From contig JAZKBR010000002.1 in the NCBI GenBank assembly GCA_040388535.1, forward strand, positions 644,485 to 708,484: a stretch of 64,000 nt of DNA, written 5' to 3'. Source of the DNA: Gemmatimonadota bacterium. GTDB taxonomy: Bacteria > Gemmatimonadota > Gemmatimonadetes > Gemmatimonadales > GWC2-71-9. Below are positions 1-64,000 of the stretch, piece by piece. The translations under genes were made by a program, and so were the position numbers. The notes under the pieces are model-generated. The model saw only the letters and a program-made list of their open reading frames with translations. It ran no database searches and was not told where the DNA came from. How positions within the stretch are numbered: the stretch's first letter is position 1; every line of letters begins with the position of its first letter.

Positions 1-420
1 TCGCTTGCTGTCCCACGTCATCGCGAAGACGGATCGTGCCGGTGGGCCAGCGGTGACGATCTCTCGCCACTGCTCGCCGTCACGTAGCCAGGTATCGCCG
101 AGCGGTCCGGTGGTGCGGGTATCGCCACCGAAGAGGACGAGCTGATGCCGGGAGGAGTCGTATACCATCGCGGGCCCGTTCCGTCCGCTCGGCCCTGGCC
201 TGGTCGAACGGCTCCAGCGATCGCCGGCAAACTCCCAGGTGTCGCCACTATATCCGCCGCGCAGGAAGCCGCCGAAGATGACGAGACCCCGTGCAGGGTC
301 GAAGGCGCCGGCAGCAGAGTAGGCGTGTGGCGGCGCGCCCTCGGTCTGGGCCAGCGCAGCAGGAGCGTGTGCGACGGCCGTCAGCAGAAACAGGGAGACG
401 GTGACCTTGCTTCGCATCAT
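1..420 (-). CDS. Kelch-repeat secreted protein, C-terminus beyond the left edge
   Basis: This frame starts at ATG 420-418 and stays open for 140 codons to the window edge, so only the N-terminus is seen. It opens with two Met codons and a signal peptide of about 25 residues ending in ALAQ. At least two kelch-type motifs follow (LVIFGG then DTWEF; LVLFGG then DTWLRDG), the pattern of a beta-propeller blade with conserved Gly-Gly and Trp. It is probably exported and probably binds a protein or sugar; no catalytic role can be read. The start overlaps the TGA of the upstream kelch gene (ATGA), so the pair should be co-transcribed and translationally coupled. The two proteins are likely paralogues. 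Confidence 0.8.
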   Translation of the reverse strand, partial: MMRSKVTVSLFLLTAVAHAPAALAQTEGAPPHAYSAAGAFDPARGLVIFGGFLRGGYSGDTWEFAGDRWSRSTRPGPSGRNGPAMVYDSSRHQLVLFGGDTRTTGPLGDTWLRDGEQWREIVTAGPPARSVFAMTWDSKR

Positions 421-1430
421 CGGGGAATGATTCTCTGCCATCGATGCCCATCCCATTCCCAGGTGTCGCTCATCAACTCGCCGTTGCTGCTCCCGCCGTA
501 GAGTACGGTGACGCCGCGCGCCGCATCGTAGGCCATGGCGTGGAGTGAGCGCGGTCCCGGTGTTGGTCCGGTGAGAGGAATTTCCGTCCAGTGCTCGCCA
601 TCCCATTGCCACATGTCGCCGTGTTCCTCCGACATCCCGGCTCGGCCGCCGCTGTTCCCGCCGTAGAGGAGCACGACACCGGCACGTCGGTCGAACGTCA
701 TGGCGTGACGATTGCGCGGCGACGGGCCAGTCACCGCTCGCTGTAGCCACGACTGCCCGTTCCACACCCAGGTGTCCCCGAACGATGGCTGGGGCTGACC
801 TTCAGCGGGTGAGAGTCCGACCCCGCCGAAGAGCAGGACGACCTTGTGCTTGCTGTCGTACGCCATCGCGGTGACCGCGCGGCCCGGTGGGCCGGCGGTG
901 GCAACCTGCCGCCAGTTGATGCCGTTCCAGCTCCAGCTATTACTCGGCCACGCAGGTCCGCTGCGATCGTCGCCCCCGAACATCAGAGTGACTCCGCGTG
1001 CTTCGTCATAGGCCATCGCGAAGTGTCCCCGAGGCCGCGGTGTGCTGTCGCTTCCGGCACGCCAGCGGGCGCCATCCCACTCCCACGTGTCGTTGCGCAG
1101 GCCGCCCTGCTTGCCGACCCAGCCACCCCAGAGCATGAGTCGATCACGTTGGGTGTCGTAGACCGCGGCACTCGCGCTGCGTGCGGTGGGACCTGCGCCG
1201 GGAAGTCGGGACCACACCGCGCCGTCCCAGCTCCAGAGTTCCGTGGAGTCGGGCATCTGCGGCGAGGCGTAGCCGTCGACGAGGATGACTCGACGAAGCT
1301 GGTCGTGATAGATGAGCGAATGAGTGATGCGGGGACCCGGCGTGGAATCGCGCTGTGCTGCTGCAGGAGCTGCTCCCGCAGCGAGCAGCGCAACAAGCGC
1401 GGTTCGGTACCATCGTGTGGCTGGGGACAT
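417..1430 (-). CDS. Secreted kelch-repeat protein
   Basis: The 337-residue product has a signal peptide (about residues 1-25, ending AAAQ) followed by about six kelch-type repeats. Each repeat has a hydrophobic strand plus GG (LMLWGG, TLMFGG, VLLFGG, VLLYGG, TVLYGG) and then a DTWxW or similar segment. Such repeats fold into a beta-propeller used for binding; no enzymatic motif is visible. The repeat count fits one complete propeller. The stop overlaps the start of the next kelch gene, so the two form an operon. Substrate and partner are unknown. The family call is secure, the function is not. Confidence 0.85.
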   Translation of the reverse strand: MSPATRWYRTALVALLAAGAAPAAAQRDSTPGPRITHSLIYHDQLRRVILVDGYASPQMPDSTELWSWDGAVWSRLPGAGPTARSASAAVYDTQRDRLMLWGGWVGKQGGLRNDTWEWDGARWRAGSDSTPRPRGHFAMAYDEARGVTLMFGGDDRSGPAWPSNSWSWNGINWRQVATAGPPGRAVTAMAYDSKHKVVLLFGGVGLSPAEGQPQPSFGDTWVWNGQSWLQRAVTGPSPRNRHAMTFDRRAGVVLLYGGNSGGRAGMSEEHGDMWQWDGEHWTEIPLTGPTPGPRSLHAMAYDAARGVTVLYGGSSNGELMSDTWEWDGHRWQRIIPR

Positions 1431-1493
1431 GCGACAATTCTACGGGTGCAGCAGGGGCTGGTTTCGGGCAGATACGCGGTGTGTACTCGCTGT

Positions 1494-2411
1494 TTACCTG
1501 TCGGCCGAATGCGTGTCTGCTGCCCCGGTGGCGGTGGCTCCACCAGTCACCACCAGCACCACCGCTGGCACCAGCAACGCCGTCGCGGCCACGACACGGC
1601 CGCCAATCCGTTCACCGGCAAAGAGGGCGCCGAGGCCGAGTGCCACGATGGGATTGATGTAGGTGTAACTCGCCACCGCGGTCGCGTCGACGTGGGACAT
1701 GAGCCACTGGAAGACGGTGTAGGCGAGCATCGATCCGAAAACGGTGAGGTAGCTCCACGCCAGCACGGAGCGCAGCGACACGGCGTGCGGGTCGAACGCG
1801 CTGATCTCCCCGAGCAGGGTCCCGGCCGTGAGCGCAATCAATCCGCCAGCGAGCATCTGCGCCCCGCTGCTCATCAGCAGGTCGGGCGCGTGCGGCCAGT
1901 CGCGACCATACGTTGCTCCCACACCCCAGGCGATCATCGCGATCGCGATGAGCACGAGTCGCGGCACATCGTGCACGGCGGTGAGGGTGGCGCTTCCGAG
2001 CAGGATGAGACCGATGGTGCCGAGTGCGAGTCCCCCGATGCGACGATTGCCAAGCGGCACACCGGTGCGCTGGCGGGTGAAGAGCGCGATCAGCAGCGGC
2101 GACCCGGCAGCGAAGAGCGCCACGACGCCGGAGGGAATACGCTCTTCGACGTAGACAATGAGGGCGTTGCTCAGCGTCACCAGGCAGAAACCAACACCTG
2201 CCGCCCCGAGCCACTCGCGCTGTGTCGGCAGACGCGTTCCGCGGCTCCAGGCCCAGAGCAGCATGGCGCTGCCGGCGATCGTGAATCGTGCTCCTGCCAG
2301 GAGAAAGGGTGGCAGGGTCTCGACCGCGATCCGGATGCCGAGGTAGGTGGAGCCCCAGACGACGTAGAGTGTCAGGAACGCCAGCAGGATCGCGGTGCGC
2401 TGCGGCTTTAT
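1494..2411 (-). CDS. EamA/DMT-family transporter (YedA-like), apparent ATA start
   Basis: A multi-pass inner-membrane protein of the drug/metabolite transporter superfamily, with two EamA repeats and about ten hydrophobic segments; substrate unknown. The first in-frame ATG is at 2264, but the conserved first helix lies upstream of it (VVWGSTYLGIR, then PPFLLAGARF, the usual YedA-type N-terminus). Reading back gives a 305-residue protein from an ATA codon at 2411-2409, the normal family length. No in-frame ATG, GTG or TTG was found between 2264 and about 2520. The ATA overlaps the TAA stop of the upstream gene as ATAA. A single G-to-A change in a usual ATGA junction would convert the start and keep a stop. 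A GGGGAG about 7 bases upstream could serve as ribosome-binding site. Confidence 0.8.
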   Translation of the reverse strand: MKPQRTAILLAFLTLYVVWGSTYLGIRIAVETLPPFLLAGARFTIAGSAMLLWAWSRGTRLPTQREWLGAAGVGFCLVTLSNALIVYVEERIPSGVVALFAAGSPLLIALFTRQRTGVPLGNRRIGGLALGTIGLILLGSATLTAVHDVPRLVLIAIAMIAWGVGATYGRDWPHAPDLLMSSGAQMLAGGLIALTAGTLLGEISAFDPHAVSLRSVLAWSYLTVFGSMLAYTVFQWLMSHVDATAVASYTYINPIVALGLGALFAGERIGGRVVAATALLVPAVVLVVTGGATATGAADTHSADR

Positions 2412-3331
2412 GGGCGCACTCCCCGCGGCGGCGCCATCACCTTGTGGAAGAGACAGGGCTCGTCGGCATACACCGGCGGGAACTTCCAGCGGGTACCATC
2501 CCAGCGAATCATTCCGCTCGACGTGATGATCTCGTCGATGCCATCCTTGTCGGCGTCGACGGTGCCGTAAATGTCGACGTTGCCGCTGCTGCGGGCGATC
2601 GGATTGCCCCAGCCATCGATGATCCAGGTGCCGGTGGTGTTCGGTGTGCCGTCGGCGTAATCGTCGCGGAGCCAGGCCGAGTAGACGGCGAGGTTGTAGC
2701 CGCCAGGGCCGCGGACGCCGAAGAGCTGCTTCTTGCGGAAGCCGGCGTCGAGTGAATCGGAGTAGAACGAGTAGAAGAGAAAGCCCGCAGCGCGTTCGGT
2801 TTTCGGATTGATCGCCGTCTTGTACCGCGCGAATGCCGAGTCGGCCCAGCGCCGGTAGGAGCTGAACCCACCAGCGCGCGCGAGTGGTGGTGGGGTGCGC
2901 TGCGTCGGCATTCCGTGGGCGCCGGGGATCACGACGGCGAATGCCGAGGTGGCCGGAGCATTGAGATCGAAGAGCCAGCCTGGGTGCGCCTTCTCGTCAC
3001 ATGCGGCTCGCCACGACAGCGGCGGATCGAAGCGTTGCCGCGAGGCGATGGTGGCCTGCTTCGCGCGCGAGAGGGTGGCGCCGTTGTCGAAGAGAAAGAG
3101 CGTGACGGTGTCGCCGACCGATCCGATGGGCATTTGGCCGAGGGAGTCGAACTGCGCGGCGACCGGTCGGCGCGGTGCCCGGGCGGGGAGCTGCTTGACC
3201 TGCCCGCCAGCGATGCCCCAGTCGGCGGTGCGTTCGGGCATCGGGTCGGGGCGGGGCCGCACCTGGGCGGCAAGCGCTGGCGCAACAGTGGCAAGCAACA
3301 GGGCGACGAGCAGGTTGGGACGATGCGTCAT
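2408..3331 (-). CDS. Exported protein of unknown function
   Basis: The 307-residue product has an N-terminal signal peptide (about residues 1-22, ending LAAQ). I do not recognise a family. The C-terminal third contains VDADKDGIDEIITSSG, an Asp-rich calcium-binding-like or FG-GAP-like loop, followed by an aromatic segment. This suggests a repeat from an integrin-type propeller, or a record-like secreted protein. No catalytic motif is evident. It is the first gene of the set continuing into the EamA transporter, with which it shares a 4-base overlap. The start is chosen because the signal peptide begins there. Confidence 0.65.
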   Translation of the reverse strand: MTHRPNLLVALLLATVAPALAAQVRPRPDPMPERTADWGIAGGQVKQLPARAPRRPVAAQFDSLGQMPIGSVGDTVTLFLFDNGATLSRAKQATIASRQRFDPPLSWRAACDEKAHPGWLFDLNAPATSAFAVVIPGAHGMPTQRTPPPLARAGGFSSYRRWADSAFARYKTAINPKTERAAGFLFYSFYSDSLDAGFRKKQLFGVRGPGGYNLAVYSAWLRDDYADGTPNTTGTWIIDGWGNPIARSSGNVDIYGTVDADKDGIDEIITSSGMIRWDGTRWKFPPVYADEPCLFHKVMAPPRGVRP

Positions 3332-3401
3332 CAGGTGTCTCCTTTGACTCCAAGCAGTTGTTCACTCCAGATCCGGCTCAGGCGCCAGCGAGTCGCTTCG
3401 G

Positions 3402-3417
3402 GGAGACCGCGGTCTCC
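3402..3417. repeat. Perfect 16-bp palindrome
   Basis: GGAGACCG is followed directly by its reverse complement CGGTCTCC, giving a symmetric site with no spacer. It lies about 70 bases upstream of the start at 3331 on the minus strand. That position fits a dimeric regulator operator, though it could also be a restriction-modification target or chance. Confidence 0.45.
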
Positions 3418-3540
3418 GCTTTCAAAGTATCGGCCGCACCGGGCGCCAGCGCCGCATCGATCGCGTGCTCGAGCAGCGACGCGGGGAGCGGTGACGGGGC
3501 ATGGCTCAAGTTAAACCGATCTTACGGCCGACCGTTGCTC

Positions 3541-3631
3541 GCGCCGCGCCTGGCGCAGCGCAGATCTCGCCCCCACTCGAACCCCCAGGCTTCCGTCGGT
3601 CCGATGATCTGCGCCGCGCAGGGCGCGGCGC
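3541..3631 (-). terminator. Long imperfect inverted repeat after the M16 gene
   Basis: The arms at 3541-3567 and 3605-3631 match at 24 of 27 positions as reverse complements, with a loop of about 37 bases. It begins 13 bases after the TAG of the minus-strand M16 gene. No T-run follows, so termination is inferred from place and stem strength only; an intergenic repeat element is the alternative. Confidence 0.4.
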
Positions 3632-3643
3632 CAGCACAATTCG

Positions 3644-6451
3644 CTACGGTACCGGCTTGTTTTCCGGCAGCAGCACAAAGCGGGCGACGCGGGTCGGGTC
3701 GAGATACTTCCGGGCCGCGTCCTGCACGATCGCGGGGGTCAGCGCGTCGAGGCGCGCACCCCAGCCGAGGATCTCCTCGAGCGGCGCGCCCTTTTCGGTG
3801 TGGTCCCCAATCATTCCTGACCACCAGAAATTGGTCTTGACGTCGACCTCGGTGCTGCGCCGCGCCTGTTCGACATACTTGTGGAGCTCGTCGCCGGTCG
3901 GACCATCGGCGCGGAGCGCCGTGATCACGTCGAACGCGGCGGCCCAGAGTGTGTCGGCCTGAGCCGGCGTCGAGGTGAAGGAAATCACCGTCTGGTACTG
4001 CTGCTTCGGGATGGCGGTGACGTTGGTGTTGACCTGCACGCCATAGGTCGCTCCCATCGCCTCGCGCAACTTCTCCAGCAATCGCGTCTGCAGGATCTCC
4101 CCGACCGCATCGGCCGCGAGCTCCTCGGCGGAGGTTGTGACTTCGGCCTTGCCCGTGAAGAAGACAACCTGGGTGCTGACCGGTTCCTTCCCCTTGTGAA
4201 TCAGTTTGGTGATCTGCCCCGCGGGCGGCCCGACCGAGCGATCGCGCCACTTCTCGTGACGACCCTTGGCTGGCAGGCCGCCGATCCAGCGTTCAACCAG
4301 CGGACGCAGCGAGTCGAGGTTCACGTTACCGACGATGGTGAAGGTCCAGTCGCTGAAATCGGCAAAGCGTTCCTTGTAGATCGCGAGGGCACGATTGACG
4401 TCAAGCGTCTCGAAGCGGGCGAGGGTCATCGGCTGCGACCGCGGTGAGTTCATTCCCATCGTGAGAGTCACAGTGTCCGAGAACGCGGTCGCGGGCTGGA
4501 GGTCGCGATTGGCGAGTGCGGTCCGGACCTGGCTCCGGAATGCCGCCACGGCCGCAGAGTCGAGCCGTGGCGCAGTGACCGTGAGGTAGAGGAGTTCGAA
4601 GAAGGTCGCGAGGTCCTTCGGGGCGGTGAGGCCACCGAGTTCCTGCGTCGTTTCCGAGATGATGGGAAAGGTGACGGCGACCTTGCCCGCCATCCGTCGG
4701 CGAAGCGAGGGCGCATCGAACTGGCCATAGCCGCTCTGCTGCACGATCGCAGTCGCCAGCATCCCGTTGATGAGGTCCTTGTCCTCGAGGAGCGAGAGGC
4801 CGCCCGGCGCACTGCCGCCCACGACGATCTGGTCGGCCTTGAAATCGGTGGGCTTCACCAGCACACGCGCACCATTCGAGAGCCGCCATTCGGTGATGCC
4901 CAGCGTCGGATGCTGGCGGGTGCTCACGATGCGTCCGGGAGTCGGCTGCACCGGGACGAGTGGGCCGGCAACGGTGGTCTCGGTCCACGGCGCGACGGTC
5001 GCAGTGTCGGTGCGATCAAGGATGGCGAGCAGCTGTTCGCGGGTCGGCATTGCCGCCGCGGATTTCTCGGGCGCGCGGACGGCCAGGAAGCGATCGGTTC
5101 CGCGTGCGCTGCCGCGAATCGTTGCGTTCACTTCATCGCGCGTGATGGAAGGCAACAGGCGCTGCGCGAGTTCGAGGCGAGTGCGGGCGGAGACCACGGT
5201 GTTGCCGTTGAGGAAGGCATCAACCAGCTGGTTGACGAAGGAGCCGGAAAACTGCTTGTCCTGTTCGGCGGCTGACTGCTCGCGTCCGCGCAGCAGCGAG
5301 GCCTTGGCCCGTTCGAGTTCGGCCGGGAGCACGCCGTGCGCGTCGAGACGTCGACGCTCGGTGAGCACTGCCTCGAAGGCTTCCTTGCTCTTCCCTTCCT
5401 TCGCGTTCACCGTGAGCGCGAACACTTCGATATCTCTCACCAGGCGCGATGGGCCGAAGAAGGCGCCGACGAACGGCGCATCCGGCTTCCGCGCGAGATC
5501 GGAGAGGCGCTGCCCGGCGATGCTGGAGACCAGCGAACTCACCAGCTGGCGACGCTCATCGGACTCGAGACGCCAGGCGGGAAGGCTCGGTCGCCGAACC
5601 AGCAATTGAATCGACTCGCTGGTGAGCTCCGGATCAGTTGCGATCGAGAAGCGCGTGCCGGCGACTTCCGGCACCGGCGCGTCGATCCGCGGCCGAGGAG
5701 ATGCGGGCGAACGAAGCGCGCTGAAGCGATCGCGGATGAGGGCCTCGAGTTGCGCGACAGGGACATCGCCCACGGCGACCACGGCCATCAGGTCGGGGCG
5801 ATACCAGTCGCGATAGAAGCGACGGATCGGCGACGGCTCCGCGTGGCCGATCGTGGCCGTGTCACCGATCGGGAGCCGCTCGGCGTAGCGGGATCCGGCA
5901 AAGAGGAGCGGGAACTCCTTGTCGCGCAGGCGCGAGCCGACGCCCAGCCCGCTGCGCCACTCGCCGAGAACTACACCGCGCTCGTTCACGACTTCGCTGG
6001 AGTCGAAACGGACGCCGGTCGCCCAGTCCTGCAGGATGTCGAACGCACGCTCCACAATTGCCGGCTTGTCGCTCGGCACCGGCAGGATGTAGACGGTCTC
6101 ATCGAAGGAAGTGGAGGCGTTGAGGTCGGCGCCGAATCGCACGCCGATGGATTCGAGATATTGCACCAGGTCGTTCTTCGCGAAACGAGTGGTGCCGTTG
6201 AATGCCATGTGCTCGACGAAGTGGGCCAGTCCCTTCTGGTCGTCATCCTCGAGGACCGATCCCGCGCGGACCACGAGGCGCAATTCGAGTCGGGCAGCCG
6301 GCGTGGCGTTCTGCTTGATATAGTAGTGCAGGCCGTTGGGGAGAACGCCGGCGTGCACAGTCGTGTCGGCGATGAGTGCCGGGCTCTGCGCGGAGAGTGA
6401 TGTGGCGGCGAAGAGCGCGAAGGAGGCGAGAATCCACAGGGGGCGAGGCAT
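3644..6451 (-). CDS. M16-family (insulinase-like) zinc metallopeptidase, exported
   Basis: The 935-residue protein has a signal peptide (residues 1-22, LSAQ end). The inverted zinc motif HFVEH (His77, Glu80, His81) of M16 peptidases lies in the first of four alpha/beta repeats. The length matches PqqL-like single-chain M16 enzymes, with active N-half and inactive C-half (the second half has no HxxEH). It should act in the periplasm on peptides or misfolded proteins. The start at 6451 is favoured by the signal peptide. A GATGGGC heptamer array sits only 8 bases upstream of the ATG, where the ribosome-binding site would normally be. Confidence 0.92.
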   Translation of the reverse strand: MPRPLWILASFALFAATSLSAQSPALIADTTVHAGVLPNGLHYYIKQNATPAARLELRLVVRAGSVLEDDDQKGLAHFVEHMAFNGTTRFAKNDLVQYLESIGVRFGADLNASTSFDETVYILPVPSDKPAIVERAFDILQDWATGVRFDSSEVVNERGVVLGEWRSGLGVGSRLRDKEFPLLFAGSRYAERLPIGDTATIGHAEPSPIRRFYRDWYRPDLMAVVAVGDVPVAQLEALIRDRFSALRSPASPRPRIDAPVPEVAGTRFSIATDPELTSESIQLLVRRPSLPAWRLESDERRQLVSSLVSSIAGQRLSDLARKPDAPFVGAFFGPSRLVRDIEVFALTVNAKEGKSKEAFEAVLTERRRLDAHGVLPAELERAKASLLRGREQSAAEQDKQFSGSFVNQLVDAFLNGNTVVSARTRLELAQRLLPSITRDEVNATIRGSARGTDRFLAVRAPEKSAAAMPTREQLLAILDRTDTATVAPWTETTVAGPLVPVQPTPGRIVSTRQHPTLGITEWRLSNGARVLVKPTDFKADQIVVGGSAPGGLSLLEDKDLINGMLATAIVQQSGYGQFDAPSLRRRMAGKVAVTFPIISETTQELGGLTAPKDLATFFELLYLTVTAPRLDSAAVAAFRSQVRTALANRDLQPATAFSDTVTLTMGMNSPRSQPMTLARFETLDVNRALAIYKERFADFSDWTFTIVGNVNLDSLRPLVERWIGGLPAKGRHEKWRDRSVGPPAGQITKLIHKGKEPVSTQVVFFTGKAEVTTSAEELAADAVGEILQTRLLEKLREAMGATYGVQVNTNVTAIPKQQYQTVISFTSTPAQADTLWAAAFDVITALRADGPTGDELHKYVEQARRSTEVDVKTNFWWSGMIGDHTEKGAPLEEILGWGARLDALTPAIVQDAARKYLDPTRVARFVLLPENKPVP

Positions 6452-6459
6452 GGTGGCTC

Positions 6460-6483
6460 GATGGGCGATGGGCGATGGGCGAT
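6460..6483. repeat. Heptamer array A: GATGGGC x3
   Basis: Three direct GATGGGC units plus a partial fourth (GAT) lie in the 48-base gap between the metallophosphoesterase stop and the M16 start. Unlike four other loci in this window there is no inverted partner nearby. Confidence 0.85.
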
Positions 6484-6499
6484 AGACTCGGCCGGAAAT

Positions 6500-7330
6500 C
6501 TAGAGCGTGGTCACTCCTGGTGCGCCGTACCGCGCACGAGCAACCCGCACGCGAAGGTTCGGGAGGATCGCGGCGCTCGCCTCCACGTGGGTGTGACCAC
6601 AGAGCACGGTGAGATCGTGCTCAGGGTGTCCCGCGGCGAATCGGCGGAGCACACTCCCGGTCGCACCGCAGACCAGCAGCGGTTGCCAGGCCGGAGATGC
6701 CAACCGGCCGCGGGTCGGCAGCGCTTCCGGGAACGGCGGCACGTGGGTCGCCACAAGGATTCGGTTCGCCACGGCCGCCGCGCGTTCGAGCAGCGTCTGG
6801 AGCCGGGCGGCGTCGGCATCGGCCAGGGCGCGTTTCACGAAGAGTTTGGCGCGTCGCGAGTCGTGCACCGCGAGCTCGGCGATCAGCCGGTCGTCATTGA
6901 GCACGAGCGGAGTATTGAGGGGATCGCCGAACCGCCCATCGGCCCAGCCATCGACGCCGACCAACGCCGTGCCGGATGCCAGTGTCACAACTCCAGCAGG
7001 TGGCAGCCACTGGATATCGGGTCGTTGTTCGGCGAGTGCGGTCGCGCGGTCGCGGACCTCGCCCACCCCCGCACCATAGTGATCGTGGTTGCCCAGGAGA
7101 TAATAGACCGGGCAGCCAGCGGCGCCGGCAATGGCGGTGAGGTCGTCAACGAAGCGCGAGGCGAGGGAGATGTCGCCGGTGAGAACAAGGGTTTCGCCGT
7201 GCTGCTCCTGCAATGCGGCGAGAAATCCCTGGCGCGCTTCCGGACCGGCGTGGTCGAGATGGATGTCGGTGGCCCACAACGTCGGCATTCCGGAAGCTAG
7301 CGGACGCACCGGTCGGGCGATCATCTTCAA
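6500..7330 (-). CDS. Metallophosphoesterase (calcineurin-like)
   Basis: A cytoplasmic-looking protein of up to 276 residues with all metallophosphatase signatures in order: DIH near residue 22, GD near 52, GNHDH near 82, ATHVPP near 195 and GHTH near 244. These ligate a dinuclear metal centre and hydrolyse phosphomonoesters or diesters; the substrate cannot be read. No signal peptide is present. The start is uncertain: Met15 (about 7288), just before the first beta strand, is a plausible alternative to 7330. It is transcribed toward the M16 gene, separated by the heptamer array. Confidence 0.88.
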   Translation of the reverse strand: MKMIARPVRPLASGMPTLWATDIHLDHAGPEARQGFLAALQEQHGETLVLTGDISLASRFVDDLTAIAGAAGCPVYYLLGNHDHYGAGVGEVRDRATALAEQRPDIQWLPPAGVVTLASGTALVGVDGWADGRFGDPLNTPLVLNDDRLIAELAVHDSRRAKLFVKRALADADAARLQTLLERAAAVANRILVATHVPPFPEALPTRGRLASPAWQPLLVCGATGSVLRRFAAGHPEHDLTVLCGHTHVEASAAILPNLRVRVARARYGAPGVTTL

Positions 7331-7499
7331 CTGGGGTCAGGAGTTACAATCCCGACTCGAATGATCGGATATACTGGTTGTCAAGGCTGGCAGGATTGCA
7401 ACCAAATCACCAAATTGAGCGTCATTACCGCTGTTGTTTCAGAATGAATGTGACTGTTCCAATCCCGCAGGCCGTACCAACTCACTCCGGAGGCAACGC

Positions 7500-8012
7500 A
7501 TGAAGGCTGCAACTCTTCGTGGACTCATGGTGGGCGCCACCATGGCGCTCGGTTTCGCTGTTCTCGCACCGAACAAGGCAGAGGCGCAGGGCATGCAGTT
7601 CGGTGTGGCTGCGTCGTACGCGGATAGTTGGGATTTCGGCGTTGGCGCTTTCGGCAAGTTCCACCTCGCTGACGTGAGCAACCGGGCGATCGGTGGCCGG
7701 ATCGGCTTCGACTACTTCTTCCCGGGCAACAACCTGAAGGCCTGGTCGCTCAATGGCGATGCGCTGCTCAACATCGCGACCAATGATGCCTCGATGAAGC
7801 CGTACGTCGGCGCTGGTGTCGGCTACCGCCACTTCAGCTACGACAGCGACTACTGCGGCCTTCTGAACATCGATTGCAGCTCGAGCGACGTCGGCCTCAA
7901 CCTGATCGGCGGCCTGAACTTCGGCAAGTCGAAGATGATGCCGTTCGTCGAAGCGAAGCTCGAAGTGGGCAACGGCAGCCAGTTCGTGGCCAAGGCCGGC
8001 ATTCACTTCTAG
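7500..8012 (+). CDS. Outer-membrane beta-barrel protein
   Basis: The 170-residue product starts at ATG 7500, with a GGAGG ribosome-binding site at 7488-7492. A signal peptide of about 28 residues ends AEAQ. The mature part alternates polar and aromatic residues in about eight strands (GVAASYAD, VGAGVGYRHF, LIGGLNFG) and ends in a C-terminal Phe, the signal for BamA-mediated insertion. It resembles the small OmpX/OmpW-like or opacity-type barrels. Two Cys residues (YCGLLNIDC) could form a loop disulphide. It is monocistronic, with a strong shared terminator downstream. Confidence 0.85.
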   Translation: MKAATLRGLMVGATMALGFAVLAPNKAEAQGMQFGVAASYADSWDFGVGAFGKFHLADVSNRAIGGRIGFDYFFPGNNLKAWSLNGDALLNIATNDASMKPYVGAGVGYRHFSYDSDYCGLLNIDCSSSDVGLNLIGGLNFGKSKMMPFVEAKLEVGNGSQFVAKAGIHF

Positions 8013-8057
8013 TCGCCGGCGCGTCAGCGACGATCACCAGCGCTGACGATGACGTGC

Positions 8058-8090
8058 GAAGGGCCCGGGAGCATTGCTCCCGGGCCCTTC
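8058..8090. terminator. Bidirectional intrinsic terminator
   Basis: A perfect 16-bp stem (8058-8073 with 8075-8090, GAAGGGCCCGGGAGCA and its complement) leaves almost no loop. It lies between the convergent genes ending at 8012 and 8113 and so can serve both. The T-run is weak. Confidence 0.75.
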
Positions 8091-8112
8091 GTGCATCCGG
8101 ACGCGCCGACGC

Positions 8113-9420
8113 TCAGAAGAAGAACATCTCGCCATCACCGCTGCTGCCGAGCCGCGGGTTGACGACGTTGTTGAAGACCGACCCGAAGGTGTAGCTGAGC
8201 GAGAAGTAGCCGTTGGCCCGGTAGCTGGTGCGCTGCTGCCGGAGGCGGAGGAGGACCTCTTCGTCGGTCGCGTCGCCCTTGGGCAGTGTGACCTGGTCGC
8301 GCACGCGCGAATACGACGCGTTGTAGGAGAACTGCAACCCCTTCACGAGTCGCACCGACATTCCCCCGAAGACCGACATCCGGTTCTTGTGAAAGTCCTT
8401 CAGGTAATTCGACCCGGAAATGCCGATGTTGGCATTGCCCCAGGGCGCGCGCGCAGCGTAGGAAAGCGAAAGCGATTGCGACGCCAGCGTTTCCTCGTTC
8501 TTGTCGTACACCGTCAACTCGGTGTACTTGTAGCGATTCAGGCCGAGGCTGTACGCGGCCACCAGCCGACGGCGGGTGTATTCCGAGTACTTGAAGAAGT
8601 CATACTCGACCGTGGGCGAGACGCTGAGGGAGAGATCGACGTTCTGTTGGGAGGATGAGTATCCGCTGAAGGTGGCACCGGCGGAGAGATGCGGTCCGAG
8701 CGAGCGAACCATCAATCCGTTGCCGTAGTAGCTATGGCTGTTGGCGGTGAAGATATCGCCGTCGCCGAAATCGTATCGCGAGCTGCTGGTGTTGCCGGAG
8801 AAGCCCAGGGAGAACTTCCATTTCTCCGTGGTACGACGCGCGGAGAAATTGCCGCTCCAGTCGCTCGATTTCGATTGTGACTCGCCACTGAAAAAGCCAT
8901 TCGCCCCGACGCTGAAGACCCAGAAATTCCACGGGTCGTGCGCGGCCTTGGTGGGTCCTGCGCCCCGCGGCGGCTGATAGGCCAGCGTCATGTTCTTCGC
9001 ATAGGGCGTTCGCAGCACGTAGCGCGCGAGTCCGAGCTTGAGCACCCGGGTGTATTCGCGGCGCTGGTCGTCGCTGCTGGCGCCCTGGGCCGTGGTGTAG
9101 CGCACTTCGTCATCGACGCCGGCGAATTCCCTGAGGCCGATGAACTTGAAGGTCACCTCCTGGCCACCCGACCCGGTACCCAGCGACGTCGAAATCACGT
9201 GCACCTGGGCGGCAGTGCGGTCGCGGACGTAGTTGACCCAGTTCAGCTCGGTACGGAGATAGTCGAAATCGCAGCCGGATGAGGCGCAGTCGAGGAAGAG
9301 GCGCAGCTGTTCAGTGGAATCGGGCCGGGCTGTACGGGGTGGTGGGCCTTCCTGCGCCTGCAGGCCGGACACACTCAGGAGGAGGGCGCACGCGAGGAGG
9401 GCGCGGCGGACGGGGGTCAT
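8113..9420 (-). CDS. Outer-membrane beta-barrel protein of unknown function
   Basis: The 435-residue protein starts at ATG 9420 (MTPVRRALL), giving a normal signal peptide that ends LQAQ; longer readings add an unrelated leader. The N-terminal 100 residues contain a Cys-rich patch (LFLDCASSGCDFDYLR). The rest has repeated aromatic-alternating strands of a barrel (YSRVRDQV, YFSLSYTFG) and ends in FFF. It looks like a 12- to 16-strand outer-membrane protein without a recognised family. The two Cys residues may be redox or structural. It is divergent from hrpB. Confidence 0.75.
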   Translation of the reverse strand: MTPVRRALLACALLLSVSGLQAQEGPPPRTARPDSTEQLRLFLDCASSGCDFDYLRTELNWVNYVRDRTAAQVHVISTSLGTGSGGQEVTFKFIGLREFAGVDDEVRYTTAQGASSDDQRREYTRVLKLGLARYVLRTPYAKNMTLAYQPPRGAGPTKAAHDPWNFWVFSVGANGFFSGESQSKSSDWSGNFSARRTTEKWKFSLGFSGNTSSSRYDFGDGDIFTANSHSYYGNGLMVRSLGPHLSAGATFSGYSSSQQNVDLSLSVSPTVEYDFFKYSEYTRRRLVAAYSLGLNRYKYTELTVYDKNEETLASQSLSLSYAARAPWGNANIGISGSNYLKDFHKNRMSVFGGMSVRLVKGLQFSYNASYSRVRDQVTLPKGDATDEEVLLRLRQQRTSYRANGYFSLSYTFGSVFNNVVNPRLGSSGDGEMFFF

Positions 9421-9544
9421 GGAGCCTCGGGGTAGGCCGGTACGAAACGAAATGGAATGGGGAGCGATCACCAGATGGCGTTCCACCGGGGAAAGTTTCG
9501 ACTCCCAGGCGTCGAGATCGAATTGTCATCTTACTTTCAGGGCG

Positions 9545-12049
9545 ATGTCACTTCCGATCAACGCGGTGCTGCCCGAAATCCTTACCACCCTCGCCGCGTC
9601 GACCGCGGCGGTGCTGGTCGCGCCACCTGGTGCCGGCAAGACCACCGGTGTCCCCCTCGCCTTGCTGGATGCGCCGTGGCTCGCAGGGCGCCGGATCCTG
9701 GTGCTCGAGCCTCGCCGGCTCGCGGCGCGTGCCGCTGCCATGCGCATGGCCTTCCTGCTCGGCGAACGTGTGGGCGAGACGGTGGGCTACCGCATCCGGC
9801 TGGAGCACCGCGTCGGGCCACGCACCCGGGTCGAGGTGGTAACCGAAGGAATCCTCACCCGGCGGCTCCAGGATGATCCGGGGCTCGAGGGGGTCGGTGC
9901 CGTGCTCTTCGACGAATTCCACGAACGCTCTCTCGCGGCCGACACCGGGCTCGCGCTCACGCTCGCGAGCCGCGCCCTGCTGCGCGACGATCTTCGCATT
10001 CTGGTGATGTCGGCAACGCTCGATGGCGATGCCGTCGCGACGCTGCTCGACCACGCACCGGTGATCCGGAGCGAGGGGCGCGCCTATCCGGTGCAGACGC
10101 AACATCGTACGCCTGCGCCCCACGCCCGCATCGAAGGGCACGTGGCGCAGGTGGTACGTGAAGCGCTCGCGACCGAAGCGGGATCGGTGCTCGTCTTTCT
10201 CCCTGGTGCCGGCGAGATCCGCCGAGTCGAGGGGATGCTCGCCGACGGCCTGCCGCCGGACGTCTCGCTGCACCCGCTGCACGGGTCGCTCCCGCCGGCG
10301 CAGCAGGACGCCGCGATTGCTCCTGCGGCAGCGGGGAAACGCAAGGTGGTGCTCGCGACCAGCATTGCCGAGACGTCGCTCACCATCGAAGGAATTCGTG
10401 TCGTGGTCGACAGTGGGTTGATGCGCATTCCGCGCTTCTCGCCGCGCACCGGGATGACTCGGCTCGAAACTATGCGGGTGTCGCGTGCGGCAGCCGATCA
10501 GCGCCGCGGTCGAGCCGGCCGACTCGAGTCAGGTAGCTGCTGGCGCTGCTGGAGCGGGGCCGAAGATGCCGGACTGGTGCCGTATACCCGCGCCGAAATT
10601 CTCGATGCCGACCTCGCCCCGCTGGCACTCGAACTCGCGGCCGCCGGCTTTGCCGATCCCGCGGATTTGCAGTGGCTCGATCCGCCGCCCGCCGCAGCGT
10701 TTGCGCAGGGCCGCGAATTGCTCACGTTGCTCGGCGCGCTCGATGCCGAAGGGCGCCTCACTTCGCACGGCCGCGCGATGGCCACGCTCGGTACGCATCC
10801 ACGGCTGGCGCACTTGCTGTTGCGTGCACGCGAGCACGGGGCCGCGAGCGGGCGTCGTGCGGCTCAGCTGGCGGCGTTGCTCGAAGAGCGCGATATCCTG
10901 CGCGGTGCGGGTGGACCACCCGCATCCGATGTCACGCTGCGACTCGACCTGCTCGAGCGTCAGGGTGGCGCCGCCGCTGTGGGTGCGGCCACGGTTGACC
11001 GCCAGGGCTTGAGCAAGGTGCGCGAGCTCGCGGCCGAGTGGTGCCGGCGACTCGACCTGCCGCCGCACGGAAGCGGCCACGATGCCGATGACGCGGGGCT
11101 GCTCCTCGCACTGGCCTACCCCGATCGGGTGGCGCAACGACGCGAAACAGGGGGGCGCTTCCTGCTGCGAAATGGCCGCGGCGCGACACTCCCTGCTGGC
11201 GATCCGCTGGCGCAGTCCGCATGGCTGGTGGCGGCGCAAGTCGATGATGCGGGGCGCGAAGGGCGCATCCTGCTCGCGGCCGCACTCGACCCGGGCGAAT
11301 TGATTGCCAGCGCGGGCGAGCAGGTCACGACCACGGACGAAATCCGCTGGGATGATGGCACCCAGGCGGTGCAAAGCCGCCGACGGACCACGCTCGGTGC
11401 GCTCGTCTTTGCCGACAAGGCGCTCGCATCACCGGATCCCGAGCTGGTACGTGCCGCGCTGCTTGATGGGATCCGTCGGAGTGGCATCGACGCGCTGCCC
11501 TGGCGGGCGGACGCAACTGCTGTGCGTCAGCGCCTCGCCTTCGCCCACGCGCTCGATACTGGCTGGCCCGATGTTTCCGAGCTGGTGCTGCTTGGCTCAC
11601 TCGACGAGTGGCTGGCGCCGCATCTCGCCGGAATCCGCAAGCTGGACGACCTCGCGCGCGTCGATCTCGGCGCCGCGCTGCTCGACCTGCTGGGATGGGA
11701 ACAGCGGCGGGTGCTCGACGCGATCGCACCTGTGCGCATCGAGGTGCCCAGTGGCTCCCAGATCGCGGTGGACTACAGCGATCCGTCGGCTCCAGTGCTT
11801 GCGGTACGATTGCAGGAGATGTTCGGGCTCTCCACCACACCGACCGTGGGGAATGGTCGGGTGCCATTGATGCTCCACCTGCTCTCGCCTGCGGGGCGGC
11901 CGATGCAGGTGACGCGGGATCTCGCGAGCTTCTGGGCCAGCGGATATTTCGATGTGCGGAAGGACCTGCGGGGTCGGTATCCCAAGCACCACTGGCCGGA
12001 GAATCCGCTCGAGGCCCCGGCCGTCCGGGGGATCAAGCGTCGCCGCTGA
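9545..12049 (+). CDS. hrpB: ATP-dependent helicase HrpB
   Basis: The 834-residue product is the length usual for HrpB. Walker A GAGKT is at residues 29-33, the DEFH box (DEFHERS, diagnostic for HrpB among DEAH proteins) near 122, SATLDG soon after, and the arginine-finger motif QRRGRAGR near 319-326. A helicase-associated domain and the HrpB-specific C-terminal domain follow. It is an RNA-dependent ATPase-type helicase of the cytoplasm. ATG 9545 is chosen because homology begins there; the frame extends upstream to 9314 but encodes a low-quality leader. It ends 4 bases from the convergent histidine kinase gene. Confidence 0.93.
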   Translation: MSLPINAVLPEILTTLAASTAAVLVAPPGAGKTTGVPLALLDAPWLAGRRILVLEPRRLAARAAAMRMAFLLGERVGETVGYRIRLEHRVGPRTRVEVVTEGILTRRLQDDPGLEGVGAVLFDEFHERSLAADTGLALTLASRALLRDDLRILVMSATLDGDAVATLLDHAPVIRSEGRAYPVQTQHRTPAPHARIEGHVAQVVREALATEAGSVLVFLPGAGEIRRVEGMLADGLPPDVSLHPLHGSLPPAQQDAAIAPAAAGKRKVVLATSIAETSLTIEGIRVVVDSGLMRIPRFSPRTGMTRLETMRVSRAAADQRRGRAGRLESGSCWRCWSGAEDAGLVPYTRAEILDADLAPLALELAAAGFADPADLQWLDPPPAAAFAQGRELLTLLGALDAEGRLTSHGRAMATLGTHPRLAHLLLRAREHGAASGRRAAQLAALLEERDILRGAGGPPASDVTLRLDLLERQGGAAAVGAATVDRQGLSKVRELAAEWCRRLDLPPHGSGHDADDAGLLLALAYPDRVAQRRETGGRFLLRNGRGATLPAGDPLAQSAWLVAAQVDDAGREGRILLAAALDPGELIASAGEQVTTTDEIRWDDGTQAVQSRRRTTLGALVFADKALASPDPELVRAALLDGIRRSGIDALPWRADATAVRQRLAFAHALDTGWPDVSELVLLGSLDEWLAPHLAGIRKLDDLARVDLGAALLDLLGWEQRRVLDAIAPVRIEVPSGSQIAVDYSDPSAPVLAVRLQEMFGLSTTPTVGNGRVPLMLHLLSPAGRPMQVTRDLASFWASGYFDVRKDLRGRYPKHHWPENPLEAPAVRGIKRRR

Positions 12050-12053
12050 GCCG

Positions 12054-14690
12054 CTACGCCTCGAGGGCCGCAGTCAGCTCGTCGATGGTGAATGGCTTGG
12101 GCAGGAAGGTGGTCTCGCCGTCACTGCCACCGAGCGCCTTCCGCACGGCGTGATCGCCGGTGTAGCCCGACATCAGGATGCTGCGAATGTCGGGGAAGCG
12201 CATACTGACTTCCTGCACGAGTTGCCGGCCGGTGCGGCCCGGCATCGCCTGGTCGGTGAGGACGATGTGGATCGATCCGACCGGCGCCGCATCGAGCACC
12301 GCAATCGCCTCGTCGGCATTGCCGGCTTCCACCACCTGATATCCCTTCCGCTCCAGCAGGCGACGCGTGGTGCGACGCAACGTCGCCTCGTCGTCGACGA
12401 TCAGCACGCGGCGCTCCTGGCCGCGCGACACCGCGCGTGTTGTGGCGGGCGTGTCATGGCGTGAGACCGACGGGACCGCGACGGCGGGGAGATAGAGCGT
12501 GAACGATGAGCCTTCGTTGGGCGCACTGCGTACCAGCACCGCGCCGTGCATCCGTTCGATGAAGCCGTAGATGATCGCGAGCCCGAGACCGGTCCCCTTT
12601 CCCTGCGGCTTGGTCGTGAAGAACGGTTCGAAGAGGTGACGCTGAACTTCCTCGGACATCCCCAGCCCGGTGTCGCGCACCGAGACGGTGACGAAGCGTC
12701 CCGGCGAGAGCTGCGGCAGGGCGAGCAGGTCATCCGGGCGCAGGACCACGACATCGGTGCGCACCGTCACGGCGCCGCCATCCGGCATCGCATCCCGCGC
12801 GTTCGCAACCAGATTGAGCAGGGCAAGCTCGAATTGGCCCGGATCGCACTCGACCCACGCATTGGGTGCGGTCGCCTGGACCACCAGCTGCTGCTCGGCC
12901 GCGACCAGCCGCTGCAACAACGGCCGGACGCGCTCGACCACGGCATCGAGCTCGACCACCACGAGCCGCTCGACCTCCTGGCGCGAGAAGGAGAGCAGCT
13001 GGCGCGTCAGTGTCTTGGCCCGGTCGGCGGCGAGAGCAATATCGAGCACGTCGTCGCGGTGCGGGTCATCGGGTCGGAGATCCTGCATCAGCAGTTCGGT
13101 CGTGGCGGTAATCGTCGTCAGCAGGTTGTTGAAATCGTGCGCGACACCTCCCGCGAGCTTGCCAACGGCTTCCATTTTCTGCGCCTGCCGGAACTGCTCC
13201 TCGAGGATCCGTCGCTCGCTCACATCCGAATGAGTGCCGATCATCCGCAGCGCCTGACCTCGGGGGTCGCGCTCCACCACTTGTCCGCGTGACCGGATCC
13301 AGGCGTAGCCACCGTCGGCGCGCAGGATCCTGAATTCGATGTCGTACGGATCCATCTGCGGCACGGTGATGTGGCGCTGCTGTGTGTCGACAACACGCTG
13401 GCGATCGTCGGGATGCACCAGTGCAATGAAATCATCCTGGGTAAAGCCCAGATCGGGGGCGTAACCGAGCATGGTGCGGAAGACAGGCGATGTGTAGGAG
13501 CGGCCTTCCGGAATGCGATAATCCCAGATGCCATCGCGAGTCACCGTGAGGGCGAGTCGGAGCTGCTCCTCGCTGTCACGCAACGCGGCGCTGAGTCGCT
13601 TGCGTTCGGTGATGTCTTCGATGTGCGCCAGCAGATGTGCGGGTGCGCCGGTCCCCGTCCGCACCCCCGAGACGGTGACCTGCATCCAGACGGTGCTGCC
13701 ATCGCGATGGACGCCGCGGCGTTCGGCCCGCGTGGATTCGGCTTCTCCGCGGGACACGCGCGCCAGATTGATGGCGACCGAATCGTGCTCGTCAGGATGA
13801 AGGACATCGCGCCAGGTCAGTGCATGGGCGGCGTCGAGGTCGTATCCCAGCATCGACGCGAGGGCGAGGTTCACCCCGATGACCTGGCCGGCAGGCGACA
13901 GCAGGGCCATGCCGTTGCCGGCCTGCTCGAAGGCGGAGCGGAATCGCGCCTCGCTCTCCCGCAACGCGAGATCGGAGTGCGTTCGCACGCGCTCGAGTTC
14001 CTCATTGGCCGACACGTCCCGAATCGCCACCAGTGAATAGCCGTGTGGCAACTGATCGATGTGCAGGACCACCGGATGTCTCGACTCATCGGCGAGCGTG
14101 AGCAGGCGACGCACGGGCTCGCCTGAGGCCGGGATGCCGACTGGCTCGTCGAGGAACTCCTGGATCCGCTTGGTCTCGATCGACTGGCGGGTATCACCGA
14201 CCAACGTTGCGAAGGCCTGATTCGCATCGGTGATCCGGCCGTCGGGCGCGTGCAGAATGATCGGGAGTGGCGAGTGCTTGAAGAGAATATCAAACTGCTG
14301 ATCCGCCGCCGCCTGACGTACCTCAGCCCGCCGCTGCGCGGTGAGATCGCGAATGTCGACGACGAGGGTGCCGGCGACCGGCGTGGCGCGCTGCCAGATC
14401 CAGGTCGCGTCGATGGTGCCGAACAGAATCGGGTACTCCATCTCGCGTGCCACGCCGCTGGCGAGGACCTGCCGGAAGCCGTTGATGAACTCTTCAACCC
14501 GGGGAATCGGAAAGATCGCCCGGAGCGGCTGGCCGACGATCTGCTCGAGTGACCGATGGAGCAGCTGCGGCACGATCCCGTGGGCCTCGGTCACCTCGAA
14601 GTCGTCGAAGGTGCCGTCGCCCCGGTGTCGGGGTACCAGCGAGAAACCGCCGTCAGGCGGGGGGGACTGGTCGGGTCTGGAGTTGGACAA
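12054..14690 (-). CDS. Multi-PAS hybrid sensor histidine kinase
   Basis: The 878-residue protein has no transmembrane segment. About four PAS/PAC modules occupy residues 10-510. A HisKA domain follows, with phospho-acceptor His near 517 in [14 protein letters not shown], then an HATPase domain with N box ([10 protein letters not shown]) and G boxes ([16 protein letters not shown]). A C-terminal receiver domain ([11 protein letters not shown]) has its phospho-Asp near 812 in VLTDQAMPG. The HDFNN form of the H box is typical of orphan cytosolic hybrid kinases with a NtrB-like core. It probably senses a soluble ligand or redox state and phosphorylates its own receiver. No output regulator is adjacent. 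Confidence 0.92.
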
Positions 14691-14723
14691 GCCGGAAAGG
14701 TACCGGCAAACAGCGAAGGAGGG

Positions 14724-14798
14724 GAGACTAGAGACTAGAGACTGGAGACTAGAGGGGAACCCTGTCGAGGCGTTCTCTAGTCTCCAGTCTCCAGTCTC
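14724..14798. repeat. Heptamer array B: GAGACTA/G arms in inverted orientation
   Basis: The left arm 14724-14754 reads GAGACTA, GAGACTA, GAGACTG, GAGACTA, GAG. The right arm 14775-14798 is the reverse complement type (CTC, TAGTCTC, CAGTCTC, CAGTCTC), across a 20-base spacer. The arms could pair as a long hairpin. It lies between two minus-strand genes, just upstream of the histidine kinase start. Confidence 0.85.
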
Positions 14799-14813
14799 AC
14801 ATCTCTTTCGCTG

Positions 14814-15347
14814 CTAGAAACGAATCCCCAGCGTGATCGGCACAAACATCTGGTTGTTATTCGAGACGAAGACGTTCACGAACTTGCCCTCGACGAAGAG
14901 GCTCTTGCCAAGCCGGAAGCCGGCACCGGCCTCGATCGCCATGTTCGAATCGGTCTCCTTCACCAGCGTCCCGTTGAAATTGGTCTTGTTCTCGGTGCGC
15001 CAGAGACCGAGCCCGCCGAGGACGTAGAGATTGGTCCCGGCGTCATAGCTCAGGCGGCCCAGGGCGGCGAAGGCGTTGGCGCCGTCACCCTCGATATTGA
15101 TGCCGAAGTCCTTCTGGCTGAAGTGATGGTACGAGGCGTCGAGCCCGACCCACATCTTGGAACTGGCCGGGCGGTAACCCACCAGGGCGGTGCCGTTGAA
15201 GCCGGTCTTGTAGAAGTCACCGGCATTCCCCATCGGGAGTGTCACTCCGCCGCCCAACCCGAGCTCCCAGCTGCCGGACTGCGCCGTCAGTGGGGCGGTG
15301 ACTGCGACGAGGGCAACGAGTGCGCCCGCGAGAATGGCCTTCCGCAT
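14814..15347 (-). CDS. Outer-membrane beta-barrel protein
   Basis: The 177-residue product has a signal peptide (about 1-22, ending LTAQ). About eight amphipathic strands follow with Gly-rich turns (GLGGGVTLPMG, FNGTALVGYRP, LYVLGGLGLW, AIEAGAGFRLG) and a terminal Phe. It is a small barrel of the OmpA-N/OmpW type. No function can be assigned. It resembles the barrels at 7500 and 52986 in size and design, which may be a lineage-specific family. Confidence 0.82.
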   Translation of the reverse strand: MRKAILAGALVALVAVTAPLTAQSGSWELGLGGGVTLPMGNAGDFYKTGFNGTALVGYRPASSKMWVGLDASYHHFSQKDFGINIEGDGANAFAALGRLSYDAGTNLYVLGGLGLWRTENKTNFNGTLVKETDSNMAIEAGAGFRLGKSLFVEGKFVNVFVSNNNQMFVPITLGIRF

Positions 15348-15437
15348 CTGCTATCTCCTTGTAAGTGTGTGGCGGCGCCACCAGGCACCGACAATGGCAG
15401 GTGACGAGCCGCAGGCAAGTGAAACACACAGCATACG

Positions 15438-16373
15438 TTACGGCGTGAAACGCTCAGCCCCGGCTGGTGGGGTCCACGGATGCTTCGGTTCGAAGGTCTT
15501 CCAAAGCAAGGCGGAGACCTTCCGAAGCAGGACGTAGCCCTGGTTGGTCGGGGCATAGCTGGTATCGCTCTGGTTCCGGGTGATCACGGCGAAGACATAG
15601 TCTCCGGACGGGGCGTTCACGAGCACGACCTCCGAACGTGACCGATCGACGGCGCCCTGTTTGGAGGCCGCCTGGACCCACGGGGGCAATTGGGAGAGTG
15701 CCTCACCGTTCCAGTAGATCCGGGTCAGGTGGCGGTACATCTGGGCGCTGGCCGCGGGCGAGACTGCCTTCCCCTCACGAATCTTCACCACGAGTTCGGC
15801 CATCTCCCGCGGGGTCGTCTGCCCCCAGCCCATGGCCACCCAGTTGTCGCGCCGACCGGGCGTTCGGGAATTCATCCTGGTGGAGTCGAAGCCGTTGGCC
15901 GCGAGCCAGGAGTTGATGACGGTGCCGCCGCCCACGAGTGCCTGCAGCCAGAGCGCCGCCGCGTTGTCGCTGGTCGTGATCATCATCAGCGAGACCTGAT
16001 TGAGCGGAATCTTCGCACCACTCTGGAGCTTGTCGAAGAGATCGTCCTCACCCTTGTAGCGCAGCGAGTCGGCCCAGGTCAGCACCGAGTCGAAGGTGAG
16101 CTGGCCGTGCTCGATGCGATCGAAGGTGGTGGCGAGAATCGGCACCTTGATCATCGATGCGGTAGGAAAGAGTTCATCGGCGCGGATGATGGCACCACGG
16201 CCGCTCTTGAGGTGACGCACGTAGATGCCGACATCACCATTGACCTCGCGCGCGAGTGCCGTGAGCGAGGCCTCGAGTCGGCTGTCGCGCCGCACTGCCG
16301 GCCACTGACGCTGTGCCGAGAGCGGGGCGACCACGAGAAGGAAGGCGATAGTTACGCGTGTGAGCGGCATCAT
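15438..16373 (-). CDS. Exported serine hydrolase of the class A beta-lactamase fold
   Basis: The 311-residue protein has a signal peptide ending LSAQ. The catalytic SxxK is at Ser73-Lys76 (TASMIKVP) and SDN at 135-137 (TTSDNAA), both as in class A beta-lactamases. Two expected features differ. The omega-loop Glu166/Asn170 region reads SRTPGRRDNW with no clear general-base Glu. The KTG triad is KQG (238-240). It therefore more likely belongs to the beta-lactamase-like serine hydrolases acting on cell-wall or other amides than to resistance enzymes. It is transcribed alone, divergent from the DUF5916 gene. Confidence 0.82.
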   Translation of the reverse strand: MMPLTRVTIAFLLVVAPLSAQRQWPAVRRDSRLEASLTALAREVNGDVGIYVRHLKSGRGAIIRADELFPTASMIKVPILATTFDRIEHGQLTFDSVLTWADSLRYKGEDDLFDKLQSGAKIPLNQVSLMMITTSDNAAALWLQALVGGGTVINSWLAANGFDSTRMNSRTPGRRDNWVAMGWGQTTPREMAELVVKIREGKAVSPAASAQMYRHLTRIYWNGEALSQLPPWVQAASKQGAVDRSRSEVVLVNAPSGDYVFAVITRNQSDTSYAPTNQGYVLLRKVSALLWKTFEPKHPWTPPAGAERFTP

Positions 16374-16499
16374 TGACCCGGAGTTGTCAGAGAATGGATT
16401 GAAGGTAATTCACCTCTGCGCTGGTGAATCCGAGTCGAAACCCGGTCACCCCTCGGCGCGTACCGAGACCCGTCCCCCAACCCGAACGCAGGACATCCC

Positions 16500-18839
16500 G
16501 TGATTCTCGCCTCGTTATTGCTCGCCACACTGCTCGGTCCCGATGATCCCGGCATTCACTCCGGTCGAGCGGGCCAGGTGCAGGTTCGACCACCCCGGCT
16601 GGCTGGCGCCATTGTGGTCGACGGCAACCTCGATGAGGCGCAGTGGAAGCAGGCCTCGATCCTCACCGGCTTCTCGCAGTACTCGCCCGTGGACGGCGTG
16701 GCAGCGGCCGACTCGACTGAAGTCCTGATCTGGTACTCCCCGACGCACCTGCATATCGGGATTCGGGCCTTCGCGCCGAGCGGCACCGTGCGAGCCACGC
16801 TGGCACAGCGCGACCAGATCTTCAGCGACGACAACCTGCAGGTGCTGCTCTCGACCTTCAATGATGGCCGCCAGGCGAGCGTCTTCGCGGTGAACCCCTT
16901 TGGCATTCAGGGCGACGGGGCGATGAACGAGAGTGGTCGCGGCGCCTCGTGCAGCGGATTCAACTGCGCGACGCAGACACGCGAGGGCACCGACCTCTCG
17001 CAGGACTTTGTCTGGGAATCGAAGGGACGACTCACGCCTGATGGCTATGAGGTGGAGCTGCGGATTCCGTTCAAGAGCATCCGCTTCCAGCAGGCGAAGA
17101 CGCAGACCTGGGGCATCAACGTCGTGCGGGTGGTGCAGCGCTCGGGACAGGAACAGACCTGGACGATGACCAAGCGCGGCGCGTCGTCGTTCCTGTCGCA
17201 GTCGGGGAAGCTCGAAGGGCTGAGCGAGCTGAATGCCGGCCGGGCGCTGGACATCATCCCCACGCTGACCTCGCGGGTCGATGGCGGGCCGACCGGGGCG
17301 AGTGGCAAGTGGGACTACACCGGCGGAAAGCCGGAGATCGGCGGCAACATCCGCTACGGCATTACCTCGAACCTCACCCTCAATGCCACGGCGAATCCTG
17401 ACTTCTCGCAGGTCGAAAGCGATGTGGGGCAGTTCTCCTTCGACCCGCGCCAGGCGATCGGCTTTCCCGAGCGACGGCCGTTCTTCCTCGACGGCATCGA
17501 GCAGTTCGATGCGCCATCGAACCTGATCTACACCCGCCGGATCGTGCAGCCGGTGTTTGCCACCAAGGTCACCGGCAAGGTGTCGGGGACGCAGGTCGGC
17601 GTGCTTGCGGCGGTCGATGACGAAGCTGCATCGCGCAACGGGACGAATCCGCTCTTCGGGATCGTGCGGCTCTCGCGCGACCTCGGCCCCGGCTCCCGGC
17701 TCGGCTTCCTCTGGACCGAACAGCACGACGGCGACGACCAGAACCGGGTGCTCGACATCGACGGGCGCGTTGTGCTCAACAAGGTGCACTCGTTCACCTT
17801 CTCGGGGGCGATGGCGCGCAACGAGCGTCTCGGTGTCGTGAAGACGGCGCCGCTCTGGAGCGCGGGGTATCGCTTCAACGGGCGTGCCTTCCGGTCGAGC
17901 TGGCAGATGAGTGGCATCGACGAAGATTTCCGTACCAGCTCGGGGTTCATCTCGCGCCCGGGCATCGCGCACGGCAACATCTCCAACAGCTACTCGATTC
18001 TCCGCCCGGCGAAGACCCTCGAATCGCTCACCGGTGAAGTGGTCCTCGACGGCACCTGGCGCTACCAGGACCTGATCGACGGCGGGCCGATCCAGGATCG
18101 CAAGATGCATTTCAACTTCAACGCCCGCTTCAAGGGCGGCTGGGGTCTCGGTGCATCGCTGCTCGATGAGAATTTCGGCTACGATCCGAGCATCTACGGC
18201 AGCTACCGGATCAAGCAGAACGACGGCAGCTACACCGCCTTCCCCGAGCAGCCGCGGCTGCCGAATCGCGACTATCTGGTATCAGGCAACACGCCGCAGT
18301 CCAAGTATTTCCAGATGAACGGCTTCATTCTCTGGGGGAAGGACGAGAATTTCTTCGAGTGGCAGTCGGGGAACATCATCTTCATCACCGGCGGCGCCAC
18401 GATCCGTCCCAGCGACCAGTTGCGGATCAACCTGTCGTACAACCACCAGACGGTGAACCGGATCAGCGACGGATCGCGCGTCTCGCTGCAGATCGTGCCG
18501 CGTGCACGCGTCGAGTACCAGCTGTCACGCGCCTTCCAGGTGCGACTGGTGTCGCAGTATGTGCTCGAGACGCGTGACTCGTTGCGCGATGAAGGGCGGA
18601 CCAACCTGCCGATCTACTACGCCGGCAGCGATGGCTCACTCTCGCGCGCGGCGGCGTTCCGGGACGGCAACCTGCGCACCGACCTGCTCTTCTCCTACTT
18701 CCCGAATCCTGGCACCGTGGTCTACCTCGGCTACGGTGGTGGCTACCACGAACCAGGCGAGCGCGGGCGGCTCAAGTTCGATCGGGTGAACGATGGATTT
18801 TTCATGAAGCTGAGCTACTTGTTCCGAATGCGGGGATAG
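16500..18839 (+). CDS. DUF5916-type outer-membrane protein with family 9 carbohydrate-binding-like domain
   Basis: The product has 779 residues from a GTG start. The N-terminal part after a short signal peptide is a CBM9-like module (IVVDGNLDEAQWKQAS, the usual opening). A long C-terminal beta-barrel with aromatic alternation ends in FRMRG. This architecture matches DUF5916 proteins, outer-membrane proteins of unknown substrate common in Bacteroidota, Gemmatimonadota and Acidobacteriota. It is probably involved in binding or uptake of a glycan or other polymer. It is followed by an intrinsic terminator nested in heptamer arrays. The alternative start is imprecise because no strong ribosome-binding site is visible. 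Confidence 0.85.
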   Translation: MILASLLLATLLGPDDPGIHSGRAGQVQVRPPRLAGAIVVDGNLDEAQWKQASILTGFSQYSPVDGVAAADSTEVLIWYSPTHLHIGIRAFAPSGTVRATLAQRDQIFSDDNLQVLLSTFNDGRQASVFAVNPFGIQGDGAMNESGRGASCSGFNCATQTREGTDLSQDFVWESKGRLTPDGYEVELRIPFKSIRFQQAKTQTWGINVVRVVQRSGQEQTWTMTKRGASSFLSQSGKLEGLSELNAGRALDIIPTLTSRVDGGPTGASGKWDYTGGKPEIGGNIRYGITSNLTLNATANPDFSQVESDVGQFSFDPRQAIGFPERRPFFLDGIEQFDAPSNLIYTRRIVQPVFATKVTGKVSGTQVGVLAAVDDEAASRNGTNPLFGIVRLSRDLGPGSRLGFLWTEQHDGDDQNRVLDIDGRVVLNKVHSFTFSGAMARNERLGVVKTAPLWSAGYRFNGRAFRSSWQMSGIDEDFRTSSGFISRPGIAHGNISNSYSILRPAKTLESLTGEVVLDGTWRYQDLIDGGPIQDRKMHFNFNARFKGGWGLGASLLDENFGYDPSIYGSYRIKQNDGSYTAFPEQPRLPNRDYLVSGNTPQSKYFQMNGFILWGKDENFFEWQSGNIIFITGGATIRPSDQLRINLSYNHQTVNRISDGSRVSLQIVPRARVEYQLSRAFQVRLVSQYVLETRDSLRDEGRTNLPIYYAGSDGSLSRAAAFRDGNLRTDLLFSYFPNPGTVVYLGYGGGYHEPGERGRLKFDRVNDGFFMKLSYLFRMRG

Positions 18840-18845
18840 ACAGAA

Positions 18846-18947
18846 GAGACTAGAGACTAGAGACTAGAGAAAACACGAAGGCCGACATCCTCCTGCGATG
18901 CCGGCCTTCATTTCACCTCTAGTCTCTGATCTCTAGTCTCTAGTCTC
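18846..18947. repeat. Heptamer array C: GAGACTA arms enclosing a terminator
   Basis: The left arm 18846-18869 is GAGACTA x3 plus GAG. The right arm 18917-18947 is the inverted form (CTC, TAGTCTC, TGATCTC, TAGTCTC, TAGTCTC). The spacer holds a terminator hairpin. The right arm runs into the stop codon of the convergent minus-strand gene (TAG at 18949-18947). Confidence 0.88.
18877..18909. terminator. Bidirectional terminator nested in heptamer arms
   Basis: The stem GAAGGCCG-A-CATC (18877-18889) pairs with GATG-C-CGGCCTTC (18897-18909), one internal mismatch, 7-base loop, followed by ATTT. It is between convergent genes, so it probably ends transcripts from both sides. Confidence 0.75.
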
Positions 18948-19711
18948 TATGCAAGTCTGCTCGCCCCGCCCGCCGCATCGACAAACGCATCGAAGAGGCG
19001 GCCCACCGAGCGATCACCGGTGGCGAACATTTCGGGGTGCCACTGCACGCCCACGGCGAAGCCATCCTGGACTTCGGCGGCTTCGATGAGTCCATCGGGC
19101 GCAACGGCGGTAGTTACGAGACCATAGCCGAGCTGCTTGATGCCCTGATGATGCATCGAGTTCACCGGGACGGGGCCGCCACCCATTGCGTCGCCGAGGC
19201 GGGAGTCGGCGCGCACCTCGACCACGTGGGCGAGGTGGTCGCGCTCATAGCCGGCGTTGGGGAAGTAGTCGTGCTTGAGCGAATCCGGGCGTTCCTCGGC
19301 GAGATCCTGCCAGAGCGAACCACCGAGAGCGACGTTGAGCACCTGGAGTCCGCGGCAGAGGCCGAGGAAGGGCTTGGCGTCCTTCACGGCCCAACGCGCC
19401 ATCACGATTTCGGCGGTGTCGCGGGCGGGGTCGAGCCGGCCGAGCTTGTCGTGTCGAGCCGACTTGTAATAGGAGGGGTCGATGTCGACCCCACCCGGGA
19501 CCAGGACCCCGTCGAGCCGCTCGTAGATCTCGCGCAGGGTCGCAGGGTCTTCGGCCAGCAGCGGGACCAGCACCGGCACGCCGCCCGAGGCCATCACGGC
19601 GTGGACATAGCGCTGGTTCATGACCCACGACACCGGGAGCTCGCTGGGGATCCCCTCGATCGCGTGCAGTGTCTGGGTTGTCACCCCGATCAGGGGCCTC
19701 TTCCGTACCAT
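18947..19711 (-). CDS. Gamma-glutamyl-gamma-aminobutyrate hydrolase-like (C26, class I glutamine amidotransferase fold)
   Basis: A 254-residue cytoplasmic protein. The nucleophile elbow GLCRGLQ puts the catalytic Cys at 119; QWHPE gives His225 and Glu227, completing the triad. Family relatives such as PuuD hydrolyse gamma-glutamyl amides. It is the last gene of a five-gene operon, and its ATG overlaps the TAA of the YbdK-like ligase gene (TAATG). Next to a gamma-glutamyl-type ligase it could remove a gamma-glutamyl protecting group from a pathway intermediate, as PuuD does, or release ammonia for an amidoligase. That role is inference. Confidence 0.88.
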   Translation of the reverse strand: MVRKRPLIGVTTQTLHAIEGIPSELPVSWVMNQRYVHAVMASGGVPVLVPLLAEDPATLREIYERLDGVLVPGGVDIDPSYYKSARHDKLGRLDPARDTAEIVMARWAVKDAKPFLGLCRGLQVLNVALGGSLWQDLAEERPDSLKHDYFPNAGYERDHLAHVVEVRADSRLGDAMGGGPVPVNSMHHQGIKQLGYGLVTTAVAPDGLIEAAEVQDGFAVGVQWHPEMFATGDRSVGRLFDAFVDAAGGASRLA

Positions 19712-20817
19712 TAGCGAACACCCTCCGCCGTTTCCGCGACCAGTCGATCGACCACTGCGCGAAGATCGCCGGTTTCCCGGTAGGTCGCCAGTTGCCGGTC
19801 GGCCGAGGTCCCTTCCGAGAGAATCCGGTAGGCGTACTCGATCTCCTTGCGGGAGCCGAGTTCGTCGACCACATCACCGATGAACCACTCGATCAGCTCC
19901 TTGATCAGCTCGCGGGCGGGCAGCTGTTTCTCGCGCCCGAAATCGATGAGCTGCCCCTCGAGGCCGTAGCGCGTTGCGCGCCACTTGTTCTCCTCGATGA
20001 GGGCGGGGAGATACTGACGAAACGACATATTGTCACGCCGCAGCTTCCAGAGCTTCGCAATGATGGCCTGGAAGATCGCCCCGATGCAGACGGCCTCGTC
20101 GACCCTGGTGCATACATCGCAGATGCGGAACTCGAGCGTCGGAAAGAGGTGGTGCGGCCGGACATCCCACCAGAGCTTCGAGGCGTTGGGGATCGAGCCA
20201 GTGGCGACCATCACGTCGACGGTCTGCTGGTAGTCAGCCCACGAAGCGAGCGTCCGCGGAATGCCGGTGCGCGGGAACGAACGGAAGACCACGCTGCGAT
20301 ACGACTTGAGTCCGGTGTTGCGCCCCATCCAGAACGGCGATGACGTGCTGAGCGAGAGCACGTGCGGCAGGAAGTAGCGGCAGGCATTCATCGCATCGAT
20401 GCGGAACTCCGGGTCCTCGATGCCGATGTGCACGTGGGTGCCGAAGATCAGCAGCGACTGCGCCAGCTCCTGCAGGTCTTCCTTCACGCCGATGTAGCGC
20501 TCGAGCGGCGTGATCTCCTGATCGATCCAGGAGGAGAACGGATGCGTGCCGGCGGCGGCGATCACCAGCCCGTTGCGGGCCGCGAGATCCATCACCATGC
20601 CGCGCAGGCGCACCAGCTCCGACCGGACCTCGGCCGGCGTGTGACAGATCTGGGTGCCGACCTCGACCATCGACTGATGCAGCTCCGGCTTGATCTCGCC
20701 GAGCAGCACCGAGTCTTCCTGGAGGATCTCGGTGATGTAGCTGCGGAGTTCCCGGGTCTCGGGATCGATGATCTGGTACTCCTCCTCGATCCCGATGGTG
20801 AGTGACGGTGCTTTCAT
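19711..20817 (-). CDS. GCS2-family carboxylate-amine ligase (YbdK-like)
   Basis: The 368-residue product, like E. coli YbdK in length, starts at ATG 20817, which forms ATGA with the stop of the preceding gene. Conserved GCS2 features are visible: GIEEEYQIID at the N-terminus, GTHPFSSW, GTHVHIGI, and LEFRICD near residue 230. The family joins a carboxylate (often glutamate gamma-carboxyl) to an amine using ATP. Here it is fourth of five genes with two ATP-grasp proteins and a C26 hydrolase, so it probably makes one amide bond in a small-molecule or peptide pathway. The natural substrate is unknown. Confidence 0.88.
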   Translation of the reverse strand: MKAPSLTIGIEEEYQIIDPETRELRSYITEILQEDSVLLGEIKPELHQSMVEVGTQICHTPAEVRSELVRLRGMVMDLAARNGLVIAAAGTHPFSSWIDQEITPLERYIGVKEDLQELAQSLLIFGTHVHIGIEDPEFRIDAMNACRYFLPHVLSLSTSSPFWMGRNTGLKSYRSVVFRSFPRTGIPRTLASWADYQQTVDVMVATGSIPNASKLWWDVRPHHLFPTLEFRICDVCTRVDEAVCIGAIFQAIIAKLWKLRRDNMSFRQYLPALIEENKWRATRYGLEGQLIDFGREKQLPARELIKELIEWFIGDVVDELGSRKEIEYAYRILSEGTSADRQLATYRETGDLRAVVDRLVAETAEGVR

Positions 20818-22166
20818 CTGGGCTCCACAACGAAAGTCGGGACGGTCGAGCCGCCGCCGGCAGTGACATTCACAAGGGTCGAGGTCGAGATTCGCGAGAG
20901 CAGGCCATCCATCCACGCGCCGTGATAGCAGAACGGCGCGGTGTCGACGATCCGGTCATCGAACTGCAAGCGGCCGTCGATCATCGCGGGAAAGGGCTCG
21001 CTGGGCAATGCGATCTTGCGCTGCACAATGGACGGCGCCGTCAGGCCGCGGGTGACTGCCGCGCGCCAGGCGTCGTCGCCGACTTCCCAGCCGAGGACGA
21101 TGCCGGCGCCGCCGTAATCGTCGTTGGGCTTGAAGACCAGCTCGGCGCGATGATCGAGAATCCACGGGAGCAGGTCGACCGTGACGCCGTCGACCGCGGT
21201 CTCGCGCTCCTCGATTACCCGGGTCCAGGGAACGTGCTTCACGATCGCCGCACGCTGCGACGGCGTGAAGTACCTGGCATTCCGCTCATCGGAGAGGACT
21301 GCGAGTGAGGCCTTCTTGTGCAGCGGCTTGCAGGAGAAGGGATTCACGAGACAGGTCGCGCCATCGACCACGGCGCGCACCAGCGGATGCTGCAGCCCGC
21401 CGTGCTCGACCAGTTCGTGGATCAGCACGCGCTTGTAGATCAGGTCGATGGCGGTGCCGTGCTCATCGAGCAGCTTGCCGCCCTCGTAGCGGAGGGCATC
21501 CGGCGTGGTGATCACGCAGGTGACGCCCATCGCCTGGAAATACTCCTGGCAGAGGAGAAACTCGCTGGTGGTCGGCACATCGTCCCAGTCGACAATCGCG
21601 ATGGTGGGAAGCGTGCGAATGCCACGGAAGCGATGCCAGGTCTCGAGCAGCACGTTGAGAATGTTCGGCCGGTTCGGCAGCGGACGGACCACCCAGTGTT
21701 CGGCAAAGGGGCGCATCGCGGGAAGCGCCTGGAAGATGTCGGTGAGCGCATCGCCGTAGCCGCCACCGGCAGGCGTCTCGCCGTTGTATTCGGTGATCCT
21801 CGCGACGCCGTCGGTGGGGTCGATGAAGGCATCGATCCGGGAGAGCGGGGCCAGCACATCGAGGCGCGGGGCCGAGGCGAGCAGCGACTCTTCCCAGTCG
21901 GTGAGACGGAACTGGGCTCGGAGCGTGGGGTCGGCCAGCGCCGCCGCGCCGATCGCGCGGAAGGCACCGAGCAGTTCGGCCGACATCGCGCGCAGGGCAT
22001 CGTACTCCGCGGCCCGCACGAAGCGCGGACGGAGCACGGTGCAGAGGGTGCGCTCGCCGAAGGCCAGCCCGCGGGCGCGCTGACGCCGATCGAGCCAATC
22101 GGCCGATTCCTGCGCCAGCGCCTCATCGAGACCGTCGTGCCAGGCCGCGACCGGATCCAGGGTCAC
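20814..22166 (-). CDS. Circularly permuted ATP-grasp-like protein
   Basis: The 450-residue protein starts at GTG 22166, creating a GTGA overlap with the upstream ATP-grasp stop; longer readings run through that gene. Features fit the circularly permuted ATP-grasp group: RITEYNGETPAGGG in the first half, then LIYKRVLIHEL, CLVNPFSCKPLHKKASLAVLSD, and LVFKPNDDYGGAGIVLG near the C-terminal third, with Lys and the Gly-rich loop for ATP. These proteins form amide bonds in unusual peptides. This gene is third in the operon and tightly coupled on both sides. Its product is unassigned. Confidence 0.8.
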   Translation of the reverse strand: MTLDPVAAWHDGLDEALAQESADWLDRRQRARGLAFGERTLCTVLRPRFVRAAEYDALRAMSAELLGAFRAIGAAALADPTLRAQFRLTDWEESLLASAPRLDVLAPLSRIDAFIDPTDGVARITEYNGETPAGGGYGDALTDIFQALPAMRPFAEHWVVRPLPNRPNILNVLLETWHRFRGIRTLPTIAIVDWDDVPTTSEFLLCQEYFQAMGVTCVITTPDALRYEGGKLLDEHGTAIDLIYKRVLIHELVEHGGLQHPLVRAVVDGATCLVNPFSCKPLHKKASLAVLSDERNARYFTPSQRAAIVKHVPWTRVIEERETAVDGVTVDLLPWILDHRAELVFKPNDDYGGAGIVLGWEVGDDAWRAAVTRGLTAPSIVQRKIALPSEPFPAMIDGRLQFDDRIVDTAPFCYHGAWMDGLLSRISTSTLVNVTAGGGSTVPTFVVEPR

Positions 22167-23131
22167 GTGCTGCGCTTCCCGGTGCTCTGCATCAGGCTTG
22201 GCGCATTGGGTGCGGGTGCTTCGCGGCCCTTGAGGGCGAGCCCGATGGTGAAGTCGGCCATCGTCCGGATCGCCCAGTCGAAGTACGTCGCGGTCAGCGA
22301 GTTGATATCGAAATCGGGGGCGGGATTCATGAAGTCGATGGCGTAGGGAACGCCATCGCGAATGGCCCACTCCACCGAGTTCATGTCATAGCCGAGCGCG
22401 CGCACCAGCGTGCGGGACTGGGCAATGATCTTCTCGCGCAGTGCCGGGGCGAGGAAGGTATCGGTCACGTGATACTTCCGTTCCTTCGGGTCGTACTTGA
22501 TCGGGAGAATGTGTTCCTGTCCGATGCAGACGCAGCGGACGAACTCTTCCCACTCGATGAACTCCTGCACGATCATCGTGAGCAGCCCCGACCGATCGTA
22601 GTGGTAGAGCAGTTCCTCGATGGTGTGACAGACATACACGTCGCGCCAGCCGCCGCCGTGCGCGTCCTTGAGCACGCAGGGGAGGCCGACGTGCTCGATG
22701 ACCGCCTGCCAGTCGAGCGGGTACTTGAGGTTGCGCAGCGACTCATCGTGCTTGATCCCGGGGACGTAGTCCTTGTTGGGCAGCACGATGGTCTTGGGGG
22801 AGCGAATCCCGTTGGCCTCGGCGAGCGTCGCACCGAAAAACTTGTCGTCGGCGGTCCACATCAGCGGCGAGTTCACCACCTTCACCCCGCGTACCACGGC
22901 GTGCTTGAGCCAGGTGCGGTAGAAGGGCACTTCGTGGGAGATGCGATCGATGACCACGTCCCAGGGAATGTGGTCGTCGAGCCCGGTGGCACCGAGTGAG
23001 ACGTGCTCGGCGATCACGCCGGCATTGCGGCGATTGACTTCTTCGATGAAGGCGGGCGGCCACGACCACTCGCGACCGACGAGAATGCCGATACGCTTCG
23101 GGGCGCCTGCTGCAGCGTTGCTGTTGCTCAT
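22163..23131 (-). CDS. ATP-grasp ligase-like protein
   Basis: The 322-residue protein starts at ATG 23131 (MSNSNAAAGAPKRIG), 6 bases after a GAGGT ribosome-binding site. The N-terminal domain has ILVGREWSWPPAFIEEVNRR. The ATP-grasp core has PCVLKDAHGGGWRDV as the ATP-binding Lys and Gly loop, and SVEWAIRDGVPYAIDFMNPAPDFD as the metal-binding region (acidic residue, then Asp and Asn). It probably activates a carboxylate as acyl phosphate and couples it to an amine. It follows the esterase gene by 7 bases and overlaps the next gene by 4. Product unknown. Confidence 0.85.
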   Translation of the reverse strand: MSNSNAAAGAPKRIGILVGREWSWPPAFIEEVNRRNAGVIAEHVSLGATGLDDHIPWDVVIDRISHEVPFYRTWLKHAVVRGVKVVNSPLMWTADDKFFGATLAEANGIRSPKTIVLPNKDYVPGIKHDESLRNLKYPLDWQAVIEHVGLPCVLKDAHGGGWRDVYVCHTIEELLYHYDRSGLLTMIVQEFIEWEEFVRCVCIGQEHILPIKYDPKERKYHVTDTFLAPALREKIIAQSRTLVRALGYDMNSVEWAIRDGVPYAIDFMNPAPDFDINSLTATYFDWAIRTMADFTIGLALKGREAPAPNAPSLMQSTGKRST

Positions 23132-23138
23132 TGGGACC

Positions 23139-23864
23139 TCAGTCATGTCCAGCGGTGTAAAGCCGTACCATATCTTCCCAGTACGGCCAGTCGTGGGCCC
23201 AGCCCTTCCAGATCCGCAGCGCGTTGCCGATGCCCCGCTGCCATAGCAGGGCGGAGAACTCGCGGTTGCTCGGACAGAGCGGATCGTCCTCACCAATGGC
23301 GAGGATGATATCCATGCGCCGGAACGCCTCGAGCCGTGCGGGATCGTGCTCGTTCCGCATGAAATCCATCGGGTTATGCCGGTAGGTCAACTCGTCTGAC
23401 CAGCCGTATGTAAGACGCTTGACGTCGATCATCGAGCTCATGGCGAGCACGCGCCCGACTTCCTCGGGGTGCCGCAGGGCGAAGTTGAGTGCGTGGTAGC
23501 CACCAAACGACGCACCCGCAGTGATCAGGAAGGGGTTGTCGTTCTGCTGCTTCATGAAGGGCAGCACTTCGCGATGGAGGTACTGGTCGTACCGGTCCTG
23601 CCACACTGCCCGTTGGGGCATCGGCGCGTGGTCGTCGTACCACCCCTGATCTGCAGCACTGGTGACGCAGTACAGCTGCAGCAAGCCCTGGCGGATCGAC
23701 TCCCCGACCATCTCGGGCATTCGCCGGTCTTCCCACTCGGTACAGCTCCCCATCGAAGTCGGGAAAACCATCATCCGCGCCCCGGCGTGGCCAATGACCA
23801 CGATCTCCATCGGGCGACCGAGGAGACTTGGGCTTTCCCAGGTGTGTTGCGAGCGTTGCCACAT
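23139..23864 (-). CDS. Alpha/beta-hydrolase, putative esterase (first gene of amidoligase operon)
   Basis: A 241-residue cytoplasmic protein with no signal peptide. The nucleophile elbow GASFGGY puts Ser at 119; the acid is probably Asp in IGEDDPLCPSN and the base His in WAHDWPYWE near the C-terminus. It resembles the PF00756-type esterases that occur beside ATP-grasp genes. It is the promoter-proximal gene of the run 23864-18947. It could release or remove an ester or acyl group from the ATP-grasp product. No promoter could be picked because the upstream gap is filled by repeats. Confidence 0.82.
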   Translation of the reverse strand: MWQRSQHTWESPSLLGRPMEIVVIGHAGARMMVFPTSMGSCTEWEDRRMPEMVGESIRQGLLQLYCVTSAADQGWYDDHAPMPQRAVWQDRYDQYLHREVLPFMKQQNDNPFLITAGASFGGYHALNFALRHPEEVGRVLAMSSMIDVKRLTYGWSDELTYRHNPMDFMRNEHDPARLEAFRRMDIILAIGEDDPLCPSNREFSALLWQRGIGNALRIWKGWAHDWPYWEDMVRLYTAGHD

Positions 23865-23917
23865 CGAGGGACGTCCGGAGGAGGCGGGAGGAGGTACTCG
23901 TGAAGCTACTGATTCAA

Positions 23918-24087
23918 GGGAGAAGGGAGAAGGGAGAAGGGAGAAGCGCTGCCGAAGCTGTCATCCTGAGCGAAGCAGCCCAAAGGGCTGCGAAGTCGAG
24001 GGAGCCGGAGTTCCGCCCCCTCGCTTCGCTCAGGGTGACAGGCTGGTTCCCCTCTCGCTTCTCCCTTCTCCCTTCTCCTTTCTCCTT
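23918..24087. repeat. Heptamer array D: GGGAGAA x4 with inverted partner
   Basis: The left arm 23918-23946 is GGGAGAA x4 plus G. The right arm 24059-24087 is the complementary type (TTCTCCC, TTCTCCC, TTCTCC, TTTCTCC). Between them sits a second inverted repeat. The whole block fills the gap between the ADOP permease stop and the esterase start. Confidence 0.88.
23959..24040. repeat. REP-like inverted repeat inside array D
   Basis: TGTCATCCTGAGCGAAGC (23959-23976) faces its reverse complement at 24023-24040 with one mismatch, and a small hairpin GCAGCCC-AAA-GGGCTGC lies within. TCATCCTGAGCGAAGC-type sequences are known from many bacterial genomes as dispersed repeats; that is from memory, not a search. 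Confidence 0.7.
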
Positions 24088-24097
24088 GCTCGTGCGC

Positions 24098-26776
24098 TCA
24101 ATCGCTCCGGATGATCTCCGCCGGGTTGACCCGGAAGGTGCGGCGAGCGGGGACGAGGGTTGCGGCAGCGCTGGCGAGGGCGAGGACGAGTGGCACGACG
24201 GCAAAGGTGGCCGGGTCGTGGACTTCGACGCCGTAGAGCTGCGACGCGATCACCCGGGTCAGGAGCCAGGCGCCGGCCAGGCCCGCGGCGATACCGATCG
24301 CAGTGACCCACGCCATCTCGCGCATCAGGAGCCCCAGCAGATCGTAGCCGGTGGCGCCGAGTGCCGCACGGATGCCGAGTTCACGCATCCGTTGCGAGAC
24401 ACCGTAGCTCACCACGGCATAGACGCCGAGTGCGGCGAGGATCAGCGCGAGGCCGGCAAAGGCGGTGATCAGGAGGGTGCCGGTGCGGCGGGTCGCCTTG
24501 GAGCGACCGACCACCTCATCCATCATCCGCAGATCGTAGGTGGCTTGTGCCGGGTCGACGGCGCGCACCGCTGCGGTGAGTTGCGCCAGCAGCTGGGCGG
24601 GCTCGAGGCTGCCGCGCGCGATGAGCGCGAGGTTGCTGGGCGTGGTTTCGGTGACCGGCCGGTACATCTGCGGCCGCGGCGAGTCTTCGAGGCCTGACTC
24701 ACGCACGTCCGCGACGATACCGACCACCGTCACTGGCACCGAGTCGCCCGGCATGTGAAAGGTGCGACCGATCGGATCGACTCCGCGCCAGAACTCGCTG
24801 GCCATCGCGTTGTTGATGATGGCCACGCGCGGTGCCAGCGAATCGTCGAGGGCAGTGAAGTCGCGACCCCGCAACATCGGAATGCCGAGCGTCGCGAAAT
24901 AGCCGTTCGACACCTGCAGCCAGCGCGCGAAGAGCATCTCCTTCCCCTTCGCGGGGACGACACCATCAATCACGACACTCAGCGAGATCCCGCCGTTGTC
25001 ACGGAGCGGGAGATCATTGACCACGGCGGCGTGCGAAACGCCCGGCGTGGCGCCGAGGTTCTGGAGCATCTGCTCGATTCGGCCGAGTCGATCGGCCCGC
25101 CCGCCCTCGCTTCGTGCGAAGGAGAGTTGCACGGTGGCGACTTGCTCCGCGTGCATGCCGGTGTTGATCTGCATGACCGCTCCGAAACTGCGGAGCATCA
25201 AACCGGCACCCACCAGCAGAATCAACGTCAGCGCGATTTCAGCACCGACGAGCACGCGACGAAGCCGCCCCGCGGCGGCGGCCGTCGCATTGCGGCTCCC
25301 GGCCTTGATGATTTCTCCCGGAGCGCGGCGGGTCGAGCCGAAGGCCGGCCAGATGCCGAAGGCGATCCCGGTGGTGAGACCGAGGATCGTGGCGAATGCG
25401 AGCACGCGGAGATCAAGGCGTGCCGGCGCGAGCCCGGCCAGTTGAGTGGGAGTAATCGAGCCGATCAACTCGAGCGCCAGCGGCGCGACGCCGATCCCGA
25501 GCAGGGCACCGCCGAGCGCGAGCAGCACGCTCTCGGTGAGCAACTGGCGCACGACGCGCCCGCGTGACGCACCAAGGACCTCGCGTACGGCCATCTCTCG
25601 GCCGCGCGCTGCCGATTGTGATAGCAGCAGGTTGGTGACATTGGCGCACGCAATCAGCAGCAGCAGCCCGGTGGCGCCGAGGAGCATAAGCAACGCATTA
25701 CGGCGATCGCCGACCAGTTCGCGCTGCAAGGGAAGGACCGCACCAGTCGACTTCACCTCCTTGACCACGTCTTCAGCGATGCTGCGGCGGCCCGATGTCG
25801 AGGCACCGAAGGCAGCCTGTTCCCAGCGTGTCGTCAGGCGGGCGGACGCATCTTGCATGGCGATCGCTGGCATGACCCGCGCGATGATGGCGGATGGCAA
25901 GTAGCCGCGGAACGGCTCATACGTGGAACTCGTGGTGGGAACCGTGAGCGGAATCCAGAGATCGCTCTCCGAAGGGAAGGAGAACCCTTCAGGCATCACC
26001 CCGACCACGGTGTAGGGCTTCCCATTCAACTGAATGGTTTTCCCTTCCATTCGCGCGGCGCCGTACTGCTGTTGCCAGATTCGCCACGACAGCATGACTG
26101 CGGATTGTCCGTCGGGGGCGCCCTCGGCCGGGTTGAAGGCACGGCCGCGAACTGGTGTGACGCCGAGTGTGCTGAAGAGATTCGCGGTCACGACGCCGAC
26201 CTTTACGCGGACGGGCCGCTCGGGGTCGGAGAGATTGAGCCCGCCGGACGCGAATGCCGCGACGTCGGAAAAGAGGTCGCGCATCGCGCGCACGTCGTCG
26301 ATGTAGACCAGATGCTTGTCGGCGGGGAAGCGCACGTCGCGCATGTCCGAGCCGATCTGCACGTTGGGAAGGACCGCGAGTCGTGCCGGCTGGTGGAACG
26401 GCAGCGGACGCAACATCGCCGCATCGACCGCGCTGAACATCGCGGTGGTGGCACCAATGCCGAGCGCGAGCACGCCAACCACACTGAGGGCGAACCCTGG
26501 CCGCTGCCGGAGACGGCGTGAGGCGTAGCGCAGATCCTGTCGGATTTCGTCGATGCTGCCGAATCCCCACATCGCTCGACTCGCTTCCTGGAGGGTGATG
26601 TTGTGACCGAACTGGCGATGGGCGGCGGCTAACGCCTCATCTGGCGGCACGCCGTCGCGGCGCAATTGCTCGGCGCGCAGCTCCTGATGGAATCGCATTT
26701 CTTCGGCGAGTTCATCGGCGGTACGATCGCGCAAGAGAAAGAGACGGACGCGCCGCCACCACTCGCCGATGATCAT
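24098..26776 (-). CDS. ADOP-family ABC transporter permease (MacB/FtsX type)
   Basis: The 892-residue product has an N-terminal cytoplasmic helical segment typical of ADOP proteins (LAEEMRFHQELRAEQLRRDG). A first MacB_PCD periplasmic domain follows, flanked by a transmembrane helix (about 100-120: LSVVGVLALGIGATTAMFSAVDAAMLRPLPF), then three helices, a second periplasmic domain and three C-terminal helices with PARRTFRVNPAEIIRSD, the usual end. No ATPase is adjacent, so it must use one encoded elsewhere. The PadR gene 3 bases upstream is the standard companion in Acidobacteriota and Gemmatimonadota. The transported substrate is unknown; macrolide or lipid export is the family theme. Confidence 0.92.
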   Translation of the reverse strand: MIIGEWWRRVRLFLLRDRTADELAEEMRFHQELRAEQLRRDGVPPDEALAAAHRQFGHNITLQEASRAMWGFGSIDEIRQDLRYASRRLRQRPGFALSVVGVLALGIGATTAMFSAVDAAMLRPLPFHQPARLAVLPNVQIGSDMRDVRFPADKHLVYIDDVRAMRDLFSDVAAFASGGLNLSDPERPVRVKVGVVTANLFSTLGVTPVRGRAFNPAEGAPDGQSAVMLSWRIWQQQYGAARMEGKTIQLNGKPYTVVGVMPEGFSFPSESDLWIPLTVPTTSSTYEPFRGYLPSAIIARVMPAIAMQDASARLTTRWEQAAFGASTSGRRSIAEDVVKEVKSTGAVLPLQRELVGDRRNALLMLLGATGLLLLIACANVTNLLLSQSAARGREMAVREVLGASRGRVVRQLLTESVLLALGGALLGIGVAPLALELIGSITPTQLAGLAPARLDLRVLAFATILGLTTGIAFGIWPAFGSTRRAPGEIIKAGSRNATAAAAGRLRRVLVGAEIALTLILLVGAGLMLRSFGAVMQINTGMHAEQVATVQLSFARSEGGRADRLGRIEQMLQNLGATPGVSHAAVVNDLPLRDNGGISLSVVIDGVVPAKGKEMLFARWLQVSNGYFATLGIPMLRGRDFTALDDSLAPRVAIINNAMASEFWRGVDPIGRTFHMPGDSVPVTVVGIVADVRESGLEDSPRPQMYRPVTETTPSNLALIARGSLEPAQLLAQLTAAVRAVDPAQATYDLRMMDEVVGRSKATRRTGTLLITAFAGLALILAALGVYAVVSYGVSQRMRELGIRAALGATGYDLLGLLMREMAWVTAIGIAAGLAGAWLLTRVIASQLYGVEVHDPATFAVVPLVLALASAAATLVPARRTFRVNPAEIIRSD

Positions 26777-26779
26777 GGG

Positions 26780-27115
26780 TCAGGCCGGAAGGAGGATGCG
26801 CCCGATCGCGTGAGCGACCCGGCGGTAGGAGGTGACTTCCTGTTCGAGTCGGCGCTCGCCATCGGCGGTGAGTCGGTAGTAGCGCGCCCGACGATTCTCC
26901 GCGGTGCGGCCCCACTCGCCCACGAGCCATCCCTTGATCAGCATCCGCTGCAGGGCGGGGTAGAGCGAGCCCTCTTCGACCTGGAGGACGTCGGCCGAGT
27001 GGCGCTGGATCGATTCGGCGATCTCGAATCCGTGTGCCTCGCCACGCTGGGCCAAGGTCTGGAGGATCAGCATGTCGAGGGTGCCGGGGGGGATGGGGTC
27101 GCGGGAAGGAGTCAT
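26780..27115 (-). CDS. PadR-family transcriptional regulator
   Basis: A 111-residue protein with a winged helix-turn-helix: LDMLILQTLAQRGEAHGFEIAESI, then VEEGSLYPALQRMLIKGWL, the family signature. The wing includes RRARYYRLTADGERRL. It probably binds DNA as a dimer and controls its own operon. The ADOP permease starts 3 bases downstream, a classic pairing, so this is the likely regulator of that permease. Confidence 0.92.
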   Translation of the reverse strand: MTPSRDPIPPGTLDMLILQTLAQRGEAHGFEIAESIQRHSADVLQVEEGSLYPALQRMLIKGWLVGEWGRTAENRRARYYRLTADGERRLEQEVTSYRRVAHAIGRILLPA

Positions 27116-27167
27116 TACATAGAGAGACTATGTTAGCCGAGACGAGGAGTCAAGCGGGACGAAAGAA

Positions 27168-27262
27168 TCATGGGTGATGGGTGATGGGTCATGGGAACGA
27201 TAGGCGGCGGGGCCAGACGCGACAGGCTCCATCCCCCAATGCCATGACCCCATCACCCATGG
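27168..27262. repeat. Heptamer array E: TGATGGG arms between divergent genes
   Basis: The left arm 27168-27195 has four 7-base units (TCATGGG, TGATGGG, TGATGGG, TCATGGG). The right arm 27242-27262 (CCATGAC, CCCATCA, CCCATGG) is the inverted form. The 46-base spacer includes GGCGGCGGGG. It occupies the space between padR and tetR genes, so it could affect either promoter. Confidence 0.82.
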
Positions 27263-27274
27263 CCCGAAGTCGTT

Positions 27275-27290
27275 GTAAGTACCTACTTGC
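27275..27290. promoter_or_regulatory. Candidate TetR operator
   Basis: AAGTA-CC-TACTT (27277-27288) is an inverted repeat with a 2-base centre; the next pair outward mismatches and the following G-C pair matches. It lies 35 bases before the tetR ATG, between the divergent genes, where a self-repressing TetR would bind. The TTGTAA at 27273 may belong to the -35 region. Confidence 0.5.
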
Positions 27291-27322
27291 TTCCTCCGTG
27301 TTTCTACGCTAAGGTTTCCTTC

Positions 27323-27901
27323 ATGTCTACTCGAAGCTCCCTGCTCGATGTCACCGCCCGCATCTATTCGGAGTTCGGCTGGCGGGGGACCACCACCCGC
27401 CGGATCGCGGAAGCGGCCGGTGTGAACGAAGTCACGATCTTCCGGCAGTTCGGCTCCAAGGAGGCACTGCTCCTGGAGTCGATCCAGTCGGCCTCCCGCG
27501 AGGAGAGCACCAACCACCTGCCCGAGGTGCCGCAGGCGTTACGTCGCGAACTGGTCGCGTGGGCGCTGGCGCATCACACGGAAATCAGTTCCAAACGCCA
27601 GATCATCCGGAACTGCCTGGCCGAGTGGGAAGAGCATCCGGAGCTCGCCCCGGTGGTGTGTGAGGGCGGGATGAAGGCCTTTGCCGATACCACCCGCTAC
27701 CTCGCCGCAGCACGCGCTGGTGGACTCCTCGGAGCCGAAGGTTCACTCGAGGCCGCAACAGTGATGCTGATGAATGCCGTTTTCATGGATGCAATGACGC
27801 GCGACGTGGGACCCTTGTCGCCACCCCATACCGTACCCGAGGTCGTGGAAATGTTCGTGGATCTTGTCCTGCGCGCCCTGGGCGCAGTGGAGGGGGCGTG
27901 A
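27323..27901 (+). CDS. TetR-family regulator of an RND efflux operon
   Basis: The 192-residue product starts at ATG 27323. The N-terminal helix-turn-helix is clear: YSEFGWRGTTTRRIAEAAGVNEVTIFRQFGSKEALL. The remaining residues form the ligand-binding helical domain. The stop TGA overlaps the GTG start of tolC (GTGA), so regulator and pump are one operon. It most probably represses its own promoter until a pump substrate binds. A candidate operator lies at 27275-27290. Confidence 0.92.
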   Translation: MSTRSSLLDVTARIYSEFGWRGTTTRRIAEAAGVNEVTIFRQFGSKEALLLESIQSASREESTNHLPEVPQALRRELVAWALAHHTEISSKRQIIRNCLAEWEEHPELAPVVCEGGMKAFADTTRYLAAARAGGLLGAEGSLEAATVMLMNAVFMDAMTRDVGPLSPPHTVPEVVEMFVDLVLRALGAVEGA

Positions 27902-29412
27902 GGTTGAGATTGGCCGCTCTCGTGATGATGGCCTCGTTCACCAGCCTTCGCGCGCAGCAGGTGCCCGTCGTTGGGGCGCAGCATGCTGCGCCCCTACCTG
28001 CGCCCCTACCGCTCTCGTTGAGCGACGCCCTGAATCGCGCCGACTCCGCGAGCGAATCGGTGGGCATTGCGCGCGCCAACGTCGCCAAGGCCGAATCCGA
28101 TCGCCTGCGGGCGCGATCGGGTTTGCTGCCGCAGCTGAACGGCTCCGCGACCTACAGCCGGACGATCAAGAGCCAGTTCGCCGGTTTCGCCAGCAGCTCG
28201 AGCGACACCTTCCCGGCGCCGGTCAACTGCGGGCACTTCACACCGAACCCGACGCTGCCGCTGGGCGAACGGCTCGATTCGCTGGAGCGCGGACTCGACT
28301 GTTCCGCGAACGGCGGCGGGGGGGTCGACTTTTCGAATCTGCCGTTCGGCCGGGCCAACACGTACAACTTCGGCCTCTCGGCGTCGCAGTCGCTCTTCAA
28401 CTCGACATTGCGCGGCCAATTCGCCGCGACGGCATCGGCGCGTGAAGCAGCCGAAGTGGCGCTGGTCGCCGAACGCACCAAGTCGGTGCTCGATGTCGCG
28501 AAGGCCTATTTCGATGCCCAGCTCGCGCAGCGACTGCTCGACATTGCCGACTCGACGCTCGCGCAGGCCGAGCGGGCGTTCAACCAGACGCGCCTGGAAA
28601 AGAATGTCGGCAACGCCGCCGAGTTCGACCTGCTGCGCGCCACGGTATCGCGTGACAACCAGCGGCCGATCGTGATTCAGCGACGCGCGGCCCGCGACCG
28701 CACGCTGCTGAAGTTGCGCCAGTTGCTCGACCTTCCTGCGGGAAGTGCGCTCACGCTCACGACACCACTCGGCGACACCACCCGGACAGCACTGCCATCG
28801 TCGGTAGCGGGCGGCGCGAGCGACACCAGCACGGCAGCACGGGCTCCGGTGCGCCAGGCCGCCGCCGCTCTTGCGGCGAGCGAGGCGCTGGTTCGCGCCG
28901 CCAACGGATCGAAGCTGCCATCGCTCTCGCTCTCGAGCACGTACGCCAAGATCGCGTTCCCGGCTCGTGTCTTCGGGCTCGACAAGTTCGTGACCGACTG
29001 GAGTGTGGTGCTGCGGATGGACGTGCCGTTCTACACCGGCGGCCGGCTCCGCGCCGACAAGATGGGCGCCTTGGCATCGCGCGATGCCTCGGAGTTGCGG
29101 CTGCAGCAGGCGCGCGAAGATGCCGCGCGCGAAGCGGCCGACATGCAGAGCGATCTGTCCGCAGCCGAAGCGACGTGGGAAGCAAGCAGTGGGACGGCGG
29201 AACTCGCCGTGCGGGCCTACGGCATTGCCGATGTCCGCTATCGCAACGGCCTCTCCACGCTCACCGAACTCGGCGACAGCCGGATCCAGCTCGAGCAGGC
29301 CCAGGCCAACCGGGCGCAGGCGGCTCGTGACCTGCAGGTTGCCCGCGTGCGCGCCGCGCTGTTGCGCGATCTCCCCTTCGGGACCGGGATTGCCGGCTCG
29401 GGAGGCAATTGA
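27898..29412 (+). CDS. TolC-family outer-membrane efflux channel
   Basis: The 504-residue protein starts at GTG 27898 and has a signal peptide ending LRAQQ. Two homologous halves of long coiled-coil helices fit the TolC fold; SLSDALNRADSASESVGIARANVAKAESDRLRA begins the first. Just after the signal peptide a palindromic element adds VGAQHAAPLPAPLP, which has no place in the family pattern. It forms the outer channel for the membrane fusion protein and RND pump encoded next. The stop overlaps the next start. Confidence 0.92.
   Translation: MRLRLAALVMMASFTSLRAQQVPVVGAQHAAPLPAPLPLSLSDALNRADSASESVGIARANVAKAESDRLRARSGLLPQLNGSATYSRTIKSQFAGFASSSSDTFPAPVNCGHFTPNPTLPLGERLDSLERGLDCSANGGGGVDFSNLPFGRANTYNFGLSASQSLFNSTLRGQFAATASAREAAEVALVAERTKSVLDVAKAYFDAQLAQRLLDIADSTLAQAERAFNQTRLEKNVGNAAEFDLLRATVSRDNQRPIVIQRRAARDRTLLKLRQLLDLPAGSALTLTTPLGDTTRTALPSSVAGGASDTSTAARAPVRQAAAALAASEALVRAANGSKLPSLSLSSTYAKIAFPARVFGLDKFVTDWSVVLRMDVPFYTGGRLRADKMGALASRDASELRLQQAREDAAREAADMQSDLSAAEATWEASSGTAELAVRAYGIADVRYRNGLSTLTELGDSRIQLEQAQANRAQAARDLQVARVRAALLRDLPFGTGIAGSGGN
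27973..28010 (+). repeat. In-frame palindromic element in tolC
   Basis: A perfect 22-bp palindrome (27973-27994, half-site GGGGCGCAGCA) merges into a 12-bp tandem duplication TGCGCCCCTACC (27987-27998 and 27999-28010), translated as APLPAPLP. It lies at the junction of signal peptide and mature protein. A similar arrangement is found in the amidohydrolase gene at 49649. Confidence 0.75.
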
Positions 29413-30566
29413 TGATGACCACCTCGACCCTTACTCCGACGGGCAGCGACCGAGCCATGACGATGAATCGTCCGACCATTCGTGCGGCGCTGCGCGCTGC
29501 CCCCGTGCTCCTCCTGCTTGCTGCATGCGGCGGCAAGGCAAAGAGCGGCGCTCCGGCCGAAGTGCTGCCGGTGCAGGTCTCTTCCGACAACGTGACCGTG
29601 GTGGACAGCAGCCGCCTTGAAAGCGGCCCCGCACTCTCGGGTTCACTCGAGGCTGAACGTGCCGCGCAGCTGCGGGCACAGATCGGTGGCGCAGTGCTCG
29701 CGCTCTATGTCGATCAGGGCGCCGCGGTCCACGCGGGCCAGGCACTCGCGCTCATCGACACATCAGCAATTGCCGAATCGGCACGGTCGGCACGCTCGGC
29801 GCTGCGGAGTGCGCAGGCATCGGCCGACGTGGCGAAGCGTAATGCCGAGCGTTCCGACGCACTGCATCAGGCCGGTGCCATCGCCGATCGCGATCTTGAG
29901 GCCGCGAAGAGCAGCGCGGTGGCGGCGGATGCCAACCTCGCCGATGCCCGCAGCCGGCTCGCGTCGGCCGAGAAGATGCTCGCGAACGCCACGGTACGCG
30001 CGCCGTTCAGCGGTGTGGTGAGCGAGCGGCCAGCGAGCGTGGGTGATGTGCTGCAGCCGGGGAGCCCGGTGCTCACCGTGGTCGACCCGTCACTGCTGAA
30101 GCTCGAGGCATCGGTGCCGGCCGAAGATATCGCCGCGCTCAAGGCTGGTTCGAAGGTCGAGTTCACGATCCAGGGAAGCGCCGACAAGACCTTCACCGGC
30201 AAGATTTCGCGAATCAATCCGGCGGTCGATCCGGCCACTCGGCAGGTGCGCGTCTATGTGAGCGTCTCGAACGCCGACCACGCACTGGTCTCGGGGCTCT
30301 TCGCCGAGGGACGTGTGGCGCTGAAGTCGCTCCACGGACTGGCGATTCCGTTCACGGCGATCGATCAGGCGGCGACAACACCATCGGTCAAGCGCGTGCG
30401 CGGCGGCAAGGTCGAGTCGGTGCCGGTGACCCTCGGCCTGCGGGACGAGCTCGCCGAACAGGTGCAGGTGTTGAGTGGATTGTCGAAGGGTGACACGCTG
30501 CTGATTGGTGGCGTGCTCGGAACGCCTGCGGGGGTGATGCTGCGCATCACGCGCCGCGACCGCTGA
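29412..30566 (+). CDS. RND efflux membrane fusion lipoprotein (HlyD/AcrA type)
   Basis: Up to 384 residues from ATG 29412 (TGATG junction with tolC). A lipobox LLAACGG follows about 30 residues of leader, so ATG 29457 (MTMNRP) is a possible later start. The biotinyl-lipoyl-like domain is seen in LRAQIGGAVLALYVDQGAAVHAGQALALID, then a coiled coil and ATVRAPFSGVVSERPASVGDVLQPG, the returning half. It links the RND pump to TolC in the periplasm. Gene order tetR-tolC-MFP-RND supports the call. Confidence 0.93.
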   Translation: MMTTSTLTPTGSDRAMTMNRPTIRAALRAAPVLLLLAACGGKAKSGAPAEVLPVQVSSDNVTVVDSSRLESGPALSGSLEAERAAQLRAQIGGAVLALYVDQGAAVHAGQALALIDTSAIAESARSARSALRSAQASADVAKRNAERSDALHQAGAIADRDLEAAKSSAVAADANLADARSRLASAEKMLANATVRAPFSGVVSERPASVGDVLQPGSPVLTVVDPSLLKLEASVPAEDIAALKAGSKVEFTIQGSADKTFTGKISRINPAVDPATRQVRVYVSVSNADHALVSGLFAEGRVALKSLHGLAIPFTAIDQAATTPSVKRVRGGKVESVPVTLGLRDELAEQVQVLSGLSKGDTLLIGGVLGTPAGVMLRITRRDR

Positions 30567-30577
30567 GGAACTGACCC

Positions 30578-33500
30578 ATGTGGATTTCGGATTTTGCGAT
30601 CCGCCGCCCGATCATCACCATTACGGTGATGCTGGCGGTGGTGGCGTTCGGGCTCGCTGCCCTGATGAACCTGAAGGTCGACGAGTTCCCCGACCTCGAT
30701 CAGCCGGTCGTGATGGTGCAGATCGCCTATCCGGGCGCATCGCCAGACGCGGTCGAGCGTGAAGTCGTCGAGCCGATCGAAGAAGCGATCTTCGGCCTCT
30801 CCGGAGTCGAGCGACGGCTGACCACGTCGAACGCCGTTGACGGCTTCGCGCAGTTCACGGTGACCTTCGCCTACACCAAGCCGGTGGCCGAGGCATCGCA
30901 GGATGTGCGCGATGCAATCGCGACGATTCGTGGCGACCTGCCGCAGGAAATCGAAGAGCCGATCATCACGCGCTTCGACTGGGGCGCCCAGCCGATCATG
31001 GCGCTCACGGTGAGCTCCACGACGCTCGATACCCGGACGCTGACGACGATCACCGACCCGAGCCTGGTGAGTTCACTCCGCTCCATTCCTGGTGTTGCGC
31101 AGGCCGCCGTGGTGGGTGGCAGCTACCCGGAACTCACCGTGCAGCTCCGCCCTGAGGCAATGCAGGCGGCTGGAGTCGGCGTCGATGAGATCGTGCGCGC
31201 AGTCGGGAGCCAGAATCTTGCCGCGCCGGTGGGCCGGGTGAACTCCGGACTCGAGGAGCACGCGATCCGGCTCAAGGGCCGGCTCGAAGGGGCGACCGAA
31301 TTCCGGAAGCTGGTGGTGGCAGAGCGTGGCGGCACCATCGTACGCCTCGCCGATGTGGCCGATGTGACCGAGGGCGTCGAGGAGTCGCGCACTGGCGCCG
31401 CGTTCAACGGCAAGCGCGCAGTTGGCATCAACATCCTCAAGGCCAAGGGCTACTCGACCAACGAAGTGGTGTTCAAGCTGCGTGACGAGATCAAGCGTCT
31501 GCAGGCGACATTGCCGGCCAACACCAAGCTCGAGATCGTCCAGGACGCCGGTGTCCGGGTCACCGGCTCGGTCAACAACGTGAAGGAGACGCTGGTCGAG
31601 GGAGCACTGCTCACCGTGCTGGTGGTCTTCCTCTTCCTCAACTCGTGGCGCTCGACCGTCATCACCGGCCTCGCACTACCGGTCTCGGTGCTCGCGGGCT
31701 TCATCGGCGTCTGGGTCTTCGGCTTCACGTTGAACTCGATGTCGCTGCTCGGCCTCTCGCTCGCGATCGGTATCCTGATCGATGACGCCATCGTGGTGCG
31801 AGAGAACATCGTGCGCCATATCAAGATGGGAAAGAGTCACTACGACGCATCACGCGAGGGGACCGCCGAGATCGGGCTCGCGGTGGCGGCGACCACGTTC
31901 TCCATTGTGGCGGTGTTCGTGCCGATCGCGTTCGTATCGGGGCAGTCGGGGCAGTGGCTGGCGCCGTTCGCGCTCAGCATCACCGGCGCCGTGATCGCCT
32001 CTCTCTTCGTCTCGTTCTCGCTCGACCCGATGCTCTCGGCCTACTGGACCGATCCGCATCTCGAAGAGCACCAGAAGAGCTTCGTCACCCGGGCACTCGA
32101 CAAGTTCGATGTCTGGTTCCACAAGATGACCGATCGGTACGGCAAGATCATCGCCTGGGCGCTCGATCACCGCTGGTCGATGGTGGGGCTCGCCCTCCTG
32201 AGTTTTGTCGGGGCGATTGCGCTGCAAACGGTCGCCGGCGGAGCCGGCTTCGTGCCGCTCTCCGACCGCGCGGAGCTCGAAGTCATTGTCGAGGCGCCGG
32301 CAAGCGCGAACCTCGCTTACACGATGGAGCGTACCGAGGCGGTGGCCGCGATTGCGCGGAAGCATCCCGAAGTGCTCTATACCTATGTCACCGCGGGCAC
32401 GCCGCTGCCGTTGCGGACGCCGGGGGTGGACCAGGCGCACATCTACATGAAGCTCTCGCCCGCCAAGGAGCGGAAGATTTCGGCGGCGGCGATGGGCGTG
32501 AAGTTGCGCGAGGAGTTCAAGCAAATCGGCGGCGTGAACGTGTCGGTGTTCAGCGGCGGCTTCGGCGGGGCGTTCAAGGAGTTGCAGCTCCAGCTGCGCG
32601 GACCCGACGCCACTGTACTGGCGCAGCTCGGCGAGCAGGCGCTTGCCGCGACGCGCACCGTTCCTGGGGCCGTGGACGTGAGCCTCTCGGCGCGTGGTCC
32701 GCGTGAGGAACTCACCGTCGATATCGATCGCGGACTCGCCGGCTCGCTCGGACTCACGGTCGGTCAGGTGGGTCAGGCAATGCGCGTGGCGTTTGCCGGC
32801 ATCGATGCCGGCGACTGGGTCGATCGCACTGGCAAGACGCGCGACGTGCGCATCCGGCTCGCGCCCGATGCGCGGCGCAGTCCCTCCGATCTCGAGCGGT
32901 TGCCACTCACCGTGATTGGCACCGATGGTCGCCAGCGCACGGTGCCGCTCGGCCAGGTCGCGCGGATCACGCTGGAGCGCGCGCCGGCCCAGATCGACCA
33001 CCTCGACCGCAGCAGGGTGATCACCCTCGAAGCCAACACAGACGGGCGGCCGCTCGACGAAGTCACCAAGGCGATGAAGGCGAAGCTCGCCGGGATCACC
33101 TTTCCGCCCGGCTACCAGGTCACCGAGGGCGGCTGGAACCAGCAGCAGAACGACACTTTCTCGAGCATCTTCACGGCGCTCGGCATCGCCGTGCTGCTGA
33201 TGTACCTGATCCTTGTGGTGCAGTTCGGATCCTTCCTCGATCCGATCGCGATCCTGATCTCGCTGCCGCTTTCGCTCATCGGCGTGGTGATCGCGCTGAT
33301 CGTGACGGGTGACACGCTGAACATCATGTCGCTGATGGGCGTGATGCTGCTGATGGGGATCGTGGCGAAGAACTCGATCCTGCTGATCGACTTCGCCAAG
33401 TGGTCGCGCGAGGAGCGGGGCACCCCGCTGCGTGAAGCACTGATCGAGGCAGGCCGGATCCGCTTGCGGCCAATCCTGATGACGACCTTCGCGCTGATCG

Positions 33501-33754
33501 CCGGCATGTTGCCCGTGGCGATCGGCGGTGGTGAAGGTGCCGACTTCTACGCGCCGGTGGGTCGCGCCGTCATTGGCGGCGTGATCACCTCAACGGTGCT
33601 CACCCTGCTGGTGATCCCGACCTTCTATGAAATCGTGGACGGGATGCGGAATCGTTTCGCGACGTTCGCGAGTCGCTGGGTCGGCAACACCGAATCGTGG
33701 CGCTCCAAGACGGCCGAGCATCCGGCGGTCGATCCGGCGCCCTCATCGCACTAG
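30578..33754 (+). CDS. RND-family efflux transporter permease
   Basis: The 1058-residue protein is the standard HAE-RND length with 12 transmembrane helices and two large periplasmic loops. It begins MWISDFAIRRPIITITVMLAVV as usual. Helix 4 carries GILIDDAIVVREN (proton-relay Asp pair), and the second half has GIVAKNSILLIDFA. The leading D of TM4 (IDDAIVV) marks a proton-driven pump. The HAE-1/HAE-3 split is not resolvable here; substrate unknown. It starts 11 bases after the MFP gene; a strong hairpin at 33775 ends the operon. Confidence 0.95.
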   Translation: MWISDFAIRRPIITITVMLAVVAFGLAALMNLKVDEFPDLDQPVVMVQIAYPGASPDAVEREVVEPIEEAIFGLSGVERRLTTSNAVDGFAQFTVTFAYTKPVAEASQDVRDAIATIRGDLPQEIEEPIITRFDWGAQPIMALTVSSTTLDTRTLTTITDPSLVSSLRSIPGVAQAAVVGGSYPELTVQLRPEAMQAAGVGVDEIVRAVGSQNLAAPVGRVNSGLEEHAIRLKGRLEGATEFRKLVVAERGGTIVRLADVADVTEGVEESRTGAAFNGKRAVGINILKAKGYSTNEVVFKLRDEIKRLQATLPANTKLEIVQDAGVRVTGSVNNVKETLVEGALLTVLVVFLFLNSWRSTVITGLALPVSVLAGFIGVWVFGFTLNSMSLLGLSLAIGILIDDAIVVRENIVRHIKMGKSHYDASREGTAEIGLAVAATTFSIVAVFVPIAFVSGQSGQWLAPFALSITGAVIASLFVSFSLDPMLSAYWTDPHLEEHQKSFVTRALDKFDVWFHKMTDRYGKIIAWALDHRWSMVGLALLSFVGAIALQTVAGGAGFVPLSDRAELEVIVEAPASANLAYTMERTEAVAAIARKHPEVLYTYVTAGTPLPLRTPGVDQAHIYMKLSPAKERKISAAAMGVKLREEFKQIGGVNVSVFSGGFGGAFKELQLQLRGPDATVLAQLGEQALAATRTVPGAVDVSLSARGPREELTVDIDRGLAGSLGLTVGQVGQAMRVAFAGIDAGDWVDRTGKTRDVRIRLAPDARRSPSDLERLPLTVIGTDGRQRTVPLGQVARITLERAPAQIDHLDRSRVITLEANTDGRPLDEVTKAMKAKLAGITFPPGYQVTEGGWNQQQNDTFSSIFTALGIAVLLMYLILVVQFGSFLDPIAILISLPLSLIGVVIALIVTGDTLNIMSLMGVMLLMGIVAKNSILLIDFAKWSREERGTPLREALIEAGRIRLRPILMTTFALIAGMLPVAIGGGEGADFYAPVGRAVIGGVITSTVLTLLVIPTFYEIVDGMRNRFATFASRWVGNTESWRSKTAEHPAVDPAPSSH

Positions 33755-33774
33755 CCTCGCACTGGTCTCTCGTA

Positions 33775-33814
33775 CAACGACGCCCCGCGGCCTTTCGGTC
33801 GCGGGGCGTCGTTG
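33775..33814. terminator. Terminator between the RND operon and the convergent lipoprotein gene
   Basis: A perfect 14-bp stem (33775-33788, CAACGACGCCCCGC, with 33801-33814) has a loop of about 12 bases. There is no T-run. It lies between the stops at 33754 and 33832, so it can serve both directions. Confidence 0.65.
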
Positions 33815-33831
33815 CGTCGAGCAGCAAGGTG

Positions 33832-34338
33832 CTACTTGCCGACTTTCGCCGTATCAGAGGCCATCGGTGGGGCCGGAGCGTCAGGTGCGTTGGCGGAGAG
33901 CGAGTTGGCAATGAGCCACTTGCCGCCGCTCTTGATCACCGTGCTCGACCAGGCGCCCTTGTCGGGACTGCCGGCAGGGCCACCCGGTGCACTCCAGGTA
34001 CCACCAGCCGTCGCGGCATTGGCGTTGATCCAGGTGATGAAGCCGGTGTTGATGGTGAGCGTCTGGCCCGCCGGGCTCATCGCGAACTGATCGGCGGCGG
34101 CCTTCTGGAAGGCCGCGCGCCCCTGGATGTCGGCGCCGGTCGCGTCGATGGTGTGGTAGTCATCGGCGACGAGGGCCGCGACACCGGCGGCATCGTGCTT
34201 GTTCCAGAGATCTGCGTATGCGGCGCCCAGCGCCTTGATCGCAGTTTCATCGGCTGCCGAGCCTACCGCGGCTGGTGCAGGAGAACACGCCGCCACGACG
34301 GCAAAGGCGATGGAGGCGAGGAGAGATCGGGTCGTCAT
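33832..34338 (-). CDS. NTF2-like (SnoaL/DUF4440-type) lipoprotein
   Basis: The 168-residue product has a lipoprotein signal VVAACSPAPAA. An NTF2-like cone fold follows: helix ETAIKALGAAYADLWNKHDAAGVAALVADDYHTID, then strands with a conserved Trp segment (ITWINANAATAGGTWSAPGG). DUF4440-type proteins bind small ligands or act as isomerases; no catalytic Asp is clear. It is monocistronic, convergent with the RND operon, and starts 36 bases downstream of the stop of the esterase gene. Role unknown. Confidence 0.75.
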   Translation of the reverse strand: MTTRSLLASIAFAVVAACSPAPAAVGSAADETAIKALGAAYADLWNKHDAAGVAALVADDYHTIDATGADIQGRAAFQKAAADQFAMSPAGQTLTINTGFITWINANAATAGGTWSAPGGPAGSPDKGAWSSTVIKSGGKWLIANSLSANAPDAPAPPMASDTAKVGK

Positions 34339-34374
34339 GGGGGTGCTCCAGCGGAGAGAATGGGAGCCCCAGAT

Positions 34375-35199
34375 CTACCGTATCGGACGGCGCTCCGCCA
34401 GCATCCCCACCAATGTCGACCAGTGGGCCCGGACCCGGCGCGCCCATGACGCTTCGTCGTGATCACCGTCGGGATCCTCGAGGACCCGCAGGGAATCGTC
34501 GAGCCGCCAGCCGCGCCGAACCAGGAGCTGACGCATCCGTCGCACGTCGGCGATCTCGTCGTCGCCCTCGAGCGCGCCGGCATCAAGCCAGATCCGCCCG
34601 ACCGGCGCGGGCTGCTCGGCGATCCATCCGAAGATCGCTGCGTCGGCATACCAGAGCGCCGGTGAAAGCGACCAGGCGACACCGAACGTTGCCGCGCCGG
34701 CGATGACGCCGTAGAGCGCGATCAGTCCGCCCATCGATGAACCAGCGATGCCGGTCGATTCGCGATCGGGCAGGGTACGAAAGGAGGCATCCACCAGCGG
34801 CTTCACCGTTTGCGACAGAAAGGCGAGGTACGCCGCGCCTTCACCGGGGCCGCGAATGATGTCGTCGAACGGTGAATACTCGTGCAGCCGCTCGACGCCG
34901 AGATTCGGAATCGCCACGAGAATCACGGGTCGACGCGCGCCAAGGAGCGAGAGGGTCTCGAGCAGCTGCCAGTGCCCGGCGAAGGAGGTGGCCGGGTCGA
35001 AGCAGTTCTGGCCATCCTGGAGATAGACCACCGGATAACGACTCGATCCCTCGGCATATCCTGGGGGGAGTGCTACCAGGATATCGCGCACGGCGGTGCC
35101 CGGTCCCGGTACCTGGGCGAGGCGCCAAAGTGTGGGGGTGGGTCCAGCGCCGAGATCGACGGGAAGCGGTAACGGAAGTGGCGTGCTCACGCGGGGCAA
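34375..35199 (-). CDS. Putative esterase (PF00756 type alpha/beta-hydrolase)
   Basis: The 274-residue protein has no clear signal peptide. The family pattern is present: PVVYLQDGQNCFDP near residue 55, nucleophile GSSMGGLIALY with Ser near 148, and a late DHDEASWARR carrying the catalytic His. The acid is probably Asp in ALEGDDE. Such esterases hydrolyse acyl groups from sugars, siderophores or peptides. The gene is downstream of the TonB-dependent receptor gene across a terminator, so a siderophore-esterase role is possible but not shown. Confidence 0.78.
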   Translation of the reverse strand: MPRVSTPLPLPLPVDLGAGPTPTLWRLAQVPGPGTAVRDILVALPPGYAEGSSRYPVVYLQDGQNCFDPATSFAGHWQLLETLSLLGARRPVILVAIPNLGVERLHEYSPFDDIIRGPGEGAAYLAFLSQTVKPLVDASFRTLPDRESTGIAGSSMGGLIALYGVIAGAATFGVAWSLSPALWYADAAIFGWIAEQPAPVGRIWLDAGALEGDDEIADVRRMRQLLVRRGWRLDDSLRVLEDPDGDHDEASWARRVRAHWSTLVGMLAERRPIR

Positions 35200-35220
35200 G
35201 GATAATCGGGGAAACGAACC

Positions 35221-35247
35221 GGGGGCGGCCCCGAAGGAGCCGCCCCC
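35221..35247 (-). terminator. Hairpin after the TonB-dependent receptor gene
   Basis: GGGGGCGGC (35221-35229) pairs with GCCGCCCCC (35239-35247) around a 9-base loop. It lies 25 bases beyond the minus-strand stop at 35272. No T-run follows. Confidence 0.6.
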
Positions 35248-35271
35248 GCCTCAACTGCCGATTGCCTCAGT

Positions 35272-37833
35272 TCAGAAGGCGGCCGTCAGCCCCGCCAGCA
35301 CGCGACGACCAATCACCGCGCCGCCGTAGAGCTGGTAGCGCTGCTGGTCGAAGATGTTGGTGCCGACGACGAAGACCCGGTAGCGCTGGGTCATCTGCCA
35401 GCCGGCGTTGGCGCTGACCGACTCGGACGAAGGGACCTTGCCGACGAAGACGCCAGCGGCCCAGTCATACGAGGCAACGAAGCGGCCCGAGATCGAGGCG
35501 TCGAGGCCGTTGTGGGCGCCTTCATAGGCCAGGGTGAGGGTGCCCTTCTTCTTCGGCGTGTTGGGAAGGAGTTGATCCCCTGCCGCCGATGCTTCCTTCA
35601 CCTTGAAGTCGAACCACGAGTAGCTGCCGTCGATGCGGAACTCGTTGGTCAGCTGATAGCCGAGTCCGACATCGATGCCCTTCTGGTCAACCTTGCCGGC
35701 GTTGGTGTACGAAACCACGATCGCCGTGTTGCCATCTTCCTGACGCGTGAGGCCGGCTGCTGCGAGTGACTGCCCGGCCGCGGCCAGGTTCGACTTCACG
35801 GTCGCTTCGAGTGTGGGGCGGAACTGCGCCGGCACAGCCGCCGGCGAGGTCCACGCGCCGAAGGTCGGGTTGACGCCCGGGAGCAGGTCGGTGACGAAGT
35901 CACGGATGTTGTTCTGGTACGCATCGACCGTGACATACAACTTCGACGTCAGGCTGCCCTTGTAGCCGAGTTCGTAACCGTTGGTCTTCTCCACCGTGAG
36001 GTCGGCGTTGCCGCGGGCGACGATCGGCACGGCCGCCGACGTGGTGAAGAGCGTGCCGACCGGCACACCAGCGAGGGCGGGCCCGAGCGCCGACGCACGG
36101 AGTCCGGCCTCGAGGTTGGTGAAGTTGGCTGGCACGCCCGCTGCTGCGCGGAGGAAGAACTCCGAATAGTTCGGCGTCTGGAACGCCTTGTTGAAGGTGG
36201 CGCGGAACGAGTGGTTCTGGCTGGGCGAGAAGACCAGCGCCGCCTTAGGCGAGAACTGCCCTTCGAAGAGATCACCCTTGTCGTAACGCGCCGCGCCGAC
36301 GAGGCGAAGCTTCGGCGAGAGCTTGTACTCGAGCTGCGTGTATGCCGAGTAGACCTTGTCGTGACGGTCATCGTCGACCGGGCGCATCAGCGTGCCGTCG
36401 GTATTGACGTTGTACTGCCGGAACGATGCGCCGACGATCGCCTTGCCGTTGGTGAGGAAGGCAGTGTTGCCCTGCGCCTCTACGTGCGTGATCGTGGCGC
36501 GCTCGATCAGCTGCGCACCGCTGGCGAGTGAATACTGCGCGGTGGTGTCTTTGGATGTCCGGCGGTTGGCGTAGGCAAAGACATTGAGGTGCTCGCTGTT
36601 GAAGGCCGCGCGGGCATACGGCTTGAATCCCTTGCGCACCTGCACCCGGCCAATGCCCGTCACCAGAGTTTCGTTTTCAGACTGCGAGGCCCCGCCTTCC
36701 AGCGTGACCACCGATCCCGACGTGAAGTAGCGATCGAGCCTGGCGCTGCCGTACGCCGACTTGAGGGGGTCGGGGTCGCCCAGCGGGGCGCGGGTCCCGG
36801 CCGCCAGCGTCTGCCCGTGGAGCGGCAGCGCTTCGACGCCGGCAGCCTTGACGACAAAGTCATCGGCAGCCTTCACGGCGTCCTTGTATTCGTTACGCAT
36901 CGAGAAGGTGAAGGCACCACCGGCGCCCACCGAGTCCACCTGCGTCCGTGCACGGCTCCAGCTGTCGCTGCGGCCGTAGCCACCGCCGACACGAATGCCC
37001 CAGCGGCCCTCGCCGAAGGTCTTGGCTGCACGGCCGTCGACCTTGAAGGAATTCAGCTCACCACCGCTGACCGAGATCTTCGCGCCTTCGGCTTCGCGCG
37101 GCGAGAGAGTGGTCATGTTGATGACGCCGGCGAACGCATTGGCGCCGTAGAGCGCCGAACCCGGTCCGCGCACCAGTTCCATGCCGCGGAGGTCTTCGGT
37201 GGAAGTCGGGATCGAGCTCCATTCCTGCGACCCGAGGAAGGCGATCGCGAGGTCACGACCATCGAGCAGTGTCAGTACCCGACGATTCAGCGACGAATTG
37301 AAGCCGCGGGCGTTGATGTTGAAGTCGTTGACACCACTCTGCACGAGGTCAACGCCGGGTGCCTGGGCCAGCGCGAGCGGCACCTGACCGGTGGCACCGG
37401 TGTTTTGCAGGACCCGCGGTTCGATCGAGGTCGAGGCCGCCGGCGCTTCGACGCTGCGCTCGGGCTCACGAGAGACGGCCGAAACGGTGAGGTCAGCGAG
37501 ACTAACCGGCTTCGGTTCGAGTGCCGCGTCGACGGTGGACTCGCCGTTCACGGTGATGGTCTTCTCCACCGGGGCATAGCCGAGCCATCGGAAGACGATG
37601 GTCTGCGCACCGGAGGGAATACGCTGCAGGATGTACTTGCCATTGGCGTTGGTCACTGTGGCGACACCGACCCCGCGAACCGTGACCTGGACGCCGGCCA
37701 GGGCCGCGTTGTCACCAGTGCGAGTGACCGTGCCACGAACCGTGCCCATGGACTGCGCTGCCGCGGCATTGACCCCGATCGCAGCGAATGCGAACAAGGC
37801 GAGGCCGTGGACCCGAACGTTCCTCAGGAACAT
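35272..37833 (-). CDS. TonB-dependent outer-membrane receptor with N-terminal carboxypeptidase-regulatory-like domain
   Basis: The 853-residue product starts at ATG 37833 (signal peptide ending AAAQ). GTVRGTVTRTGDNAALAGVQVTVRGVGVATVTNANGKYILQRIPSG is the regulatory-like beta-sandwich. A plug domain follows (GVDLVQSGVNDFNINARGFNSSLNRRVLTLLDGRD, then RGPGSALYGANAFAGVINM) and a barrel ending in AGLTAAF. No TonB box is obvious. This layout is common in Gemmatimonadota and Bacteroidota. The substrate is unknown. The longer reading to 37938 adds a leader without signal features. A TGAGGA site precedes the chosen start. Confidence 0.93.
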   Translation of the reverse strand: MFLRNVRVHGLALFAFAAIGVNAAAAQSMGTVRGTVTRTGDNAALAGVQVTVRGVGVATVTNANGKYILQRIPSGAQTIVFRWLGYAPVEKTITVNGESTVDAALEPKPVSLADLTVSAVSREPERSVEAPAASTSIEPRVLQNTGATGQVPLALAQAPGVDLVQSGVNDFNINARGFNSSLNRRVLTLLDGRDLAIAFLGSQEWSSIPTSTEDLRGMELVRGPGSALYGANAFAGVINMTTLSPREAEGAKISVSGGELNSFKVDGRAAKTFGEGRWGIRVGGGYGRSDSWSRARTQVDSVGAGGAFTFSMRNEYKDAVKAADDFVVKAAGVEALPLHGQTLAAGTRAPLGDPDPLKSAYGSARLDRYFTSGSVVTLEGGASQSENETLVTGIGRVQVRKGFKPYARAAFNSEHLNVFAYANRRTSKDTTAQYSLASGAQLIERATITHVEAQGNTAFLTNGKAIVGASFRQYNVNTDGTLMRPVDDDRHDKVYSAYTQLEYKLSPKLRLVGAARYDKGDLFEGQFSPKAALVFSPSQNHSFRATFNKAFQTPNYSEFFLRAAAGVPANFTNLEAGLRASALGPALAGVPVGTLFTTSAAVPIVARGNADLTVEKTNGYELGYKGSLTSKLYVTVDAYQNNIRDFVTDLLPGVNPTFGAWTSPAAVPAQFRPTLEATVKSNLAAAGQSLAAAGLTRQEDGNTAIVVSYTNAGKVDQKGIDVGLGYQLTNEFRIDGSYSWFDFKVKEASAAGDQLLPNTPKKKGTLTLAYEGAHNGLDASISGRFVASYDWAAGVFVGKVPSSESVSANAGWQMTQRYRVFVVGTNIFDQQRYQLYGGAVIGRRVLAGLTAAF

Positions 37834-37934
37834 GCGTGGATCCTCAGAAAGAGGGAGCTGCGGAGCGGGGGAGATGCCCGGGGGAACCCCGGTACTGGAT
37901 AAAAGATGGGGACGAATCGCGAATGAGGAAAGAG

Positions 37935-38909
37935 TCACCCCCGAAGTGCGGCCTCGAAACGTCGGACCACATCCCCCGCCCCTTCCAGCGAAGTGATCCC
38001 GGCCACGCTCTTTCCCGCCTGCCAGAATTCGGTGCTGCCGGAGCTCTCGAGCGATGATCGTTTCAGTTGCCAGAGCGACTTGAGGGCGTAGAGGGTGCGC
38101 ATCCAGTGCTTGGTGCGCCTGCCCCGCAAGAGCGCGCGGGCGAGGGGCCCCGCGTGCAATCCCATCCGGGCAACGTAAGGCGTATTGATAATGGCGACCG
38201 GGACGCCCGTAATTCGTTCGGAGAGGACGATGTCATCTGCATCGGCGGCCAGAATCGCCGCCTTGTAGGGTGCACTCGCGGTGCATTCGGTGGTGGCAAT
38301 GAAGCGAGTCCCACACTGCACCGCCGCGTAACCGAGGTCGATCATTTCGCGAAAGGCCGGCGCATCACCGACCCCGCCTGCCGCAACGACCGGCAGGTTG
38401 AAGTGGGCCAACTCGGTCAGCAGTGCGGCGGCGTCGAGTCGCCCGGCATGGCCTCCCGCGCGGCGATTGACGGCGATCAGCCCATGCACGCCGCCGACTA
38501 CCGCCTTCTCGGCCCACTTCACTTCGGTCACGTCGTGATAGACCACGCCGCCGTGGGGCGCCACAAGATCCACCACCCAGCGTGGATTGCCGAGCGACGT
38601 GATGAAGAAGCGAACGCCTTCTTCAAGGGCGATGCCGAGCCACTTCTCCATGCGGTCACGATAGGTGCGCGACGATTGCTCGATCAGCGCGTTCATGCCG
38701 ATGGGCTTGTCGGTGCGTGAGCGGATGAAGCGGAGCCCCTCACGAAAGTCGTAGCCGTGCACATAGGTGAGCGAAATGGGCTGCACGACACCGATCCCGC
38801 CCGCTTCCGACACGGCAGCCACCAATTCCGGATTGGAGCAGGGATACATCGGCCCGCAGATGAGCGGGACGCGAATGCCGACCGCTCGAGTGAACGCAGT
38901 CTCGGTCAC
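37935..38909 (-). CDS. Nitronate monooxygenase-family flavoprotein
   Basis: The 324-residue TIM-barrel protein shows family features: ICGPMYPCSNPELVAAVSEAGGIGVV at the N-terminus (FMN pocket), GVHGLIAVNRRAGGHAG with the GGH signature, VVAAGGVGDAPAFREMIDLGYAAVQCGTRFIATTE for phosphate binding. It probably oxidises nitronates or reduces related substrates. The start overlaps the stop of the upstream hotdog gene (ATGA), so the two are co-expressed, hinting at acyl-CoA-linked metabolism. Confidence 0.88.
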   Translation of the reverse strand: MTETAFTRAVGIRVPLICGPMYPCSNPELVAAVSEAGGIGVVQPISLTYVHGYDFREGLRFIRSRTDKPIGMNALIEQSSRTYRDRMEKWLGIALEEGVRFFITSLGNPRWVVDLVAPHGGVVYHDVTEVKWAEKAVVGGVHGLIAVNRRAGGHAGRLDAAALLTELAHFNLPVVAAGGVGDAPAFREMIDLGYAAVQCGTRFIATTECTASAPYKAAILAADADDIVLSERITGVPVAIINTPYVARMGLHAGPLARALLRGRRTKHWMRTLYALKSLWQLKRSSLESSGSTEFWQAGKSVAGITSLEGAGDVVRRFEAALRG

Positions 38910-39373
38910 AGGGGAGCGAGGCGCCAGGTCACGGTGGCCACCGCGACAATGTCGCCGGACGCATCGGTGATCGTCGCCGTCACTTCGGCGTCGACGGGTT
39001 CGTGCACCGGCGGCGGCGACACCCGACTCTCGGCCAGAAGAGTCCCCCGCGCCTTCTTCCGGTATTCGATTCCCAATGCCGTGACGATACCACGGGCTCC
39101 GCTACCGACGGCGCTCAGCATCGCGAGTCCGCTGGTGACCTCCGCGAGATTCACGAGCGCGACCGCATGAATGGATCCGAGGTGCTGCCGGACGGCGCGC
39201 CGGTCACGGAGGGAGACGCGCACGTGCCCGGGTTCGAGTGACTCGACCCGGGCACCGATCGAACCGGTGTACGGCGCCACAAACCCGAGCAGTCGAGAGA
39301 AGAGCCACTTCCCGCCGGGGAGTGGTGCGAGTCGTTGCCAGGCAGCGAGAAGACGGCCGACCGGGTCTTTCAA
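38906..39373 (-). CDS. Hotdog-fold protein (DUF4442/thioesterase-like)
   Basis: The 155-residue cytoplasmic protein shows the DUF4442 hotdog pattern: LLGFVAPYTGSIGARVESLEPGHVRVSL, then LGSIHAVALVNLAEVTSGLAMLSAV on the central helix and IEYRKKARG. These proteins bind acyl-CoA or act as thioesterases; the catalytic residue is not certain. It is the first gene of the pair with the nitronate monooxygenase-like gene. Confidence 0.8.
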   Translation of the reverse strand: MKDPVGRLLAAWQRLAPLPGGKWLFSRLLGFVAPYTGSIGARVESLEPGHVRVSLRDRRAVRQHLGSIHAVALVNLAEVTSGLAMLSAVGSGARGIVTALGIEYRKKARGTLLAESRVSPPPVHEPVDAEVTATITDASGDIVAVATVTWRLAPL

Positions 39374-39511
39374 TGGGAACTCCAGACGGGAATCACAGCG
39401 GGGGAGCGCTGAAACGATGGCGGCTTGCCACCCGTTGGGGAAGAGGCAAGGCGTCCTTTTAGATTTCGCGCCGCGCGTTCTCCCTCACTCTCCATCCGCT
39501 CCGGACCTCCC

Positions 39512-42004
39512 ATGCGCCTTCTCGCGTACGTCCTCGTTCCCGGGCTGCTGCTCGCCAGTTGTGCCAAGGCGAAGCCGGTCGCTGCCCCGGCCCCGGCACA
39601 ACTCCCTGCCGCCGCTCCGGCCGGAACCACGCCTGCGCCCGGCGCAGCGATCACTCCACCGCGCCCACCGACGGGGCCGCAGCCCTACGAGAAGGTGGTG
39701 GTGAAGGGAGCGAAGAGCGATCCGGGGCTCTTCCTGGTGCACAAGGTGGAGGCGAAGACGCTGTTCGAGCTTCCCGATTCGCTGCTCGATCGCGACATGC
39801 TCTGGCTCACGCGGCTGGCCGCCGCTGCGGAGGACCTCTCGCCGTTCATGAACGCCGGGTCCAACGTCAACGAGCAGCTGGTGCGCTGGTCGCGCGAAGG
39901 CGACCGGATCCTGCTGCGCAGCTACTCCTTCCGCTATGTCGCCGACAGCAGCCTGCCGATCGCGAAGTCGGTCGCGGCCAACACCTTTGCGCCGATCCTG
40001 CGGAGCTTCAAGATCGAGGCCTTCGCCAAGGATTCGCACGCCGTGGTTATCGATGTCACGTCGTTCTTCGACGACGATGTGGCCGCGATCAGCGGCATGG
40101 GCCCGGGCATGCGCACGCAGTTCAAGGTGCGGCGCATGGATCCGGCCCGCTCGTTCGTGGAGTCGGTGAAGTCCTTCCCACTGAACATCGAAGTCCGCCA
40201 GGTCCAGACCTTCGATGCCGCGGAGCCGCCATCACAGGGTGCCTCCGCGACGGTGTCGATCCAGGTGGCGCAATCGCTGGTGCTGCTGCCGAAGGAGCCG
40301 ATGCGGCCGCGCGCGGCCGATGATCGGGTGGGCTGGTTCACCACCGACCAGATCGATTTCGGTTCGAAAGAACTGAAGGCCGCCTCGCGCTCGCTGATCA
40401 ACCGCTGGCGGCTCGAGCCGAAGGATCCGGCGGCGTATGCCCGCGGGGAACTGGTGGAACCGGTCAAGCCGATTGTGTTCTACCTTGATCCGGGAACGCC
40501 GACCGAGTGGCGCCCCTTCATCAAGCAGGGCGTGCAGGACTGGCAGAAGGCGTTCGAGGTCGCCGGCTTCAAGAATGCGATCATCGCCAGAGATCCACCG
40601 AGCAAGGCGGAGGATCCCGATTTCGATCCGGACGATGTCCGCTACTCGTCAATTCGCTATGTCGCCAACATGACCCGCAATGCGATGGGACCGAGCGTGG
40701 CCGATCCGCGCACGGGAGAGATCATCGAGAGCGACATCATCTGGTATCACAACCATCTGCGGTCGTACCGCAACCGGTTGATGGTCGAAACCGGTGCGGC
40801 CAATGCGGACGCACGCTCGCTGCACACCGGTGCCACCCTGATCGGTGAGACGGTGCGAGAGGTGATCGCGCACGAGATCGGCCACGCGCTCGGCCTGCCG
40901 CACAACATGATCGGCTCGTCGTCGTTTCCCGTGGACTCGTTGCGCAGTCCGAGCTTCACATCGGCTCACGGTGTGAGCCCGTCGATCATGGACTATGCGC
41001 GCCAGAACTACGTCGCCCAGCCAGGCGACGGGGTGACGCGCTTTGTGCGGATGATGGGGCCCTACGATTTCTACGCCATCAACTGGGGCTACCGCGTCCT
41101 GCCGAACGCGCCGACCTCCGAGGCAGAGAAGCCGACCCTCGACCGCTGGATTCGCGAGAAGGCCGGTGACCCGATGTATCGCTTTGCCGGCGGTGACGGG
41201 ATCGATCCGCGAGCGCAGACGGAAGACATCGGCGACGATCCGGTGCGCGCTTCGACGTTCGGAATCGCGAACCTCAAGCGGGTGCTGCCGATGCTGCCGA
41301 CCTGGACAGCGACGGCGGGAGAGGACTACAGCGACCTCAGCGAACTCTACGGCGAACTGGTGCAGAGCTACACGCGCTACCTCGGGCACGTGGTCACCCT
41401 GGTCGGCGGTGTCTACCGCACCACCAAGATGACGGACCAGGCCGGTCCGGTGTTCGAACCGGTGCCGGCCGCAAAGCAGCGCGACGCCATCCGGTTCTTC
41501 GACCAGATGGTGTTCACCACGCCGATCTGGCTGGTCGACCCGGCGATTCTCTCGCGGATCGAAGGTGGCGGTGCGATGGAGCGCGTGCGCACACAGCAGA
41601 GCTTCGTGGTGAACCAGTTGCTCGATGCCTCGCGCCTCGGCCGGATGAACGAGAACAGCGTCTTCGGCGGGGCAGGTGTCTACACGCCGATCGCGATGCT
41701 CGCCGATGTCCGGAGCGCGATCTGGAAGGAACTCGGTGGCAGCGGATCGATCGACCCGTGGCGCCGGCAGCTGCAGCGGGTTCACCTGGAGCGGTTGCGG
41801 ACCCTCGCGATCGCTGACGGTGCCCCCGCTACCCGAGGCCCGGATCCGAAGACCTCCGATGCGCGCCCGCTCGCGCGTGGCGAGCTCGCGGCGCTGCGCA
41901 CCGCGATCCAGGCCCGACTTGCGCGTGGTGGCGATGAGGCGACCCGGCGCCACCTGGCAGATGCCATCGCGCGCATCGGTGAAACACTCGAGGCGCGAAA
42001 GTAG
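39512..42004 (+). CDS. Zinc-dependent metalloprotease lipoprotein (metzincin, DUF5117/DUF5118 type)
   Basis: The 830-residue protein starts at ATG 39512, with lipobox LLASC near residue 15. The zinc site HEIGHALGLPHN begins at residue 454 (HExxHxxGxxH), followed by a Met-turn SPSIMDYARQNY. The N-terminal and C-terminal regions fit the DUF5117 and DUF5118 domains. It probably sits on the periplasmic side of a membrane and cleaves proteins. The upstream in-frame extension to 39425 lacks a signal peptide. Divergent from the hotdog gene. Confidence 0.92.
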   Translation: MRLLAYVLVPGLLLASCAKAKPVAAPAPAQLPAAAPAGTTPAPGAAITPPRPPTGPQPYEKVVVKGAKSDPGLFLVHKVEAKTLFELPDSLLDRDMLWLTRLAAAAEDLSPFMNAGSNVNEQLVRWSREGDRILLRSYSFRYVADSSLPIAKSVAANTFAPILRSFKIEAFAKDSHAVVIDVTSFFDDDVAAISGMGPGMRTQFKVRRMDPARSFVESVKSFPLNIEVRQVQTFDAAEPPSQGASATVSIQVAQSLVLLPKEPMRPRAADDRVGWFTTDQIDFGSKELKAASRSLINRWRLEPKDPAAYARGELVEPVKPIVFYLDPGTPTEWRPFIKQGVQDWQKAFEVAGFKNAIIARDPPSKAEDPDFDPDDVRYSSIRYVANMTRNAMGPSVADPRTGEIIESDIIWYHNHLRSYRNRLMVETGAANADARSLHTGATLIGETVREVIAHEIGHALGLPHNMIGSSSFPVDSLRSPSFTSAHGVSPSIMDYARQNYVAQPGDGVTRFVRMMGPYDFYAINWGYRVLPNAPTSEAEKPTLDRWIREKAGDPMYRFAGGDGIDPRAQTEDIGDDPVRASTFGIANLKRVLPMLPTWTATAGEDYSDLSELYGELVQSYTRYLGHVVTLVGGVYRTTKMTDQAGPVFEPVPAAKQRDAIRFFDQMVFTTPIWLVDPAILSRIEGGGAMERVRTQQSFVVNQLLDASRLGRMNENSVFGGAGVYTPIAMLADVRSAIWKELGGSGSIDPWRRQLQRVHLERLRTLAIADGAPATRGPDPKTSDARPLARGELAALRTAIQARLARGGDEATRRHLADAIARIGETLEARK

Positions 42005-42132
42005 GGCGCTGAGCCGCCATCGTGTGGCCTCGTCGCAACACGCCGGCGAGGCCACCGATATCAGGACTCCTGATCTGGCGCGGCTTCGCGTCGCTGGTCC
42101 GGATGTTGCCCCCGGAGAGGATCCACAGATGA

Positions 42133-43302
42133 ATGGAGCCTCTCCGCGTGGCGGTGCGCTGGTCGTTGTTGCTGTCCCTGTTGTGTGTCACCACCGGATG
42201 CGACACGCCCGAGGTTGACTCCTCGCCACCGTTCGTGGTCCCTGCACTCACGCTCCCCGCGTGGCGCGGCGGATTCGATGTCGGTCGCGAGCGCGCGGCG
42301 TGGACGGATTCGAGCCGGGGCCGGACGCTGCTGGTCACCACGTACTACCCGGCACTCATGCTCGATACCACGCGCCGTGAGGTCGTGGCGGGCGATTCGA
42401 TTGACGCGATCCTGCATCGCGACGAACTGGGTCGCAAGCTTGGACCCGCGGCCGCGAGCGGGCTGGTCGCGCTGCACACGCGCGCCGGCGCCGATGCCCC
42501 GGTCGCGCCGTGGGATGAACGTTTTCCGGTGCTGCTCTTCGCGCCCGCGGCGGGCTGGCTTCCAGGAGACTATTCGAGCCTCCTCGAAGGGATTGCGAGC
42601 CACGGCTTCGTCGTCATCGCGGTCGCAGCGCCAGGCGAGTCAGGCACACTGCGCCTGCCCAACGGCGAGATCGTGCGGCCGCGCATTCCTGACGATGGCA
42701 CCGTGTCACGGCTGTCGACGGATCTGGCCTTCCTGCATCAGCAGGTGGCAGTGCTCAACAACGACCGCGACTCGCGATTCCATCAACGGCTCGCGCTCGG
42801 CTCGGTGGGTGTCTTCGGGCACGGAGTCGGTGGCGCCGCGGCCGTCCGCGCGGCAGCGCGCGACACCACGCTTACCGCGGTTGCGAATCTCGATGGTGAC
42901 CTGCTGCTCGGCTTCGAGAAGACGGTGATCGGGCAGCCCATCCTCTTCGCGACGACGGAACCACTCGCCATGGCGCGGGTGCCGGTGGATCGCTGGAGTG
43001 AGGATCGGAGCGAGCGGCGGCGTGGGGAACAGTGGGACGAACTGTCGGGCGGTTCGCGGCGCCCGGAGCGCGTTCGCCTTCCCGGGATGCACCAGTGGAA
43101 TTTTCTTGATGCGGCCCTGGTTCCGCGCACGGCCATGTCGCCGGATCGCCGGCGCCCGCGCTTCGGCAGCATCGATGGCGCACGCGGACTGGCCCTCGCT
43201 ATTGACCTGACGTCGCAATTCTTCCGGGATGCCTTCGCGTCATCGCACCAGGGCTACGACGTGGTGCGAACCCTCTATCCTGAAGTCTCGCTAGGACGCT
43301 AG
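42133..43302 (+). CDS. PAF-acetylhydrolase-like lipoprotein with nucleophile Ser replaced by Gly
   Basis: The 389-residue product has lipobox VTTGC. It aligns in pattern with the PAF-AH group of alpha/beta-hydrolases: FPVLLFAPAAGWLPGDYSSLLEGIASHGFVVIAV, then the elbow VGVFGHGVGGAAAVR near residue 230, LDGDLL, and MHQWNF with the usual C-terminal His. The family elbow is GHSFGG; here the nucleophilic Ser is Gly (GHGVGG). Asp and His positions remain, so it may be a non-catalytic homologue. It converges with the methyltransferase-like gene, overlapping 4 bases. Confidence 0.75.
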   Translation: MEPLRVAVRWSLLLSLLCVTTGCDTPEVDSSPPFVVPALTLPAWRGGFDVGRERAAWTDSSRGRTLLVTTYYPALMLDTTRREVVAGDSIDAILHRDELGRKLGPAAASGLVALHTRAGADAPVAPWDERFPVLLFAPAAGWLPGDYSSLLEGIASHGFVVIAVAAPGESGTLRLPNGEIVRPRIPDDGTVSRLSTDLAFLHQQVAVLNNDRDSRFHQRLALGSVGVFGHGVGGAAAVRAAARDTTLTAVANLDGDLLLGFEKTVIGQPILFATTEPLAMARVPVDRWSEDRSERRRGEQWDELSGGSRRPERVRLPGMHQWNFLDAALVPRTAMSPDRRRPRFGSIDGARGLALAIDLTSQFFRDAFASSHQGYDVVRTLYPEVSLGR

Positions 43303-43907
43303 CGCGAGCGACTGCGCCGGCGGCCCGATGACGCGACGCGCAGCGTCTGGGCCGCGATCGAGGCCTCGGGTTCTGCTGGTGCCCAGCGCCGACGGCGCGG
43401 CATCCAGCATCGCACACTCCGACGATACAACTCATAGCTGCGCCCGAAGACACGCTGCAGGTCGTGCTCCTCGTCGCGGCGGCGTACCAGGTGCCAGAAG
43501 AGGGCGGCCGCTCCGAGCACGATGAGGATGAGGGCGGAGCCCGTGTAGAGTGACACCGCAATACCCTGCGCCAACCCGGCCACCACCATCGGATTGCGGA
43601 CCCAGGCGTAGGGGCCATCGATGACGAGGTGTCGCGGTGCATCCACGCGTGCCGGCGTCCCGCGCCCTTTCACCGCCAGCAGCAGTGCACTCCAGAGCGA
43701 GACAACGCTCGCGAGCACCATCACGGCCACGGCGAGGCTCTGCTCCGGTTCGAAGAAGAGTTCGTGAAGTTCCATCGCGCTTTGCCACGAGATGATCAGG
43801 TGCGGCAGCAGGTAGAGGCCGATGGTCCAGACCACGGTGAGGTGGACGACGGTCTTGATGACCAGCCACGAGGTCGGTGCCCGTTCAGCGGTCTGGTACC
43901 AGGGCAT
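43299..43907 (-). CDS. Isoprenylcysteine/phospholipid methyltransferase-like membrane protein
   Basis: The 202-residue protein has about four hydrophobic segments. The SAM-binding signature of the ICMT/PEMT group is seen in DGPYAWVRNPMVVAGL (residues about 100) and in RRRDEEHDLQRVFGRSYELYRRSVRCWMPR near the end. Such enzymes methylate lipids or prenyl-Cys at the membrane. It is the last gene of a minus-strand run, 18 bases after the multi-pass membrane gene. Substrate unknown. Confidence 0.8.
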   Translation of the reverse strand: MPWYQTAERAPTSWLVIKTVVHLTVVWTIGLYLLPHLIISWQSAMELHELFFEPEQSLAVAVMVLASVVSLWSALLLAVKGRGTPARVDAPRHLVIDGPYAWVRNPMVVAGLAQGIAVSLYTGSALILIVLGAAALFWHLVRRRDEEHDLQRVFGRSYELYRRSVRCWMPRRRRWAPAEPEASIAAQTLRVASSGRRRSRSR

Positions 43908-43925
43908 CGCGTCGGTAGCTCCAGC

Positions 43926-44585
43926 TCAGGGTGACGTGCGCAACAGCCGCTTCAGCCCGCGAATGAGGGCCAGAACGCCGACCACCTGGCCGAGGTGATA
44001 GAGGCTGTTGTGATCGAACGGCCAGACGAGGATGAATCCGAGAGTCGTCGCCTGTAGCCCGCCCGCAACAATACTGAGTAGCAAGCCTAGTGCCACCATT
44101 GTCGCACCGGGCCAACGGCGCCTGGCCAGGGCGGCATAGACCCCCAGTGCCCAGAGGAGGGCGACCCCCTCGAACAGCACAAATACCAGGTAATTCCCGT
44201 GCTGCAGCCGGGTCATCAGGTAGAAGCCGAGGGCCGCCAGGAGTGCCCAGGGGAGCCAGCGCCGGGCGCTCGGCCACCCCCGCCAATCGGCCTGGGCCCC
44301 CACAGTAAAGAGCGCGAGCGCCACACCCAGCAGCAGATAGAGGGGCTGCCAGAGGAGGTCGGTCAGGGCCGGATCGAGGTCGAGGGCGTGGACGATGGTG
44401 CCAAGAAAGGCCGCCGCCGCGAAGGCGGAGAAGGCGGCGGTCCAGACGGCGAGTCGAGGGGAGGGGGGCACAGCGCGGCGCAACGAACGGACTCCCGCGA
44501 TCACCACCGCGCCGAGCAGAGCTCCGGTGGCGCCAGTGGTGACCTCGGTGAGGACGGGATTCAGGGGAGGTATTCGGCCACCCAC
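43926..44585 (-). CDS. Multi-pass membrane protein of unknown function (DUF6962-like)
   Basis: About 219 residues with six or seven hydrophobic helices: TTGATGALLGAVVIAGV, then LAVWTAAFSAFAAAAFLGTIVHALDLDP, LYLLLGVALALFTVGA, and LGQVVGVLALIRGL near the C-terminus. No catalytic motif. The start is uncertain: GTG 44585, or CTG 44564 making a CTGA overlap with the stop of the small upstream gene; an ATG at 44636 would overlap that gene by 76 bases. I recall such proteins as DUF6962 but cannot verify it here. Confidence 0.6.
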   Translation of the reverse strand: MGGRIPPLNPVLTEVTTGATGALLGAVVIAGVRSLRRAVPPSPRLAVWTAAFSAFAAAAFLGTIVHALDLDPALTDLLWQPLYLLLGVALALFTVGAQADWRGWPSARRWLPWALLAALGFYLMTRLQHGNYLVFVLFEGVALLWALGVYAALARRRWPGATMVALGLLLSIVAGGLQATTLGFILVWPFDHNSLYHLGQVVGVLALIRGLKRLLRTSP

Positions 44586-44716
44586 TTGCGTGCGTAGTAG
44601 ATCCCGATCGCCGTCCCGACGCAGCTCAGCATCCACGCTGTCATGAAGCCCACGAGGGAGCCGAGATACCAGCCGATGCCGCCGGTGATGGTGGTCACGA
44701 TGACGACGACTCCCAT
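44561..44716 (-). CDS. 51-residue membrane protein
   Basis: ATG 44716 to TGA 44561 encodes 51 residues with two hydrophobic helices: GVVVIVTTITGGIGWYLGSLVG and FMTAWMLSCVGTAIGIYYA, ending KWVAEYLP. It begins 1 base after the TAA of the DUF1080 gene and ends against the next membrane gene, so it lies inside an operon. It resembles small double-helix inner-membrane proteins; AtpZ/AtpI-like is only a shape likeness. Tight spacing on both sides supports it being real. Confidence 0.7.
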   Translation of the reverse strand: MGVVVIVTTITGGIGWYLGSLVGFMTAWMLSCVGTAIGIYYARKWVAEYLP

Positions 44717-44717
44717 C

Positions 44718-45503
44718 TTAGCCATCGCCGAGCTCGCGGATCCAGATGTTGCGGAAGCGCACCTTCACGCCGTGATCCTGCAACTGCAACGGCAAGGCGT
44801 CGGGATGTGCGAGATAGGCAGAGCGAACCGAGTTCGATGTCGGCCCGAGGAGCATCTGGTCTTCCTGCACGAGCACGCCGTTGTGAAATACGGTAAGGCG
44901 TGCTGGCACGGTGAGTCGCCCGTCGGTGTCGAAGTGCGGGCGATGGAAGACGATGTCATACGACTGCCACTCACCCGGCGGGCGCGTGGCATTGACCTTG
45001 GGCGGAAACTGCCCGTAGATCGAACCGGCCTGGCCATCGGCGTAGGTGGGGTTGTTGTAGGAGTCGAGCACCTGGACTTCGTAGCGATTCATCAGGAAGA
45101 CACCGCTGTTGCCGCGCTCCTGGCTTTCGCCCTTCGGCGGCGTGGGAGTCATCCATTCGATGTGCAGCTGGACGTCGCCGAACGAACGGCGCGTTTGAAT
45201 CGAGCCCGTGCCGGGGGCGACCTCCATCGCGCCATCGACAATGGTCCACCGTGCCGGCTTGAGCGCGGTATCGGCGACGCGCCACGCATCGAGGGATGTT
45301 CCGTCGAAGAGGACGATCGCGTCCGAGGGAGCTCCGGTCGAACCCATCGCGCCCGGTGTGATGACTGGCGGCTTCGGGCGCGTGAGCGAGTGCTGCTTCC
45401 ATTCACTCGGATCCTTCGGCACCGGGTTGGGATTGGTCTGTGCTGCACCGGTCACGGCGAGCGTGGCGGCGAGCAGGAGCACGAGTGGGGCGGATCGGAT
45501 CAT
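44718..45503 (-). CDS. Secreted DUF1080 (3-keto-disaccharide hydrolase-type) protein
   Basis: The 261-residue product starts at ATG 45503, overlapping the kinase stop as ATGA. A signal peptide ends TGAAQ. The jelly-roll domain begins IVLFDGTSLDAWR and contains SGVFLMNRYEVQVLDSY and WQSYDIVFHRPHFD, the usual DUF1080 features; relatives are linked to 3-keto-sugar glycoside cleavage. It probably acts outside the cytoplasm. A kinase upstream in the same operon is unusual. A reading to 45962 is an extension through the kinase gene. Confidence 0.88.
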   Translation of the reverse strand: MIRSAPLVLLLAATLAVTGAAQTNPNPVPKDPSEWKQHSLTRPKPPVITPGAMGSTGAPSDAIVLFDGTSLDAWRVADTALKPARWTIVDGAMEVAPGTGSIQTRRSFGDVQLHIEWMTPTPPKGESQERGNSGVFLMNRYEVQVLDSYNNPTYADGQAGSIYGQFPPKVNATRPPGEWQSYDIVFHRPHFDTDGRLTVPARLTVFHNGVLVQEDQMLLGPTSNSVRSAYLAHPDALPLQLQDHGVKVRFRNIWIRELGDG

Positions 45504-46912
45504 GGCGTCCTCGGAGCGGGTGCGGCAGGTGCCGGTGCAGTGGCTGGAGTGGTGCGGTGTGCGTCGGCGATTACGCCAATCGCGGAGGAGAGCGCACCCA
45601 GCTCTCCGCCCGACAGGGCACTGTAAATAGTATCGGGCACGGCACCGGGATGATCGATGACGATGAATCCGCGGGCACTGCCCCGGCGGAACGAGGTCAG
45701 TGAATTGCCCTCGTGAAGCCAGATATCGAAGCGGCGCGCCCCGGTCGGTGTCCGTCGGATGATGCCGCGATTGGTCACGAGCATCGCTTCCTTCCAGCTC
45801 AGATTCCCCGGGATGAAGGCGTACTCGACCACCTCTCCCGGGAGCAGCGTGCCGTCGGCCTGGGCCTCGGCGATCAGTGCCGGAGGGACATTGTCGCGGG
45901 TGGCGCTGAGGGCGGGCAGCCGCCCACCGGTGAAGGTCATCGCGCCCCAGTAGCCCGCCCACACCGCCAGGCCCAGCGCGGCAACCAGGACCACCACGGC
46001 AAGTGCGATGCGTCGGGCGCGACGCCAGCGCTTGCGTCGGCGGACCAGCGCTGGTGAGAGCAGCGCCTCCGGCGTGCTGGCCGCCGTGAGTTCGCGGACC
46101 AATGTCTCGGCGTCGGGCCGCTCGTTGCGCGCCTTGCTGAGCGCACGAGTCGTTAACGCAACAAGGGGATCGGGGATATCCGCACGCAGCCGATGCAACG
46201 GCGGCGGAGTTTCCAGGATCTGCTTCGCCAGCATCCCGGCCGTGGTCGGTGATTCGAACGGCAGGCGACCGACCAGCATCTCGTAGAGCACGACGCCCAG
46301 TGAGTAGATGTCGGCACGGCCATCGACCTCCTCGCCGAGGGCCTGCTCGGGCGAGAGATACTGCGGCGTCCCGATCACCATTCCCGTGGTACGCTCACTC
46401 GCTCGTCCCGTGACGAGCGAGATTCCGAAATCGGTTACGATCGCGTGTCCCTGGCCATCGAGTAGAATGTTTTCGGGCTTGATGTCGCGGTGCACCACGC
46501 CGTGCGCATGGGCGCTCGCCAATGCCTGTGCCACCTCGCGCGCGATCTGCGCTGCGTCCGCTGCCGGGAGCGGGCCGTCGCGCGTGATCCGCTCGGCCAG
46601 CGACTGGCCGGGGACGAGCCGCATTGTGAGACAGAGCAGTCCGTGTCGCACCTCGGCCGCATAGAGCGGGACGATGTGCGGATCCTCCACGGTGGCAACC
46701 ACCCGCGCTTCCCGGAGAAATTCCTCCTGCTTGTCGGCGTGCGGCGCCGAGGAAGCATCGATCACCTTGATGGCGACATCGCGCTGCAGCACCGGGTCAT
46801 GGGCCCGGAAGACGGCCGCGAAGCCGCCGACGCCGAGCAACTCGATGATCTCGAGTTCGCCGGCATAGGCGGCCACGAGGCGTTGCTGCAGCGCCGCGAC
46901 ATCGAAGCTCAT
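45500..46912 (-). CDS. Transmembrane Ser/Thr protein kinase (Hanks type)
   Basis: The 470-residue product has a kinase domain at about 15-290: Gly loop LGVGGFAAVF, VAIKVID with the ATP Lys, HRDIKPENILLD catalytic loop, and DFGISL. After a short linker a single helix (about 303-325, IALAVVVLVAALGLAVWAGYW) anchors it, followed by an extracytoplasmic domain (LPALSATRDNVP and onward) of unknown ligand. All catalytic residues are present. It is the second gene of the run, 10 bases after the Rieske gene stop, and overlaps the DUF1080 gene. Confidence 0.92.
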   Translation of the reverse strand: MSFDVAALQQRLVAAYAGELEIIELLGVGGFAAVFRAHDPVLQRDVAIKVIDASSAPHADKQEEFLREARVVATVEDPHIVPLYAAEVRHGLLCLTMRLVPGQSLAERITRDGPLPAADAAQIAREVAQALASAHAHGVVHRDIKPENILLDGQGHAIVTDFGISLVTGRASERTTGMVIGTPQYLSPEQALGEEVDGRADIYSLGVVLYEMLVGRLPFESPTTAGMLAKQILETPPPLHRLRADIPDPLVALTTRALSKARNERPDAETLVRELTAASTPEALLSPALVRRRKRWRRARRIALAVVVLVAALGLAVWAGYWGAMTFTGGRLPALSATRDNVPPALIAEAQADGTLLPGEVVEYAFIPGNLSWKEAMLVTNRGIIRRTPTGARRFDIWLHEGNSLTSFRRGSARGFIVIDHPGAVPDTIYSALSGGELGALSSAIGVIADAHRTTPATAPAPAAPAPRTP

Positions 46913-46922
46913 TGCCAGGTCC

Positions 46923-47999
46923 TCAGGTCAGGAACTCGTGCAGCAGCGAATGGAAATGGTGCACGCCGTTCTCGCGAGTCGGGGCGTAGCGTCCGCGGTC
47001 ATAGGAACGCGACCGGAGATTCTGCTGCACCTGCTCGCAGATCTCGATGTCTTCGGCCTGGATCTCGTCGCTGAAGGCGACCAGTCTGGTCCAATTGGCA
47101 TCGTTCGTCGCATCGTCTGGTGGCTGCGTGGAATACCACTCGAACACCACTTCGCAGTGGTCGGTGCCACGCGGAATGACCACGTTGGTCTGCATCTGCC
47201 CTTGGTAGACGTTGAGCATCACGTTCGGGAAGAGCCAGTAGTACTGCGCGTCGCTGTCGCCCTCGCTCGGGAGATAGCGACGATCGGCGCTGGTGACGGG
47301 GCGCAGCGGCGCGTGCTGGAGTGACCAGTAGCGATGCGGCTCCACGCGATACTGGTCGTAGTCGAGTTCCTTGTGGAGCCCCGGGTGTACCATCGGCAGG
47401 TGGTATCCCTCGAGATAATTGTCGACGTACACCTTCCAGTTACACGCAATCGTCCAGGTCTTGCGCATCACGAACTGCATCGCGTCGGGGTGGAAGCGTT
47501 CGGTGCGGGCCGGGATGTCTTCCAGGAAGTGCTCGAGTGGTGGCGCCTTGAGGTCGAGATTGGCGAAGACGAGCGGGCCCCAGCTGGCGACCTGCACCGG
47601 CATCAGTCGCATCTCCTCCGGCCGGAATCCCTCGGCGGATTCCATCTCGGGGGCGCGGAGCAGCTCGCCGTTGAGACGATAGGTCCAGCCGTGGTACTTG
47701 CACTGGAGGGTCTGGCGGGTGCCGCATCCCTGCGCCACCGGACCGGCGCGGTGCAGGCAGATATTGTGAAATCCCCGCAGCGCCGCCTTGTCGCGCAGGA
47801 TCACGATCGCCTCCTGGGCGATCGACGCCGTCGCGAACTGGCCACTCTCCGTCACCTGGGCGGTGCGGCCGACCAGCTGCCAGGTGCGGCCGAAGATCTT
47901 CTCCTCCTCGAGGGCGAGGTACACCGGATCGACATAGAGCCGCGCCGGGATGGTGGCGGCCCGATGAATGTCGGGGTTGAACGGGAAGATCAGGCTCAT
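46923..47999 (-). CDS. Rieske non-heme iron oxygenase, alpha subunit type
   Basis: The 358-residue protein starts at ATG 47999 (MSLIFPFNPDIHR). The Rieske cluster ligands are Cys81-His83 and Cys100-His103 (CLHRAG, CKYHGW). The mononuclear iron site is given by NYLEGYHLPMVHPGLH (His200, His205), with an Asp further on. This is the catalytic subunit of an aromatic-ring or amine-type oxygenase such as GbcA/CntA-like; no beta subunit or reductase is nearby. It opens the operon with the kinase. Substrate unknown. Confidence 0.9.
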   Translation of the reverse strand: MSLIFPFNPDIHRAATIPARLYVDPVYLALEEEKIFGRTWQLVGRTAQVTESGQFATASIAQEAIVILRDKAALRGFHNICLHRAGPVAQGCGTRQTLQCKYHGWTYRLNGELLRAPEMESAEGFRPEEMRLMPVQVASWGPLVFANLDLKAPPLEHFLEDIPARTERFHPDAMQFVMRKTWTIACNWKVYVDNYLEGYHLPMVHPGLHKELDYDQYRVEPHRYWSLQHAPLRPVTSADRRYLPSEGDSDAQYYWLFPNVMLNVYQGQMQTNVVIPRGTDHCEVVFEWYSTQPPDDATNDANWTRLVAFSDEIQAEDIEICEQVQQNLRSRSYDRGRYAPTRENGVHHFHSLLHEFLT

Positions 48000-48142
48000 C
48001 GATTTGCGCCCCGGGGCGGGGTGGGAAGGATGCCGATAATTGTAGCGGCAGGAGGACGCCCCGCCCAACGAATCGCGGGAGGTTATCGTATCCGTACCGG
48101 ACGCGCTGCTTCCACCGTGTCCGACCCCTCAGGAGATCTCTC

Positions 48143-49564
48143 ATGGCACTTTCGCTCCGCCCCGCGTGGGCGGTCGTGGTCGGCGTCCTCTTTGCCGTGC
48201 CCATGGCCGCGCAACGCAATGTCCCGGCGACCTACGCCATCACCAATGCCCGGATCGTCCCGGTGGGTGCCCCGACCATCGCGTCGGGGACCGTGGTGAT
48301 TCGCGACGGACTGATTGCCGCTGTCGGCGCCACCGTCGTCGTTCCGGCCGATGCCCGGATCATCGACGGCAATGGCCTCACGGTCTATCCCGGCTTCATC
48401 GATGCCTACGGCTCTCTCGGCCTGCCCACGGCGACGGCGGGCAATGCCGCTGGTGGCGGGGCTGCGGGCCGTGCCGCTGCGGCGACGACTGCAGCCCGCC
48501 CGGCCGGGGCTCCCAATTCCACCAACGCGGTCGGGCTGCAACCCGAGGTCACGGTGGTCGAGGCGCTCGACCCCGATGAGTCCTCGTTCACTGCCGCGCA
48601 CGCCGCAGGAATCACGGCTGCGTTCACGGCAACCGCGACCGGTGTCTTCCGGGGCACGGCGGCGATCATCAACCTCGACGGCACCGACGTCTCGGCGATG
48701 ATCCTCAAGCCGAGCGTGGCGCAGTCCATCGGCTTTTCGCGTGGTGGCGGCGGCTTCGGGGGCGGCGGTGGCGGCGGCGGTTTTCCCGGCTCGCTCTTCG
48801 CTGTCTTCGCGGCGCTGCGCCAGGAACTGCTCGATGCCCAGCGCTATCACGACCTCAAGGCAGCCTACGACAGGAATCCGCGAGGGCTGCAGCGCCCAGC
48901 GTGGGATCCGTCGCTGGAAGCCCTGCAGCCCGTGCTCGCGCGGCAGCAGCAGGTGGTGATGTTCGCCAACACGGAACGGGAAATCATCCGCGCCCTCGAC
49001 CTCGCCAAGGAGTTCAACCTCCGCGTCCTGATCGCGGGCGGCAGCGAGGCGTACAAAGTCACCGATCGGCTCAAGGCGGAGAACGTGCCGGTGCTGCTCT
49101 CGGTGAACTTTCCGAGACGCACCGCTGCAGGCGGTGGTGCCGCGGGCGGCGGATTCGGAGGCGGGCGCGGTGGTGCCCCGGCCGATGACGAGCCGGAGCT
49201 GATGCGCACGCTGCGGGAGCGCGTGGAAGCGCCCAAGTCGCCAGGGCGTCTCGCCACGGCCGGGGTGCGTTTCGCGTTCCAGTCGTCGGCCAATTTCACC
49301 GAATATCTCGCGAATGTCCGTCGCGCGGTCGACGCCGGGTTGCCGGCCGATCAGGCGCTCCGGGCGATGACGCTGGGCCCGGCCGAGCTGTTCGGTGTGA
49401 GCGATCGCATCGGCACCATCGAAGCGGGGAAGATCGCGAATCTCACCATCACCCGCGGCGACCTGCTCGACAAGAGTGCGCGCGTGACGCAACTCTTCGT
49501 TGATGGCAAGCAGATCACCATTCCGGCGCCGACCACCGGCACGCCGAATTCGAGGACGCCATGA
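48143..49564 (+). CDS. Exported amidohydrolase homologue lacking the HxH metal site
   Basis: The 473-residue protein has a signal peptide (MAAQ end). It shows the amidohydrolase composite-barrel ends (ITNARIVPVGAPTIASGTVVIRDG; VSDRIGTIEAGKIANLTI). The metal motif GxIDxHxH is degraded to GFIDAYGSLG, so the first two His ligands are lost, and no other metal ligand set is clear. Two Gly-rich low-complexity stretches (GGGGFGGGGGGGG; GGGAAGGGFGGGRGG) interrupt the chain. It probably acts as a partner of the intact amidohydrolase that overlaps it by 4 bases downstream. Confidence 0.8.
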   Translation: MALSLRPAWAVVVGVLFAVPMAAQRNVPATYAITNARIVPVGAPTIASGTVVIRDGLIAAVGATVVVPADARIIDGNGLTVYPGFIDAYGSLGLPTATAGNAAGGGAAGRAAAATTAARPAGAPNSTNAVGLQPEVTVVEALDPDESSFTAAHAAGITAAFTATATGVFRGTAAIINLDGTDVSAMILKPSVAQSIGFSRGGGGFGGGGGGGGFPGSLFAVFAALRQELLDAQRYHDLKAAYDRNPRGLQRPAWDPSLEALQPVLARQQQVVMFANTEREIIRALDLAKEFNLRVLIAGGSEAYKVTDRLKAENVPVLLSVNFPRRTAAGGGAAGGGFGGGRGGAPADDEPELMRTLRERVEAPKSPGRLATAGVRFAFQSSANFTEYLANVRRAVDAGLPADQALRAMTLGPAELFGVSDRIGTIEAGKIANLTITRGDLLDKSARVTQLFVDGKQITIPAPTTGTPNSRTP

Positions 49565-51015
49565 ACTCCGCTCTTTTCGCGGTACTCGCCCTCGCGACCG
49601 CTGGCGTCGCGTCGAGCGCGACGCCGATTCTCCGCGTCGGCGAGAACCGCGCCGCGCAAGCGCGGCGCCTACCTGCCGCCGCGCCGGGTCCGGTGCTGAT
49701 CCGGAATGCCACCGTCCTCACGGTCACGAAGGGGACGCTGCCGAACACCGACGTGCTGCTGGTCAACGGCAAGATCGCGCAGATCGGCAAGAACCTCACG
49801 GCCCCGGCGAACGCCACGATCATCGACGCTACCGGCAAGTTCGTGATGCCCGGCATCATTGATCCGCACTCGCACATGATGATCGATGCCTTGAACGAAG
49901 GGACCCTTTCGGTCACTTCGATGGTCCGGATCCGTGATGTCCTCAATCCCACGGCACCGAACATCTATCGCGCGCTGGCCGGCGGCACGACGACGCTCAA
50001 CCTCCTCCATGGCTCGGCCAATACCATTGGCGGCCAGAACACCGTCGTGAAGCTCAAGTGGGGCCGCACAGGCGAAGAGATGGTCTTCCCGGGAGCCTTG
50101 CCGGGGATCAAGTTCGCCCTTGGCGAAAACGTCACGCGCAAGAACAGCGCGAACGTCGTGGTGGTGGGGCAGCCGCAGGCTGCACGCCGGTATCCGACCA
50201 CGCGCATGGGGCAGGAGGAAGTGCTCCGTGATGCCTTCACGCGCGCTCGTGACTACAAGGCCGACTGGGACGAGTACCGCGCCCGGGTGGCGAAGAAGGA
50301 GCCGAATCTCGTGGCACCGCGCCGCGATCTCGAACTCGAGCCGCTGGTGGAAGTGCTCGAAGGGAAGCGGCTGGTGCACGCGCATTCCTATCGTGCCGAT
50401 GAAATGCTGATGCTGCTCGAGCTCTCCGACGAATTCAAGTTCCACGTCCAGACGCTGCAGCACGGCCTCGAGGGCTACAAGATCGCCTCGGAAATCGCGA
50501 AGCACGGCACCGGGCTCTCGACCTTCGCCGACATGTGGGGCTACAAGATCGAGGCATACGACGCGATCCCATACAACGTCGCGATCGCCATGCGGCACGG
50601 CGTCGTGACCACGATCAATTCGGACGACGATGGCCGGGCGCGTCGCCTCAACATCGACGCCGCCAAGCTGATCCGGTATGGCGGCCTCACCGATGACGAG
50701 GCACTCAAGACCATCACCTACAACGGGGCTGTGCAGCTCGGCATCCAGGATAAAGTGGGGTCGATCGAAGTCGGCAAGGACGCCGATGTGGTGATCTGGA
50801 ATGGTCATCCGCTGTCGGTGTACTCCTCGGTCGAGACGACCTTCATCGATGGCGAGATCTTCTTCGACAAGGCGAAGGACAAGGCGATGCGCGAGGCGCT
50901 GGCGCTCGAACGCGCCGAACTCGAGAAGGCCGAACCGAACCAGCTGCCCGCGCGTGGTGGTGGTCCCGGACGCACTGGCCCGCCCGCCACTACCCCGCCT
51001 CAGGAGGACCGGTGA
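49561..51015 (+). CDS. Exported metal-dependent amidohydrolase (imidazolonepropionase-like), intact
   Basis: The 484-residue product has a short signal peptide, then an in-frame palindromic element encoding RAAQARR. The metal site is complete: His103 and His105 (GIIDPHSHMMID), later His in LVHAHSYRAD and HVQTLQHGLEG, and Asp in INSDDDGRA. It likely hydrolyses a cyclic amide or peptide outside the cytoplasm. It is the middle gene of three tandem paralogues with ATGA and TGATG overlaps; only this one keeps the metal ligands. Confidence 0.9.
   Translation: MNSALFAVLALATAGVASSATPILRVGENRAAQARRLPAAAPGPVLIRNATVLTVTKGTLPNTDVLLVNGKIAQIGKNLTAPANATIIDATGKFVMPGIIDPHSHMMIDALNEGTLSVTSMVRIRDVLNPTAPNIYRALAGGTTTLNLLHGSANTIGGQNTVVKLKWGRTGEEMVFPGALPGIKFALGENVTRKNSANVVVVGQPQAARRYPTTRMGQEEVLRDAFTRARDYKADWDEYRARVAKKEPNLVAPRRDLELEPLVEVLEGKRLVHAHSYRADEMLMLLELSDEFKFHVQTLQHGLEGYKIASEIAKHGTGLSTFADMWGYKIEAYDAIPYNVAIAMRHGVVTTINSDDDGRARRLNIDAAKLIRYGGLTDDEALKTITYNGAVQLGIQDKVGSIEVGKDADVVIWNGHPLSVYSSVETTFIDGEIFFDKAKDKAMREALALERAELEKAEPNQLPARGGGPGRTGPPATTPPQEDR
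49649..49668 (+). repeat. In-frame palindromic element in the amidohydrolase gene
   Basis: GCGCCGCGC-AA-GCGCGGCGC is a 9-bp inverted repeat with a 2-base centre, read as residues 30-36 (RAAQARR) just after the signal peptide. It is followed by CTACCTGC, as is the palindrome in tolC. Confidence 0.7.
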
Positions 51016-52349
51016 TGAACCGCACGTTCTGTCTCGCTGCCCTGTTCGCCACCGCGGCAGTCCCGCCGCTCTCGGCGCAGCTGGGCAGCTACAATCCGGC
51101 ACCTGGCGCGCGTGGCGTCTACGTGATTCGTAATGCGCACATTGTCCCGGTGGCCGGTCCCGAAATCGCCAATGGCACGATCGTGATCGGAGTCGATGGC
51201 AAGATCGCGGCGGTCGGAGCGAATGTGGCCGTGCCCGCCGACGCGAAAATCATCGATGGCACCGGCCTCTCGGTCTTCCCGGGGATGATGGAGGCCGGCA
51301 CCGCGATCGGACTCGCCGAAATCACCGAAGGCGCCAATGCCACGGTCGATGATGCCGAGGTTGGTCGCTTCAATCCGAATGTGCAGGCCTTCTTCGGGAT
51401 CGATCCGCACAGCGCCCACATCGGTGTGTCGCGCGTGGTCGGCATCACTCACGTGATGTCGCGGCCGAGCGGTGGGCTGATCTCCGGTCAGGCCGCCATC
51501 ATCAACATGGCGGGCTATACGGTGCCGGAGATGGCGCTGGTGCCGCGGGCCGGCATGGTGTTCAACCTGCCGAGCGCACGCGGCGGTGGACGGGGGCAGG
51601 GTGGCGGCTTCGGTGCCCCGGCCGCCACTGCAGCTGCCACACCGGGCCGGATGACGCCAACCGATTCGATCAAGCAGCTGTTGCGTGATGCCGAGGTCTA
51701 CGGCAAGACTCTCGACGCCTACGCCAAGGACAAGACGCTTCCGCGGCCGAAGAGTGACTTGGTGCTGGCGTCACTGCTCCCGGTGGTGCGCGGTGAAATG
51801 CCGGCGCTCTTCAATGCGGCCACGTCGGCCGAGATCAAGGAAGCGGTCGCGTTTGCGGAGGAGATGAAGATCAAGCCGATCATCATCGGTGGGCGGGATG
51901 CACCGAAGATCACCGACTTCCTGAAGCAGCACGATGTGCCGGTGCTCTTCAGTGCGACGATGGACCTGCCGAGTCGCGAGGACGATCCCTACGACGCGAA
52001 CTACTCGGCGCCGGCGAAGCTCGCGGCCGCGGGCGTGCGCTTCGCGATCATTTCGGGTGAGCCGAATCCCGACATCCGGAACCTGCCGTACGTGGCGGGG
52101 ATGGCGGCATCATTCGGGCTGTCGAAGGCGGATGCGCTCAAGGCCGTGACGCTCTGGCCGGCGCAGATCACCGGACTCGGCGACAAGCTGGGCACTATTG
52201 AGGTGGGCAAGATCGCCAACCTCGTCGTGCTCAACGGCGACATGCTCGAGGCCCGGAGCGATACCAAGTATCTCTTCATCGACGGGCGGCCGGTGCCCCT
52301 CGAGACCAAGCACACCCAGCTCTACGACACGTTCAAGAATCGTCCGTAA
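51015..52349 (+). CDS. Exported amidohydrolase homologue, degenerate metal site
   Basis: The 444-residue protein starts at ATG 51015 (an AGGAGG site at 51002 precedes it; GTG 51012 is the alternative). A signal peptide ends LSAQ. It has amidohydrolase ends (VIRNAHIVPVAGPEIANGTIVIG; LGDKLGTIEVGKIANLVVL) but GMMEAGTAIGLAE at the metal motif, so no HxH. It is the third gene of the tandem set. Its last 17 bases overlap the convergent glutathione peroxidase gene. Probably a non-catalytic or altered partner of the middle gene product. Confidence 0.8.
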   Translation: MNRTFCLAALFATAAVPPLSAQLGSYNPAPGARGVYVIRNAHIVPVAGPEIANGTIVIGVDGKIAAVGANVAVPADAKIIDGTGLSVFPGMMEAGTAIGLAEITEGANATVDDAEVGRFNPNVQAFFGIDPHSAHIGVSRVVGITHVMSRPSGGLISGQAAIINMAGYTVPEMALVPRAGMVFNLPSARGGGRGQGGGFGAPAATAAATPGRMTPTDSIKQLLRDAEVYGKTLDAYAKDKTLPRPKSDLVLASLLPVVRGEMPALFNAATSAEIKEAVAFAEEMKIKPIIIGGRDAPKITDFLKQHDVPVLFSATMDLPSREDDPYDANYSAPAKLAAAGVRFAIISGEPNPDIRNLPYVAGMAASFGLSKADALKAVTLWPAQITGLGDKLGTIEVGKIANLVVLNGDMLEARSDTKYLFIDGRPVPLETKHTQLYDTFKNRP

Positions 52350-52821
52350 GTCGCGCGACGATTTCGGGTTCGATCTCTTCCGGGGTGGTTTGCGAGCCAA
52401 AGCGCTTGCAGACCACCCCGCGTCGCGACACCAGGAACTTGGTGAAATTCCACTTGATGGCGGTCGTGCCGAGAATGCCGGGGCGTTCCTCCTTGAGCCA
52501 GGTCCAGAGGGGCGAAGCATCGGGCCCGTTGACGTCGACCTTGTCGAAGATCGGAAACGAGACCTGATAGTTGGTTTCGCAGAACCGGGCGATCTCCTCG
52601 GCGCTGCCGGGTTCCTGCTCGCCAAATTGATTGCAGGGAAACGCGAGCACCGAGAAGCCACGCTCCTGATACTTGCGTTGCAACTGTTCGAGGCCGGCGT
52701 ACTGCGGGGTAAAGCCGCACGCAGATGCCACGTTCACCACGAGTACCACCTGACCACGATAGTGGTCGAGCGGCACGGCCGTGCCATCGGCGGACTGCAC
52801 GGTAAACTGGTCGAGCGTCAT
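52333..52821 (-). CDS. Glutathione peroxidase-family thiol peroxidase
   Basis: The 162-residue protein has the GPx tetrad: Cys35 in NVASACGFTP, Gln65 in FPCNQFG, Trp124 and Asn125 in KWNFTKF. Cys35 is encoded by TGC, so it is not a selenoprotein. Cys63 and Cys81 could be resolving residues. It reduces hydroperoxides with thioredoxin or glutathione. No signal peptide. The 3' end overlaps the convergent amidohydrolase gene by 17 bases. Confidence 0.93.
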   Translation of the reverse strand: MTLDQFTVQSADGTAVPLDHYRGQVVLVVNVASACGFTPQYAGLEQLQRKYQERGFSVLAFPCNQFGEQEPGSAEEIARFCETNYQVSFPIFDKVDVNGPDASPLWTWLKEERPGILGTTAIKWNFTKFLVSRRGVVCKRFGSQTTPEEIEPEIVARLTDDS

Positions 52822-52985
52822 GAAGTCGGTCCGGCTGCGGGAAACGGAAAAGGTATCCCTGGTCCCAAGGGTGGAGTGCCTGCAGGCGACGTTTCACTCC
52901 GGTGTGTGAGCCATCCGGTCCGTGTCGTCCCCCCGCTCGAACGGTCCGGCGCTTCCGCCTGGCCGCACATCGGAGGGACAGACAG

Positions 52986-53453
52986 ATGACCAAACGCATT
53001 CGTGCCGCGCTCGTTGCTGCCATACTGGTCGTGGGCAGTACCGCCACTGCGCAGGCGCAGACGCACAGCAGCCATTTCGGTCCCCGACTCTCATACAACT
53101 TCGACGCCAAAGCGGCCGGGCTCGGGGCGCAGCTCAGCCTGCCGGTCGCGCACCACCTCGAGTTCTATCCATCGGTCGATGTCTTCTTCGTGGATGCCGG
53201 CTCGCTGCTCGGCATCAACGCCGACCTCAAGTACCGCATCGGCAAGGCCGACATCTCGTGGCTCTACATCGGCACCGGACTCAACATCGCCCGGCGCAGC
53301 TTCAACGGCAGTTCGCACAGTGATGCCGGCTTGAACCTCTTCCTCGGCGCCGAATCGCTGAAGGGGAAGGTGCATCCGTTCGGCGAGATGCGCTTCACCG
53401 TCGGTGACGGTTCCACCGCAGCGCTCGCAGCAGGACTCAACTTCACGTTGTAA
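52986..53453 (+). CDS. Small outer-membrane beta-barrel protein
   Basis: The 155-residue product starts at ATG 52986 with a signal peptide of about 24 residues ending AQAQ. About eight strands follow (HFGPRLSYNFD, LGAQLSLPVAHHLEFYPSVDVFF, WLYIGTGLNIAR, FGEMRFTVGDG) and a terminal LNFTL. It resembles a minimal eight-strand barrel of the OmpX kind. Function unknown. A clear terminator follows. Confidence 0.82.
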   Translation: MTKRIRAALVAAILVVGSTATAQAQTHSSHFGPRLSYNFDAKAAGLGAQLSLPVAHHLEFYPSVDVFFVDAGSLLGINADLKYRIGKADISWLYIGTGLNIARRSFNGSSHSDAGLNLFLGAESLKGKVHPFGEMRFTVGDGSTAALAAGLNFTL

Positions 53454-53509
53454 TACGCCAAAATGGCGCCACCCGAACCGGGGGACGCCATTGCACGATA
53501 GAATCAGCG

Positions 53510-53543
53510 AAAGACCCCGGCTCACGCGTGGCCGGGGTCTTTT
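53510..53543. terminator. Intrinsic terminator shared by convergent genes
   Basis: AAAGACCCCGGC (53510-53521) pairs perfectly with GCCGGGGTCTTT (53531-53542) and ends in T. With the A-run at the left it works in both directions, ending the barrel gene and the DEAD-box gene. Confidence 0.85.
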
Positions 53544-53553
53544 CGTGTGCGAT

Positions 53554-54987
53554 TCAGCCTGGTCGCGCCGGTCCGCGCCCGCGGCCGCGACCACCACCAC
53601 CACGTGAGCTGCCACCGGTCCCGCCACGAGACGAGCCACCGCTGCTGGTACCACCGCTCGACGCGCCGCCGCCACTTGGCCGGGGCGTGTTGGGCCGAGG
53701 CGCCGACGGCTGCCCGGCCTGCTGCCGCCGCGCTTCCTTGGCCTTGGTGCGCGCACGCGCCTCGGCCTTTTCGGCGCGGATCTTGGCGATCCGTTCGGCC
53801 AACGGCACCTCGAGCTTCCCTTCCACCTTCGCCTTGTAATCGAAATCGGGAAGCGTCACGCGCGGCAGCCGCTTGCCGACGGCCTTCTCGATCCGCCGCA
53901 GATCCTCCTCCTCCTCCGGTGCGACGAAGGTGAAGGCATCACCAGTGGCCTCGGCTCGCGCGGTGCGGCCGACGCGATGGATGTAATCCTCCGGCGCCAC
54001 GGGGACATCGAAGTTCACGACGTGGCCGAGCTCGGAGATGTCGATGCCGCGCGCGACGATATCGGTGGCGACGAGGACACGCGTCTTGCCGTTCTTGAAG
54101 GCCGCAAGCGCGGCAGTGCGCTGCGCCTGCGAACGATTGCCGTGAATGCGGTCGGCCTCGATCCCGTTCTTGACAAGGAACTTGGAGAGCCGGTCGGCAC
54201 GATGCTTGGTGCGCGTGAAGACCAGCGCCTCGTCCATCTCGCCGCGCTTGAGCAGCTCGAGGAAGAGCAGTGACTTGAGGTCCTGCGGCACCGGGTAGAG
54301 CGCCTGGGTGATGCCGACGGCTGGCGTCGACACGCGCTGCAGGTTGATGGTCGCCGGGTTGATCAGCATCTCGCGCGTCAGTTGCGCGATCGGCGGCGGC
54401 ATCGTGGCGGAGAAGAAGAGGGTCTGCCGCTTGGCCGGGATGTGCTTCAGCACGCGCCGGATATCGGGCAGGAAGCCCATGTCGAGCATCCGGTCGGCTT
54501 CGTCGAGGACCAGATATTCAATCCCCGGAAGCTTGGCGTAGGAGGCGCGGAAGTGGTCGAGGAGGCGTCCCGGTGTGGCAATGATGACGTCGACTCCGGC
54601 ACGAAACGCATGTTCCTGCGGACCCATGCCGACACCACCGTAGACGGCGGCGGCAGTGATGGGGGTGTGGACCGCGAACGAGTTGAGATCCTCAAGGATC
54701 TGGGCAGCGAGCTCACGCGTGGGCGTCAGGACCAGGGCCCGGGTGGTGCGCCGGGGCTTGTCGATGAGCTGGTGCAGGATCGGGAGCAGGAAGGCAGCGG
54801 TCTTGCCGGAGCCGGTCATGGCACAGGCGAGGACGTCACGGCCGGCCATCGCTTGCGGGATGGCTTCGGCCTGGATCGGCGTGGGGCGAGTAAATCCGAG
54901 CTCTTTCAGCCCCTTGAGGAGGGACGGGTTGAGCTTGAGGTTCGAGAACGGCAGGGAAGGATCCTTGAAGCGAGAAAAGTCAGTCAG
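53554..54987 (-). CDS. DEAD-box RNA helicase (RhlE-like), apparent CTG start
   Basis: A protein of about 477 residues with all DEAD motifs: Q motif GFTRPTPIQ, Walker A MTGSGKT, PTRELAAQI, LDEADRMLDMGF, SATM, and HRVGRTARAEATGD, then a basic, Gly/Arg-rich tail (GGGASSGGTSSGG) for RNA contact. The first ATG (54849) starts just before Walker A, which would delete the Q motif. The frame continues upstream with no in-frame ATG, GTG or TTG before a TAG at 55131. CTG 54987 (LTDFSRFKDPS) is the best start. No ribosome-binding site is seen. Confidence 0.85.
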   Translation of the reverse strand: MTDFSRFKDPSLPFSNLKLNPSLLKGLKELGFTRPTPIQAEAIPQAMAGRDVLACAMTGSGKTAAFLLPILHQLIDKPRRTTRALVLTPTRELAAQILEDLNSFAVHTPITAAAVYGGVGMGPQEHAFRAGVDVIIATPGRLLDHFRASYAKLPGIEYLVLDEADRMLDMGFLPDIRRVLKHIPAKRQTLFFSATMPPPIAQLTREMLINPATINLQRVSTPAVGITQALYPVPQDLKSLLFLELLKRGEMDEALVFTRTKHRADRLSKFLVKNGIEADRIHGNRSQAQRTAALAAFKNGKTRVLVATDIVARGIDISELGHVVNFDVPVAPEDYIHRVGRTARAEATGDAFTFVAPEEEEDLRRIEKAVGKRLPRVTLPDFDYKAKVEGKLEVPLAERIAKIRAEKAEARARTKAKEARRQQAGQPSAPRPNTPRPSGGGASSGGTSSGGSSRGGTGGSSRGGGGRGRGRGPARPG

Positions 54988-55019
54988 AGTCGTATAGATG
55001 GGGAAGATAAGCGGCGGAC

Positions 55020-55076
55020 GAGAAGCGAGAAGCGAGAAGGGGGAAGCGGGAAGGGGGAAGGGAGAAGGGAGAAGGG
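55020..55076. repeat. Heptamer array F, interrupted by a transposon
   Basis: Eight 7-base units: GAGAAGC, GAGAAGC, GAGAAGG, GGGAAGC, GGGAAGG, GGGAAGG, GAGAAGG, GAGAAGG, then G. The array stops where the transposon begins and resumes at its other end as GAGAAGGGAGAGGATGG. It lies upstream of the DEAD-box gene. Confidence 0.85.
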
Positions 55077-55093
55077 GGTACTGGTACAGTTTG
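55077..55093 (+). repeat. Left terminal inverted repeat of the transposon
   Basis: GGTACTGGTACAGTTTG, a perfect match to the reverse complement of 58568-58584. The next base inward does not match, nor the next outward. Confidence 0.9.
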
Positions 55094-55140
55094 ACGAAAT
55101 GGCGCCGTTGCTGACGATTCGCGTGGTGCTATGTTCTGTC

Positions 55141-55359
55141 ATGCCCAAACGTCGTACAACGCCAGCCCGCCCGACCGACGTAAATGAGCTAGCCCGTCGC
55201 ATCGTAGCGATCTCGACCGGCGAGGAGTCGGACGAGTCGCCAACGGTGGACCAGAAGGCCGTCAAGCGGGGGGAGGCGCGGTCGGCCAAGCTGACGCCGG
55301 AGGAGCGGAAAGCCATCGCCAAGAAGGCCGCTGACGCCCGATGGCACGATAAAGGCTAG
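55141..55359 (+). CDS. Small passenger protein with KAADARW C-terminal motif
   Basis: The 72-residue, highly charged product starts at ATG 55141. It opens DVNELARRIVAISTGE and ends RSAKLTPEERKAIAKKAADARWHDKG. I recall proteins with this pattern, sometimes with KGG-like repeats, scattered through soil bacteria, without known function; basic C-termini suggest nucleic-acid contact. It lies 48 bases inside the left transposon end, transcribed inward, with a hairpin after its stop. A role in transposition is possible but not shown. Confidence 0.65.
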   Translation: MPKRRTTPARPTDVNELARRIVAISTGEESDESPTVDQKAVKRGEARSAKLTPEERKAIAKKAADARWHDKG

Positions 55360-55368
55360 AAACACCAA

Positions 55369-55392
55369 GGGCGCCCCCGCGAGGAGGCGCCC
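55369..55392 (+). terminator. Hairpin after the first passenger gene
   Basis: GGGCGCC (55369-55375) pairs with GGCGCCC (55386-55392). It begins 10 bases after the stop at 55359; no strong T-run follows. Confidence 0.4.
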
Positions 55393-55468
55393 GAGGCGCT
55401 AAGGGCGCTAGCTAACTACTTTTTGCATGTACCACCTCCCACGGGGCTTCCCGCTCTGTTGGGGTTCC

Positions 55469-55513
55469 CGAACGGCCAGAGGACCTTTCCACGGGTCTCC
55501 CTCTGGCCGTTCG
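55469..55513 (-). terminator. Perfect 14-bp hairpin after the second passenger gene
   Basis: CGAACGGCCAGAGG (55469-55482) and its reverse complement (55500-55513) flank a 17-base loop. It lies directly beyond the minus-strand stop at 55515, so it probably ends that transcript; no T-run. Confidence 0.6.
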
Positions 55514-55514
55514 T

Positions 55515-56081
55515 CTATTCGTCGTCGCCCAGCACCTCGCTCAAGGTTGGCTTCGCCTTCTTCGGCTTGCCGGGAAGTGGTACGGTGGCCTTCTTCCCGG
55601 TGACCGGCTTCGACGGGGCCGGGGCCTTCTTGGGCGCCGCCGCCGATCCGGAATTGGGATACCAGGACATCAGACCCCACATCCCCCGCCGCACCTGCTT
55701 GATCTGCCGATTCTTGCTGAGGCGCTTCAGGGCCTCGCGCACGTTGTTGTAAGCCTTGGCCGCGTCATGTTCACGGCCACCTTCAACAAAGGCGCGGGCC
55801 ATGTCCTGAGGCCCCTGCGGGTTGCCCTTGCCCATCTTGTCGAGGTAGGCCCGGACCGCGTCGGTTGCACTCATGCCGACGAACTCATCTGGGGCGATCT
55901 TCTTGCTCCCGCCTCCGGAGGAGGACCGCTTTACGGGTCCGGCAGGCTCCCCGAACTCGTCGTCGTCCTCAAACCCATCGCCTTCGCCAAGGATGGCCTC
56001 GGCGGCAGCGATCAGTTTCCCGATCTTGGCGTACTGGTCGCGCCACTGCGCCAGATTCTCGGCCAGATCATCGTGGTTCAT
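55515..56081 (-). CDS. Passenger protein with predicted DNA-binding segment
   Basis: The 188-residue product begins MNHDDLAENLAQWRDQYAKIGKLIAAAEAIL (coiled-coil-like helix), followed by an acidic linker. A compact helical segment (ATDAVRAYLDKMGKGNPQGPQDMARAFVEGG, then NNVREALKRLSKNRQIKQVRRGMWGL) has the layout of a winged helix. The tail is Lys/Pro-rich (KKAPAPSKPVTGKK). I do not recognise a family. It is transcribed toward the left end, with a GGGAG site before its start and a hairpin after its stop. It could regulate the transposon; that is inference. Confidence 0.6.
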   Translation of the reverse strand: MNHDDLAENLAQWRDQYAKIGKLIAAAEAILGEGDGFEDDDEFGEPAGPVKRSSSGGGSKKIAPDEFVGMSATDAVRAYLDKMGKGNPQGPQDMARAFVEGGREHDAAKAYNNVREALKRLSKNRQIKQVRRGMWGLMSWYPNSGSAAAPKKAPAPSKPVTGKKATVPLPGKPKKAKPTLSEVLGDDE

Positions 56082-56401
56082 GGTGATCTACTCCCTCGGG
56101 CCAAACGTGGTTAGCTTACTGCCGTTGCCAGAGATGGCAGCGACGAGGAGAGCGGCAAACCAGCGCCGCCTACGGTTTCATATCAGTACCCTCCTCTCTG
56201 ATTTCACGAAGGCTCTGGGCTTCCCTCGAAAAGACGCCCCGGAGCCTTCGTGCGTTGTACCCTTGAGTACCAATCAAGCGAAGCGCCCCCATCGCCGCAA
56301 GTCCCCCGTCTTCGACCGCCCCCAAACCGCCCCCAAGTGGTCCATTGACTTTGGGTAAACCATCAAGCATATTAGTTCAGTTACAATAACTGAGCGAGAC
56401 C
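56082..56401. promoter_or_regulatory. Divergent intergenic region of the transposon with two hairpins
   Basis: It separates the minus-strand passenger gene from the transposase. At 56205-56219 and 56238-56252 lies a 15-bp stem with one mismatch (a G-U pair in RNA), beginning CACGAAGGCTC. At 56377-56393 TCAGTTA-CAA-TAACTGA is a small symmetric site 9 bases before the transposase ATG, a possible operator. No minimal IS end is found here. Confidence 0.5.
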
Positions 56402-57247
56402 ATGAACCGCCTGTCCACTGCCCGCCGAACCCAGATCCTTGCCGCCCTCTGCGAAGGGGCGTCAGTCAATGCGACTGCCCGTCAGACCGGCGCGAGCAAG
56501 GTCACGATTTTGAAGCTCTTGGCCGAGATCGGAGAGGCGTGCCTGGAGTACCAGCGGGCAACGTTCGTCAACCTGAATTGCAAGGTGATTCAGTGTGACG
56601 AGATCTGGTCGTTCGTTCACTGCAAGCAGGCGAACGTGCCAGATGACGAGAAGGGTCGTGGCCGTGGCGATGCGTGGATCTGGGTGGCGTTGGACTCCGA
56701 GTCGAAGCTGGTGCCGTGCTGGCACATCGGAGCGCGGGATGCGGCGGCGGCCGCCTATTTCATGGAGGACCTTGCGTCGCGCTTGTCGCATCGGGTTCAG
56801 CTGACGACCGATGGTTTCCGGAAGTATCTCCGGGCTGTCGAAGGCGCGTTCGGTTGGGGCCAGATCGACTACGCGATGCTCCAAAAGATCTACGGCCCCG
56901 CTATCACCGGCACTCACCGCTACTCACCGGCGGCGGTTGTCGGCGCCCGTGCGGAGCGCATCATGGGAAACCCCGACGCGGAACTCGTCAGCACTAGCCA
57001 TGTTGAGCGCCAGAATCTGACCATGCGGATGAACGTGCGTCGGCTGACGCGCCTCACCAACGGCCATAGCAAGAAGATCGAGAACCACGGCCACGCTATC
57101 GCCCTACACTACATGTACTACAACTTCTGCCGGAAGCATGAGACACTGACCAAGGCCAAGGGCGGGATACACACAACGCCAGCGATGGCGGCTGGCGTTG
57201 CAGATCACGTATGGAAGCTGGAAGAGGTGGTGGGTTTGCTGGGGTAA
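56402..57247 (+). CDS. IS1-family DDE transposase, single-frame
   Basis: The 281-residue product starts at ATG 56402. The N-terminal helix-turn-helix (about 8-40: LAALCEGASVNATARQTGASKVTILKLL) corresponds to IS1 InsA. The catalytic core follows in the same frame, with Asp in QCDEIWSFV, the second Asp in TTDGFRKYL and Glu in SHVERQNLTMRM. No frameshift is needed, unlike IS1 InsA-InsB. The HYMYYNFCRKHETL C-terminus is typical. The TIRs of the surrounding element lie about 1.3 kb away on each side, so it seems to move the whole 3.5-kb unit. Confidence 0.9.
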   Translation: MNRLSTARRTQILAALCEGASVNATARQTGASKVTILKLLAEIGEACLEYQRATFVNLNCKVIQCDEIWSFVHCKQANVPDDEKGRGRGDAWIWVALDSESKLVPCWHIGARDAAAAAYFMEDLASRLSHRVQLTTDGFRKYLRAVEGAFGWGQIDYAMLQKIYGPAITGTHRYSPAAVVGARAERIMGNPDAELVSTSHVERQNLTMRMNVRRLTRLTNGHSKKIENHGHAIALHYMYYNFCRKHETLTKAKGGIHTTPAMAAGVADHVWKLEEVVGLLG

Positions 57248-57251
57248 CCGC

Positions 57252-57851
57252 CTAGTCTTTCTTGGACCGTTTCTTCCCCTTCTCTTTTAGGATCGGTCCC
57301 AGCGGCAGGGCTTCGTCGAACTCTTCGGCCACCCCAATTTCGGTTTGCTTGAATATGTCGTATCGCATACTGAGGTTTTCGGGTGGTTCTTCCTGGTTCT
57401 GGACGTATTTCCGAATGACTTTTTGCGCCTGCCGCTCCCCTTTGTTCGCGACAAACTTGTATTTCATATACCACTGAACCTTATCAACGTGCGAGTCTAG
57501 GGTGATGTACCGACACCCCACACTGCCCGCGATATTTCGCCCGATCCCCACGACGTAGTCGAGAAGCGCCTCCCCGATACCCTGCCGAACCTGGGATGCG
57601 CAGACGGCCAACCGAGCCAGTTTCAGGGCAGGCGCGGAGGGGTAGTGAACGTCTTTGGGTCGTTCCTTGAATTGGAGTCTGATCGAGTCGGCCAGCAGGG
57701 AGAAGTACCCAACGAGGCGGCCCTCGTACCAGACCAGGTAGGTCTGGGTCACATTGGCCCTCATATCCCGCTCAGCATCTTCGGCGAGATATTCGTTCAT
57801 ATCGGCTTTTTCACAAGCAAAGCCCTCCGGGACAACAAACCCGGAGGGCAA
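57252..57851 (-). CDS. GNAT-family acetyltransferase (passenger gene)
   Basis: The product has about 199 residues. Motif A of GNAT proteins is seen as LARLAVCASQVRQGIGEALLDYV (acetyl-CoA loop Q/RxxGxG/A). EGFACEKADMNEYLAEDA before it resembles the N-terminal pattern of TacT-like toxins, but the tail is extended and basic (KEKGKKRSKKD). The start is unclear: TTG 57851, or an upstream CTG 57887, 2 bases after the stop of the preceding gene. The frame upstream (FDRLDIQLLPSGF) looks coding. Transcribed with the 56-residue gene. Substrate unknown. Confidence 0.75.
   Translation of the reverse strand: MPSGFVVPEGFACEKADMNEYLAEDAERDMRANVTQTYLVWYEGRLVGYFSLLADSIRLQFKERPKDVHYPSAPALKLARLAVCASQVRQGIGEALLDYVVGIGRNIAGSVGCRYITLDSHVDKVQWYMKYKFVANKGERQAQKVIRKYVQNQEEPPENLSMRYDIFKQTEIGVAEEFDEALPLGPILKEKGKKRSKKD
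57822..57849 (-). repeat. Hairpin at the 5' end of the GNAT gene
   Basis: GCCCTCCGGG (57822-57831) pairs with CCCGGAGGGC (57840-57849) around 8 bases, followed on the transcript by CTTTGCTT. It lies in the first codons. It could act as an attenuator, or be chance coding symmetry (PSGFVVPEGF). Confidence 0.45.
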
Positions 57852-57888
57852 TAATTGAATATCCAGCCGATCGAAGTCGATCGCCAGA

Positions 57889-58059
57889 CTAGACCCGCTT
57901 GGACGAATTGCGGTCGTTAATCAGCTTGAAAAGACGGTCGGCGCGGTCAATCTGCCGAATACGCTGTTCGGTGTCCGGCGTGCCCCGCCGCAGTTCATTC
58001 TGGATTTTTGTGGCCTGCTTCCCCTTAACCGCTGGGGTAGGCGTCAGTGGCTTTGCCAT
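57889..58059 (-). CDS. 56-residue basic passenger protein
   Basis: ATG 58059 to TAG 57889 with an excellent AAGGAG ribosome-binding site 7 bases upstream. The product, MAKPLTPTPAVKGKQ then helical RRGTPDTEQRIRQIDRADRLFKLINDR, is basic. It lies directly before the GNAT gene in the same direction. The place suggests an antitoxin for a TacT-like GNAT toxin, but it has no ribbon-helix-helix (DUF1778) pattern, so this is not claimed. Confidence 0.6.
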   Translation of the reverse strand: MAKPLTPTPAVKGKQATKIQNELRRGTPDTEQRIRQIDRADRLFKLINDRNSSKRV

Positions 58060-58567
58060 ATCGTTCTCCTTTCTAAGTCCAGCGCGGGGAAACCGAATAA
58101 TCCCCGAAATACTACGTGTGTCGTTTTGTTGACCTGTGTCACAAAGTGTTGTGCTAGCGACACGCTAGCGGCCTGCTAGCACAGTACGCGTAACTAGCTA
58201 AACCCTTGCGTTACAGGGACTTAGGCAATTACCAGTTTTGACTTTTCCATATCCTGAAAAACTGACTCGCAAGAATTGGGCGAATATTCCCCGAATTCTG
58301 AGAAAATTGATCAATTCTTTGTCACGTCACTCCTAACGGGTGACGAGTGGGCAACGTTCCTAGTGACACACGCCGACGTGACGTTACGTGACTAATTGTT
58401 TATTCGTCACGAATAGTAACTTTCGGCTGGAAATTGGAAAACCAAAGAATTGAATAAATCCCGCTAGGAAAGTGATTCAATGTTGAATCGCTTTATTGCG
58501 CCATAACATTTCGGAGCATCGCAATTACCTAACCCCCACCGTGCCACGGCATTACAGGCCGATTGCC
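58060..58567. other. AT-richer noncoding end of the transposon
   Basis: No gene is supported. The composition is markedly AT-richer than the chromosome around it. It holds three GCTAGC sites (58153-58158, 58164-58169, 58175-58180; the outer two extend as GTGCTAGC and GCTAGCAC, inverted) and a cluster of seven GTCAC/GTGAC boxes (58321-58410). The promoter for the minus-strand 56-residue gene should be here. Confidence 0.6.
58321..58410. repeat. Cluster of seven GTCAC/GTGAC boxes
   Basis: GTCAC at 58321, 58326 and 58406; GTGAC at 58340, 58363, 58378 and 58388 (start positions). Seven copies in 90 bases is dense for a 5-mer pair. It resembles an iteron or operator array and lies 158 bases inside the right end. 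Confidence 0.65.
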
Positions 58568-58584
58568 CAAACTGTACCAGTACC
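58568..58584 (-). repeat. Right terminal inverted repeat of the transposon
   Basis: CAAACTGTACCAGTACC, the inverted copy of the left end. The eight bases that follow (58585-58592, GAGAAGGG) repeat the eight that precede the left end. Confidence 0.9.
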
Positions 58585-58686
58585 GAGAAGGGAGAGGATG
58601 GGGCCGGGGGGATGGGCCCGCGCTAGATTCCCGGCTCACTCGTCATACTGCGCCACTTCAGGACCCTGACCCCCGGGGGTGATTTT

Positions 58687-59148
58687 CTGACTCGTATCCA
58701 TCTGCTTGCTACGGCCGGGCTGCTCATCGTGGCTCCAAGGTTGGCCGCCCAGGCTTCCGGGTGCCGGAGCTTCACCCCGGACACGTCGGCGTCGGGCTCC
58801 AGTGTTGTCGCTCCTCGGTATATCCGTGGCCCGATGCCCCGGTATCCCGCCGGCATGCTCAACAAGAACACCCCGGGATATGCCCTGCTTCAATTCGTCG
58901 TGAATTGCAGTGGCCAGGTCGATTCGGCCTCGGTGGTGGTGCTTGGTGCCACCGACTCCCTGTTCGCTGCGCCGGCCGTCGCGTCAACCCTCGGTACCCG
59001 GTTTGCTCCGGCGACGGTCGATGGCCAGCGCGTCGCGATGCGGATCGAGCAACGCATCAGTTTCAAGACCGCGATCGGGTCGCTGGGTGGGCGTGCGCTG
59101 CCGTGGTGGACACCGCAGTGCCCGCCGGGCGGGTGCGTCCGCCCATGA
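58687..59148 (+). CDS. Exported TonB-C-terminal-like protein, apparent CTG start
   Basis: About 153 residues if translation begins at CTG 58687, which gives a good signal peptide (LTRIHLLATAGLLIVAPRLAAQA). GTG 58729 would cut the hydrophobic core in two. The mature domain has the TonB-C pattern (PMPRYPAGMLNKNTPG; LLQFVVNCSGQVDSASVVV). A Cys pair and a Cys-rich tail (PQCPPGGC) suggest an oxidising compartment. It is a secreted domain without the TonB transmembrane anchor. GGGGGTGAT precedes the CTG. The next gene overlaps it by ATGA and has two similar domains. Confidence 0.7.
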   Translation: MTRIHLLATAGLLIVAPRLAAQASGCRSFTPDTSASGSSVVAPRYIRGPMPRYPAGMLNKNTPGYALLQFVVNCSGQVDSASVVVLGATDSLFAAPAVASTLGTRFAPATVDGQRVAMRIEQRISFKTAIGSLGGRALPWWTPQCPPGGCVRP

Positions 59149-60017
59149 GGTTCGCTCCTGGATGGTTGACACTCTGCTTCGTCGGTGTGGCGGTTCCGCT
59201 CGCGGCGCAATCGACGTCGTGCCGCCTCATCAATCAGGACGACAGCGTTACGACCGAGTCGGCGAGCGCGAAGCCGCCGACGTACCTGCAGGGACCAGTG
59301 CCCGCGATGCCGCAGAATGGCAGGCTCCGGGCTGTCGGCGGAAAGGTCGAGCTGAGCTTCGTGGTTGGGTGCGACGGCAGGGTTGACTCGGCCTCGATCG
59401 TGGTGAACAGCGCGTCCGATAGCGCTTTCATCGCACCAGCGCTGCTTGCGATGGCGAAGACGGAATTTGTCCCGGCAACTTCCAATGGCAAGAAGGTCGC
59501 GATGCGCGTGTTGCAGCGCGTCACCTTTGCGGCTGCCGGGTATCACACGCGCGATGGCACGGCGGTATCGCTGGCGCAGGCGGACAGCCTGCTGAACTAC
59601 AGTGTGCCGGGCTGTCCTCTCATTCCCTACGACAGCGCGCAACGAGTGCCTCCGCCGGGAGTGACACCGGTGCAGTATCTACGTGGCAGCGCACCGACCT
59701 ACCCACCACAGCTGAAGCGTCGCATGATTTCCGGAAGGGTCGCGATGCTGTTCGTGGTACGCTGCGACGGCCGAGTTGAGCCCAGTTCGATTCTCATCAC
59801 CAGTTTCAGCGATCCGGCGTTTGTGCAACCTTCCATCCGGGCAATCGAGGAGTCGGTTTTTTCCCCGGCGACGCTCAATGGCATTCCTGCGGCCCAGGTT
59901 GTAAATCAAGCCGTGAGTTACCGCCTCGCCGGAGGCTCGGCTCCAGAGCAGTCTACGCCCGGGCCCTGGTGGGCGTCGCAGTGCCAGAACAATGTCTGCC
60001 GTTCTCCGCGACCCTGA
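59145..60017 (+). CDS. Exported protein with two TonB-C-like domains
   Basis: The 290-residue product has a signal peptide ending LAAQ. Two TonB-C-like units follow: YLQGPVPAMPQNGRLRAVGG with VELSFVVGCDGRVDSASIVV, and YLRGSAPTYPPQLKRRMISG with VAMLFVVRCDGRVEPSSILI. The tail repeats the Cys pair seen in the upstream gene (WWASQCQNNVCRSP). It overlaps that gene by 4 bases and probably arose from it by duplication. No transmembrane anchor. Function unknown; energy transduction is unlikely without an anchor. Confidence 0.78.
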   Translation: MRFAPGWLTLCFVGVAVPLAAQSTSCRLINQDDSVTTESASAKPPTYLQGPVPAMPQNGRLRAVGGKVELSFVVGCDGRVDSASIVVNSASDSAFIAPALLAMAKTEFVPATSNGKKVAMRVLQRVTFAAAGYHTRDGTAVSLAQADSLLNYSVPGCPLIPYDSAQRVPPPGVTPVQYLRGSAPTYPPQLKRRMISGRVAMLFVVRCDGRVEPSSILITSFSDPAFVQPSIRAIEESVFSPATLNGIPAAQVVNQAVSYRLAGGSAPEQSTPGPWWASQCQNNVCRSPRP

Positions 60018-60072
60018 CTCAGGGCGCTGACATGCACCTCTTTTGTTCGCTACCCGCACCCAGGAGCACCCT

Positions 60073-60384
60073 ATGGGCGCCGCTGCCGCAGCCGTCATCG
60101 TCCGCAAAGAGAAGGAGCTGGTCGCACATCTGCGAGAAGTCGGGGCCACGAGTGCCGAGACGGCGCGGAGTCTCTCGTCGATGCAGGTGAATCAGGAGAG
60201 TTTCGCCTTCCGGCGTTTGCAGCAGCGCGCCGTGGTACGGCAAGCCAGCAGCGGCGGCTGGTATCTCGACGAGCTGAGCTGGGAGGCGGTGCGCGCCATG
60301 CGCCGCCGGATGGCGATGTTGCTGATCACAGTTGTCGTTGTCGGCGGACTCATGGCCTACTTCGCCACGGCGGCGTCACGGTGA
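60073..60384 (+). CDS. Small membrane-anchored protein
   Basis: The 103-residue protein starts at ATG 60073, after CAGGAG. Residues 1-70 have a winged-helix-like pattern (ELVAHLREVGATSAETARSL then FRRLQQRAVVRQASSGGWYLDELSWEAVR). A single helix follows (MLLITVVVVGGLMAYFAT). The layout suggests a membrane-tethered regulator, but no family is recognised. The last 9 bases overlap the convergent gene. Confidence 0.65.
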   Translation: MGAAAAAVIVRKEKELVAHLREVGATSAETARSLSSMQVNQESFAFRRLQQRAVVRQASSGGWYLDELSWEAVRAMRRRMAMLLITVVVVGGLMAYFATAASR

Positions 60385-62211
60385 GGAGGACTTCGGAACG
60401 AACGCGGCGTCGTACCGGCCGGTAGCGAGCGCGGCGTCGAACGCCTTGGCGATCCGCAGCACCAGGTCGGAGGGCTTCTCCTCCCTCGCGAGTGACACGA
60501 GCACGTAATCGAAGTCACCGCTGTTGGCGATGTTGACCGTCTGCCCATCGATCTTCATCGGGAATTCGTACGCGCCGCTGTCCGCCGGCTGGCGCTCGCC
60601 CTTGAACGACTTCTCAAGAAACTCCACCAGCACCTGCCTCACCGCGGGTCCGGCCTTCTCGATGCGGTAGTCGTGGAGGCCGGCGGTGTCGGTGGTCACG
60701 ACGCCATGGTACGGGATCGGGACGAAATCGGTGCGCGCCACCAGCGAATCGACGCCGTCGTGGCCGCGCTGCCAGCGGAAGTGGTGCGCCAGCCAGTTCG
60801 GGTCGAGCGATTCGAGGTTGGGGTAGCGCATCCGGATCGGGTCCACCCGCACCTGGTAGGCGCGATCCGCCACGACATCGGTGACCCGGAGCAGGGGCTC
60901 CGATTCGCCGCCGGTGTAGCCGAGGGTATACCGAACGAAACTGCGCTCGTCGGGCGAGATGCCGAGGGGAGGCACCGCGGGGATGATCGAGGCGTCGGTC
61001 GTGGCCGTGAAGTGATGCAGCGTCATGCTGCGGGTATCGAGCACGTCATTCGGGAAGAGCAGCCAGGTCGCGCTCGACCAGGTCTGCCGGTCGAGGCGAC
61101 CGCGCGGCACCTTCGGTGCGCGGGCGGTCAGGAAGCGGGCGTTGTCATTGGTGATTTCCTCCGGCACGAAGCCCTGACTGCACTCACCGATGCGCACTTC
61201 ACGCATGGCATCACTGCCACCGAGGAGGATGCTGCAATGCGCCGTAGCGCTCTCGGGCGCGACGAGAGCGAGCAGCGCTGGTTGTGCCCCGGCGAGTGCG
61301 GCGACCATGTCGACTCGCGGCGTGTCACTTGCTGCGGAGTCGCTCGCGAAGCGGGCCGGCTTGCCCTGAAAGGCGAGCCGGAAGGTGGCGTCGGCGTCGA
61401 GGGTGGTGGTGCCCGGTGCCGCGTCGTAGCTGAAGCTGCTGATGATCGCGCTCACTGCGAAGGGCCCGAAGTTCTCCGTCCGGACCGGCTCCGAGATCTT
61501 CTGCACCCGGTACCGGTAATTGACTCCGGTCGCGCGTGGCGGGCCGCCGCGGCCTTCACGCGGGAGCCATTCCGACCACGCCATCGCCTTCTTCGAGGGT
61601 GACCCTGTAAACGGCAGGATGAATCCCGCGCGCAGCGAGTCGTTCAGTGCGATATCGAGCGATGGCGTTCCCCGTGACGTGAACAGGGGAATCGCGCCGG
61701 TCACGGTCCAGCGACCATCGATGAGACGGGCATCTTCCTTCCACAGCGCTCCGCGTCTGGAGAGTCGCTGCACGTGTGAGGAATTGACGGAGCCGAGTTC
61801 GAGGTAGGCGAGCCCCGGCACGGTGGCGGGCGATTCACCCTGATCGGCAGGCCAGCGCGCCTCGACCACCAGCATCACCTCTTCACCGTCGATGGTGGGT
61901 GGCACGTCGGCCAGCAGCCGCGCGACGCCGCCAATGGTGAGCGCCAGCACTCCAACGACGAGCAGAGAAAACCCTTGGGCACGCAGGAAGCCAGGGTGCG
62001 CGCCGGCCGCCACCATCCTCGCCGTCACGATGCCGACGATGAAGCCTGCGATCATCCCGCCGAGCGCGAGGAAGACCACGAAATAGCCCGCGCCCCCCTC
62101 AAACGAGGAGATCCGGTACCAGTCGACCGCGAGGGAGGCGACGAACCCGGTGACAAAAAGCGCCACGACGGCGGTGAGGACTCCGACAAGGAACGAGGTG
62201 AGCCAGGTCAT
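60376..62211 (-). CDS. Large membrane-anchored protein of unknown function
   Basis: The 611-residue product has three N-terminal helices (about 5-27, 42-65, 80-100) and then a long soluble region of about 500 residues rich in beta-structure (TWSSATWLLFPNDVLDTRSMTLHHF, FVRYTLGYTGGESEPLLR). No family or catalytic motif is recognised. Topology predicts the large domain outside the cytoplasm. Alone in its direction, convergent with the small membrane gene. Function unknown. Confidence 0.65.
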   Translation of the reverse strand: MTWLTSFLVGVLTAVVALFVTGFVASLAVDWYRISSFEGGAGYFVVFLALGGMIAGFIVGIVTARMVAAGAHPGFLRAQGFSLLVVGVLALTIGGVARLLADVPPTIDGEEVMLVVEARWPADQGESPATVPGLAYLELGSVNSSHVQRLSRRGALWKEDARLIDGRWTVTGAIPLFTSRGTPSLDIALNDSLRAGFILPFTGSPSKKAMAWSEWLPREGRGGPPRATGVNYRYRVQKISEPVRTENFGPFAVSAIISSFSYDAAPGTTTLDADATFRLAFQGKPARFASDSAASDTPRVDMVAALAGAQPALLALVAPESATAHCSILLGGSDAMREVRIGECSQGFVPEEITNDNARFLTARAPKVPRGRLDRQTWSSATWLLFPNDVLDTRSMTLHHFTATTDASIIPAVPPLGISPDERSFVRYTLGYTGGESEPLLRVTDVVADRAYQVRVDPIRMRYPNLESLDPNWLAHHFRWQRGHDGVDSLVARTDFVPIPYHGVVTTDTAGLHDYRIEKAGPAVRQVLVEFLEKSFKGERQPADSGAYEFPMKIDGQTVNIANSGDFDYVLVSLAREEKPSDLVLRIAKAFDAALATGRYDAAFVPKSSSP

Positions 62212-62312
62212 TCGCGATGGCCTCGGGCGTGCCGCAGCATCGCGGAGGATGCCGTGGTCCGGATGAGTGTCGGTGGTGTCGGGTTGGTGATCGCGGATAT
62301 TCTACTGCGAGA

Positions 62313-62555
62313 ATGGCGATCTGGCACACCCTGCAACTGGTGGGGAAGGCAATGCGATCCTTGCGGACCCTGCTGGTTTATCTCCTGACCTTGATCGTGG
62401 TGGCGGCTCTGGCGTTCGGGGTCGTGATGATCCTGGCAGGCCCGCACGCAGGATTGCTCCCCGCGCGCGGCGAGGTCGTGGTGCTCGCACTGGGATGGTT
62501 GAGTGTAGTGGTCGTCCCGATCCTAGCCGCCCGACGGGCGTGGCGTCGGGGCTAG
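62313..62555 (+). CDS. Small two-helix membrane protein
   Basis: The 80-residue product starts at ATG 62313. Two hydrophobic helices (about 18-38 and 50-70) and a short basic end (ARRAWRRG) are seen. It is divergent from the large membrane protein gene. No family recognised. Confidence 0.55.
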   Translation: MAIWHTLQLVGKAMRSLRTLLVYLLTLIVVAALAFGVVMILAGPHAGLLPARGEVVVLALGWLSVVVVPILAARRAWRRG

Positions 62556-62639
62556 TCGCGCTGTCGCAGCGCGATCCAGCCTCCAACGTCCGCTGCCAGA
62601 GGGATTGCCACGTCGGGATTGAAGCGCGCGACATCAGCG

Positions 62640-63320
62640 CTATCCGCCCACCAGCTGCTCGGTGATGGTCCCGCCGTCGAACATCCGTGTGGTCCGGCTG
62701 AACAGCAATCCGTCGGCACGGTAGGTCAGGACGTACTCCAGCTCGCCGGACTTCAGTGTCATTATGCGCTTGCCGCTCTCCATCTTGCTCGTCACGGTCG
62801 CAGAGCCGCTACTGGTACGGCCCGGGTTCAGTACCGCCCGCGTCGTGGTGAAGTTCGCCGCACCGCCGGTCGCGGAGCCAAAGAGCGTGACCAGCTGCAT
62901 GTCGGAGAATGCCGCGGAATCTGGCGAGAACTGACCCGCCGTCGTCGAGCCGATCCACGAAGCGTTCACCTCACCGTCGGGCCCTTGATAGGCTTCGCGG
63001 AGGGGACGCATCCCCGCGACCAGCAGCAACGAGACGATCGAAACTGGTCCTCGGCTAGTCTCTGAGAACCGCCGGATGACGAGGCCCGGACCCTCGGGAA
63101 GTGTCGTGTCACGGATGCCGACGCGCACCTGGCTCCCCATCGACGTACTGCCATCGCCGCGTACGACCGAGAAATCATAGACCCACGCCCCGCGCGGGAG
63201 TCGGCTGGCGTCGAGTACCGTGCCGCCCGGTGCGATCCGGACGGTGTCCGCGGAGATGTCGATTGCCGCACCTCCTGCGGGCCGATGCCCTTGAGGTGCA
63301 CCTCTCGGGGTTAGATGCAC
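62640..63320 (-). CDS. Protein of unknown function, uncertain 5' end
   Basis: From GTG 63320 the frame gives 226 residues. The C-terminal half looks like a real extracytoplasmic domain (LNPGRTSSGSATVTSKMESGKRIMTLKSGELEYVLTYRADG). No signal peptide or clear family is found. The same frame is open upstream to the TAG of the PD40 gene (63411), without an ATG. The gene may use another start, or be truncated. Confidence 0.45.
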   Translation of the reverse strand: MHLTPRGAPQGHRPAGGAAIDISADTVRIAPGGTVLDASRLPRGAWVYDFSVVRGDGSTSMGSQVRVGIRDTTLPEGPGLVIRRFSETSRGPVSIVSLLLVAGMRPLREAYQGPDGEVNASWIGSTTAGQFSPDSAAFSDMQLVTLFGSATGGAANFTTTRAVLNPGRTSSGSATVTSKMESGKRIMTLKSGELEYVLTYRADGLLFSRTTRMFDGGTITEQLVGG

Positions 63321-63410
63321 CGGTCCGGAATACGTTGAGTTCCAGCAGCGATCGTCACGGATCAGGATTCCCGCGCGACTGGCATCATCACGGCAAGCCA
63401 GTCGTGGTCG

Positions 63411-64000
63411 CTACCGGAACCACCGGCTGTTGATGAGCTGCGGGTCAAGGGCCTTCACGGGTACTTCCCAGACGCGTCCCTTCCGCCCGAAATAGAGTGT
63501 CTTCCCGTCGGGGGAGACCGATGGGTTGTATTCGAACTCCGGTGTGTTCACGATCGGACCGAGGTTGACCGCGGGGAGCCAGGTGTTGTCGTGCTTGCGG
63601 CTCAGGTAGAGATCAGCCGCACCCCGACCACCTGGGCGGGTCGAATAGAAGAGCATCGTCTTGCCATCGGGTGCCAGCCAGGGCGATGTGTCGGACGGCC
63701 CGGCGTTGATCTCAGGCCCCTGTTTCTCCGGCGCGGTGTAGCCACGCGCGGCAGGGCGTGAGCAATAGATCGTATTCTGGTTGGCCACGCCGCCACGGTC
63801 GGAGAAAAAACACAGTGTGCCACGTCGGTCGACGGTCGGCGCGCCTTCCTTTCCCTTTGATGCCAGCGCTTCGATCCAGACCGGTTCTCCCCAACCCTTT
63901 TCGCTTCGCACCGCCACCCAGAGATCCATATTGGCCGAGGTGTCTGCCGGGGCATTCGGGCGCGGCCGTGTCGAGATGAAGTAGAGCTGCCTACCATCGG
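63411..64000 (-). CDS. PD40/TolB-like beta-propeller protein, N-terminus beyond the right edge
   Basis: The frame is open from the edge to TAG at 63411. Repeats of the PD40 type are seen: DGRQLYFISTRP, GTLCFFSDRGG, DGKTMLFYSTRPGG, SPDGKTLYFGRKG. These blades bind proteins, as in TolB. The visible part probably covers the C-terminal blades. It shares its frame with the following gene beyond the stop. Confidence 0.8.
   Translation of the reverse strand, partial: DGRQLYFISTRPRPNAPADTSANMDLWVAVRSEKGWGEPVWIEALASKGKEGAPTVDRRGTLCFFSDRGGVANQNTIYCSRPAARGYTAPEKQGPEINAGPSDTSPWLAPDGKTMLFYSTRPGGRGAADLYLSRKHDNTWLPAVNLGPIVNTPEFEYNPSVSPDGKTLYFGRKGRVWEVPVKALDPQLINSRWFR

Follow-up and report, generated by a model that had tools for sequence, protein, structure and literature searches.

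As a minimal mobile element, IS1 is a textbook case. A programmed frameshift is not known to be required of all IS1 members, and ISfinder lists long single-ORF members (subgroup ISMhu11) with sizes of up to several kb. Besides the IS1 family, the concept of the transporter insertion sequence (tIS) is also already known. A tIS combines a single transposase and IS-type ends with passenger genes that are unrelated to transposition (PMC9330008, PMC3129680). ISDsp3 is an isolated case of an IS with passengers, a single member within the IS6 family (PMC7986276). Tn3-family transposons carry embedded toxin-antitoxin (TA) pairs near their own promoters (PMC7157771), and Tn7-like transposons harbor defence cargo that can be exchanged, the transposition modules on either side of it being conserved (PMC8649781).

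The window, i.e., the whole 64,000-nucleotide stretch of Gemmatimonadota DNA analysed here, contains a mobile unit of 3508 bp at positions 55077-58584. This unit is very probably an autonomous unit transposon, belonging to a large IS1-type tIS group that would be defined by a conserved accessory gene and by a swappable cargo, often of the TA or anti-phage type. The left terminal inverted repeat (TIR; 55077..55093, + strand) reads GGTACTGGTACAGTTTG, and its inverted copy forms the right TIR (58568..58584, - strand) with a match of 17/17 bp. The octamer GAGAAGGG abuts both ends on the outside, at 55069..55076 inside a purine repeat and at 58585..58592 (both copies unstranded). The perfect 17-bp ends and the repeated octamer described in the initial annotation were both recovered, together with four genes besides the transposase (ORFs of 72, 188, 199, and 56 aa), and its reading of the unit as IS1-type with additional genes on board is supported. 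The tips read GGTACTG, which fits the GGnnnTG of the IS1 family, and the duplication is 8 bp long, within the 8-9 bp typical of that family. Octamers resembling GAGAAGGG recur in the target, an intergenic repeat rich in purines, and for this reason the single duplication is weak evidence alone and its reality is carried by the evidence from the family. The 17-bp end pair occurs once in the host genome and is associated with one transposase, leaving no two flanking IS copies, which rules out a composite transposon. An unstranded 15-bp inverted repeat (hairpin) is located at 56205..56252, upstream of the transposase gene. An Rfam search of the element, including its AT-rich right part, gave no match.

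The transposase gene (56402..57247, + strand) encodes an IS1-type DDE transposase of 281 aa, with an N-terminal HTH and an RNase H-like core. The protein matches Pfam DDE_Tnp_IS1 at 3.6e-7 with 31 bits (cutoff 24.1), so that the single-frame IS1-type transposase proposed at the outset is borne out. The NCBIfam IS1 equivalog model scores it at 63.5 bits, below the cutoff of 100. Its structure model has a pLDDT of 90, and the best Foldseek match is the ISCth4 transposase (1.8e-6). An alignment by eye places a common catalytic signature (ER.NL..R....RL.R and others) in this protein and in InsB of IS1A. In a tree with IS1A and with cyanobacterial and Deinococcus members, the outgroup branches reach 7-8 changes per site and the placement is unsure.

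A scan of genomes revealed 52 out of 55 related loci with 15-18/18 matching end bases and exact 8-bp duplications; when the duplication was shifted by 3, 5, 7, or 11 bp as a control, the end match never exceeded 12/18. An element was considered proven in genomes when it combined an end match of at least 15/18 with an exact 8-bp duplication, and L069, L074, and L119 (12-14/18) were left out. The genome elements have a median length of 3.1 kb. Plasmids and viral contigs provided 48 further elements with 44 distinct duplications. Many members of the set come from metagenome bins. The consensus of the family ends is GGTAGTGGGTCAGTTTGAA, the ends following the pattern GGTA(G/C)TG...CAGTTTGAA, and the duplications lie at differing sites. 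When the elements at L026, L051, and L053 are removed in silico, the host genes that they interrupt are restored: a continuous CAP domain (117-241, junction at about 136), a continuous SBP_bac_8 domain (79-372, junction at about 93), and a frame of 504 aa are rebuilt. At the window locus the right flank is non-syntenic in nine genomes of the same genus, and the flanks of the element in G009, of the same genus, are likewise non-syntenic in same-genus genomes; an empty site was not seen at either locus. No second copy of the exact window element was found in its own genome. The refuting condition named in the initial annotation, the lack of a second copy anywhere, does not hold: about 100 further elements with the same type of ends and 8-bp duplications make up a real and very widespread set. 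That the ends and duplication of the window copy arose by chance or as an assembly artefact in a low-complexity purine stretch is suggested by the purine repeat around the duplication. This explanation can be given virtually no credence, as the ends match each other at 17/17 and fit the family consensus, the 64-bp spacing to the accessory gene matches that of relatives, and the roughly 100 other elements refute it at the family level.

The accessory gene (55141..55359, + strand) encodes a basic (pI 10), helical protein of 72 aa that is conserved in the elements of the group. It was present in 48 of the 55 genome elements and in 46 of the 48 held-out elements from plasmids and viral contigs. 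In 298 genomes of the phylum, a manual count placed it upstream of 16 of 17 near-full-length transposases, on the same strand. The gene is the first inside one end and reads inward, and the spacing between its start and the tip is nearly constant, mostly about 65 bp in the group and 64 bp in the window copy, as in its relatives. Profile searches found no recognisable family for the protein, and its structure model had no match in the structure database, so that a role can be proposed for it only from its conservation and its place in the element. The accessory profile weakly resembles the N-termini of actinobacterial IHF (4itq, 0.015; 6tob, 0.06); the match at 0.015 was judged too weak to name an IHF-like family. 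The window copy of the protein has no glycine-rich middle. On this sequence evidence, the 72-aa ORF is the second core gene of the group and not an exchangeable passenger. It is unlikely that the gene and its homologues are mere passengers, for instance a host-beneficial nucleoid-like protein, outside the machinery of transposition or regulation. Such a role would agree with the absence of the gene from about one in eight genome elements, with homologues that have no detected transposase nearby, and with the IHF resemblance, which could mean a general DNA-binding protein; however, the gene stays while all other cargo swaps, and it keeps its place inside the end even where it has moved, as in L012, in which it lies at the opposite end but is still the first gene inside the tip and reads inward. 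Of the two DNA-binding passengers initially proposed, only the 188-aa ORF remains as (recurrent) cargo, the 72-aa ORF being the conserved core gene.

A promoter predicted from sequence, TTGCTG-N16-TATGTT (55108..55135, + strand), lies at the left end, with 5 nt between its -10 box and the ATG of the accessory gene. We infer that this promoter is near-leaderless, and the same layout recurs in many family members. The transposase has its own predicted promoter, TTGACT-N17-CATATT (56345..56373, + strand), with a promoter score of 9/12 and a palindrome match of 12/18; its spacer retains half of the family palindrome (TCAAGCA). Across the group, promoters scoring at least 9/12 were detected upstream of 72 of 92 transposases (control, 4.9%), and in 54 transposases the -10 box is 5-9 nt from the ATG. 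The palindrome TGCTTGAGCGCTCAAGCA is located in the spacer of the transposase promoter and around the left-end promoter, and matches of at least 12/18 occur upstream of the transposase in 40% and at the left end in 35% (control, 1.9%). The left-end matches coincide in part with the N-terminal coding sequence (KRSS) of the accessory protein.

The backbone of the elements follows a constant order: an end with a promoter and the accessory gene, a variable cargo slot, the transposase, sometimes more cargo, and the other end. In elements of the Roseobacter lineage the left ends share 67-88% and the transposase and right end 75-86% DNA identity, and the middle is mostly not shared; as judged from these alignments, cargo is swapped between near-identical backbones. 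When only genes inside the elements are tallied, the cargo appears often to consist of TA or anti-phage modules. PD-Lambda-2 is present in eight elements, and other cargo includes HigB, IrrE, NYN, Fic, MTases, BglII, GmrSD, PIN, Panacea, nSTAND, and RES-Xre; many cargo genes match nothing in profile searches. L232 (1.3 kb) was considered as a cargo-free two-gene IS and rejected, its accessory gene being truncated and a tRNA gene occupying the slot.

The window copy carries a GNAT acetyltransferase of 199 aa (57252..57851, - strand), whose closest resemblance is to KacT and similar GNAT toxins, and a candidate antitoxin of 56 aa (57889..58059, - strand). The latter is a basic protein (pI 11.3) whose gene has a strong ribosome-binding site and precedes the GNAT gene by 37 bp. 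Upstream of this pair lies the AT-rich (46% GC), unstranded non-coding right part (58060..58567) with repeated GCTAGC-type motifs. The 188-aa protein (55515..56081, - strand) appears by eye to be winged-helix-like; it has no Pfam match, and ORFs at L027, L047, L124, L125, and L128 share 33-38% identity with it across about 80 aa. The GNAT passenger named in the initial annotation is indeed inside the unit and is better read as probably a toxin-type GNAT, the 56-aa protein being its candidate antitoxin. An ordinary acetyltransferase, e.g., a resistance or metabolic enzyme, next to an unrelated small gene is a rather doubtful explanation. It would account for the cofactor motif, VxxGxG in the alignment, one residue away from the usual Q/RxxGxG, and for the 56-aa protein, in which profile searches found neither a family match nor an RHH/DUF1778 antitoxin domain. 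The toxin-type reading is favored by the PDB chains matching at E<0.01, which are KacT and further chains, assigned by us to this toxin class on the basis of their entry codes, by some plasmid relatives that adjoin DUF1778 genes, and by the recurrence of TA-type cargo throughout the group. No homologues of the GNAT and the 56-aa protein were found among the other group elements.

The transposase would bind the two ends, bring them together in a synapse, and insert the complete unit with a stagger of 8 bp. The accessory protein may take the place of InsA in IS1, as a regulatory or architectural partner that binds the ends, and the palindrome TGCTTGAGCGCTCAAGCA could couple the expression of the accessory and transposase genes. 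The cargo of the window copy would probably comprise a GNAT toxin with its 56-aa antitoxin and the winged-helix protein, and the TA or anti-phage cargo of the group might stabilise the element or benefit the host. A broader proposal can be advanced tentatively: in a phylum-crossing IS1-type group, InsA would have given way to a new, dedicated accessory protein, which binds either the ends or the promoter palindrome and on which transposition or its control depends. Such a group would serve as a compact general shuttle for TA and anti-phage modules, present on chromosomes, plasmids, and phages alike, and its cargo would include a novel type of GNAT pair whose antitoxin is not of the RHH kind. 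If true, a very common IS1 relative would be a small overlooked carrier spreading defence and TA modules, and its fixed ends and accessory gene would provide a simple search key for new cargo of both kinds.

It is quite possible that ISfinder already lists these elements among its long single-ORF IS1 members and that only their annotation is missing. The ends of the group and those of IS1A (GGTGATG, L182) both fit GGnnnTG, several homologues of the transposase are annotated by NCBI as "IS1 family transposase", and the transporter IS is an established notion (PMC9330008, PMC3129680, PMC7986276). Against this, the papers that were searched contain no mention of ISMhu11, and those found give no description of the accessory gene, the promoter and palindrome layout, or the defence cargo of the group.

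IS1A from E. coli (L182) shares with the window element the IS1-type DDE signature, the GGnnnTG ends, and the 8-bp duplication, its tips reading GGTGATG instead of GGTACTG. In both elements a small first gene lies just inside the left end, starting 55 bp from the tip in IS1A and 64 bp in the window element. IS1A is shorter than 0.8 kb, uses a programmed frameshift, and carries no cargo, whereas the window element measures 3.5 kb and has a different first gene and cargo; the InsA/InsB frameshift of classic IS1 is absent from its single 281-aa frame. With the tIS it shares passengers (the GNAT, 56-aa, and 188-aa genes) between matching ends. ISDsp3 is isolated, whereas the present group comprises many elements in which the second gene is constant. 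Tn3-family transposons likewise hold TA genes inside the transposon, but the window element has another transposase and no recognised resolvase or res site. Exchangeable defence cargo is common to Tn7-like transposons and the present group, which is built on a one-transposase, IS-sized backbone with no recognised targeting proteins. As in KacAT, TacAT, and AtaRT, a small gene lies directly upstream of the GNAT gene; in the window pair it encodes a 56-aa basic protein in place of a DUF1778/RHH antitoxin.

The element at 55077-58584 is 3508 bp long, and a sequence repeat search confirmed the perfect inverted ends attributed to it (17/17 bp, GGTACTGGTACAGTTTG). The octamer GAGAAGGG abuts both ends in the window sequence, in agreement with the 8-bp target duplication claimed earlier. 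This single duplication is weak evidence alone, because the insertion site is a purine-rich intergenic repeat adjoining a DEAD-box helicase gene. Purine-rich direct repeats (GAAGCGA/GAAGGGA) extend over 55000-55076 of this intergenic region. Its own genome has a single copy of the element and of its ends. In the nine same-genus genomes the right flank is not adjacent to the helicase, so they offer no empty-site comparison at this locus. The central ORF (56402-57247, + strand) is a single IS1-type frame, as first described; it encodes 281 aa, with a DDE_Tnp_IS1 match exceeding the Pfam cutoff and a match below the cutoff for the NCBIfam IS1 model. Its AlphaFold model (pLDDT 90) matches DDE transposases and integrases, the best being ISCth4.

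A transposase scan of genomes revealed 80 loci, where full-length identity reaches about 60% and short fragments reach 82%; they come from Pseudomonadota, Acidobacteriota, Chloroflexota, Zixiibacteriota, Aminicenantes, Ignavibacteria, Patescibacteria and others. Elements were called by searching around each transposase for inverted ends beginning with GG and an exact 8-bp duplication, which resolved 55 distinct loci. The ends match at 15-18 of 18 bases in 52 of these, and controls that displaced the duplication (by 3, 5, 7 or 11 bp) gave an end match of 12 at best. The end consensus is GGTAGTGGGTCAGTTTGAAA, with GG and TG invariant. Viral contigs and plasmids provided a second set of 48 elements; only 44 of their duplications are distinct, so a few represent near-duplicate contigs. 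Of four plasmid copies retrieved, three are likewise complete. At three loci, in silico removal of the element and one duplication copy restored coding sequence across the junction: that of a CAP domain at L026, of a solute-binding protein at L051 and of a 504-aa frame at L053. The element is a member of a large group whose copies have ends of one kind and 8-bp duplications of their own, as the initial annotation had thought possible.

A relative in a Gemmatimonadetes bin (L079 5966-7547) shows 82% identity across the final 92 residues of the transposase and has matching ends and duplication; its transposase is truncated, a ParE-like toxin gene is present, and it is likely a non-autonomous derivative. 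Phage vB_BpoS-Gurke (L181) has, in its large genome, a transposase with 32% identity and a single GGTAGTGGCACAGTTTGAA-type end, both unannotated there. The joined flanks of another element (L035, 4197-6894) translate as repeated AVVALQNSIGYN, a pattern that resembles a CRISPR array extending across the insertion site.

ORF clustering over all elements identified two families in nearly every one: besides the transposase, a basic protein of small size. The latter is the window 72-aa ORF (55141-55359, +), previously counted among two putative DNA-binding passengers; it is a nearly constant second core gene, found by profile in 48/55 elements and in 46/48 of the second set, which was held out. Across 298 genomes of the phylum, 16 of 17 near-full-length transposases are preceded by it on their own strand at a distance of no more than 3 kb, some of these loci being already part of the profile's training alignment. 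The gene is oriented inward and mostly starts within 90 bp of the tip, commonest near 65 bp; at the locus L012 it occupies the opposite end, likewise 65 bp from the tip. The proteins (median 81 aa, median pI 10.4) have the consensus KRPRDxNQLAxxIVxxATGE ... GRLGGLKGGKARAxKLTPExRxEIAxKAAxARW. One is annotated as 'histone H1' on a plasmid. The protein has no Pfam family, and its three-helix model gave no match in a structure comparison with solved folds.

At the left end, many members have a predicted TTGAC-N17-TATnnT-type promoter whose -10 box is followed within a few bases by the start codon; that predicted in the window is TTGCTG-N16-TATGTT, 5 nt ahead of ATG. Upstream of the transposase, the promoter score is at least 9/12 in 72/92 elements (control 4.9%). 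In 54, only 5-9 nt separate the end of the -10 box from the ATG, so their transposase transcripts are probably leaderless. The spacer of this promoter often includes the palindrome TGCTTGAGCGCTCAAGCA, which at a threshold of at least 12/18 occurs ahead of the transposase in 40% and at the left end in 35%, versus 1.9% elsewhere in the same elements; because the palindrome was discovered by reading those same sequences, these counts are descriptive and not an independent test. Amino-acid constraint on the accessory N-terminus is an alternative explanation at the left end, because part of the signal there overlaps its codons. The window element keeps half of the palindrome (12/18). Repeated GCTAGC/CTAGCTAA motifs, possible element-specific binding sites, occur in its AT-rich right part (58060-58567) and just 3' of the accessory gene (55395-55425).

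Roseobacter-lineage elements share 67-88% DNA identity in the left end and accessory start and 75-86% in the transposase and right end, and their middle is mostly without DNA match: the backbone stays constant, and the cargo is exchanged. The genome set has a median length of 3.1 kb, its shortest and longest members measuring 1.0 and 6.4 kb, and none consists of accessory gene and transposase alone. Eight cargo proteins match PD-Lambda-2, an anti-phage system (PMC9519451). Other matches include HigB toxins, IrrE-type proteases, NYN, Fic, N6/N4 DNA methylases, BglII, Mrr, GmrSD, PIN, Panacea, nSTAND and P63C; a RES-Xre pair adjoins the transposase of one plasmid copy, and for many cargo genes there was no match. 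The plasmid copy at L176 has a Shedu immune nuclease gene (2455-3633) immediately beyond its left end. One viral-contig member of 1.3 kb (L232 4518-5840) has in its cargo slot, beside a truncated accessory gene, a tRNA gene (4776-4859) with anticodon TTA, which would read UAA stop codons.

Both the GNAT enzyme (57252-57851, -) and the basic 56-residue protein (57889-58059, -) noted initially are present in the window element. PDB matches of the former are headed by GNAT toxins such as KacT, a class that acetylates aminoacyl-tRNA (PMC9177977, PMC7595197). The 56-aa gene has a strong ribosome-binding site and is followed 37 bp on by the GNAT gene, and the two probably form a toxin-antitoxin pair whose antitoxin is not of the RHH type. 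The 188-aa protein (55515-56081, -) has an 80-aa region in common with ORFs at five other loci of the group.

These elements combine defined boundaries, a target duplication, an IS1-type DDE transposase, a nearly constant accessory gene and variable cargo. IS1 has a promoter within its left end, and its first-gene product, InsA, binds the ends and represses. It is inferred that the accessory protein takes the place of InsA in a regulatory or architectural role, that the palindrome TGCTTGAGCGCTCAAGCA links the left-end and transposase promoters, and that the cargo stabilises the element or benefits the host.

No publication dealing with this IS1-type group, or with its accessory gene or promoters, emerged from a literature search. 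Some members may be already catalogued, since ISfinder includes long single-ORF IS1 members (ISMhu11 subgroup). Insertion sequences with passenger genes, or transporter IS, are an established concept (PMC9330008, PMC3129680, PMC7986276), toxin-antitoxin genes are known inside Tn3 elements (PMC7157771), and defence cargo is known in Tn7-like elements (PMC8649781).
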